NCBI GenBank assembly: GCA_002067705.1
Contig: MVRL01000197.1
Location: 1-34,331 of the forward strand
Length of the DNA: 34,331 nt
Reading direction: 5' to 3'
DNA from: Methanosaeta sp. PtaU1.Bin112
GTDB lineage: Archaea; Halobacteriota; Methanosarcinia; Methanotrichales; Methanotrichaceae
Shown: positions 1 to 34,331 of the stretch, one piece after another
Layout: each line of letters opens with the position of its first letter
Numbering within the stretch: the stretch's first letter is position 1
The notes under the pieces: model-generated
Seen by the model: only the letters and a program-made list of their open reading frames with translations
What the model was told of the DNA's origin: nothing
The model's database searches: none
Position numbers and translations under genes: made by a program

Positions 1-540
1 GCGCCAATCAACTCCTCATCAACTGCAGCAAAGGACTCGTCCGCTACTATTGCGGAAAAGGAATCGTCTGCTACTTTTGCGGAAAAGGACTCGTCCGCTT
101 CTATTGCATCAAAAGTCACACCCGTATCAGACAAGATAAGAGAGACGCCCATGTTGGGTGTGAAAAAAGGCGCATCATCATCTGATGCTGCAAAAGTCAC
201 ACCTTCATCCGATAAGATAAGGGAGATATCCCAATTAGGTGCAAAAAGGAGCAGATCCACATCAGATGCTGCAAAGGACACGTCTGTATACCTTGCGGTT
301 CCGGCCAATTCCTCATCAGCTGCAATTAATGACTCTACCATATACCCAGGAGGACCGCTAAATTCCACCTCTCGTTTCATAATGGAAAATACCACGTCTA
401 ATGGGGTACTGGTCAATACCACATCTCGTGTTGTTCCGGGAGTCACCAATTCCACCGTGGCGAAGAGAGATTCAACTTCGAGCAGCATTCTGGAAAAAGA
501 TGCGGCATCCGGGCGCATCAGCATTGGATATCGCAAGTGA
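1..540 (+). CDS. C-terminal part of a repetitive Ser/Thr-rich, sequon-rich secreted protein (partial)
   Basis: The frame is open from base 1, so the gene begins left of the window; the first in-frame ATG (151) lies inside the protein and is not a credible start. The visible 179 residues are almost entirely Ser, Thr, Ala, Lys and Asp, without a recognisable fold. The first half is built of repeats (see 31-273). The second half carries a run of N-x-S/T sequons (NSSS, NDST, NSTS, NTTS twice, NSTV), as expected of an N-glycosylated archaeal surface or stalk region. The tail ends in a short basic stretch (GYRK) with no membrane anchor, so any signal peptide or anchor must lie upstream. I do not recognise the family. 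Surface location is inferred from composition only. The 91 bases between its stop and the next start hold nothing I can name. Confidence 0.7.
   Translation, partial: APINSSSTAAKDSSATIAEKESSATFAEKDSSASIASKVTPVSDKIRETPMLGVKKGASSSDAAKVTPSSDKIREISQLGAKRSRSTSDAAKDTSVYLAVPANSSSAAINDSTIYPGGPLNSTSRFIMENTTSNGVLVNTTSRVVPGVTNSTVAKRDSTSSSILEKDAASGRISIGYRK
31..273 (+). repeat. In-frame coding repeats with 27-base periodicity
   Basis: Three 27-base units (31-57, 58-84, 85-111) encode KDSSATIAE, KESSATFAE and KDSSASIAS. They are followed by two 81-base units (112-192, 193-273), each 27 codons, both starting KVTP-SDKIRE and ending SDAA. All unit lengths are multiples of 27 bases, so copy changes keep the frame. 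The array may continue left of the window. Confidence 0.85.
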
Positions 541-631
541 AAATTGTCGGCCTTTCGCTCTGCATCGGTCACTAATCAAAATATTGCCATTAGCAAAAGC
601 TAAATAGCCAGGCCGGCAGTAACCTCATTTG

Positions 632-1501
632 ATGTTCTCCGGCTGGGATGAATACAACCTCATAAATAAGCAACTCGCCGAGCTTGTAAGAAGCCTGCCC
701 AATTCTCCTCTGGGAGAGATAATCGGCTATACCCTCTCTTCGCCAGGAAAGAGAGTTCGGCCCCTTATCTTGATCTTTTCGGCACAGGCCATGGGCGAGA
801 GCGCTGCTTCGGCCTTGAATGCTGCTATGGCCATAGAGTTGGTTCACGCCGCATCCCTGGTTCATGACGATATCCTCGACCAGGGTCTGGAAAGAAGGGG
901 ATCGCAGAGTGCATTGCAGCGTTTTGGACCGGATGCTTCTCTCCTCGCCGGCGACTGGCTGATATCCAGATCCATAGAGCTGATATCCCACTACAGCCCG
1001 CCGGTTATCAGCACCTTCGCCTCAGCCTGCATGGATATGTCGGAGGGGGAGCTGATGGATCTATCTTACGCCACCTCTCAGGACGATTATTACCAGTGCA
1101 TCTCCAAAAAGACCGCCTCCCTCTTTTCCGCGTCCGCAAAGATGGGTGGGCTGATCGCCGGAGCCGGTGAGGAGGATGTGGCAAGGCTTGAGAGCTATGG
1201 AATGCACCTGGGTCTGAGCTATCAGGTGCTGGACGACCTGGAGGAATTCCTTGGTCTGGATCAGGGAAAATCCTCTGAGAAGACCTCCGTCACTCTTCCC
1301 ATTATATACAGCAGACAGCATGAGGACGAAACCGCAAGGCAGATGTGCATCAAGGTCATTGAGGACCACAGCATCCTGGCAAAAAAAGAGCTTTCTCTCT
1401 CGACGGGGAGCCAGGAGATGTTATCTCGCCTGGAGTGCATCGTAGATGAGATGACGCGCCGGGGACTAGAGAGATGCAGATTGCAAAAAAGCCTCTGCTG
1501 A
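632..1501 (+). CDS. Trans-isoprenyl diphosphate synthase (polyprenyl synthetase family)
   Basis: This 289-aa protein has the full set of short-chain prenyl synthase landmarks: GKRVRP near residues 39-44 (isopentenyl diphosphate binding), the first Asp-rich motif DDILD at 79-83 and an LAGD motif near 105-108. The second Asp-rich motif at 201-205 reads DDLEE, so the last Asp of the usual DDxxD is Glu. The family condenses isopentenyl diphosphate onto an allylic diphosphate through Mg-bound diphosphate. In methanogens the product feeds archaeal lipids or the methanophenazine side chain; which applies here cannot be read from sequence. I chose ATG 632 over the TTG directly before it. The 3' end overlaps the radical SAM gene by 28 bases, indicating translational coupling. 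The RRG-plus-His region after the first motif is less canonical (ERRGSQSALQRFG). Confidence 0.88.
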   Translation: MFSGWDEYNLINKQLAELVRSLPNSPLGEIIGYTLSSPGKRVRPLILIFSAQAMGESAASALNAAMAIELVHAASLVHDDILDQGLERRGSQSALQRFGPDASLLAGDWLISRSIELISHYSPPVISTFASACMDMSEGELMDLSYATSQDDYYQCISKKTASLFSASAKMGGLIAGAGEEDVARLESYGMHLGLSYQVLDDLEEFLGLDQGKSSEKTSVTLPIIYSRQHEDETARQMCIKVIEDHSILAKKELSLSTGSQEMLSRLECIVDEMTRRGLERCRLQKSLC

Positions 1502-2613
1502 GAATCGAGGCCTCCGCGGAAGGAAGGGGCATTCGTCTGACCGCCCAGGGAGCGCTGGCACCTTTAGCCAAACCGGTCATGGACAGGATCAATGAAATCT
1601 TCATCGATGAGAAGCCGATAAGCAGCGGCCCGGACAAATTCATATTCTCCACCTGGGTTCCGCCCGCGCCGAGCATTGCATTCGACCGCATGCTCTCCGC
1701 CCAGGTGGCGTCTTTAACCCGCCGTCCAGTGCCGGATCAGTTTTCCATAGCCATCATGAGGGCCTGCCCCAACGACTGCATCCATTGCAGCGCCCCATCC
1801 CGCCAGGGAGATATTTTGGAGAGCGCGGTGATAAGAGATGCCATATCCCAGGCTCTGGATATGGGCTCTTATCTCATAACCTTCGATGGGGGCGAGCCCA
1901 TGCTGAGAAAGGACCTTCCCGACCTGGTCTCCTCCGTGGACGAGAGGGCCATCGCCACCTCATTTACCAGCGGCTACCATCTCTCCGCAGAGAGAGCAAA
2001 GGAGCTAAAGCAGGCCGGACTTTATGCGGTGCGAATCAGCATCGATAGCCCCTTTGAAAAAGAGCACGACCGAGTGCGGGGCCGCGAGGGAGCCTTCAGA
2101 GATGCCCTCGACGGCGTGAAAAATGCCCTGGCTGCGGGACTGCTGGTCGATCTCTTCATGGTGACATCCCCGCACAACATCGATCATCTGGAGGACGCTT
2201 TTTCTCTGGCTGCAGAATTGGGCGTTCACGAACTCTCTTTTTACGAGATCGTGGCTGTGGGCCGCTGGGCGTCGCATGAGGATGAGGTTCTAACCGACGA
2301 AGACGTGGCAAGGCTTGAGCGCTTCCACAAGGAAAAGAACAGATCCGCGGGACCGAGGGTCACGGCTCTGCCCTATCTGCTCGGTCCGGAGATGTTCGGA
2401 TGCTTTGCCGGGAGGAGATGGATTCATGTGGACGGAGCCGGGGAGGCATTGCCCTGCGCCTACATGCCGCTGTCCTTCGGAAATATCAAAGACAAGAGCC
2501 TGAAGGAGATCTGGAGGGAGATGACTCACTATTCATGGTTCCAGGGTCGGTGCTCATGTCAGATGAGAGATCAGAAGTTTCGAGAGGCACATAGCAGGAT
2601 ACTGGGAAAATAG
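1474..2613 (+). CDS. Radical SAM protein with SPASM-like C-terminus
   Basis: Residues 98-105 carry the radical SAM motif CxxxCxxC (C98, C102, C105), which binds the [4Fe-4S] cluster that cleaves S-adenosylmethionine. A TIM-barrel-like part follows, with a GGEP motif at about residue 148. The C-terminal ~80 residues hold C310, C328, C360 and C362 plus a GNIKDKSLKEIW segment, typical of a SPASM/twitch auxiliary-cluster domain. SPASM proteins often modify peptides or make cofactors; the substrate here is unknown. The N-terminal ~85 residues match no domain I know. The gene starts inside the prenyl synthase gene and its stop is followed immediately by the ATG of the secreted-protein gene, so the three are almost certainly one operon. 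A role in lipid or electron-carrier biosynthesis is suggested only by that neighbour. Confidence 0.85.
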   Translation: MQIAKKPLLRIEASAEGRGIRLTAQGALAPLAKPVMDRINEIFIDEKPISSGPDKFIFSTWVPPAPSIAFDRMLSAQVASLTRRPVPDQFSIAIMRACPNDCIHCSAPSRQGDILESAVIRDAISQALDMGSYLITFDGGEPMLRKDLPDLVSSVDERAIATSFTSGYHLSAERAKELKQAGLYAVRISIDSPFEKEHDRVRGREGAFRDALDGVKNALAAGLLVDLFMVTSPHNIDHLEDAFSLAAELGVHELSFYEIVAVGRWASHEDEVLTDEDVARLERFHKEKNRSAGPRVTALPYLLGPEMFGCFAGRRWIHVDGAGEALPCAYMPLSFGNIKDKSLKEIWREMTHYSWFQGRCSCQMRDQKFREAHSRILGK

Positions 2614-3168
2614 ATGCTCAATTTTAGTGAATTCATGTTAATGCTGGCGGCAATTGCCTGCATTATCTTTGCTGCCTGCGCTTCACCCACGCCGATAGTA
2701 ATAGAACCGGAGGGCATGGACCTGTCCCTGGAAGGAATGAAGATATCCGATCCGGAGCACACTGCAGAATACCTGGCAAAGACAGGAGGCACAGCCCGGC
2801 CCGGCCTGCAGACCTACGGCCGCAATCTGGCTGGCAACTGGAGCCTGGAGCTAAGAGATATGAAATCCATCCCCATTGGCGATGTTGATCTGCAACTGCA
2901 CCAATCTGAAGCAGCTCTCTTCGGCACAGGCACATTCAAACAGGGCTTGATCCGGCAGATGGCCGCTGCAGAGGGCTCACTTCTGGAAGGAAACGCCATG
3001 ATCCTCAATGTCGTAACTCTGGACAGCGCCTACCTCTATCGAATGACTCTCAACAGCGCTGACGGAAACAGCACATCTGGAACCTTCACCCTCTACCTGC
3101 CCAAAGGAGAAGCACCGGTGAAAGGAACCGTATCCGGCGGCAGAAACGATTGGAGAAGGATCAGTTGA
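2614..3168 (+). CDS. Small secreted protein, beta-rich, related to the protein at 19324-19854
   Basis: The 184-aa product starts with a hydrophobic segment (residues 7-21) ending CASPTP, consistent with a signal peptide or lipidated Cys. The mature part has regularly alternating strand-like segments: a GNWSLELRD stretch, LxQSEAALFGTGTF, and a late GTFTLYLP. The same three landmarks occur in the same order in the protein encoded at 19324-19854, so the two are probably paralogues of a small beta-barrel or beta-sandwich exported family. One N-x-S/T sequon (NSTS) lies near residue 152. The ATG abuts the stop codon of the radical SAM gene with no gap. Function unknown; a periplasmic or cell-surface binding role is speculation. 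Confidence 0.75.
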   Translation: MLNFSEFMLMLAAIACIIFAACASPTPIVIEPEGMDLSLEGMKISDPEHTAEYLAKTGGTARPGLQTYGRNLAGNWSLELRDMKSIPIGDVDLQLHQSEAALFGTGTFKQGLIRQMAAAEGSLLEGNAMILNVVTLDSAYLYRMTLNSADGNSTSGTFTLYLPKGEAPVKGTVSGGRNDWRRIS

Positions 3169-3187
3169 GCATGATAGACTTTCCATT

Positions 3188-4036
3188 TCACACCCCCAGA
3201 GCCAGCCTCAGCGTGTTCCTGACCGCCGGCGCCAGGCCCAGAGTGACCAGTGCCAGCCTGGTCAGATTTCGCATGGATGGCTCCTGCATCGATCTATCGA
3301 CCAAGTAGAGCACGGGCAGAAGAACGAGCAGCTTGAGAGGATACATAATCGCAGCCGTACCCACCAGGTTTATGAAAAACGTGGGAACGACATGCTTCTC
3401 GTAGTAGTCAAACCAGTCCACTCCGATGAAAGTTGAGCTGGCATCCAGCATATGGGCGCAGATGATCATCTGATTGAATCTCCCGTCCAGAATTTTGAGC
3501 GCCGGCAGGCTCCGGGCAGATAGATACCGCCCGCAAAGGATCACGCCTCCTGCAAAAGCTGTGCCCAAGAGGAAGACGGCGAGAATTACCCAGGCATTCT
3601 CAAGTCCGACCGTGGACAGGACAGCCAAATTGCATCCGGTCCAGAGAAAGCCGATGGCTGCGTATTTTTTATGATATTCCTCTCCCCAGACTCTGCGGGA
3701 CATGATCAAAACGGCAGCGGTCACAAAAAAGACCAGGAAGAAGATGAGCGGCGTGATCAGGAGATATCTCCAGGGAGAGGCCACCAAATTTGCGTCCTCA
3801 ATCACCCTCAGGCTTGATCCGGCCAGAATGTAGGGCAGGGTGGAGAGCAGCAGCTGCTCGTCCATCGATATCCTCAGGCGGCCCAGCAATTTCAGCAGGC
3901 AGATTATGGCCAGGCCCAGGATTATCGCCCAGGTAATAGTATCTACAGGGTTGTAGCTCGTATCGTAGATTATGGGATCGATGTAGTATCTTTGCACAAA
4001 GGTGGCTAGGCCGAGACTGTCTCTCACATCCTTCAA
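3188..4036 (-). CDS. DUF63 family integral membrane protein
   Basis: This 282-aa archaeal protein has about seven to eight hydrophobic helices spread along its length, with the pattern of the DUF63 family: an N-terminal RYYIDPI segment, a conserved RVIEDANL motif between helices 2 and 3, and a charged C-terminal tail. The family has no known function. The reported start is a TTG codon (4034-4036) without a clear ribosome-binding site; a GTG three codons later (4025-4027) is preceded by AAGGA and is a reasonable alternative. It is convergent with the secreted-protein gene (19-base gap) and divergent from psmB. Confidence 0.85.
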   Translation of the reverse strand: MKDVRDSLGLATFVQRYYIDPIIYDTSYNPVDTITWAIILGLAIICLLKLLGRLRISMDEQLLLSTLPYILAGSSLRVIEDANLVASPWRYLLITPLIFFLVFFVTAAVLIMSRRVWGEEYHKKYAAIGFLWTGCNLAVLSTVGLENAWVILAVFLLGTAFAGGVILCGRYLSARSLPALKILDGRFNQMIICAHMLDASSTFIGVDWFDYYEKHVVPTFFINLVGTAAIMYPLKLLVLLPVLYLVDRSMQEPSMRNLTRLALVTLGLAPAVRNTLRLALGV

Positions 4037-4092
4037 CTTGTACGGACAGCTATTTCATATTTCCCAGAGTTCTGAGGGGTGATCGGCGGAAA

Positions 4093-4103
4093 GTATTTAT
4101 ATT
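4093..4103. promoter_or_regulatory. TATA box between psmB and the DUF63 gene
   Basis: The A+T-rich stretch GTATTTATATT lies about 55 bases before the psmB ATG. It also reads as an excellent TATA box (AATATAAATAC) on the minus strand, about 60 bases before the DUF63 gene, so it could serve either or both. A GAGGT ribosome-binding site at 4145-4149 precedes the psmB ATG. Confidence 0.6.
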
Positions 4104-4155
4104 GCATAAGTAAAAAGCATGTTGTCCGTTTTCTGATTTTAGTTGAGGTAATTAG

Positions 4156-4776
4156 ATGGTCGAGGTGTTCAAAGGTACAACCACGGTAGGTGTACTCTGC
4201 GATGGAGGTGTAGTCCTTGCATCGGAGAGCCGTGCTACCATGGGCAGCTTCATAGCCAGCAGCAGCGCTAAGAAGATCTATCAGGTCGATGATCTGGTTG
4301 GTCTGACTACGGCAGGAGTGGTGGGCGATGCCCAGTCGCTTGTCCGAATGGTTCAGGTCGAGGCCCGCCTCTACAAGATGCAAAGAGGCGAGAATATGAC
4401 GGTCAAAGCCATAACATCGATGCTCTCCAATATTCTCTCATCCCGTCGCTACTATCCATTCATGGTTCAATTGATCATGGGCGGCGTGGACCGATACGGC
4501 CCCAAGATCTATTCGCTGGATGCATTGGGCGGCCAGATCGAGGAGCGCAAGGTTGTAGCCACAGGCTCGGGATCCCCGATAGCCTACGGTGTGCTGGAAG
4601 CCATGTACAAGCCCGGCATAAGCATTGAAGATGGAACCGTGCTGGCTGCCAAGGCAATTCACAATGCCATGAAGCGCGATTCAGCTTCAGGCGATAAAAT
4701 CGAGCTCGTCAAAATCACAGATAAATACCAGGAGGTAGGCGAGCCTGAGTATTCAGAGATTATGAAGCTAATTTAA
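4156..4776 (+). CDS. psmB: Proteasome beta subunit
   Basis: The 206-aa protein is the catalytic subunit of the archaeal 20S proteasome. A seven-residue propeptide (MVEVFKG) precedes the TTTVG sequence, so autoprocessing at Gly7-Thr8 exposes the N-terminal threonine nucleophile. Counting from that Thr, Glu17 and Lys33 of the active site are present (SES and AKK segments), as is the late SGSPIAYG loop. Length is normal. The ATG is preceded by GAGGT at good spacing and a TATA box. It is followed after 20 bases by the aCPSF1 gene, an arrangement known in other euryarchaea, while psmA is not in this window. Confidence 0.97.
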
Positions 4777-4778
4777 TC

Positions 4779-4784
4779 TTTTTT
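4779..4784 (+). terminator. Short T-tract between psmB and aCPSF1
   Basis: Six T residues follow the psmB stop codon at once. Archaeal RNA polymerase terminates at U-rich tracts, with aCPSF1/FttA assisting. A tract here could give partial termination and so adjust the FttA level relative to PsmB. There is no hairpin. Confidence 0.3.
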
Positions 4785-4796
4785 GGATGTGTTCTA

Positions 4797-6704
4797 TTGT
4801 CTGTAGAAGAAGTGCTTTTTGAGCTCAAGCGCAAGGTGCAGAGCAAGTTACCTCCGGACATAAATGTCACGGGACTGGAATTCGAGGGACCGGAGCTGGT
4901 CATTTACACCGACGACCCCAAGAAGCTGGCGGACGATGGCGATATCATTCGCAATCTGGCCAAAGAGCTTCGCAAACGAGTAGTGGTACGCCCTGACCTG
5001 AAGGTGCTGGCTGAACCTGAGATATCCATAACCAGGATCCAGGAGGTCGTTCCCAAGGAAGCTGTCCTCACCAACTATTTCTTTGACGGTGAGACCGGAG
5101 AGGTGCAGATCGAAGCGGAAAAACCCGGTCTGGTTATAGGCCGCCACGGCGCAACCCTTCGAGAAATAACCAAGCTCATCGGCTGGACGCCTAAAGTGGT
5201 CCGCACTCCACCCGTGCGCTCTACGACCATCGCCAACATAAAGGATTATCTGCGGAGCGTTCAGACGGAGAGAAAGACCATATTGCGCACGGTGGGCAGG
5301 AAGATTCACCGGGACATAGCATCCAAGGACCAATGGATCAGGGTCACCACTCTTGGAGGCTGCCGTGAGGTAGGCAGAAGCTGCATGCTTCTCTCCACGC
5401 CTGAATCGCGCATCATCATCGACTGCGGCGTGAACGTGGGATCCGACGACTCGGCTACCCCCTTCCTCTATGTCCCTGAGGTCTATCCTCTTAACCAGAT
5501 CGATGCCGTGGTCCTGACCCATGCCCATCTGGACCATGCAGGCCTCGTTCCCATGCTCTACAAATACGGCTACGAAGGGCCGATTTACTGCACTCCGCCT
5601 ACCAGGGATCTGGCTGTCCTCTTGCAGCTGGACTATATTGAGATAGCCGGACGCGAGGGAAAGAGACTGCCCTATGATTCTGCAATGGTTCGCGAGGCTC
5701 TTAAGCATACCATTACCCTCAACTATGGAGATGTAACCGATATTGCACCCGACACCAAATTGACTATGCACAATGCCGGGCACATCCTGGGCTCTTCCAT
5801 AGCCCACTTTCATATCGGAGACGGCCTTTACAATGTAGCCTTTACCGGAGACCAGAAGTTCGAACGAACCAGGCTCTTCGATCCCGCAGTATGCAATTTC
5901 CCAAGACTGGAGACCCTGGTGACCGAGGCTACCTATGGTGGAACAAACAGCATTCAACCATCCCGCAAAGAAGCAGAAGTATCCCTGATGAACGTGGTCA
6001 AAGAGACCATCGGCAGGGGCGGCAAGATCATCATTCCCGCCTTCTCTGTGGGCCGCAGCCAGGAGGTAATGGTTGTCCTGGAGGAAGCCATACGAAAGAA
6101 GGTCATAGACGAAGTGCCGGTCTGTCTGGACGGCATGATATACGAGGCAACTGCAATTCACACCACCTATCCCGAGTACCTCAATAACGATCTAAGGGAC
6201 CTTATATTCCATAAAGGAATCAATCCATTCCTGGCCCAGTGTTTTGTGAAGGTGGAGACTGCTAAACAGAGGACGGAGATAATTGAAGGACCGCCCTGTG
6301 TGATACTCGCCACCAGCGGAATGCTCAACGGCGGGCCTGTCCTGGAGTATCTTAAACGCCTGGGACCTGATGAGAAGAATACACTGGTAATTGTAGGATA
6401 CCAGGCAGAAGGGACTTTAGGCCGGCGCATTCAAAAGGGATGGAAGGAATTGCCGCTATCCGTTGAGGGCAAGACCCAGACCGTGAAGATCAATCTTGAG
6501 GTTACCACGGTAGACGGCTTCTCTGGGCACTCTGATCGCCAGCAGCTCATGGAGTATATGCGCCGCATTTACCCCAAACCCGGAAGGGTCCTCACCAACC
6601 ACGGCGAAGAGAGCAACTGCCTCGATCTGGCAAGCTCCATTTACAAGAGGTACAGGATACCGACCATGGCACCCATGAATCTGGAGACGGTAAGGCTGAT
6701 TTGA
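4797..6704 (+). CDS. fttA: aCPSF1/FttA: KH-metallo-beta-lactamase-beta-CASP ribonuclease and termination factor
   Basis: This 635-aa protein is the archaeal CPSF73-like factor that cleaves nascent RNA at U-rich 3' ends and terminates transcription. Domains in order: N-terminal KH-type RNA-binding region (residues ~1-145, with GRHG near 114-117), metallo-beta-lactamase domain starting at GGCREVGRS, the zinc motif HAHLDH at 242-247, a later HILGSS histidine and TEATYGG, then the beta-CASP insert with SGMLNGGP and the C-terminal HSDRQQL histidine. Length and motifs are those of the full family. The only start that keeps the KH region is TTG 4797; an ATG at 4787 is out of frame. It probably shares the psmB transcript. 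The following regulator gene begins 46 bases after its stop. Confidence 0.96.
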
Positions 6705-6750
6705 AGAGCTTTCTTCAAAAGCTTTATCAAATTTGAGGGATAAAACTAAT

Positions 6751-7281
6751 GTGAGGTTCTTTGTGACTGGAAAGAGAACTCGGATCATCAACGATCCATC
6801 AGATCTGGTCCCTTTGTTGCAGGCCTTCGGCTCCGATGTCCACAAGAAGATCTTTGACGAATTGAGTCGAGAATGGCGTACTGAGCGCGAGCTGACTGGG
6901 CTTATCGGCGACGAAGCAAGCGTTCATAGAAGCGTGGCCTTGCTGCGAAAGAGCGGCCTGATCGAGACCAAGTGGAGGGTGCCAGAGCCAGGCGCTAGCC
7001 CCGAAAAGGAATACCATTCTACGTACTCACGGGTGCAGGCAAACTTCGGGGCAACCATGGAAGATCTAAGCGAGCTGATCAGCCTCACCTTCATGTCAGA
7101 CGAGGAGCTGCGCAATGTGATCGAAAAATTGCAAAAGATGGTCAATGGCGGCAATAACAGTCTATCCAATCTTTCAAGAGAGCTGGGACTGAGCCAGATA
7201 TTTATTCGCGGCGTGGCCAAGAGGGCGGAAGGATTGGCAGTGAGAGGCCAGCGCATTGAGCCTTACGTTGAGGATTTCTGA
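6751..7281 (+). CDS. Winged-helix (ArsR-like) transcriptional regulator
   Basis: The product is 176 aa from a GTG start at 6751, which has GAGGGA about ten bases upstream; the open frame extends to a TTG at 6733 that overlaps this site, so I prefer GTG. A winged-helix fold is suggested by FGSDVHKKIFDEL, then a turn-helix (TGLIGDEASVHRSVALLRKSGLIETKW) and a wing ending near residue 90. A second possible helix-turn-helix (SNLSRELGLSQIFIRGVAKR) lies near the C-terminus. The ligand is unknown and no metal-binding Cys pair is visible. It overlaps the next regulator by one base (TGATG), implying co-translation. Confidence 0.75.
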   Translation: MRFFVTGKRTRIINDPSDLVPLLQAFGSDVHKKIFDELSREWRTERELTGLIGDEASVHRSVALLRKSGLIETKWRVPEPGASPEKEYHSTYSRVQANFGATMEDLSELISLTFMSDEELRNVIEKLQKMVNGGNNSLSNLSRELGLSQIFIRGVAKRAEGLAVRGQRIEPYVEDF

Positions 7282-8069
7282 TGACCAACGTCCTGCAGAG
7301 CAAACGGGAAAGCTCTCGTTTCCAGATTCTGGTGGAAATAGCCGCCCATCAGCCTAACCTTAGGCAAAAAGAGGTAGCTGAGAGCATGGGCGTGACACCC
7401 CAGGCCATATCCGAGTACATCAAAGAGCTGGTGGCAGACGGACTGGTGACCACCGACGGCCGGATGCGATATCGAATCACCAAAGAAGGCGTGGAGTGGC
7501 TGCTGGAGAGCGCGGCTGAGCTGAAGCGCTATGCGAGAGTGGTGATGGAGGAGATCATCAGCCATGTATCTGTTTGGTCGGCTATCGCTGAAGCGAATCT
7601 GGCGGAAGGCGACAGAGTATCCCTGGAGATGCGCGGTGGACTGCTTTATGCCAACAACAAAGAAGGCATAGAGGCAAGCGGCATTGTGATTGCCGAGGCA
7701 TCGGAGGGAGAGGATGTGGGCATATCGGACCTGCGGGGATTGATAAGCCTGGAGGAAGGGAGGATCATCCTCTGCAAGGTGCCGCGAGTGCAGAACGGAG
7801 GGTCGAGCAGAGTCGACCTGGAGGCGCTGCGGCGAGAGCTTGCCAAAGCAGGGAAGGTAGGATGCCTTGGCATCGAGGCATTGGTAGCGCTGCGCAAGGT
7901 CGGCCGCGAGCCGGATATCATCTGGGGAGCCAAGGAGTTTGCAGTAGAGGCGGCATACCATGGGATCAGTTCTGTGATCGTCAGTGTAGATGAGCAGATT
8001 CCGGGAATTCTCACCCGCCTGGAGTCAGAGGGCTTGAAGTACGAGCTTGTTGACCTCACATTAGGATAA
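7281..8069 (+). CDS. MarR-like winged-helix regulator with a C-terminal ligand-type domain
   Basis: Residues ~13-78 form a clear winged helix: a recognition segment VTPQAISEYIKELVADGLV followed by a wing and the helix KEGVEWLLE. The remaining ~180 residues are an alpha/beta domain rich in Val, Ile and Gly, with no motif I can name; the arrangement resembles a family of predicted archaeal transcription regulators of about 260 aa. It probably represses or senses something, but the target is unknown. It overlaps the upstream regulator by one base and the helicase gene starts 11 bases after its stop, so the three genes and perhaps fttA share a transcript. Confidence 0.78.
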   Translation: MTNVLQSKRESSRFQILVEIAAHQPNLRQKEVAESMGVTPQAISEYIKELVADGLVTTDGRMRYRITKEGVEWLLESAAELKRYARVVMEEIISHVSVWSAIAEANLAEGDRVSLEMRGGLLYANNKEGIEASGIVIAEASEGEDVGISDLRGLISLEEGRIILCKVPRVQNGGSSRVDLEALRRELAKAGKVGCLGIEALVALRKVGREPDIIWGAKEFAVEAAYHGISSVIVSVDEQIPGILTRLESEGLKYELVDLTLG

Positions 8070-8080
8070 AAATTTTCAGG

Positions 8081-10522
8081 ATGACTTTTCAGGTTCTGGC
8101 TCAGGCGGACCGGTCCCGCATACTGCTGTTGCCGCAGAGTGGCAGCAAGGTTCTTTTTGAGGGCTATCTGCGCCTGAAGGATATGCCCCAGGGGCCGAGG
8201 GCCTTTAAATTCCTGGTCAAAAGGGATGAAGAGGCAGAAAAATTTCTTCCCCCGGAGGACGCTTTGCGGATGCTGCGCAAGGCAGGGGCGATTTATCTTG
8301 CCCGCGGCGACGCCTCAATGGAAAAGAAGTTCATAGAGCTTCTAGAATCTTATCAACTGAGATACAGGTTCGTTCAGGTCTGCAATCATTGCCTGGGGCA
8401 GAGGAAGGTCACCTACGTTGAGCAGAACGCCATAACCTACAAGGGAAGGCGAATATGCGAGAACTGTGCCGCTGCAGAGCTGCTTCGTGAAGCCGATTTC
8501 CGCGGCCTGGGCCGGGCTGCCAAGGCCCATCTGGCCAGGATTCTGAAGAAAAGGCGCTGCCTGGACGATGTGGTTGGCCTGCTCTCATTGCAGAGGCTGG
8601 AGCCGGAGCTGACCCACTTTGACACTATCCCCGCCAGCAAAGAGGAGCCCACTTTGTCTCTGGAGGCTATTGCTCTGCCCAAGCCCCTCCGGGAGATTCT
8701 TCAAAAGAGGTTAACCCGTCTTCTGCCGGTTCAGTCCAGGTCGGTGAAGGCGGGCCTATTGGACGGGCGAAACCAGCTGGTCGTCTCAGCTACCGCTACG
8801 GGCAAGAGCCTGGTTGGCGAGATGGCCGGGATCAAGAATCTGCTGGAGAACAGGGGAAAGCTGCTTTTTCTGGTGCCGCTCGTGGCTCTGGCCAACCAGA
8901 AGTACGATCAGCTCAACGCCTACCGGGAGCTGGGCTTCCAGACCTCCATTCGGATCGGAGTGAGCCGCATCCGTCTAGGCAAGGGCCGCAATATTCCCCA
9001 GAGCCTTCAGGCAGACATCATCGCCGGCACCTACGAGGGGATAGACCAGGTCATTCGCACCAAGAAGAGCCTGGGAAAGGTCGGCACGGTGGTGATCGAC
9101 GAGGTCCATATGCTAGAGGACGCAGAGCGTGGGCACAGGCTGGCGGGGATGATCGCCCGGCTGAAAAATGCCGCCCCGAGCGCCCAGTTCATCTTTCTCT
9201 CTGCGACGGTGGGAAACCCCGCCGCCCTAGCCAAACGGCTCGGCGCCACCCTGGTCGAGTATGAGGTGCGGCCAGTGCCCATCGAGCGGCATCTCATCTT
9301 CTCCTCCGGGCCTGAGAAGCGCAAGCTGCTGCGCCAGCTATCCAAAGAGGCGCAGGCTCTGACTTCGTCGACCGGCTACCGCGGTCAGACCATAATCTTC
9401 ACCAACTCCAGAAAGAACTGCTACAACCTCGCCGATGCCATCCCCGGAGCGGCGGCCTATCATGCGGGACTGCAGTATCCGGAGAGAAAGAGAATTGAGG
9501 AGCTCTTCGGCCAGGGCAAGATTCACACTGTGGTCACCACTGCGGCTCTTGCGGCGGGGGTTGATTTTCCTGCATCGCAGGTGGTCTTCGAGTCTCTTGC
9601 GATGGGTATCGAGTGGCTGAATGTGCATGAGTTCAACCAGATGCTGGGCCGCGCCGGCAGGCCTGGCTATCATGACAGAGGCCTGGTCTACATCCTGGCC
9701 GAGCCTGGCCGGAGGTTCTCCTCAGGCCGGGGCGAGTCGGAGGACGAGGTGGCCCTCGCTCTGCTCAACGGCCAGATGGAAGATGTGGCTCCGGAGTTCT
9801 CGGAGGCTCAGCAGCAGGAGGAGGTTCTGGCCAATGCCGTAGCGGCGCACAGCAGGGCGGAGCTGGAGAGGCTGCATGCCCTCACCCTGGGCCTTGACGA
9901 CCTGAACAGCACGCTTGCCGCTCTGGAGAAGGCGGGCCTGCTGAAAGGAATTGCTCCCACGCGGCTCGGGGAAGCGGCGGCGGCCCATTTCCTCGCTCCT
10001 GAGCAGGTGGAGAGCATCGTGCGCTCTATGGGCAAAGGCGAGAGCCCAGCAGAGGCGGCGGTGATGCTGGAGAGCTTTGAGGCGCTGTACCTGAAGTACT
10101 CGGAGCGGATCAGCACGAAGCTGCACATGCAGATCTCTCAGAGGGCGCTGCACGGCTCGTTTCTGGACCTACTGAGCAGCGCTGATCTTAGGGAGCTGGA
10201 CGGCAAGCTGCAGAGGTACTGCCTGGACTTCGCGCGGGATTTTTTGCGCTGCACCTGCGACGAGGCTCCGTACTGCGGCTGCCTGCAAAAGAGCATATCT
10301 CTGAAGATCCTGGATCTGCGGGCGGAGGGCAAAAGCCCGGAGGAGATCATCGGCCACTTCAGCGACAAATACGGTATGTACGCCTACCAGGGAGATCTCA
10401 TCAACTGGCTGGATCAGATGGTGCGCTACCTGGAAGCGATCGAGGCTGTGGCGCGGGTGCTGGGCAGGGAGAAAGCGGCAAAGGAGGCGGCGGAGAGGAA
10501 GAAGAAGGTGGAGGGGGAGTGA
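8081..10522 (+). CDS. Ski2-like superfamily 2 helicase with two Cys clusters (ASH-Ski2 type)
   Basis: The 813-aa protein has the SF2 helicase core: Walker A ATATGKS with Lys242, DEVH at 340-343, SAT (LSATVGNP), and motif VI QMLGRAGRPG around 520-528. Upstream of the core is a ~200-residue region with a zinc-finger-like pair CxxC (101, 104) and CxxC (126, 129). Near the C-terminus is a second cluster, CxC-x5-CxC (724, 726, 732, 734). This layout fits the archaea-specific Ski2-like helicases (ASH-Ski2), reported in Thermococcales to associate with aCPSF1 and the RNase aRNase J. The gene lies four genes after psmB and three after aCPSF1 on the same strand, which supports a role in RNA decay or termination. 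The C-terminal ~50 residues are Lys/Glu/Ala-rich helix. Hel308-type DNA repair is the alternative, but the N-terminal zinc region argues against it. Confidence 0.85.
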   Translation: MTFQVLAQADRSRILLLPQSGSKVLFEGYLRLKDMPQGPRAFKFLVKRDEEAEKFLPPEDALRMLRKAGAIYLARGDASMEKKFIELLESYQLRYRFVQVCNHCLGQRKVTYVEQNAITYKGRRICENCAAAELLREADFRGLGRAAKAHLARILKKRRCLDDVVGLLSLQRLEPELTHFDTIPASKEEPTLSLEAIALPKPLREILQKRLTRLLPVQSRSVKAGLLDGRNQLVVSATATGKSLVGEMAGIKNLLENRGKLLFLVPLVALANQKYDQLNAYRELGFQTSIRIGVSRIRLGKGRNIPQSLQADIIAGTYEGIDQVIRTKKSLGKVGTVVIDEVHMLEDAERGHRLAGMIARLKNAAPSAQFIFLSATVGNPAALAKRLGATLVEYEVRPVPIERHLIFSSGPEKRKLLRQLSKEAQALTSSTGYRGQTIIFTNSRKNCYNLADAIPGAAAYHAGLQYPERKRIEELFGQGKIHTVVTTAALAAGVDFPASQVVFESLAMGIEWLNVHEFNQMLGRAGRPGYHDRGLVYILAEPGRRFSSGRGESEDEVALALLNGQMEDVAPEFSEAQQQEEVLANAVAAHSRAELERLHALTLGLDDLNSTLAALEKAGLLKGIAPTRLGEAAAAHFLAPEQVESIVRSMGKGESPAEAAVMLESFEALYLKYSERISTKLHMQISQRALHGSFLDLLSSADLRELDGKLQRYCLDFARDFLRCTCDEAPYCGCLQKSISLKILDLRAEGKSPEEIIGHFSDKYGMYAYQGDLINWLDQMVRYLEAIEAVARVLGREKAAKEAAERKKKVEGE

Positions 10523-10682
10523 CTGCGCCATCTAATTCGTTAAAGTTAACGATTCAAGTTTAAGCTTCACCTGCGAGTAATTATATAATTAATAATATAT
10601 ATTTCTGCGGACAGAAGCCAACGGAACAAACGAACTAACCGGAATCCTACGACCTTGCCATCCTTGCGCCCTGTTCCCGCCC

Positions 10683-10805
10683 GCAGGCCTGCTGCCGCCT
10701 GCCCAGAGCCGCTCCCACACACCCGCGCGCGAGCGGGCCCTGCCGGGCTTGCGAGATCGATTCCATGTTGCCGCCAAATTGCGGCAATTTCAAACAGAAT
10801 GCTAA
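10683..10805. repeat. GC-rich intergenic repeat, copy 1 (downstream of hicA)
   Basis: Bases 10683-10740 are identical to 11311-11368 (58 of 58). Similarity continues with gaps to the shared end ACAGAATGCTAA, so the copy spans about 123 bases and includes the hicA stop codon. It contains the self-complementary GCAGGCCTGC, a hairpin with arms CCCGC/GCGGG (10722-10737) and, only in this copy, a hairpin TTGCCGC/GCGGCAA (10768-10787). The upstream stretch 10523-10682 holds no gene; it has a TCGTTAA/TTAACGA inverted repeat (10537-10552) and an A+T-rich run near 10580-10606. Confidence 0.9.
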
Positions 10806-11023
10806 AGCAGCAACATAAACTCGTCTACCGATAGACCGGTTTGCCTGATGATGGCCCTCAATGTCCCCCGATCAATCTCTCTGTGATCGGGGACGACTAC
10901 CTGGGCAAAGGGATCATCCCGCCTCAGGATAACATGGCTGCTCTCGCGTCTCTTGACATAAAACATCGCTTTTTCAAGAGCGGCTATGCATTCTTTGCCC
11001 GAGACAACAGGCAGCTTATTCAT
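10802..11023 (-). CDS. hicA: HicA-type toxin (YcfA/HicA mRNA interferase)
   Basis: The 73-aa protein has the compact HicA fold: GKECIAALEKAMFYVKR, then the SSHVIL motif carrying the catalytic His, a DDPFAQVVVPDH loop and a C-terminal helix with RAIIRQTGLSVDEF. HicA toxins are double-stranded-RNA-binding-like ribonucleases that cleave mRNA when not bound by HicB. Its ATG overlaps the hicB stop by four bases (ATGA), so antitoxin is translated first. The last codons and stop lie in repeat copy 1. Confidence 0.92.
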   Translation of the reverse strand: MNKLPVVSGKECIAALEKAMFYVKRRESSHVILRRDDPFAQVVVPDHREIDRGTLRAIIRQTGLSVDEFMLLL

Positions 11024-11226
11024 ACAACGGCCACAAGAACATCGAAGTGGTCAACAGGCACAATAAGGCCATCATCTTTCAAGGCGGCAATGTAACCATC
11101 AATTGCTTCCCTGATATTCGTAAGAGCTTCTTCCCTGGTCTTTCCCTGGCTAATGCAGCCTGGAAGGCTTGGGACTTCTGCTACCCAGTAGCCATCTTCT
11201 CCGGGAGTGAGAATCACCTGTCTCAT
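11020..11226 (-). CDS. hicB: HicB-type antitoxin
   Basis: From ATG 11226 the product is 68 aa. It has the HicB partial RNase H-like domain: EDGYWVAEVPSLPGC, ISQGKTREEALTNIREAI and a final helix. It is the short form, without an added C-terminal DNA-binding domain, so autoregulation may rely on a partner or be absent. The open frame extends upstream into repeat copy 2, but that extension is Arg/Gln-rich and not HicB-like; the ATG chosen here matches the family start. It lies directly upstream of, and overlaps, hicA. Confidence 0.9.
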   Translation of the reverse strand: MRQVILTPGEDGYWVAEVPSLPGCISQGKTREEALTNIREAIDGYIAALKDDGLIVPVDHFDVLVAVV

Positions 11227-11246
11227 AGCTAACTTGATGGCGGCAT

Positions 11247-11258
11247 CAAATAAATATC
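11247..11258 (-). promoter_or_regulatory. TATA box for hicBA
   Basis: On the minus strand the bases read AGATATTTATTTG, centred about 26 bases before the hicB ATG. That spacing puts transcription start at or very near the ATG, and no ribosome-binding site is visible, so the hicBA mRNA is probably leaderless. Confidence 0.5.
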
Positions 11259-11310
11259 TGCGCTTGAGGGCGAAAGATTGTGCTCTTCCTTGAGCCTGAC
11301 GAAGACGGCT

Positions 11311-11432
11311 GCAGGCCTGCTGCCGCCTGCCCAGAGCCGCTCCCACACACCCGCGCGCGAGCGGGCCCGGCCGGGCGTTAGAAATCGATGCTTTGACGCC
11401 GGAAGCTTGCAGTAATCCAAACAGAATGCTAA
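11311..11432. repeat. GC-rich intergenic repeat, copy 2 (upstream of hicB)
   Basis: This is the partner of copy 1, in the same orientation, with the 58-base identical core at 11311-11368. This copy also contains the perfect palindrome GCCCGGCCGGGC just after the shared CCCGC/GCGGG hairpin. Downstream it diverges but ends with the same ACAGAATGCTAA. I see no further copy in the window. Confidence 0.9.
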
Positions 11433-11443
11433 TAACCCGATCA

Positions 11444-11455
11444 AAAATATAAATA
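11444..11455 (+). promoter_or_regulatory. TATA box for the secreted-protein gene at 11491
   Basis: AAAATATAAATA lies about 40 bases before the ATG at 11491, and GGAAGGA (11479-11485) is a suitable ribosome-binding site. It begins 12 bases after repeat copy 2. Confidence 0.6.
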
Positions 11456-11490
11456 CCAGAAAGTACATCCTAGCCCACGGAAGGAATCTC

Positions 11491-11949
11491 ATGCGATTGA
11501 CAGTTGCCTGCCTGATCGTTGTCCTGCTCGTTGGCGCCTTTATCACCACGGCCCAGTCTGCCGCCCGTCCGGAGACCGGCACCATCATCCGCGATACGAT
11601 TCGAAACGGGGACGGATTGCTGGTCATCTATAATAACTGGACCATGGACACAGTGGCTGTGCTTACCGACAGGTGGGATAAGCCCAAGGTAGCAGTCTAC
11701 CTCCGGACCAAGGATGCTCTGGAGATCGACGGCTTAAAAGATGGAGAATATAGCCTCTATTTCACCATTGGCAGCGGATGGAACTCCAGCGCAGGAGATT
11801 TCGAAAAAGTGTACAATCATGTTCTATTTCCACCCATGGTCTTCGAGACCGACGATACAAACTACACCATTCAAGAGGTTGAACTTCAAGAAGCGGACGC
11901 GACCAACTTCGTGCCCGGACGATTCTCGTTCCCAGACATCAGCTCTTGA
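11491..11949 (+). CDS. Small exported protein of unknown function
   Basis: The 152-aa product has a standard signal peptide: MRLT, a hydrophobic core of about 16 residues, and a likely cut after AQSA near residue 24. The mature domain is beta-rich (GLLVIYNNWTMDTVAVL, KVAVYLRTKDALEIDGL, DGEYSLYFTIGSGW) and resembles small exported beta-sandwich proteins in which a strand-turn GIxDGxYxLYF pattern recurs. Three sequons (NNWT, NSS, NYT) fit N-glycosylation. It is not obviously related to the other two secreted proteins here. Its last 11 bases overlap the end of the convergent methyltransferase gene. Function unknown. Confidence 0.78.
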   Translation: MRLTVACLIVVLLVGAFITTAQSAARPETGTIIRDTIRNGDGLLVIYNNWTMDTVAVLTDRWDKPKVAVYLRTKDALEIDGLKDGEYSLYFTIGSGWNSSAGDFEKVYNHVLFPPMVFETDDTNYTIQEVELQEADATNFVPGRFSFPDISS

Positions 11950-12589
11950 GGAAAGCTGCCTGCACCTCGGCGCGCAGATGGTCCTCCCCTTTTATGCGCA
12001 TCTTCCAGCAGTGAGTGCCGACGGACGCCAGTCGGAGGCCGCAGAATAGAGCCACTGCCTCATCTTCCGTGAAGTAGTGAGTGAAAATGCCGCTGCCCCG
12101 CCGGAAAGTTGCTGGCTCAACCTCCACCCCCCCTCCGGCTCGCATATCCCGATCGCTGAAATCCCGAAAGAAGAGACGACCTCCGGGCTTGAGCACGCGC
12201 GCTGCTTCGGCGGCGAGGGCGCGGCGAGCATCGGCCAGCAGATGGCTGGCCACATGAAAGGCAAAGACGGCATCAAAGCTGCTATCCCGAAGGGGCAGGC
12301 AGCCGGCGTCTGCCTGGATGAATGCTGCATCGGCCCGGACGCTGCGAGCGAGACGCAGCGCCTTAGAAGAGACATCCAGAGCGACCACACGGCATCCGCC
12401 GGGCAGAGCGACAAGGGTCTTGCCATCACCACAGCCCAACTCCAGGACGAGGGAGCCCTCTGGTACGGCGGGCAGATCCACCACGGCTCCGCCCCAAAGC
12501 CGGCCCCGGCTGATGTAATCCTTTTCCCAGGCCTGGAGGTGAGGCCTGGAGTGATGTTTTTGATTAGGGTACACGAGTATTCTATGCAA
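11939..12589 (-). CDS. Class I SAM-dependent methyltransferase
   Basis: The 216-aa protein carries the Rossmann-fold methyltransferase signature: motif I VLELGCGDGK (residues 48-57), the acidic end of strand 2 (VVALDVS), motif II-like ADAGCLPLRDSSFDAVFAF and motif III LKPGGRLFFRDF. It belongs to the type-11 methyltransferase group. The substrate cannot be told; the short C-terminal cap (FTHYFTEDEAVALF) is typical of small-molecule or tRNA-modifying members. It overlaps the preceding gene tail to tail by 11 bases and is divergent from the ADP-ribosylglycohydrolase gene. Confidence 0.88.
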   Translation of the reverse strand: MHRILVYPNQKHHSRPHLQAWEKDYISRGRLWGGAVVDLPAVPEGSLVLELGCGDGKTLVALPGGCRVVALDVSSKALRLARSVRADAAFIQADAGCLPLRDSSFDAVFAFHVASHLLADARRALAAEAARVLKPGGRLFFRDFSDRDMRAGGGVEVEPATFRRGSGIFTHYFTEDEAVALFCGLRLASVGTHCWKMRIKGEDHLRAEVQAAFLKS

Positions 12590-12623
12590 TGAGCTGGCAA
12601 TAACCCTTCTGCTCGTCCCTTAC

Positions 12624-12653
12624 AGTCTATTCCAATCTCTTCCAGTCTCTTCC
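12624..12653. repeat. Three tandem 10-base units in a divergent intergenic region
   Basis: AGTCTATTCC, AATCTCTTCC and AGTCTCTTCC follow one another without gaps. One strand is all but pyrimidine-only, and the 10-base period is about one helical turn. The repeat lies between the start codons of the methyltransferase and ADP-ribosylglycohydrolase genes, so it could be an operator, but no protein is known to bind it. Confidence 0.7.
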
Positions 12654-12716
12654 CGGCCGATCTTCTCCCGCAGGCTCTCCGATGGTTTTTAGTTCCAGGC
12701 CGCTTCACACCTGCAT

Positions 12717-13664
12717 ATGGATCTATTGGACCGCTTCCGTGGCTGCTTTCTGGGCCTGGCCGTGGGCGATGCCCTGGGAATGCCCACCGAGGGTTACACC
12801 GCCCAGGAGATCAGAGAGAAATTCGGCATAGTCAGCGAGATGGTTGCGGCCCCACATGGCCATTTTCACAGCGGTCTATTGGCCGGCCAGTTCACCGATG
12901 ACACAGAAGAGACGCTGCTGCTCGCCGAGTCGATCATCGAGTCGGCCGGTTTTTCGCCGGATGGATTTGCCGGCAAGCTCACCGCCTGGGGCACAGCCTG
13001 GACTCTGGACGAGCGGCTCAACCGGGGAGTGGGCTTTGTCACCCGGTCCGCCGTAGAGAGCATGATCGCAGGAACCCCCTGGCAGCAGTCAGGTCTTTCC
13101 ATTCCCACCTGCGGCGCTGCCATGAGGGCTGCGCCCATCGGCCTTCTCTACCATCCGGACATCAATGTCGTCAAGAGCTATGCCGATCTGCAGAGCCTGC
13201 CCACCCACGCCTCCGCCACCGCTCGGGCCGGTGCGGTAGCAGTAGCTGTTGGGGTGGCCCTCTCTGCCGCCGGCCTGCCCAAGGAGCTGGTCTTCAGGAA
13301 TGCCGCTTCTCAGGCCAGCCGCCTCGATGCTGAATTTGCCGAAAGGCTTCTTTGGGTCGGCTCGCTGCTCGACCTTCCGCCTGAAGACGCCCTGGGTCTG
13401 ATCCGAAACTCTCCTCTGGCAATGGAGACCGTGCCCGCTGCCTTCTACTGCTTCCTCAAGTTTGAGCCGAAAGAAGCTCTCATTGCCGCTGCCAGCAGCG
13501 GGGGAGACACAGACTCCATTGCCTCCATCGCAGGCTCGCTCTTCGGTGCAGCCCTCGGGCCATCCTGGATACCAGAGAGATGGCTGACAGCTCTGGAGGA
13601 TAAAGAGAGAATTGAGAATGCTGCCAGCGGGCTTTACCGGCTCTTTGCCTCCGTCTGCCGCTAG
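12717..13664 (+). CDS. ADP-ribosylglycohydrolase family protein (DraG/ARH-like)
   Basis: The 315-aa protein contains the metal-binding landmarks of this family: GDALG (17-21), TDDT (60-63) and GGDTDS (262-267), which together hold the two Mg or Mn ions. Family members remove ADP-ribose from arginine or other acceptors, or cleave related nucleosides, in the cytoplasm. No DraT-type ADP-ribosyltransferase or nitrogenase gene is in the window, so a nitrogenase-regulatory role is unsupported. The ATG at 12717 gives a family-length protein with the expected short N-terminal helix. argC begins 40 bases after its stop from its own promoter. Confidence 0.92.
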   Translation: MDLLDRFRGCFLGLAVGDALGMPTEGYTAQEIREKFGIVSEMVAAPHGHFHSGLLAGQFTDDTEETLLLAESIIESAGFSPDGFAGKLTAWGTAWTLDERLNRGVGFVTRSAVESMIAGTPWQQSGLSIPTCGAAMRAAPIGLLYHPDINVVKSYADLQSLPTHASATARAGAVAVAVGVALSAAGLPKELVFRNAASQASRLDAEFAERLLWVGSLLDLPPEDALGLIRNSPLAMETVPAAFYCFLKFEPKEALIAAASSGGDTDSIASIAGSLFGAALGPSWIPERWLTALEDKERIENAASGLYRLFASVCR

Positions 13665-13673
13665 GGCGTGGCC

Positions 13674-13682
13674 AATTTATAT
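13674..13682 (+). promoter_or_regulatory. TATA box for the arg cluster
   Basis: AATTTATAT lies about 27 bases before the argC ATG, and GTGAGGGA (13693-13700) is the ribosome-binding site. The spacing implies a very short leader; if transcription starts at the ATG, the ribosome-binding site would be lost, so the start is probably slightly upstream. Confidence 0.5.
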
Positions 13683-13704
13683 CATTAGCTTCGTGAGGGA
13701 TTTT

Positions 13705-14730
13705 ATGATAGATGTAGGAATTGTCGGTGGTTCGGGCTACACCGGTGGGGAGCTAATGCGTCTCCTTGCAAATCATCCCGAAGTTAAGGTAGTTGCAGTT
13801 ACCTCCCGGAAGCTGGCAGGAAAGAGCGTCACCGCCGTTCATTCTCACCTGAAGAGCATTTATTCTCTCAATTTTGAGGCGCTAAATGCCAAAGAGGTTG
13901 CAGAGCGCTGCGACTTTGTCTTTACCGCGGTCCCCCATGGTACCGCCATGGACTGGGTGCCCGAGCTTCTTGATGCCGGAACAAGAGTCATCGACCTGTC
14001 TTCAGATTACCGTCTGCCTACCGATGTCTTCGAGAAGACCTATGCCACAAAGCACCGCGCTCCCCGCGAGGCGGTCTTCGGAATGCCTGAGCTTCATCCT
14101 GAGGTGGCTCGGGCCAAGCTGGTAGGCAATCCCGGATGCTATCCCACCGGCGCCACTCTTGCCGTGGCTCCGCTGGCCAATGCCGGTCTGGTGGAGAGGG
14201 TGGTCTACGACTCCAAGTCAGGCATATCCGGCGCCGGAATGGAGCCCACTGAGACCTCCCACTATCCCAACATGTCCCAAAATGTCATCCCTTACAAGCT
14301 CACAGCGCACCGGCACGTTCCGGAGATCAAGCAGGAGCTATCCCGCCTCTCGCCGGGCATAAAGGTGAACTTCACCCCCCACGTCATTCCCTCTGTGAGG
14401 GGCATCCTCACCACCGCCCATGTCTTCGCCCGCGAGGGTTCTGAAGATACTCTGCAGGACAAGAGCCAGGTCTCTTCGATCTATCGCGAGTTTTATAAGA
14501 ACGCTCCCTTCGTTCGCATGGCTGATGCCGTTCCCAGGCTGTCATCAGTACGCGGCTCCAACTTCTGCGATATAAGCTTTGAGCCAGAGAAGGACAGCGA
14601 TCGACTGGTGGTCATATCCGCTATAGATAATCTTGTTAAGGGAGCTTCCGGCCAGGCCATCCAGAATATGAACCTCATGGCTGGCCTTGATGAGAAGACC
14701 GGGCTATGGTTCCCAGGAATGGCGCCCTGA
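13705..14730 (+). CDS. argC: N-acetyl-gamma-glutamyl-phosphate reductase
   Basis: ArgC performs the NADPH-dependent reduction of N-acetylglutamyl phosphate to the semialdehyde in arginine synthesis. The 341-aa protein has the NADPH loop GGSGYTGGEL (8-17), the catalytic Cys145 in GNPGCYPTG, and the conserved His region TAHRHVPEI. A longer open frame begins at 13612 inside the preceding gene, but ATG 13705 is preceded by GAGGGA and matches the family N-terminus exactly. It heads a cluster with a CBS protein, argJ and argH. Confidence 0.97.
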   Translation: MIDVGIVGGSGYTGGELMRLLANHPEVKVVAVTSRKLAGKSVTAVHSHLKSIYSLNFEALNAKEVAERCDFVFTAVPHGTAMDWVPELLDAGTRVIDLSSDYRLPTDVFEKTYATKHRAPREAVFGMPELHPEVARAKLVGNPGCYPTGATLAVAPLANAGLVERVVYDSKSGISGAGMEPTETSHYPNMSQNVIPYKLTAHRHVPEIKQELSRLSPGIKVNFTPHVIPSVRGILTTAHVFAREGSEDTLQDKSQVSSIYREFYKNAPFVRMADAVPRLSSVRGSNFCDISFEPEKDSDRLVVISAIDNLVKGASGQAIQNMNLMAGLDEKTGLWFPGMAP

Positions 14731-14792
14731 AATGATCTGCTGGATGCTGGTGCAGACAAAATACAGGTTTAGACAAGATCGAGGTAGGGATA

Positions 14793-15272
14793 ATGAAAGT
14801 CAAGGATGTTATGAATGTCAGGCCAGTCACCATTCAGGGGGAAGCTCCTGTGAGCGAGGCAGCTAGACTCCTGCGGGAAAATAAGATCAGCGGCATGCCG
14901 GTTCTGGATGGAGAGAAGCTGGTGGGCGTGGTATCGGAATCAGACCTTTTGCGCCTATTATCTGTGGATGATGAGGAGGGCGGTCTTTGGCTGCCCAGTC
15001 CCTTCGAGGTCTTCGAGATTCCCTTCCGAGATCTGGTTAAGTGGGAAAAGATGCACGCCAATCTGGAGGAGATTCCAAAGAAGAAGGTGGGCGATATCAT
15101 GAGCCAGAATCTGCATGAGGTGGAGCCGGATGACTCAGTGGAGGAAGCGGCAGGCATAATGACCCGCCATCGCATCAACAGGCTGCCTGTGGTGGATAAC
15201 GGTCGGCTGGTAGGCATAGTGACCCGGGGGGACATCATATCAGGCCTGGGGATGCAGCATGCAGAGGATTGA
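14793..15272 (+). CDS. Two-CBS-domain protein inside the arg cluster
   Basis: The 159-aa protein is two CBS domains (residues ~1-60 and ~97-155), each with the VxxVxxxxSVxEAAxxMxxxxIxxxPVVD type pattern (SGMPVLDGEKLVGVVSESDL; INRLPVVDNGRLVGIVTRGD), joined by a ~35-residue linker rich in aromatic residues. Paired CBS domains form a module that binds adenine nucleotides such as AMP, ATP or SAM. There is no attached enzyme, so it likely acts on another protein. It sits 62 bases after argC, and the argJ start lies within its last codons (14-base overlap), which ties its synthesis to ArgJ. A role in matching arginine synthesis to energy state is an inference from position. Confidence 0.9.
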   Translation: MKVKDVMNVRPVTIQGEAPVSEAARLLRENKISGMPVLDGEKLVGVVSESDLLRLLSVDDEEGGLWLPSPFEVFEIPFRDLVKWEKMHANLEEIPKKKVGDIMSQNLHEVEPDDSVEEAAGIMTRHRINRLPVVDNGRLVGIVTRGDIISGLGMQHAED

Positions 15273-16437
15273 AGGCGGCATCTGCGCCATTACCGGCGTT
15301 CGCGCCGCGGGAGTGCGCCAGGGAAAGTACGGCCTGGCGCTCATCGCCGCCTCCGGTGCGGCTGCAGGCATGTTCACCACCAACAGGGTGAGAGCTGCGC
15401 CGCTGGATGTAACGGCTGAACACCTGGCGGGGGGGCATCTGGACGGCATTATCGCGAACAGCGGCTGCGCCAATGCCTACACAGGCCAGCGCGGGCTTGA
15501 GGATGCCAGGGAAATGGCCCGACTCTTGGCCGGATTTCTGGAAACTGATGAGAAGAAGATTGGCGTGGCCTCGACAGGCGTCATCGGGCGGTACATGGAC
15601 CTGCCGCTCATCACCCAGCTATTCGAGCAGGCCAAAGGAAGGCTGCGCAGCAGCGGCGAGGCTAGCCAGGAAGCGGAGCGGGCCATCATGACCACAGACA
15701 CCAGGGTAAAGGAGATCGCTGTGGAGCATGAAGGGCTGCGCGTAGCAGGTATCGTCAAGGGGGCAGGAATGATCGAGCCGAATGTTGCAACTATGCTCTG
15801 CTTCCTCTACACGGACGCGGACTTTGCCGCGACAAAGCTGCATGAATGCCTTGCCGATGCAGTTCAAGACAGCTTCAATATGCTCACCGTAGACGGAGAC
15901 ACAAGCACCAATGACACTGTGCTCCTCACCGCTACTGGAAAAGTCCAGGCTAAGGAGGAGGATTTCCGCGCCGCCCTGAGGTACGTCTGCACAGAGCTGG
16001 CCCGCATGATGGCTCGGGATGGCGAGGGGGCCAGCAAGTACTTTGAAACGGTCGTCAGCGGGGCGCGGAGCGTCGGAGACGCCCGGTTGGCAGCCAAAGC
16101 AGTCTCTCGCAGCAGCCTTGTCAAGACGGCGGTCTATGGCGCCGACCCCAACTGGGGGCGCATCATCTGTGCGGTGGGATATTCCGGTGCGGAGATGGAC
16201 CCGACCAGGGTCACCCTGGGCCTGGAAGGAAAGAGGCCAGATGGCACAAGCCTGAAGGTCTCCCTGGTGGAAGAGGGCCGAATCGTGGATGGGGTTCTGG
16301 ATCAGGCCAAGGAGATCATGCGAGGGGATACTATCATCATCAATATCGACCTTGCCCTGGGCAGCGCTTCTGCGCGCGGCTTTGGCTGCGATTTGACCCA
16401 TGAGTATGTGAATGTAAACGCCAACTACACAACCTGA
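15259..16437 (+). CDS. argJ: Glutamate N-acetyltransferase / ornithine acetyltransferase
   Basis: ArgJ transfers the acetyl group from N-acetylornithine to glutamate, giving the cyclic acetyl route to arginine. The 392-aa proenzyme has the self-cleavage site: Ala177-Thr178 in KGAGMIEPNVATML, where Thr178 becomes the N-terminal nucleophile of the beta chain. The oxyanion-type STG motif (residues 105-107) is present. Whether the enzyme is mono- or bifunctional cannot be judged. It overlaps the CBS gene by 14 bases and lies 10 bases before argH. Confidence 0.96.
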   Translation: MQRIEGGICAITGVRAAGVRQGKYGLALIAASGAAAGMFTTNRVRAAPLDVTAEHLAGGHLDGIIANSGCANAYTGQRGLEDAREMARLLAGFLETDEKKIGVASTGVIGRYMDLPLITQLFEQAKGRLRSSGEASQEAERAIMTTDTRVKEIAVEHEGLRVAGIVKGAGMIEPNVATMLCFLYTDADFAATKLHECLADAVQDSFNMLTVDGDTSTNDTVLLTATGKVQAKEEDFRAALRYVCTELARMMARDGEGASKYFETVVSGARSVGDARLAAKAVSRSSLVKTAVYGADPNWGRIICAVGYSGAEMDPTRVTLGLEGKRPDGTSLKVSLVEEGRIVDGVLDQAKEIMRGDTIIINIDLALGSASARGFGCDLTHEYVNVNANYTT

Positions 16438-16447
16438 ATGAGCAAAC

Positions 16448-17887
16448 ATGTTTCGTGATCAACGTCTTGGGGAAAGCCGACAGGATGTCCAGGACTATCT
16501 CTCCAGCCGGGAGGCGGACGAGCGCATATTCGTTGCAGATTTGCTGGTGGACAGAGCCCACCTGGCGATGCTCAGAGAGCAGGGTCTGATCTCGGGAGAG
16601 GTATGCTGCCGAATTCTTGAGGCTCTTGATGACCTGATGAAAGAGGGCTCGCAGTCTCTGGGCGCAGGCGAGGATGTTCATGAGGCCATTGAGGCTTATG
16701 TCCTGGCTCGCGTGGGCCCGGAGGGCGGCAGGATGCACACCGGTCGCTCCAGAAATGACGAGGTTGCGACCTGCATCCGTCTCGCTCTGCGCACTCAGAT
16801 GCTGGACCTCTTGCAGGAGCTATTCAGCCTGCAGGCTACGCTGGTCCGGCTGGCGGAAGAGCATACCGGGACCGTGATTCCCGGGTTCACTCACACCCAG
16901 CATGCCCAGCCCACGACGCTAGCTCATCATCTCCTGGCCCATGCCGATGCCCTCGGCAGAGACCAGTCCCGTCTGGAGGATGCCTACCAGAGGGTAAATC
17001 TTAGCCCACTGGGCGCGGCGGCCTTTGCCTCTACCGGCTTTAAGATAGACCGGCAGAGGACGGCCCAGCTTTTAGGCTTTGACGGACTGGTGGAAAACAG
17101 CATGGATGCCGTGTCCAGCCGGGACTTCATCCTGGAGGTTCTCTCTTGCCTTTCCATCTTGATGGTCAATGCCAGCCGCCTGGCTGAGGAGCTGGTGCTC
17201 TGGTCCACCTCGGAATTCGCTTATCTTGAGCTGGATAACCTATATGCTTCTACCAGCTCCATCATGCCCCAGAAGAAGAATCCGGATACTGCTGAGCTGG
17301 CCCGCGGAAAAACGGGTTCCGTCCTGGGAAGCCTCATGGCTGCGCTTTCCATCTGCAAGGGACTGCCCATGAGCTACAACCGCGACCTGCAGGAGGTAAC
17401 GCCTCACCTCTGGCGCGGCCTGGACTGGGCGAGAAGCACGGTGCGCATCCTGGAGGGCTGCGTTTCATCGCTCCGGTTCAACCTGCCCCGGCTGGCTGCC
17501 AGCTCGGGCGCTGGCTTTTCCACTGCCACGGAGATTGCCGATTCGCTGGTGAGAATCACCGGCATGCCTTTCCGCACGGCGCACAGCATCGTGGGCCGCA
17601 TCGCCGCCTCAGGCACCAGGCCGAGCCTCGCCGAGCTGGACGGGATCGCCCTGGAGCTGGCAGGCTTCAGGGCCAGCGAGCGCGGCTTTTCAGAATCGGA
17701 CCTCGAAAGGGCGCTGGACCCGAAGAGCAATGTCGCCCTGCGGGCTAATACTGGAGGGCCTGCGCCATCTGAGACGAAACGGATGGTCAGGGACAGGCGG
17801 GAGCGGATAGCAAAGGGAGAGCAGAGGCTGGCCGAGAGGCGCAGCCGGGCGGAGAAGGCGCTGGGGGAGCTAGCTGCCGAGGAATAG
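16448..17887 (+). CDS. argH: Argininosuccinate lyase
   Basis: ArgH cleaves argininosuccinate to arginine and fumarate. The 479-aa protein has the superfamily motifs HTGRSRNDE (97-105), THTQHAQPTT (148-157) and the signature SSIMPQKKNPD (270-280) with the catalytic Ser. The residue before the signature Ser pair is Thr rather than the common Gly, which is tolerated in related archaeal enzymes. The C-terminal ~35 residues are an Arg/Glu-rich helical tail. Start ATG 16448; another ATG at 16438 opens only a six-codon frame. argG, the preceding step, is not in the window. Confidence 0.96.
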   Translation: MFRDQRLGESRQDVQDYLSSREADERIFVADLLVDRAHLAMLREQGLISGEVCCRILEALDDLMKEGSQSLGAGEDVHEAIEAYVLARVGPEGGRMHTGRSRNDEVATCIRLALRTQMLDLLQELFSLQATLVRLAEEHTGTVIPGFTHTQHAQPTTLAHHLLAHADALGRDQSRLEDAYQRVNLSPLGAAAFASTGFKIDRQRTAQLLGFDGLVENSMDAVSSRDFILEVLSCLSILMVNASRLAEELVLWSTSEFAYLELDNLYASTSSIMPQKKNPDTAELARGKTGSVLGSLMAALSICKGLPMSYNRDLQEVTPHLWRGLDWARSTVRILEGCVSSLRFNLPRLAASSGAGFSTATEIADSLVRITGMPFRTAHSIVGRIAASGTRPSLAELDGIALELAGFRASERGFSESDLERALDPKSNVALRANTGGPAPSETKRMVRDRRERIAKGEQRLAERRSRAEKALGELAAEE

Positions 17888-18101
17888 TCAAACAGGCAGG
17901 AAAAAGGAATTTGCCTGGGAGAAGATGCTCACAATACTCCAGATCTGCTGCGGGGCATATAATTCATTTTTTGCTGAAAGGCCTATCGCCAGACTCTGCA
18001 CCATGCTGATATTGGATGATCTGAGATCGATGAATTTACAGGCATAATCCTTAGTCGTAACTCTACATAAAAAATTTATTAATAATGATTCAGTGCAATA
18101 G

Positions 18102-18323
18102 CTACCTCTCGATACGATCCGCAGCTTTAGGGATACCTCTAACACCCATGCGATTTTGAGCAGAGGGGCTATCAGTCTGGACCCATTTAATTGCTATTGT
18201 GTTCTTTGAACACACTCTATGAACCCTTTTGTTGTCTTCACTTGCACAATCCGCACAAATTTCATCTTTGCACAACACACAGAATCCAATTCTCCCAGTG
18301 TTTGTGCCGCAATGCTTGCACAT
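18102..18323 (-). CDS. Small zinc-finger protein (B-box/RING-like Cys pattern)
   Basis: The 73-aa product is dominated by zinc ligands: C2-x2-C5, C15-x2-C18, C23-x2-C26, then H35-x2-C38. The eight ligands would bind two zinc ions in a cross-brace like a B-box or RING. The C-terminal half is a polar tail without a fold I recognise. The ATG is preceded by AGGTGA at normal spacing and lies 13 bases after the stop of the zinc-ribbon membrane gene, so the two form a unit. The region is clearly richer in A+T than its surroundings. Function unknown; the Cys-rich head may bind protein or nucleic acid. Confidence 0.62.
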   Translation of the reverse strand: MCKHCGTNTGRIGFCVLCKDEICADCASEDNKRVHRVCSKNTIAIKWVQTDSPSAQNRMGVRGIPKAADRIER

Positions 18324-18336
18324 GAAACGTCACCTG

Positions 18337-19053
18337 CTATAGTAAACCAATTCCAATTGCTCCTATCAATATAACTAATATTAATAAAGTAAATACCGCA
18401 AAGATTGTTATTACATATGATTTTATAACCCTATTAGACTTCTTGTTATTTAAATAATAATTAATTTTAAGTACATCATTATTAATATGATCCGCCAAAC
18501 ACCTATGAACGTCAACTAAACTGCAATCTTTATTCTGAGCGATGAAATCCCTATCTATCCACTTATATACGTAATCATCTCTGGGAATAAGCCGGTTTCC
18601 TATTATGTAAAATACTTTCTTTATGAAGGGAATTGCACCTTTCTCTGAATTGGAGTCGATGCTCAAAGCCGAGCCTGTTCCATATGCACGAAATGCAAAT
18701 ATGACCGCCGCAATGAATAGAATCACTATCGTGAAATAGAGAACATAAATTATTACGAGCAAATACTGAGGAAATATAACATTATTATCGTTAATCTCCT
18801 GAATTTTGCCCCCCCGAATGGTTATAATGCCTCCAAAAGCGGTTAGAATTGTAACTGACAAACCCAATAATCCAATATAGATGCCTGCCTTTGTATCCAG
18901 GTATTCTCTTCTGGCTTCTTCTTGCTTCATTAGATCATACAACTGATCATAAGCAAAACCCATGCTCTTTGGAGATATCAACTCTTCGCTGCAATAGAAA
19001 CAGTACTTCCAATCTTCAAGTACCGTCCTTCCGCAAGAAGGGCAAACTGGCAT
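18337..19053 (-). CDS. Zinc-ribbon membrane protein with a TM hairpin and a C-terminal TM helix
   Basis: The 238-aa protein starts with a zinc ribbon (C4-x2-C7-x10-C18-x2-C21). A charged helix ending in EEARREYLDTKAG leads into TM1 (~56-77) and TM2 (~97-121). A soluble segment of about 90 residues follows (with a DRD and a KINYYLNNKK helix), then TM3 (212-238) to the end. A DTKAG motif entering the first helix and a two-plus-one TM layout are reminiscent of the Pycsar TM effector and SLATT-type membrane proteins of antiphage signalling, but the zinc ribbon is unusual and no cyclase is adjacent. The ATG has no ribosome-binding site and a TTTTTTATGG box about 27 bases upstream, suggesting a leaderless mRNA. 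Codon use is A+T-rich, indicating probable transfer. Confidence 0.7.
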   Translation of the reverse strand: MPVCPSCGRTVLEDWKYCFYCSEELISPKSMGFAYDQLYDLMKQEEARREYLDTKAGIYIGLLGLSVTILTAFGGIITIRGGKIQEINDNNVIFPQYLLVIIYVLYFTIVILFIAAVIFAFRAYGTGSALSIDSNSEKGAIPFIKKVFYIIGNRLIPRDDYVYKWIDRDFIAQNKDCSLVDVHRCLADHINNDVLKINYYLNNKKSNRVIKSYVITIFAVFTLLILVILIGAIGIGLL

Positions 19054-19323
19054 AATTAGTTATTCCATTTAGTTCCATAAAAAACTATCTTCATAATATT
19101 TCGTAGTATGACAAAGCCAATTGGTCCAGACTTGGTCGTCTCTTTTCAATCCTTGTGGTAAATGGGCTTTTTTATATCCTTCTGCCCTTTCTTGAGTCTA
19201 TCAGCTACTTTGATTAATTTGCCTTGAAAGCTGGCAGCATGGCGATCACCTCCATCTCCCCGCTACCTACCCCGGAACATTTGCTCCTTAAATGTACCTA
19301 GCTACGTCTCCGGTTCCCCAGCG
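19054..19323. other. Intergenic stretch without a supported gene
   Basis: This 270-base region upstream of the A+T-rich pair has no reading frame of convincing length. On the minus strand a 37-codon open stretch without a start (Lys-rich, ending KKPIYHKD) could be a worn gene remnant. The part nearest 19054 should carry the promoter of the membrane-protein gene. Confidence 0.4.
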
Positions 19324-19854
19324 CTAAGATGGCATTGCAACAGACAGATGATCATCAAAAACCGTATCATCTTCATCAATGTTTGCATCCTTGAATATGT
19401 TCGCGAAGACGGTGAACGTTGTCTTTCCCGACCGGCAGCTGCCATCTGCCAGGCAGGCCGTGTAGGTCCCGCCTGCCAGCGAGGACAATGATAGATTGAG
19501 CCCGTACCGGTCGAGGGATCCTTCCGGCGCTACCGCCAGGCTCATCCTATCCCCGGAGATGCAGCCGCTTGCTATGACCTTTTTGCTTTCCTTTCCCTGG
19601 GTTATGATCCCGCTGCCGGAAATTGCCTCTTCGTTCTGGGTGAGGTACAGCTTCACCTTCTCGGGGGTTTTTCCCATAAGATCAAATGACCAGGCGCCGG
19701 TCACATTCAAGCTGACGGGTTCCTGGGATGGTTGTATGGACATCGATTCGCCCAGCCGGCTGGGATCGAGGGGATCAATTGGCTTTGCATCCGTTTGTGC
19801 CAGAAAGAAGGCGACAACCGTTATGCTGAGCAGCAACCCGTAATATCTCATCAT
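19324..19854 (-). CDS. Small secreted protein, paralogue of the one at 2614-3168
   Basis: The 176-aa product has a signal peptide (MMRYYG, hydrophobic core to residue ~20, likely cut near TDA-K). Its core shows the same landmarks as the 2614-3168 protein in the same order: GAWSFDLM, LYLTQNEEAISGSG, GxxxGDRMSLAV and GTYTACL, then a C-terminal acidic tail (NIDEDDTVFDDH). Two Cys (SGC, GSC) could form a disulfide outside the cell. GGGAGAG before the ATG is a good ribosome-binding site. Function unknown; a small exported beta-barrel is likely. Confidence 0.72.
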   Translation of the reverse strand: MMRYYGLLLSITVVAFFLAQTDAKPIDPLDPSRLGESMSIQPSQEPVSLNVTGAWSFDLMGKTPEKVKLYLTQNEEAISGSGIITQGKESKKVIASGCISGDRMSLAVAPEGSLDRYGLNLSLSSLAGGTYTACLADGSCRSGKTTFTVFANIFKDANIDEDDTVFDDHLSVAMPS

Positions 19855-19956
19855 TATTCTCTCCCGAGTTATAGAATACAGTCTTGGAAACCCAATTTCA
19901 GATGAGGATATTACTATTTGACGATTTCGCCTTAGCCAAATGCCGAACCTGATAAC

Positions 19957-20349
19957 TCAATATTCCACAACTCTCAGCCCAGGAAGAAGCAAAAAGTGTC
20001 GGTCCCGGCTAACAACGCCTGCCCCATATGCCAGGGCAATGGCGGCTATGGCCTCATCAAGATCGCCCACCGGCCTGCCGGAGGATCTGAGCCAGGCGGA
20101 GAGGGCACCGAAGATCTCATAAGCATCTTCATTTAAGTCGAGCACTAAGAGCTGATCCAGCATTGCGCTCAACATTCTGAGGTTCTCATCGATTTTTTTT
20201 GAAAGGAAGACGCCTCTGTATAATTCCAGGACATTTATTGACGTAGTGCAAACGGATTCGTTGCCATCCTCAAGACGGGAGAGCATCTCCTGAGCTTTTT
20301 GCCTGCCCCGCAATAGGTCCACAATAAAAGCGGTGTCTAGGACAATCAA
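19957..20349 (-). CDS. vapC: PIN-domain toxin VapC
   Basis: The 130-aa protein has the four acidic residues of the PIN nuclease: D5 in MIVLDTA, E42 in VLELYRG, D98 in [11 protein letters not shown] and D116 in SRDRHF. PIN toxins cleave RNA, often tRNA or rRNA, with Mg. Its start overlaps the vapB stop by four bases. The C-terminus is intact and of normal length. Confidence 0.95.
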
Positions 20350-20573
20350 AGATCAGCACCTCGCATTTTGGCCTGGCGCATCTCTTGGGATGCTCTCTCG
20401 ATTGAATCTGCAAGATCTGGGTTCAGGCCGATTTCAGCCAGTACAACAGAGAGCTTCTTTCTGGCAGGGTAGTATTTCAGGATCACATCCGAGAAGCTCT
20501 CCTTCTCCGAGGCTTTCAGGCTTTTCAGCTTCATGTATGCTTCCTCAGTTATGCTGATGGTTCTCGTGGACAT
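20346..20573 (-). CDS. vapB: Antitoxin VapB (DUF217-type)
   Basis: The 75-aa protein begins with [16 protein letters not shown] and [10 protein letters not shown], the hallmarks of the archaeal VapB family of the DUF217 kind; the C-terminal half ([12 protein letters not shown]) is the toxin-binding tail. It precedes and overlaps vapC. The 103 bases upstream, shared with the divergent MFS gene, contain AAAATACTAAATAC on the minus strand about 30 bases before the ATG, a likely promoter for a short-leader mRNA. Confidence 0.92.
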
Positions 20574-20676
20574 GAGAACTATCTGTGTATGTATGTGTAT
20601 TTAGTATTTTGGGAGAACGAGAGCGAAAGCCAGATGTATGTCCCATGCTAGCTTGCCTCATGGAGATTGATCTGAT

Positions 20677-21903
20677 TTGGCCAAAGACCGAGAAGCTATA
20701 TTAGCCGTCCTCGGCGCTTGCGTTGCCATCTTCTTTCCGGGCGCTCTCACCTTCGGCTTTCCAGGCGTCATGGCATCCATCTGGCAGGAGATGTTTCATG
20801 TCGGTCGCGCCGCCACGGGCCTTACCATCTTCTTCATGCTCGCTGCTGTGGGCACTTTCATGTTCCTGGTGGGCCGATGGCAGGAGCGCTGGGGACCGCG
20901 GCGCATGATCTCCCTGGGAATCATCCTCACCGCCTTCGCCTCGCTGGTGGTCTCTGGGGCCGGCTCGATTTCCTCGGTCTACGCATGGGCTTTCATCAAT
21001 GGCCTGGCCTCAAGCTTCGTTTATGTTCCTGCCCTGACGCTGGTGCAGTGGTGCTATCCGAAGAGAAGAGGGCTGGTGGCAGGCCTGGTGAGCATGGTCT
21101 TCGGCCTTTCCGCAGCCGTCATGTCCCCCATCTTCGCAGAGATGCTCTCCGCCTTCGGCTACCAGCGAATGAACCTCCTTCTGGCGGCAATCACCCTATT
21201 CATAGGCCTTTTGGGCGCGTATTTCGCCCGGGCCCCCCAGGCCTGGGAAGATGCCGCCTCTGCCCGGCGAGCTGGTGGCGCTGCCGCCAGACAGGCAGCG
21301 CAGATTGTATCAGCGAGGTCGTTTACCGTATCGGAGAGCCTGCACACGAGAAGCTTCTGGCTTCTCTGGGCTACCTGGACCTTTGCCGGAGCGGCGGGAG
21401 TCTCCATGACCATCCTGGCCACCGAGTACGGCCTCTTCCTGGGCTTCTCCCTGCCCTCGGCCATCTTCATTCTCACCGCCTTCAATCTGACCAACGGAAT
21501 GAGCCGGCTATGTAGCGGCATTTTATCAGATCGGTTCGGGCGAAATCCGGTCATGAGCCTGGCCTTCCTGGCTGCCGCCTGCGCCTACTTCCTCCTTCCC
21601 TGGGCTCACGCACTGGGGATATGCGCTCTGCTGGCTGCAGTGGTGGGCTTTTCCTTCGGCACTCTCTTCTCGGTCTCAGCGCCGCTGGTAGCAGACTGCT
21701 TCGGCCTGGAGCATTTTGGTGCCATCTTCGGCCTGACCTTCGCCGCCTACGGTTTTGTGGCCGGGCCGCTCGGCCCCACACTCTCCGGATACCTGCTGGA
21801 TGTGACAGCAGACAACTTCTTCCTGGTCTTCCTCTATTTGGGCGTCTTCTGCCTGATAGCGAGCCTTTGCATCCGCCAGGTTGTGCCGCCGCAGCGGAGC
21901 TGA
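20677..21903 (+). CDS. Major facilitator transporter, oxalate/formate antiporter (OFA)-like
   Basis: The 408-aa protein has 12 predicted membrane helices in two halves, the loop 2-3 motif GRWQERWGPRR and its counterpart SDRFGRNP in the second half. The N-terminal order (GALTFGFPGVMASIWQEMF) is like the OFA branch of MFS, which exchanges carboxylates such as formate and oxalate. Substrate is not determined. The start is TTG 20677, with GGAG 11 bases upstream; an ATG at 20660 is out of frame. The central cytoplasmic loop (res ~185-215) is Ala/Arg-rich. It is convergent with the next gene (4-base gap). Confidence 0.85.
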   Translation: MAKDREAILAVLGACVAIFFPGALTFGFPGVMASIWQEMFHVGRAATGLTIFFMLAAVGTFMFLVGRWQERWGPRRMISLGIILTAFASLVVSGAGSISSVYAWAFINGLASSFVYVPALTLVQWCYPKRRGLVAGLVSMVFGLSAAVMSPIFAEMLSAFGYQRMNLLLAAITLFIGLLGAYFARAPQAWEDAASARRAGGAAARQAAQIVSARSFTVSESLHTRSFWLLWATWTFAGAAGVSMTILATEYGLFLGFSLPSAIFILTAFNLTNGMSRLCSGILSDRFGRNPVMSLAFLAAACAYFLLPWAHALGICALLAAVVGFSFGTLFSVSAPLVADCFGLEHFGAIFGLTFAAYGFVAGPLGPTLSGYLLDVTADNFFLVFLYLGVFCLIASLCIRQVVPPQRS

Positions 21904-21907
21904 GTCG

Positions 21908-22318
21908 CTATATTGGAAACTGCACATCCACCTCTACCATCTTCCCGCCCAGGCGCAGCGCCTGCCCGGCAGCACCACAGTCCTTCATGAGAAATATCCG
22001 CCACTGGTCAGTTTCGATCATGGCCAGAGAGTCCTTGAGCAGAGAGGAATATCGGCTCTGCCTGGGAAGCTTGACCGCATAGCCTCGGGTGCTCTCCGCT
22101 AGAGTTACCTCAAAGCCCCTCCTCTCCAGAAGTTTTTGCACAAGGTTTCTCTCCCCAGGAGTTCTGATGACGAAGCGATAGCTATCTCTATCGTAGTAGT
22201 CGGCCAGCTCTTTAAAGATGCTTCTATCTTCAAAGAAATGCTTGAATGCCCAGTGGCGACCGGCTTTGATGATGGTGATGCTCTTTCTGGGTGCAGCGGG
22301 CGGGGCCATGTCTGGCAT
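21908..22318 (-). CDS. Conserved-looking protein of unknown function
   Basis: The 136-aa protein is soluble, with no signal peptide or helix. A leader rich in Pro and Ala is followed by alternating strands and helices (KSITIIKAGRHWAFKHFF, RFVIRTPGERNLVQKLLERR, GYAVKLPRQSRYSSLLKDSL, DQWRIFLMKDC). I do not recognise the family. GAGAGGA before the ATG and a TATA-like ATTTTATATCAT about 45 bases upstream on the minus strand support expression. The gene points towards the MFS gene. Confidence 0.65.
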   Translation of the reverse strand: MPDMAPPAAPRKSITIIKAGRHWAFKHFFEDRSIFKELADYYDRDSYRFVIRTPGERNLVQKLLERRGFEVTLAESTRGYAVKLPRQSRYSSLLKDSLAMIETDQWRIFLMKDCGAAGQALRLGGKMVEVDVQFPI

Positions 22319-22506
22319 AGCAGGGTCCTCTCAGGTCAGACATAATTATCATAATAATATGATATAAAATTTTGCAAGGAGGGGGAATATTTAGCTTCGA
22401 TCGGTCACCTTGCAGCGACCAGCACTGATTGCTCAGCATCTTTTATAAATGTTATGGCCTCTTGTTAGCGCTTACTGGGCCTACTCGCAAATCTGAACTG
22501 CTTAAC

Positions 22507-22526
22507 AGCTAATGCGCAGATTAGCT
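22507..22526. promoter_or_regulatory. Inverted repeat upstream of the RelB-like gene
   Basis: AGCTAAT and ATTAGCT, perfect 7-base arms, are separated by GCGCAG. Four T residues follow directly and a TATA-like CATAAATTA (22531-22539) begins five bases later, about 45 bases before the ATG at 22581. It could be an operator for the toxin-antitoxin promoter or a small hairpin terminator. A second strong TATA box (TTTTATAAAT, 22441-22450) about 60 bases earlier has no gene of its own. Confidence 0.4.
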
Positions 22527-22580
22527 TTTCCATAAATTATTGCGCAATCCATATAGCCTTAAAGATGGCAACTGTTTACT

Positions 22581-22739
22581 ATGGCCGGGTCCAGCGAAGT
22601 TGTGGTCGTTAAAGATACTAATGAAGATGCTGTAAAAAAATTTGAGGACGGCCTTGCCAAAAGCATCAAGCAGTACAAGGCTGGCGAAGTAAAAGCTCTT
22701 GATGATAAAGAAGAGTTTATAAGAACTCTCATTGAGTGA
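22581..22739 (+). CDS. Small RelB-like antitoxin candidate
   Basis: The 52-aa product (MAGSSEVVVVKDTNE..., ending FIRTLIE) is acidic and mostly helical, as expected of a short antitoxin. It overlaps by one base (TGATG) the start of a RelE/ParE-type toxin reading frame, and that arrangement, more than its own sequence, supports the assignment. No DNA-binding motif is clear at the N-terminus. A TATA-like box lies about 45 bases upstream; no ribosome-binding site is visible. Confidence 0.6.
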   Translation: MAGSSEVVVVKDTNEDAVKKFEDGLAKSIKQYKAGEVKALDDKEEFIRTLIE

Positions 22740-23012
22740 TGATATACCATTACCACCGAACGATCGAGTTCAGAGAGAATTTCAAGAGGCTTACTCAAAA
22801 GAATAAGGCCCTCCAAGTTCGATTGGCCAAAAAGATTCGTCAGATTCTTGATAATCCTTTCATTGGCGAGCTAAAAGGCACGAATTAAAGCATGCTCGTG
22901 GCTCACATGTTGACCCATATGTTATCGTCTATGTAGTAAAAGCGATACAATCACTTTTATTTATGTAGATCATCATAATTCTGTTTATCAAAAAGCCACG
23001 GATATCTTTTAA
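22739..23012 (+). pseudogene. RelE/ParE-family toxin broken by two frameshifts
   Basis: From ATG 22739 the frame gives 49 residues of a RelE-type toxin (FRENFKRLTQKN, VRLAKKIRQILDNPF) and stops at TAA 22886. A second frame overlapping from 22882 continues the family (LKHARGSHVDPYVIVYVVK) to a stop at 22966. A third, from 22941, gives the C-terminus (SDTITFIYVDHHNSVYQ) to TAA 23010. The three pieces together make a normal ~90-aa toxin, so two indels have interrupted it. The first lies near 22880-22885, the second near 22935-22945. Sequencing error is possible but would have to occur twice. Confidence 0.8.
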
Positions 23013-23026
23013 AAAATGGGAATTAG

Positions 23027-23060
23027 GATTCACAAATTAAAATAAAAATAATTAAAAAAA
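23027..23060 (-). terminator. Oligo-T terminator of the GltD-like gene
   Basis: Immediately after the stop codon on the minus strand come T7, T5 and T4 tracts separated by A residues, without a hairpin. This is the U-rich 3' end preferred by archaeal polymerase. Confidence 0.6.
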
Positions 23061-23061
23061 T

Positions 23062-24492
23062 TTAACAAGAAGGCGCCTTCTCCTCCGCCTCCCATTTCCC
23101 GCCCTTCATCAGCCACCCATCCATATCCGCGGCTGCGATCTTGCCCTCGCCCATGGCGCTGATCACCGTGGCTCCGCCGCTGGTGATGTCTCCCCCCGCC
23201 CAGACGCCTTGCATGGTCGTGCGGCCCCGGCTGTCCACCACGAGAGTTCCCCATTTGGTGGTCTTCAGCTGCGGTGTGCTGCTGGCAATTAGTGGATTGG
23301 GCACCGTTCCCACGGCAATGACCACCGTATCCACATCGACGATATGCTCCGATCCCTTCTTCACCCGCGGGCTCCTGCGGCCTGAGGCATCGGGCTCGCC
23401 CAGCTCCATCTGCACGACCTCCATGGCTTTGACCATTCCCCGCTCATCTCCTAAAAATCGAGTTGGATTGGTTAAAAAGTCGAAGATAACATCCTCCTCC
23501 ATGGCATTTTCCACCTCCTCCAGACGGGCAGGCATCTCTTCACGGGAGCGGCGGTAGATGACGTGCACCTCATCCGCACCCAGGCGCATGGCAGAGCGGG
23601 CCGCATCCATGGCCACATTTCCGCCGCCTACCACTGCCACCTTCCTGCCCTTTTTGATGGGCGTATCGTACTCCGGGAACTTGTAGGCCTTCATCAGGTT
23701 GACTCTCGTCAGATACTCGTTAGCGGAATAAACGCCGCTCAGGTTCTCGCCGGGAACATTGAGAAAACGCGGCGCGCCCGCACCTATTCCCAGGAAGATG
23801 GCGTCGTAATCCCCTTTGAGCAGGCCCTCGACCTGCACCTGTCTGCCCACGACGCTGTCCAGCTCCAGATCGACACCCAATGACTTCACATAATCGATCT
23901 CCGCCCTGACGATGCTCTTGGGCAGGCGAAACTCGGGAATGCCGTAAACCAGGACGCCGCCGCCATCATGCAGCGCCTCGAAGATGGTAACCTTGTGTCC
24001 GAACTTTGCCATATCCGCGGCCACAGTCAGCCCAGCCGGACCACTGCCCACCACCGCCACCCGCTTTCCTGTGGCCTTTGCGACCTCGCACTCAGGCTTC
24101 TTCGACTGGGATAACTCCCAATCTGCCACATAGCGCTCCAGGCGGCCAATGGCAATCGGCGCGCCCTTCTTGGCCAGGATGCATTTGCTCTCGCACTGCA
24201 CCTCCTGAGGGCAGACCCGGCCGCATATTCCCGGGAGGCTGTTCTTTTTCTTGAGGGCTATCGTCGCCCCCTGCATGTCTCCTTCCCGCAGGGCGCAGAT
24301 AAAATCAGGTATCAGCACCCCCACCGGACAGCCTTCCATGCACTTGGGCTTCTTGCATTGAAGACATCTGCCTGCCTCATCTGCTGCCTGATCAGTACTG
24401 TAGCCCAGGGCAACCTCGGAAAAGTTGCTCTTCCTCTTTTCTGGAGATTGCTTGGGCATCTCCACCCGGTTCAAATTAATCTTGCTGGACAT
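23062..24492 (-). CDS. NADPH-dependent glutamate-synthase-small-subunit-like flavoprotein (GltD/NfnB family)
   Basis: The 476-aa protein has the standard order of the family: an N-terminal region with two Cys groups for [4Fe-4S] clusters (C43, C46, C51, C55 and C90, C94, C100, C104), the FAD loop VVGSGPAGL (147-155), and an NADPH Rossmann loop VAVVGGGNVAMDAARS near 285. A C-terminal GGDITSGGATV segment completes FAD binding. Such proteins pass electrons between NADPH and ferredoxin or a partner; a true glutamate synthase would need a large subunit, which is absent nearby. It is divergent from the FdhA-like gene with 143 bases between starts. Ending on a T-rich terminator. Its partner may be the FdhA-like protein, ferredoxin or another subunit elsewhere. 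Confidence 0.9.
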   Translation of the reverse strand: MSSKINLNRVEMPKQSPEKRKSNFSEVALGYSTDQAADEAGRCLQCKKPKCMEGCPVGVLIPDFICALREGDMQGATIALKKKNSLPGICGRVCPQEVQCESKCILAKKGAPIAIGRLERYVADWELSQSKKPECEVAKATGKRVAVVGSGPAGLTVAADMAKFGHKVTIFEALHDGGGVLVYGIPEFRLPKSIVRAEIDYVKSLGVDLELDSVVGRQVQVEGLLKGDYDAIFLGIGAGAPRFLNVPGENLSGVYSANEYLTRVNLMKAYKFPEYDTPIKKGRKVAVVGGGNVAMDAARSAMRLGADEVHVIYRRSREEMPARLEEVENAMEEDVIFDFLTNPTRFLGDERGMVKAMEVVQMELGEPDASGRRSPRVKKGSEHIVDVDTVVIAVGTVPNPLIASSTPQLKTTKWGTLVVDSRGRTTMQGVWAGGDITSGGATVISAMGEGKIAAADMDGWLMKGGKWEAEEKAPSC

Positions 24493-24560
24493 CTATTCAA
24501 CACCGCGCCTCTGAAGGCTAAGATCTCTTCTGGCTGATCATCCTTATGCTCCGCCTTTGA

Positions 24561-24569
24561 ATATTAATA
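24561..24569. promoter_or_regulatory. TATA-like element between the divergent redox genes
   Basis: ATATTAATA sits 67 bases before the FdhA-like ATG and about 70 bases before the flavoprotein ATG on the other strand; it is nearly symmetrical and could serve either direction. The 143-base gap holds no other gene. Confidence 0.4.
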
Positions 24570-24635
24570 AGATTTTCCTTCTAGAGCAACCTTCTAATAC
24601 AATTAATCCACTACATTTCCAGGCGCGGTTGGAAC

Positions 24636-27389
24636 ATGTCAGCAATAAAACTCATGATAGATGATCAAATGGTAGAGGTTCCCAAGGGATCTACCATTTT
24701 GGATGCAGCCCGAAAGGCGGGATCTTATATACCAGCACTTTGCGACCACCCCGATCTGAAGCCCATCGGCTCCTGCAAACTATGCATCGTCTCGGTAAAG
24801 GGCATGGACTACTACCCTACTGCCTGCAACACCCTGGCGGAAGAGGGAATGGTTGTTCAGACCAGGACCGATGAGCTGCAAGAGATGAGACGAAACACCC
24901 TGGAGATGCTCCTGGCCCTCACCAATCATCCCACCAGCTGCCTCTTTTGCGACAGGAAGAACGAATGCACCGATCTGCGCGAATGCCTGCGCAAGTTTCC
25001 TGTCACTGTGGGCTGCAAGTACTGCCCAAAGAATGAGGAATGTGAGTTGCAGGAGGCGGTGCGGTTCGTCGGGCTGGAGAAGATCAGATACCAGATCTCT
25101 TTTAAGAATATGCCGGTTCTGAGGGAGCCATTCTTCGATCGCAATTACAGCCTCTGCATCATGTGCAGCCGATGCATCCGAATCTGTGAGGATGTGCGCG
25201 GCGTGGGCATTCTCTTCCATAATCCTGATTTTCATCGCATGAACTGGATAGGTCCGGAATCACTACAGGACGCAGACTGCAAATTCTGCGGGGCATGTGT
25301 GGATGCCTGTCCCACAGGAGCTCTCTTCGCCCGATCTGAGAAGTGGCAAAAACCGGAGTTCTCGGTCTCGACAATCTGCCCCTACTGCGGCGTGGGCTGC
25401 CGGCTTAAGCTCGGCGTCAGGGAAGAGAGGATAGTCTCCATCCATCCAGATAGAGATGGACCGGTAAATCGGGGGCAAGCATGCGTTAAAGGCCGTTTCG
25501 GCCTGGACGAGATCGTCCATCATCCCGACCGACTGACCACTCCGCTGATCAGACGCAACGGCAGGCTGGAGGAGGCCAGTTGGGAGGAAGCGCTCAATCT
25601 GATCGCCAAAAAGTTCTCTGAAATCAAAGAAAAATATGGGCCTGATTCGCTGGGAGCACTCTCCTCTTCCCGGTGTACCAATGAGGAGAACTTCCTGATG
25701 AGCAAACTGGCACGCGCCGTCTTCGGCACCAACAATGTGGACAACTGCGCCCGAGTCTGCCATGCGCCTTCGGTCACTGGGCTTGCCGCCTGCTTCGGCA
25801 GCGGGGCCGCCACCAATTCTTTCGACCAGATCGAAGACGCTGATCTCCTGTTCATCATCGGCTCCAACACTACTGAGGCTCATCCCATCGTCAGTCTGAA
25901 GATCATCAAGGCAGAGGCCAAGGGCGCGAAGATCATCGTCGCCGATCCCCGCAAGATCGAGCTGGTCGACCGGGCAGCCATCTGGCTCAACCTCAAGCCG
26001 GGAACCAACATCGCCCTGCTCAATGCAATGATGAATGTCATTATAAGTGAGGGCCTGGAAGATCGCGACTTCATCGCCAGCCGAACGGAAGGCTTCGAAG
26101 AATTCCGCAAGACCGTTATGGAGTATCCGCCGGAAAGAGCGAGCAAGATAACCGGAGTTCCAGCAGAAGATATCATAGCGGCAGCCAGGCTTTATGGTCA
26201 GGCCGGCAAGGCGATGATCATCTACAGCCTGGGAATCACGGAGCACATTACCGGAACTGCCAATGTCATGTCCCTGGGCAACCTTGCCATGCTCACCGGC
26301 AATGTCGGCCGCCGGTCGACCGGTGTAATGCCCCTGCGCGGGCAGAACAACGTGCAAGGAGCATGTGATATGGGGGCCCTTCCTAATGTTCATGTTGGCT
26401 ACCAGCCGGTAGCGGACGCGGCCATCCGCTCCAAATTCGAAGAGGCCTGGCATGTCAAATTGCCGGAGAATATTGGTCTGACCTCGACACAAATGCTGGA
26501 GGGCGACCAGGAATCAAAGATCAGAGCGCTTTATATCCTGGGAGAAGACCCTGCCCAGACCGACCCGGACACCAATCGGGTACGCGCTTCTCTCGAAGCT
26601 CTGGACTTCCTGGTTGTCCAGGAGATCTTTCCCACAGAGACCACCAAATACGCAGATGTCATTCTGCCTGCGGCCAGTTTTGCAGAATGCGACGGAACCT
26701 TTACCAATGGCGAGCGGCGCATTCAAAGGGTGAACAAAGCAATACCGCCAATCAGCGGCCTGGAGAACTGGCAGACGATCTGTCTCATCTCCCAGAAGAT
26801 GGGCTACCCAATGAAATACAATAATCCTTCGGAGATCATGGATGAGGTTGCCGCCCTCGCGCCGATGTTTGCAGGCGTGAGCTTCTCCCGGCTGGGAAGC
26901 AAAGGTCTGCAATGGCCCTGTCCATCGATCGGACATCCGGGGACAGAGACGCTGCATGCGGAGAAGTTCAGCCGGGGCCGGGGAAAGTTCAACGCCGTGG
27001 AGCATCGGTATCCTGCCGAGCAGCCCGATCCCGACTATCCTCTGATCCTCACCACCGGCAGGAGAAGAGAGCATTACAACTGCGGTTCCATGACCAGGCG
27101 CTCCAAGGGAATCATGTGGGTATGGCCGGAGGAAACAATAGAGATAAGCCCAACTGATGCAAAAGAGCTTGGAATTGGAGACGGCGAGGAGGTTTTGGTC
27201 AGGTCGAGGCGCGGCTCTTTGCGGACAAAAGCCAGGGTTACCGACAGGTCATCCCGCGGCGTGGCCTTCATGTCCTTCCACTACCAGGATGTTCTTACCA
27301 ACCTTCTCACCAACGCTGCTCTGGACCCTCAAGCCAAGACGCCGGAGTATAAGGCATGCGCCATACGGATAGAGAAGATCGCCTGCTGA
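24636..27389 (+). CDS. FdhA-like molybdo/tungsto-oxidoreductase with NuoG-like iron-sulfur head
   Basis: The 917-aa protein is a one-chain fusion. Residues 1-80 are a [2Fe-2S] ferredoxin domain (C36, C47, C50, C64). A His-Cys cluster follows (H98, C102, C105, C111), then an extra Cys group (C127, C130, C136). Two [4Fe-4S] ferredoxin motifs lie at C174-C184 and C215-C225. The catalytic part begins with a [4Fe-4S] ligand set (C248, C251, C255, C283), and the metal ligand is Cys375 in RVCHAPSV, the position of selenocysteine in some formate dehydrogenases, with the catalytic His376 next to it. The pterin-binding C-terminal domain is complete. This suits a formate dehydrogenase alpha subunit reducing NAD(P), ferredoxin or another carrier; no FdhB or F420 subunit is adjacent. 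Function as formate dehydrogenase is inferred. Start ATG 24636, with GGTTGGAA before it. Confidence 0.9.
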   Translation: MSAIKLMIDDQMVEVPKGSTILDAARKAGSYIPALCDHPDLKPIGSCKLCIVSVKGMDYYPTACNTLAEEGMVVQTRTDELQEMRRNTLEMLLALTNHPTSCLFCDRKNECTDLRECLRKFPVTVGCKYCPKNEECELQEAVRFVGLEKIRYQISFKNMPVLREPFFDRNYSLCIMCSRCIRICEDVRGVGILFHNPDFHRMNWIGPESLQDADCKFCGACVDACPTGALFARSEKWQKPEFSVSTICPYCGVGCRLKLGVREERIVSIHPDRDGPVNRGQACVKGRFGLDEIVHHPDRLTTPLIRRNGRLEEASWEEALNLIAKKFSEIKEKYGPDSLGALSSSRCTNEENFLMSKLARAVFGTNNVDNCARVCHAPSVTGLAACFGSGAATNSFDQIEDADLLFIIGSNTTEAHPIVSLKIIKAEAKGAKIIVADPRKIELVDRAAIWLNLKPGTNIALLNAMMNVIISEGLEDRDFIASRTEGFEEFRKTVMEYPPERASKITGVPAEDIIAAARLYGQAGKAMIIYSLGITEHITGTANVMSLGNLAMLTGNVGRRSTGVMPLRGQNNVQGACDMGALPNVHVGYQPVADAAIRSKFEEAWHVKLPENIGLTSTQMLEGDQESKIRALYILGEDPAQTDPDTNRVRASLEALDFLVVQEIFPTETTKYADVILPAASFAECDGTFTNGERRIQRVNKAIPPISGLENWQTICLISQKMGYPMKYNNPSEIMDEVAALAPMFAGVSFSRLGSKGLQWPCPSIGHPGTETLHAEKFSRGRGKFNAVEHRYPAEQPDPDYPLILTTGRRREHYNCGSMTRRSKGIMWVWPEETIEISPTDAKELGIGDGEEVLVRSRRGSLRTKARVTDRSSRGVAFMSFHYQDVLTNLLTNAALDPQAKTPEYKACAIRIEKIAC

Positions 27390-27437
27390 AGGACTGATGA
27401 GGGGGCTTCTCTCGCCTGTCCTTCGCAATCCTTCAAG

Positions 27438-27474
27438 AAAAAAAGTGGCGCAAAAGCATTAGATTTTTGCGCCA
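27438..27474 (-). terminator. Hairpin plus T7 terminator of the HyuA-deacetylase unit
   Basis: A perfect 10-base stem (TGGCGCAAAA/TTTTGCGCCA, loop 9 bases) is followed on the minus strand by C and then seven T residues. This is close to a bacterial-style intrinsic terminator and lies just nine bases past the deacetylase stop codon. The plus-strand FdhA-like gene, 57 bases upstream, gains no T-tract from it. Confidence 0.8.
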
Positions 27475-27482
27475 TTGCTGCT

Positions 27483-28847
27483 TTAATATCCCTTTTCTGT
27501 CCGGGTCATATTGTTATAGAACTTGAACTTATCTCTGTGCTTGTCCTGCATCAAGACGTAGCCGATTCTCCGGTCATCCAGATGCTCGGCGTACTCCTCC
27601 TGGGCGTCCTCCCGGCATGAGGAGCAGGCACCCCTGGGAATGGAGACGCAGAATGCGCTGTTCAGGATGCCATAGCCGCGCTGGGCTGATGTGGTGATGG
27701 TCATATATCCGGGACAGTCAGGGCAGAGACGGACCGACTCTTCCTGGTTTTCGTTGATCATATCAGTATCATAAAAGATCCGTCTCTTGCGGCGGTAGAA
27801 ATCTCCCAGACTGGCCAGAGCGTCTTCTACCAGTTCATCTCGCTCTTCCCAGATCTTCTGCACCTGGGAGACTGTGTGCTCGATCTCCCGCACCATTGCA
27901 GTAGACTGAACGAAACGGCCTGGCACATAGTCAGGCTCCCTGACATGAGAGTAATCGAGACCCGCCATAGCCTGGATGATGCCCGTGTTCACATAGGGCA
28001 GAGCCGTCTCCACGGCATATCCGCCCTCCAGGACACAGAGGTCCGGAGCGAGCTTTTCATTAAGCCGGGCATAGCCGTTGGCTGAGAAGCGCATATTGGC
28101 CAGCGGATCGGTGTAGTGATTGTCCTGGCCTGCCGAGTTGAGGATCAGATCTGGCTTGAAATCGTCGAGTATCGGCAGGATGAGATTGTCCAGGACGTAG
28201 TGGATACCCTCGTCTGTGGTGCCTGGGGGCAGAGGAACGTTAAGCGTTCTGGCCAGGGCCTGCGGCCCGCCCATCTCATTGACAAATCCAGAGCCAGGAT
28301 AAAGGGTGTGACCGTCCTGATGGAAGGAGAGGCAGAGCACATCCGGATCGTGCCAGAAAATCTCCTGGGTTCCGTCGCCGTGGTGCACATCGGTATCGAT
28401 GACGGCGATCCTCTTGTGGCCGTATTTGGTTCTCAAGTACTCGACCATGATGGCCATGTTGTTGATGTTGCAGAAGCCGCGGTTGCCGTGAACCACCCGC
28501 ATGCTGTGGTGGCCCGGCGGCCTGACCAGCGCAAAGCCGTTTCTGATCGCACCCTTCTCCAGGGCGTCGGCCAGAGTGAGGGTGCTGCCGGCGGCGATGA
28601 GGTGTGCTTCGGTTACCTGGCTCTCCACATCGGGAACGCAGAAATGGACCCGAGCAACATCCTTTTTATCAGCCAGGCGTGGTTTGAACTCCTCTATCTG
28701 GGGCAGGTCCATCAATCCTTCCTCAAAGATCTGGTCGCGAGTGTAGAGCAGCCTCTCCTCCCGCTCCGGATGGGTAGGCGAGATGGCCCAATCGAAGGCC
28801 GGGAAGAATATGAGGCCGGTCTTGCCGGTTTTGCCTTTGGAGGACAT
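27483..28847 (-). CDS. Histone-deacetylase-type zinc amidohydrolase with a C-terminal zinc ribbon
   Basis: The 454-aa protein has the HDAC/acetylpolyamine-amidohydrolase core: RPPGHHS (109-115, the catalytic His pair), NRGFCNINN (122-130), DTDVHHGDG (151-159) with zinc ligands D153 and H155, the third ligand D242 in SAGQDNHYTDPL, and LEGGYA with Tyr277. Residues ~310-454 form an added region: a coiled helix (KIWEERDELVEDALASLGDFY), then CPDC (375, 378), C400 and CSSC (408, 411), probably a structural zinc site. Family enzymes remove acetyl or longer acyl groups from Lys, polyamines or small molecules. The longer reading frame upstream overlaps the HyuA gene; ATG 28847, two bases after the HyuA stop, is the right start. 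Substrate unknown. Confidence 0.9.
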   Translation of the reverse strand: MSSKGKTGKTGLIFFPAFDWAISPTHPEREERLLYTRDQIFEEGLMDLPQIEEFKPRLADKKDVARVHFCVPDVESQVTEAHLIAAGSTLTLADALEKGAIRNGFALVRPPGHHSMRVVHGNRGFCNINNMAIMVEYLRTKYGHKRIAVIDTDVHHGDGTQEIFWHDPDVLCLSFHQDGHTLYPGSGFVNEMGGPQALARTLNVPLPPGTTDEGIHYVLDNLILPILDDFKPDLILNSAGQDNHYTDPLANMRFSANGYARLNEKLAPDLCVLEGGYAVETALPYVNTGIIQAMAGLDYSHVREPDYVPGRFVQSTAMVREIEHTVSQVQKIWEERDELVEDALASLGDFYRRKRRIFYDTDMINENQEESVRLCPDCPGYMTITTSAQRGYGILNSAFCVSIPRGACSSCREDAQEEYAEHLDDRRIGYVLMQDKHRDKFKFYNNMTRTEKGY

Positions 28848-28849
28848 CT

Positions 28850-30520
28850 TCAGCACCTCTCCCAGGATGGCAAAAGGCCCGCCGGAATTTCCATTCGCAC
28901 GTCCATCAGTCTTCCTACGGTTGACCAGCCTCGAATCATATTGAAAACCTCGCTGTAAGTGACCTCTGCCTCGGCAGCGTACTCGCTGATGCCCAGGCGC
29001 GCGGCCCTCTCGGCGAGCAGCCTCCGGGCCAGACGCTCCGCATCCTCGGCTGACATCTTCTGGTCTGTCACCTTTCCGGTCAGACCGTCTTCGGCCACGG
29101 AATACATTTTGTTCTCGGTGTCGATGTGCAGGTTCAGGGTTAAGGTGGGCCTGGCTACGGCAGCGCCGATGGCATTGGCCACGGGCGCATACTCGGGCAC
29201 CACTGCCCTGGCATTGAGCCGGTCGGCCACGAGCGGGACCAGAGTCGGAGCGCCTCCGCCTACACCAACCACATTCTGGGCGGAGAGAGACTCCCGGCTC
29301 ATGATCTCCCAGATGCGGTAGGCCGGCTCCTGCTCCCATTCCCGGAACATGCCGTTTATCTCCAGGACGATCTTGTCCACCACGGCATCAACCACCTTTG
29401 TGGCTGCCTCTTTGGCTGTGCAGCCCAGGCTGCCGGCCACGATGCGCATGGCCTTCTCGGCCAGAGACAGGTCGCCGATAGAAGTGAGCCCCAGGACTCG
29501 TAAGGCATCGGTGGGAGTGGGTCCATTTCCGCCCATGCAGAGCGGCGGGCCGTCCCGGTGCGGTCCGACGGAAAGGCTGCCGCCGGAGACTAACACCGCG
29601 CTGTCTCCGCCGATAGCTATCGACTTGACTGCAAAGGCCCGCACGTGGGTGAGCAGAGAGCCAACTTTGGCACCTTTGGCTGAGAGCAGGGGCTTGCCGG
29701 ATAGGATGAGAGCGAGGTCGGTGGTGGTGCCGCCGATATCCACGATGACGCTGCTCTGGCCTGGATCAGTCAGGGCCAGGACTCCCATGATGCTGGCCGC
29801 AGGCCCTGAGAAGATGGTCTCCACCGGCATCTGCACCGATTTGTCCAGGGGAAGAGTGCCGCCGTCCGCCTTGAGGATGTAGACCGGGGAATTGATCTTG
29901 CGCTCCTTGAGAGCTTTGGCCACGTCTCTGGCAAAGAGATCGTAGCTGTCAATGGTTGCTGCAGTGAGCATGGTGGTCGCTGCCCGGCGGGGGAAGTTGA
30001 GCTGGCCGGATACCCGGTGTCCAAGCTCGATCTTGCTGCCCGGAAGAGCTGCAGCCATCATCTCGCCGACCTTATTCTCATGAGAATGGTTTCTCTGGCA
30101 GAACTTTCCGACAACTGCCACGCGGGAGAGGCCCCTGGCCCGAATGCGAGAGGCTGCCTCTTTGATTTGGTCCTCCTTTAGCTTGTCGATCTCGTTGCCA
30201 CGAAAATCTATAGCTCCGTCAAGAATAATGCTCTCGCCCAGTTCATAGTCACGGGGATTTGTTCCGGGTCCAGGTATGAGCACCAACGCCACTGGATCGG
30301 TCTTGCCCTCAGCAATCATATTGGTGATCAGGGTAGTGCTCAGGACCACTCGCTCAATCTTGCGGGTATCAATGCCCCTCACCAGCTCGTCTAAGGCCGA
30401 AAGCAGGCACTTCAACAGGTTATCGTGATCTGTCGGCACATATGCGGTCTTGACCACCCGGCTGCCGTCCACAATAACAGCATCCGTGGTGGTGCCGCCC
30501 ACATCAATTCCTACTAGCAT
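28850..30520 (-). CDS. Hydantoinase/oxoprolinase A-type protein (HyuA, ASKHA fold)
   Basis: The 556-aa protein starts with the ATPase phosphate loop MLVGIDVGGTTTDAVIVD and repeats it near the middle (VIVDIGGTTTDLALIL), as in the two-domain HyuA fold. GGGAPTLVPLVADRL near the C-terminal third is a further adenosine-binding strand-loop. HyuA proteins open cyclic amides such as 5-oxoproline or hydantoins with ATP, usually with a HyuB partner; no hyuB is here, so the partner may be elsewhere or not needed. ATG 30520 has GGCGAG upstream; the longer frame to 30700 is noncoding leader. The deacetylase gene follows two bases after its stop, so both are one transcript. Confidence 0.85.
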   Translation of the reverse strand: MLVGIDVGGTTTDAVIVDGSRVVKTAYVPTDHDNLLKCLLSALDELVRGIDTRKIERVVLSTTLITNMIAEGKTDPVALVLIPGPGTNPRDYELGESIILDGAIDFRGNEIDKLKEDQIKEAASRIRARGLSRVAVVGKFCQRNHSHENKVGEMMAAALPGSKIELGHRVSGQLNFPRRAATTMLTAATIDSYDLFARDVAKALKERKINSPVYILKADGGTLPLDKSVQMPVETIFSGPAASIMGVLALTDPGQSSVIVDIGGTTTDLALILSGKPLLSAKGAKVGSLLTHVRAFAVKSIAIGGDSAVLVSGGSLSVGPHRDGPPLCMGGNGPTPTDALRVLGLTSIGDLSLAEKAMRIVAGSLGCTAKEAATKVVDAVVDKIVLEINGMFREWEQEPAYRIWEIMSRESLSAQNVVGVGGGAPTLVPLVADRLNARAVVPEYAPVANAIGAAVARPTLTLNLHIDTENKMYSVAEDGLTGKVTDQKMSAEDAERLARRLLAERAARLGISEYAAEAEVTYSEVFNMIRGWSTVGRLMDVRMEIPAGLLPSWERC

Positions 30521-30555
30521 TTTATCTCGCCTTTCGATATCAGCTAAGTTGAAGG

Positions 30556-30563
30556 GATATATC
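30556..30563. promoter_or_regulatory. Palindromic GATATATC box between hyuA-like and doc-like genes
   Basis: The self-complementary GATATATC lies about 36 bases before the HyuA start on the minus strand and 99 bases before the Doc-like ATG on the plus strand. It reads as a weak TATA box in both directions. Confidence 0.4.
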
Positions 30564-30661
30564 GGCTTTGTGGTCTTTTCAGCAGGGGATTTGCCAGACG
30601 AATTTTGGCGGGTGGTAGGAAGGTTGAAAACCTTGACAGTACCATTGGATGCCTGACCCTG

Positions 30662-31039
30662 ATGGAAAAACTCACTGAAGAAAAGGTTACTCAAATCCAT
30701 GATTTCCTGATCGCGGAGATGGGTGGAAATCCTGGCATTCGTGATCGGGCCACATTATATTTTTTGGTTGAAGCCATAAACCATGAGAAGGATCTATTCA
30801 GAAAAGCAGCTTATGCGCTATTTTTGGCAGATCGCCATCCATTTTGGGATGGTCAAAAGAGGACGGCTTTTGCGCTAGCCGACTTCATTTTAAGAGAAAA
30901 TAGCTATCGTTTTAATCGAGATGATAGAACTGAGATAATGAGGGTAATAATAAGAATAGCCGAATACAGGTGCCCTGAAGGTGAAGTGATCGATGCAATT
31001 GCAGAATGGATAAAAAAGAAGGCCCTGATGCTGGAATAG
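30662..31039 (+). CDS. doc: Doc-like Fic-fold toxin
   Basis: The 125-aa protein has the Doc signature HPFWDGQKRTAF, i.e. HxFxDGNKR with Gln in place of Asn, after a helix (FRKAAYALFLADR). Doc toxins phosphorylate elongation factor Tu; Fic relatives AMPylate proteins. ATG 30662 is preferred over an upstream TTG at 30605; no ribosome-binding site is visible. No Phd-type antitoxin precedes it, as is usual for a phd-doc pair, so either the antitoxin is the convergent 56-aa gene, lies elsewhere, or Doc is solitary. The gene ends against the stop of the convergent gene with no spacer. Confidence 0.85.
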   Translation: MEKLTEEKVTQIHDFLIAEMGGNPGIRDRATLYFLVEAINHEKDLFRKAAYALFLADRHPFWDGQKRTAFALADFILRENSYRFNRDDRTEIMRVIIRIAEYRCPEGEVIDAIAEWIKKKALMLE

Positions 31040-31210
31040 TCACATTTTAGCCAGTTCTTCCAGCATATCCTTGTGATATGCTACGCTTTCAAGGAGGTTC
31101 TTGCGTTCGCTGGGTGATAAAGCACTTAACATTTCATCGATTGATACCAAGGACACGCCGGTGAGTCTTATCTGCGTCGTAGTGTCCTCGCTTGCATCTG
31201 AGCATGCCAT
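31040..31210 (-). CDS. Small 56-aa protein convergent with doc
   Basis: ATG 31210 to TGA 31040 gives a 56-residue soluble protein. The first 20 residues are polar with a TTTQIRLTGVSL strand; the rest is a helix pair (SIDEMLSALSPSERKNLLESV, AYHKDMLEELAKM) that looks like real coding sequence. A TATA box (the reverse of GCTATAAATAGC at 31247-31258) lies about 38 bases upstream. The family is not recognised. Its stop touches the Doc stop, so the two mRNAs would overlap at their 3' ends if they run on. Confidence 0.5.
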   Translation of the reverse strand: MACSDASEDTTTQIRLTGVSLVSIDEMLSALSPSERKNLLESVAYHKDMLEELAKM

Positions 31211-31247
31211 TTGCAACACCTTTCAGATCCATCTAACTAAATAGCCG

Positions 31248-31295
31248 CTATAAATAGCTGCTATTAGTATCTACAATAAATGGCGACTATAAATA
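31248..31295. promoter_or_regulatory. Two identical TATA boxes 39 bases apart before the RM gene
   Basis: CTATAAATA occurs at 31248-31256 and 31287-31295, each in a G/C-rich setting (GCCGCTATAAATAGC, GGCGACTATAAATAA). The second is about 65 bases before the RM start ATG; the first is part of an inverted repeat and can also serve the minus-strand 56-aa gene. Tandem promoters or a regulator site are possible. Confidence 0.6.
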
Positions 31296-31356
31296 ACTTA
31301 GGGAATCTGTATGGAATATTTCCTGCCAGAAGCTTTTTGGAGAGAGAAGGCAATGA

Positions 31357-34331
31357 ATGCACCGGGGGGCAAAGAAATTGCAGGCAGACGCACCAGAGGC
31401 GCAAGCATCAGTGACAGCCGCACCCGCAAAGATCATCGAGCTTGTAGAAAAATTCGAGCGGGATCAGGATATCTACCGGTCCAGCCAGTACAATGAGACT
31501 GAGCTGCGAACGGAGTTCATCAATCCCTTTTTTGAGGCGCTGGGGTGGGATGTCTACCACAAGCAGGAATGCCGGGCCGATAAGAGAGAGGTCAAAGAGG
31601 AGGATGCGGTCGATGTTGAAGGAAAGATCAAGAATCCGGACTACAGCTTTCGCCTCTTTGACAAGAGAAAATTCTTCGTTGAGGTTAAGAGGCCATCCAT
31701 AAATATCGAATCGGGAGTTTATCCGGCCTACCAGATAAGGCGCTATGCCTGGTCTGCCGACCTTGCCATCTCCATTCTCACCGATTTTGAGGAGTTCTCC
31801 GTCTACTACTGCCGGGCGCGGCCCTCCAAGGATGACAAATCCACCAAATCGCGCCTGCTCTATTTCCGGTACGACCAGTATGCTGAGAAGTGGCCGGAGA
31901 TTGCCGCCCTCTTTTCCAGGGAGGCGGTGCTCAATGGTTCGCTGGACAAATATGTTCAGTCTCTGCCGCAGAAGCGGGGCGACAAGAGGGTGGACGCTGC
32001 CCTTTTGGACGACATCTCCCTCTGGCGGGAGGATCTGGCAAAGAGCATTGCGAGGCACAATCCCGAGCTGGATACGACAGGCCTCAACTATGCCGTTCAG
32101 ACCATCATCGATCGGATCATATTCTTGCGCATCTGCGAGGACCGGGGCATTGAGAGATACATGCGTCTCAAGGACCTCTTGAACGGAGAGCGGGTTTATC
32201 CCAGGCTCTGCGAGCTTTTCTTGCAGGCGGATGAGCGCTACAACTCCGGGATCTTTCATTTCAGCAAGGAGCCGGGCAGGGAGAATCCAGACACCATCAC
32301 CCCAGGCCTTGCAATCGACGACGATACGCTGAAGAGCATCATCAAGCGCCTGTATTTTCCTGAGAGCCCTTACGAGTTCTCAGTCCTTCCTGCGGAGATC
32401 CTGGGCCAGATTTACGAGCAGTTTTTGGGCAAGGTCATCCGGCTGGATGAGGGCCACAATGCCCTGGTCGAGGACAAGCCGGAGGTAAAGAAGGCGGGCG
32501 GGGTCAAGTACACTCCGGCTTACATCGTCGAGTACATTGTGCAAAATACGACCGCTCCGCTTCTGGAAGGAAAGACGCTGCCGGAGGCCGCAGCCCTGCG
32601 GGTGCTCGACCCGGCTTGCGGTTCAGGCTCTTTTCTCATTGTGGCCTACCAGCATCTTCTGGACTGGCACAGAGAATGGTACATCAGAAATCTGGTGCCG
32701 TTGATCGAAAGCGGCAGGACTTCAGAGATAAAGAAGCTCCTCCCGGCGGCCTCGCCGACGAAGGGCCGGAAGGCCCGAAGCCCGGAGTCCCCCGTTTACC
32801 TGGGCAGGGGCGGGGAATGGAAGCTGACCACGGCGGAGCGAAAGCGCATTTTGCTGAATAGCATCTTCGGAGTGGACATAGACCGGCAGGCGGTGGAGGT
32901 GACCAAGCTCTCTCTGCTGCTGAAGGTGCTGGAGGGGGAGAACGAGGAGACGATCTCCAAGCAGCTCAAGCTCTTTGCAGAAAGGGCGCTGCCGGACCTG
33001 GGAAATAATATCAAATGCGGTAACTCTCTCGTAGGCTGGGACATCCTGGAGAGCAATCCGGGCCTGGGGCCGGAGGAGATTGCCAGGATCAATCCATTCG
33101 ACTGGGAGAGGGAGTTCCCCGAGGTCTTCCAGAGGGGCGGGTTTGATGTGGTGATAGGCAATCCGCCGTATGTAAGGCAGGAGAGCCTGAGCGAGTTCAA
33201 GGGCTATTTTCAGAAGCACTACCAGGTTTACCACGGGACGGCGGACCTCTACACCTACTTTATTGAGCGCGGCGTTGCTCTTCTCAGAGCTGGCGGCATC
33301 TTCTCCTACATCGTGGCCAACAAGTGGATGAGGGCCAACTATGGCACACCGCTGCGGCATTGGCTGAAAGAGCAGTGCATCGGGGAGATAATCGACTTTG
33401 GAGACCTTCAGGTCTTCCAGGGAGCCACTACCTATCCCTGCATAATTCGCATTGAAAAAAGCGCCCCCAGGGCGAGTTTCGAGGTGACGCAGGTAAAGAC
33501 ACTGGACTTCCTGGACCTGGGAGAGTACGTCAGAGAGGACCATTACAGCCTTAACCAGAGTGCGCTCGATGATAAAGGCTGGTCGCTGGCCGATGAAAGA
33601 ACTGCCGCTTTGCTGGCCAAGATCAGATCCCGTGGCGTGTCCCTGGGTGAGTACGTGGGCGGGAAGATCTACCGGGGAGTGCTCACAGGGCTCAATGAGG
33701 CTTTCGTCATCGATGAGGCCACAAGGGCGCGGCTGATTGCGCAAGATCCGAAGAGCAGAGAGCTGATCAAGCCATTCCTGGCGGGAAGGGATGTCAAGAG
33801 GTACGAACAGCCGAGGAGTGACAAGTATCTGATCTTGATGCCAAGAGGCTGGACCAGGGAAAAATCCAACAAGGCAAGTGATGCGCTGAGTTGGCTGACA
33901 GAGACGTATCCTGCAATAGCTAACCATCTGTTGCCCTTTGCCCAAGCAGCGGAGAAGCGATGTGATAAAGGAGAGTTCTGGTGGGAGCTACGGGCTTGCG
34001 ACTACTATGATGAGTTTGAAAAGCGCAAAATCATCTATGCGGAAATCGCCATGCGAGGGCAATTTGCGTTAGATCTTAATAATAGTTTTTCTGATACAAC
34101 TACATATATTCTTGGTAGCGATTCAAAATATCTTTTGGGAATATTGAATTCTAATTTATGGACATTTCTATTCTCAAGAGTCAGTTCGGGAATAAGAGGT
34201 GGCTTTTTCAGATGGAAGCATCAATATATGTCACCTCTCCCCATCCGCACCCTCGATTTCTCCGATCCCGCCGACGTCGCCCGCCACGATCGCATGGTAT
34301 CCCTGGTGGAGAGAATGCTCGCCCTGCACAA
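31357..34331 (+). CDS. Single-chain type IIG/Eco57I-like restriction-modification enzyme (partial)
   Basis: The gene starts at ATG 31357, preceded by GGAGAGAGAAGG, directly after an in-frame stop, and is open to the right edge (991 codons). Residues ~40-115 are an endonuclease domain with NPDYSFRLF (D95) and FVEVKRP (E109, K111), the D-ExK catalytic pattern. A helical linker leads to the methyltransferase: motif I DPACGSGSF (D418) and the adenine motif NPPY (602-605), so it makes N6-methyladenine. A target-recognition region follows, and near the edge SSGIRGGFFRWK is typical of the TaqI-like C-terminal specificity domain. Such enzymes cut and protect DNA in one polypeptide. The reading runs off the window, so the last residues of the recognition domain are missing. 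Insertions near 445-475 (SGRTSEIKKLLPAASPTKGRK) make a charged loop. Related PglX-type BREX methylases lack the nuclease head. Confidence 0.9.
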   Translation, partial: MHRGAKKLQADAPEAQASVTAAPAKIIELVEKFERDQDIYRSSQYNETELRTEFINPFFEALGWDVYHKQECRADKREVKEEDAVDVEGKIKNPDYSFRLFDKRKFFVEVKRPSINIESGVYPAYQIRRYAWSADLAISILTDFEEFSVYYCRARPSKDDKSTKSRLLYFRYDQYAEKWPEIAALFSREAVLNGSLDKYVQSLPQKRGDKRVDAALLDDISLWREDLAKSIARHNPELDTTGLNYAVQTIIDRIIFLRICEDRGIERYMRLKDLLNGERVYPRLCELFLQADERYNSGIFHFSKEPGRENPDTITPGLAIDDDTLKSIIKRLYFPESPYEFSVLPAEILGQIYEQFLGKVIRLDEGHNALVEDKPEVKKAGGVKYTPAYIVEYIVQNTTAPLLEGKTLPEAAALRVLDPACGSGSFLIVAYQHLLDWHREWYIRNLVPLIESGRTSEIKKLLPAASPTKGRKARSPESPVYLGRGGEWKLTTAERKRILLNSIFGVDIDRQAVEVTKLSLLLKVLEGENEETISKQLKLFAERALPDLGNNIKCGNSLVGWDILESNPGLGPEEIARINPFDWEREFPEVFQRGGFDVVIGNPPYVRQESLSEFKGYFQKHYQVYHGTADLYTYFIERGVALLRAGGIFSYIVANKWMRANYGTPLRHWLKEQCIGEIIDFGDLQVFQGATTYPCIIRIEKSAPRASFEVTQVKTLDFLDLGEYVREDHYSLNQSALDDKGWSLADERTAALLAKIRSRGVSLGEYVGGKIYRGVLTGLNEAFVIDEATRARLIAQDPKSRELIKPFLAGRDVKRYEQPRSDKYLILMPRGWTREKSNKASDALSWLTETYPAIANHLLPFAQAAEKRCDKGEFWWELRACDYYDEFEKRKIIYAEIAMRGQFALDLNNSFSDTTTYILGSDSKYLLGILNSNLWTFLFSRVSSGIRGGFFRWKHQYMSPLPIRTLDFSDPADVARHDRMVSLVERMLALH

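Follow-up and report, generated by a model that had tools for sequence, protein, structure and literature searches.

An apparently undescribed pairing of a HyuA-like protein with an HDAC-family zinc amidohydrolase, conserved in methanogens and Bacillota

Described HyuA- and HDAC-Type Systems

Enzymes of the CapAB caprolactamase, 5-oxoprolinase and N-methylhydantoinase (HyuAB) type combine a HyuA-type subunit with a metal hydrolase. As set out in the available part of PMC8453981, the CapA subunit of caprolactamase binds ATP and phosphorylates or activates the substrate, which is thought to reach the metal through a tunnel and is hydrolysed by the zinc subunit CapB; site mutants of either CapA or CapB lose most or all activity. 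Published hyd operons have been found in the order hydA-hydB, at least in the accessible text of PMC5214803. The fold of the HyuA-type kinase subunit recurs in the acetone and acetophenone carboxylases (Acx, Apc). Enzymes with the HDAC fold are known as deacylases that need no ATP. They comprise bacterial HDAC-like amidohydrolases (HdaH, Kdac1, HDAC class II-like) as well as AcuC, the acetoin utilisation deacetylase that regulates AcsA, and, according to the titles of PDB entries, also enzymes that act on small-molecule amides (propanil hydrolase, dimethoate hydrolase).

The window, i.e., the whole analysed stretch of 34,331 nucleotides from Methanosaeta sp. PtaU1.Bin112, brings members of both families together in two consecutive genes:

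28850..30520, minus strand: HyuA-like gene (hydantoinase/oxoprolinase alpha-type, ASKHA fold), 556 amino acids, first of the pair
27483..28847, minus strand: HDAC-family zinc amidohydrolase gene, 454 amino acids, second of the pair

The HyuA frame runs from 30520 down to 28850 and closes with a TGA (28852-28850), while the HDAC frame opens with an ATG at 28847 and its stop ends at 27483, so that the two genes are indeed two bases apart (28849-28848), as the sequence-only reading had claimed. The last HyuA codons contain a purine-rich gggagagg, a possible ribosome-binding site of the HDAC gene. The order of an A gene followed by a metal hydrolase gene is that of the HyuAB systems, but the partner is an HDAC instead of HyuB. 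The same reading had seen no HyuB nearby, and this has held for the neighbourhood of the pair and also for the whole host genome (3.4 Mb, 99% complete), in which HyuB (PF02538) is absent. In contrast to Acx and Apc, no beta or gamma carboxylase subunit lies beside the HyuA of the window. No description of a HyuA-HDAC pair has been found in the literature searched, which comprised papers outside subscription journals and preprint servers; the combination is apparently undescribed, and its parts come from known families.

Conservation and Co-Inheritance of the Pair

A scan of the genome collection has yielded at least 583 confirmed relatives, and adjacency has been counted in the best 80 of these. 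In 79 of the 80, HyuA directly precedes the HDAC, the sole exception (L062) being a contig whose start lies 118 bases ahead of the HDAC frame. Further bacterial loci (L097-L132) have shown the same arrangement in 36/36 cases, 35 of them established by protein comparison and one (L113) by translated search, with six of the 36 carrying HDACs identical to those of earlier loci. Because the pair is conserved across loci, chance is excluded as an explanation of the adjacency, and the gene-neighbour survey proposed in the sequence-only reading has come out in favour of conservation. In most of the best 80 loci the genes apparently overlap or lie a few bases apart; in some Methanosarcina and others the apparent gap is larger, mostly 58-260 bases and up to 542 (L031), largely owing to N-terminal extensions of the HDAC frames, which have been trimmed, and at one locus (L043) HyuA is spread over three frames, the gap value there carrying no meaning. 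A candidate for a natural HyuA-HDAC fusion (frame G368, 819 amino acids) has been rejected, as HyuA is encoded separately upstream of it and its length reflects a frame extension only.

The two proteins are also co-inherited. Their distance matrices correlate with a Mantel r of 0.94 (97 full-length pairs; none of 999 permutations as high), and the correlation within bacteria alone still amounts to r 0.90. HyuA and HDAC are a real conserved two-gene unit.

The HyuA-Like Protein

The first protein of the pair matches PF05378 (Hydant_A_N; E 1.6e-30, 106.6 bits against a cut-off of 25.2) and PF01968 (Hydantoinase_A; E 1.7e-40, 139.6 bits against 22.9). Among the curated NCBIfam models, none matches either HyuA or the HDAC at its cut-off. 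Two phosphate motifs have been located in an alignment of 48 HyuAs:

30482..30505, minus strand: phosphate-1 motif DVGGTTTD, HyuA residues 6-13
29717..29740, minus strand: phosphate-2 motif DIGGTTTD, HyuA residues 261-268

In phosphate-1, T10 and T12 are invariant (48/48) and D6, G8, G9 and D13 are conserved to at least 90%; in phosphate-2, D261, G263, G264, T265, T266 and D268 are all invariant (48/48). Both motifs agree with the definitions in the available part of PMC8453981 (DxGGTxTD for phosphate-1, DxGGT for phosphate-2) and are shared with the HyuAB systems. The canonical adenosine motif GxxPGP is absent in alignments to N-methylhydantoinase and ApcA, a deletion of 3-5 residues at this position leaving an RxGPxxC-type sequence, for which the 48 aligned HyuAs give the consensus RxGPAxCxGG. 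Taking into account the loss of the adenosine motif together with the retention of the phosphate motifs, this HyuA represents a distinct branch, for which ATP binding appears likely from the motifs but is not certain.

The AlphaFold model (pLDDT 89.6) places the protein among the HyuA-type chains. Over its whole length it aligns with the alpha-type chain of Apc (5l9w_b, Z 29.2, 495 residues), with CapA (6yra, Z 27.4, 516 residues) and with acetone carboxylase beta chains (5svc_B, Z 27.1) and N-methylhydantoinase (Z 20.6), other ASKHA proteins reaching at most Z 18.2. Identity in the structural alignments to known HyuA-type chains is low (~20-23%). Residues 1-556 of the model correspond to CapA residues 6-617 of 691, and thus the C-terminal end of canonical HyuA (~75-80 residues) is lacking here.

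The HDAC and Its Four-Cysteine Tail

The second protein of the pair is recognised by PF00850 (E 5.8e-69, 233.1 bits against a cut-off of 27.9), and its closest relative among the matches listed, from Methanothrix sp. STC_42, is 96% identical, which marks the host as a Methanothrix-like methanogen. An alignment of 39 sequences with 60-88% identity to the HDAC of the window has revealed the following invariant (39/39) catalytic positions:

28506..28511, minus strand: double histidine H113-H114
28383..28391, minus strand: zinc ligands D153 and H155
28122..28124, minus strand: third zinc ligand D242
28017..28028, minus strand: EGGY motif, residues 274-277, with the catalytic tyrosine Y277

The GFC motif (G124-F125-C126) is likewise invariant (39/39), and the protein contains all family motifs named in the available part of PMC11532494 (double His, GFC, Asp-His-Asp, (E/S/G)GGY). 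In its AlphaFold model (pLDDT 85.3), residues 5-338 match bacterial lysine deacetylases, with Kdac1 (8szu_A) at Z 35.8, 321 aligned residues and an rmsd of 2.5. The whole catalytic domain is shared with the HdaH- and Kdac1-type enzymes along with its residues; unlike these, the HDAC of the window has a constant HyuA neighbour, an identity to them of at most ~30% and an additional C-terminal domain of 110 residues:

27486..27815, minus strand: added C-terminal domain, HDAC residues 345-454, predicted to be beta-rich with one helix
27615..27725, minus strand: putative four-Cys zinc site C375, C378, C408 and C411, in treble-clef-like order

The four cysteines are invariant in the 39 aligned HDACs (39/39) and have been found in 117/117 of those collected, with the spacing CxxC..CxxC in 110/117 and the first pair widened by one or two residues in the remaining 7/117. 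The model of the tail is mostly confident (pLDDT 84-97 per ten-residue block over residues 345-454), and the predicted order of elements is a knuckle, a beta hairpin and then the second CxxC at the N-terminus of helix 409-421. Such an order would be that of a treble clef rather than of a ribbon. Regarding the sequence-only reading, its added Cys module is thus borne out as a conserved feature, but its term "zinc ribbon" seems imprecise, since the second Cys pair is predicted to open helix 409-421; the tail is predicted to be treble-clef-like. Structure searches with the whole model have returned matches that reach only residue ~338, tail residues 345-454 being uncovered by those listed, and a profile of the tail run against PDB sequences has given a single chance match (E 0.13).

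Distribution and Descent

The presence of the HDAC in genomes has been scored at E 1e-100. Within the phylum of the host, Halobacteriota, it occurs in 20/294 genomes, namely in 11 Methanotrichaceae and in 9 genomes of two large-genome Methanosarcinaceae genera. No sampled member of the Methanotrichaceae is listed without it (11/11), the two Methanosarcinaceae genera are positive throughout (9/9), and the other Methanosarcinaceae of the same sample are negative (0/31). We take these hosts to resemble the acetoclastic lineages. The HDAC is found in 118/299 genomes of the Bacillota-type phylum to which Desulfotruncus belongs, and in 1/119 genomes of a further phylum, this one genome being a Gaiellales MAG. 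Among 72,556 plasmid records, none has matched at E 1e-60.

In a quick tree of the HDAC, the archaeal copies form one clade within the bacterial ones (SH-aLRT 99, the Gaiellales copy included), and Methanosarcina is nested beside the M. harundinacea group (support 93). The position of the archaeal clade, in a tree that comes from a short search and has long branches, suggests one transfer from Bacillota to archaea followed by later exchange. The Gaiellales copy sits inside Methanothrix and may be either a transfer or a binning error.

Possible Functions of the Pair

Regarding the function, we propose, tentatively and at somewhat less than even chances, that HyuA and HDAC together make up a single two-subunit enzyme, which hydrolyses amides of the lactam or imide type in an ATP-dependent manner. 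The HyuA subunit would phosphorylate or otherwise activate the substrate carbonyl with ATP, as has been proposed for CapA and Apc-alpha; the zinc HDAC would take the place of HyuB, its zinc-bound water attacking the activated carbonyl; and the treble-clef-like tail may act as a docking element to which either HyuA or a macromolecular substrate binds. In the sequence-only reading, the Cys module might select the substrate or tether proteins. The membership in both families, the intact catalytic residues of the HDAC, the intact phosphate motifs of HyuA, the adjacency and co-inheritance of the genes and the absence of HyuB are observed; a physical complex, the use of ATP, the cleavage at an activated carbonyl and the part played by the tail are what we infer. 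The HDAC is assigned to the hydrolytic half because a zinc amidohydrolase fills the slot of hydB and the genome is devoid of HyuB; measured against the hyd operons described in the available text, an HDAC in this slot makes one reaction distributed over two subunits more economical than two steps. It is possible, although well short of even, that the pair represents a class of two-subunit enzymes in which an HDAC has come to stand in for HyuB as zinc half of an ATP-dependent amidohydrolase, receiving the activated carbonyl from a hydantoinase-type kinase, and that this class has spread in anaerobic Bacillota and been transferred to acetoclastic methanogens.

Several features count against a two-subunit enzyme. 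Without GxxPGP the binding of ATP is not secured, and the C-terminal residues of canonical HyuA are missing. Moreover, HDACs cleave amides without ATP, and the one in the window, whose own site is complete, may need no partner; the co-inheritance fits two enzymes of one pathway just as well as a complex. The larger apparent gaps in some Methanosarcina and the HyuA spread over three frames at L043 also count against it.

A different role would be that of an acyl-lysine (protein) deacylase that HyuA regulates or activates in an ATP-dependent way, in the style of ASKHA activators. In anaerobes whose acetyl flux is high, the pair would then remove acyl marks that stem from reactive acyl metabolites. 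This we consider unlikely. The closest structural neighbours of the catalytic domain, headed by Kdac1 (8szu), are bacterial lysine deacetylases, and the Halobacteriota distribution fits lineages that are presumably acetoclastic. CODH/ACS (PF03598) has been detected in 56/118 HDAC-bearing genomes of the Bacillota-type phylum versus 34/181 of the others (odds ratio 3.9, p 1.9e-7), a statistic over 299 genomes that ignores kinship. Acyl-lysines are abundant in Syntrophomonas wolfei, as stated in the available part of PMC9676460. However, the association with acetyl-CoA synthetase is weak (43/118 versus 47/181, p 0.07; above the curated cut-off, 40/118 with the HDAC versus 36/181 without, p 0.01), and HyuA is closer to the catalytic HyuA chains (Z 27-29) than to the activators (Z 16). 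To our knowledge, HDACs of this type have no described ATP-dependent regulator. Acetyl-CoA synthetase as a dedicated target, in an AcuC-like role, has been set aside on account of the weak co-occurrence; unlike AcuC, with which it shares the HDAC family, the HDAC of the pair shows no conserved acu neighbours at its loci. Altogether, the clues to the physiology of the pair are weak.

The sequence-only reading had conceived a two-step route, in which HyuA would use ATP to open a cyclic amide and the HDAC would then deacylate the product. The tight linkage and the co-inheritance would suit enzymes of one pathway, but nothing points to two successive reactions: in the available parts of PMC8453981 and PMC5214803, known HyuA opens no rings alone and needs a metal-bearing partner to do so, while the host genome lacks HyuB, and in archaea no other pathway gene, nor any other gene across both families, is conserved beside the pair. 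We therefore regard such a succession as quite improbable.

In bacteria, the pair is often found within miaB-ylbF-mutS-HyuA-HDAC-mutL-methyltransferase-miaA-hfq, the gene names of this locus having been assigned by reading of the proteins; among the loci L060-L086, of which some contigs end early, mutL is present in 23/27 and mutS in 18/27. This locus is an ordinary gene order of Bacillota and open to gene insertion. That the pair acts on nucleic acid, removing or remodelling modified or damaged bases in coordination with either mismatch repair or the modification of A37 in tRNA and using the Cys tail as a nucleic-acid binder, is suggested by this location, but is very unlikely, since the pair lies with mutS and mutL in 9/20 divergent bacterial regions (L113-L132) and elsewhere in 11/20 as well as at all archaeal loci. 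MutL, which occurs in 198/294 Halobacteriota genomes including all 20 that carry the pair, discriminates nothing, and a link to mismatch repair is not supported by the archaeal distribution or by the 11/20 bacterial copies located elsewhere. The constant element is the pair, not the surrounding locus.

Significance

The pair is found widely among anaerobes that are syntrophic or acetate-linked. In syntrophs it supplies a candidate zinc deacylase, where the acylome work on S. wolfei, in the available part of PMC9676460, names only a sirtuin as deacylase. If the two-subunit reading is true, an HDAC that works only after ATP-driven activation by its partner would widen both families and would point to a substrate whose hydrolysis, like that of caprolactam, is thermodynamically difficult. 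Among the matches listed, many Methanosarcina carry the pair, and Methanosarcina is a genus with genetic tools, which makes the idea directly testable there.

Genes Around the HyuA-HDAC Pair

Several other genes of the window are listed here.

12717-17884, +, consecutive genes for an ADP-ribosylglycohydrolase, an ArgC-like semialdehyde dehydrogenase, ArgJ and a protein resembling argininosuccinate lyase
23065-24492, -, GltD-like flavoprotein, divergent from the following gene
24636-27386, +, formate-dehydrogenase-like molybdopterin oxidoreductase containing iron-sulfur domains of the Fer2 and NADH-G types
30605-31036, +, Fic/Doc protein (PF02661), adjoining the following frame
31357-34329, +, long restriction-methyltransferase fusion-like frame with DPACGSGSF and NPPY motifs, running past the window end

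The organism carrying the formate-dehydrogenase-like gene presumably lives on acetate. With its motifs judged by eye, the long frame looks like a restriction-methyltransferase fusion. Upstream of the pair, it and the Fic/Doc gene may together make up a defence island.

Relatives of the Pair and a Candidate Signature

Four further HDAC-family genes have been found in the same genome, on contigs C199, C187, C104 and C90, and the two that matched the pair's HDAC in the comparison (C199 and C187) share only ~30% identity with it. Elsewhere, the HyuA-HDAC pair has been observed in a bacterial Gaiellales MAG (locus L034, genome G297), whose HDAC is placed by the tree within the Methanothrix clade, reflecting either transfer or contamination. 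In a Methanosarcina copy (locus L043, 6062-9341), HyuA is broken across three frames and the HDAC has a shortened reading frame, owing either to decay or to sequencing errors. Within the alignment of the pair's HyuAs, GGD(S) is invariant at residue 306 (window about 29603-29605, -), whereas the aligned N-methylhydantoinase and ApcA carry GGGS; GGD(S) may be a signature of the pair's HyuA branch.
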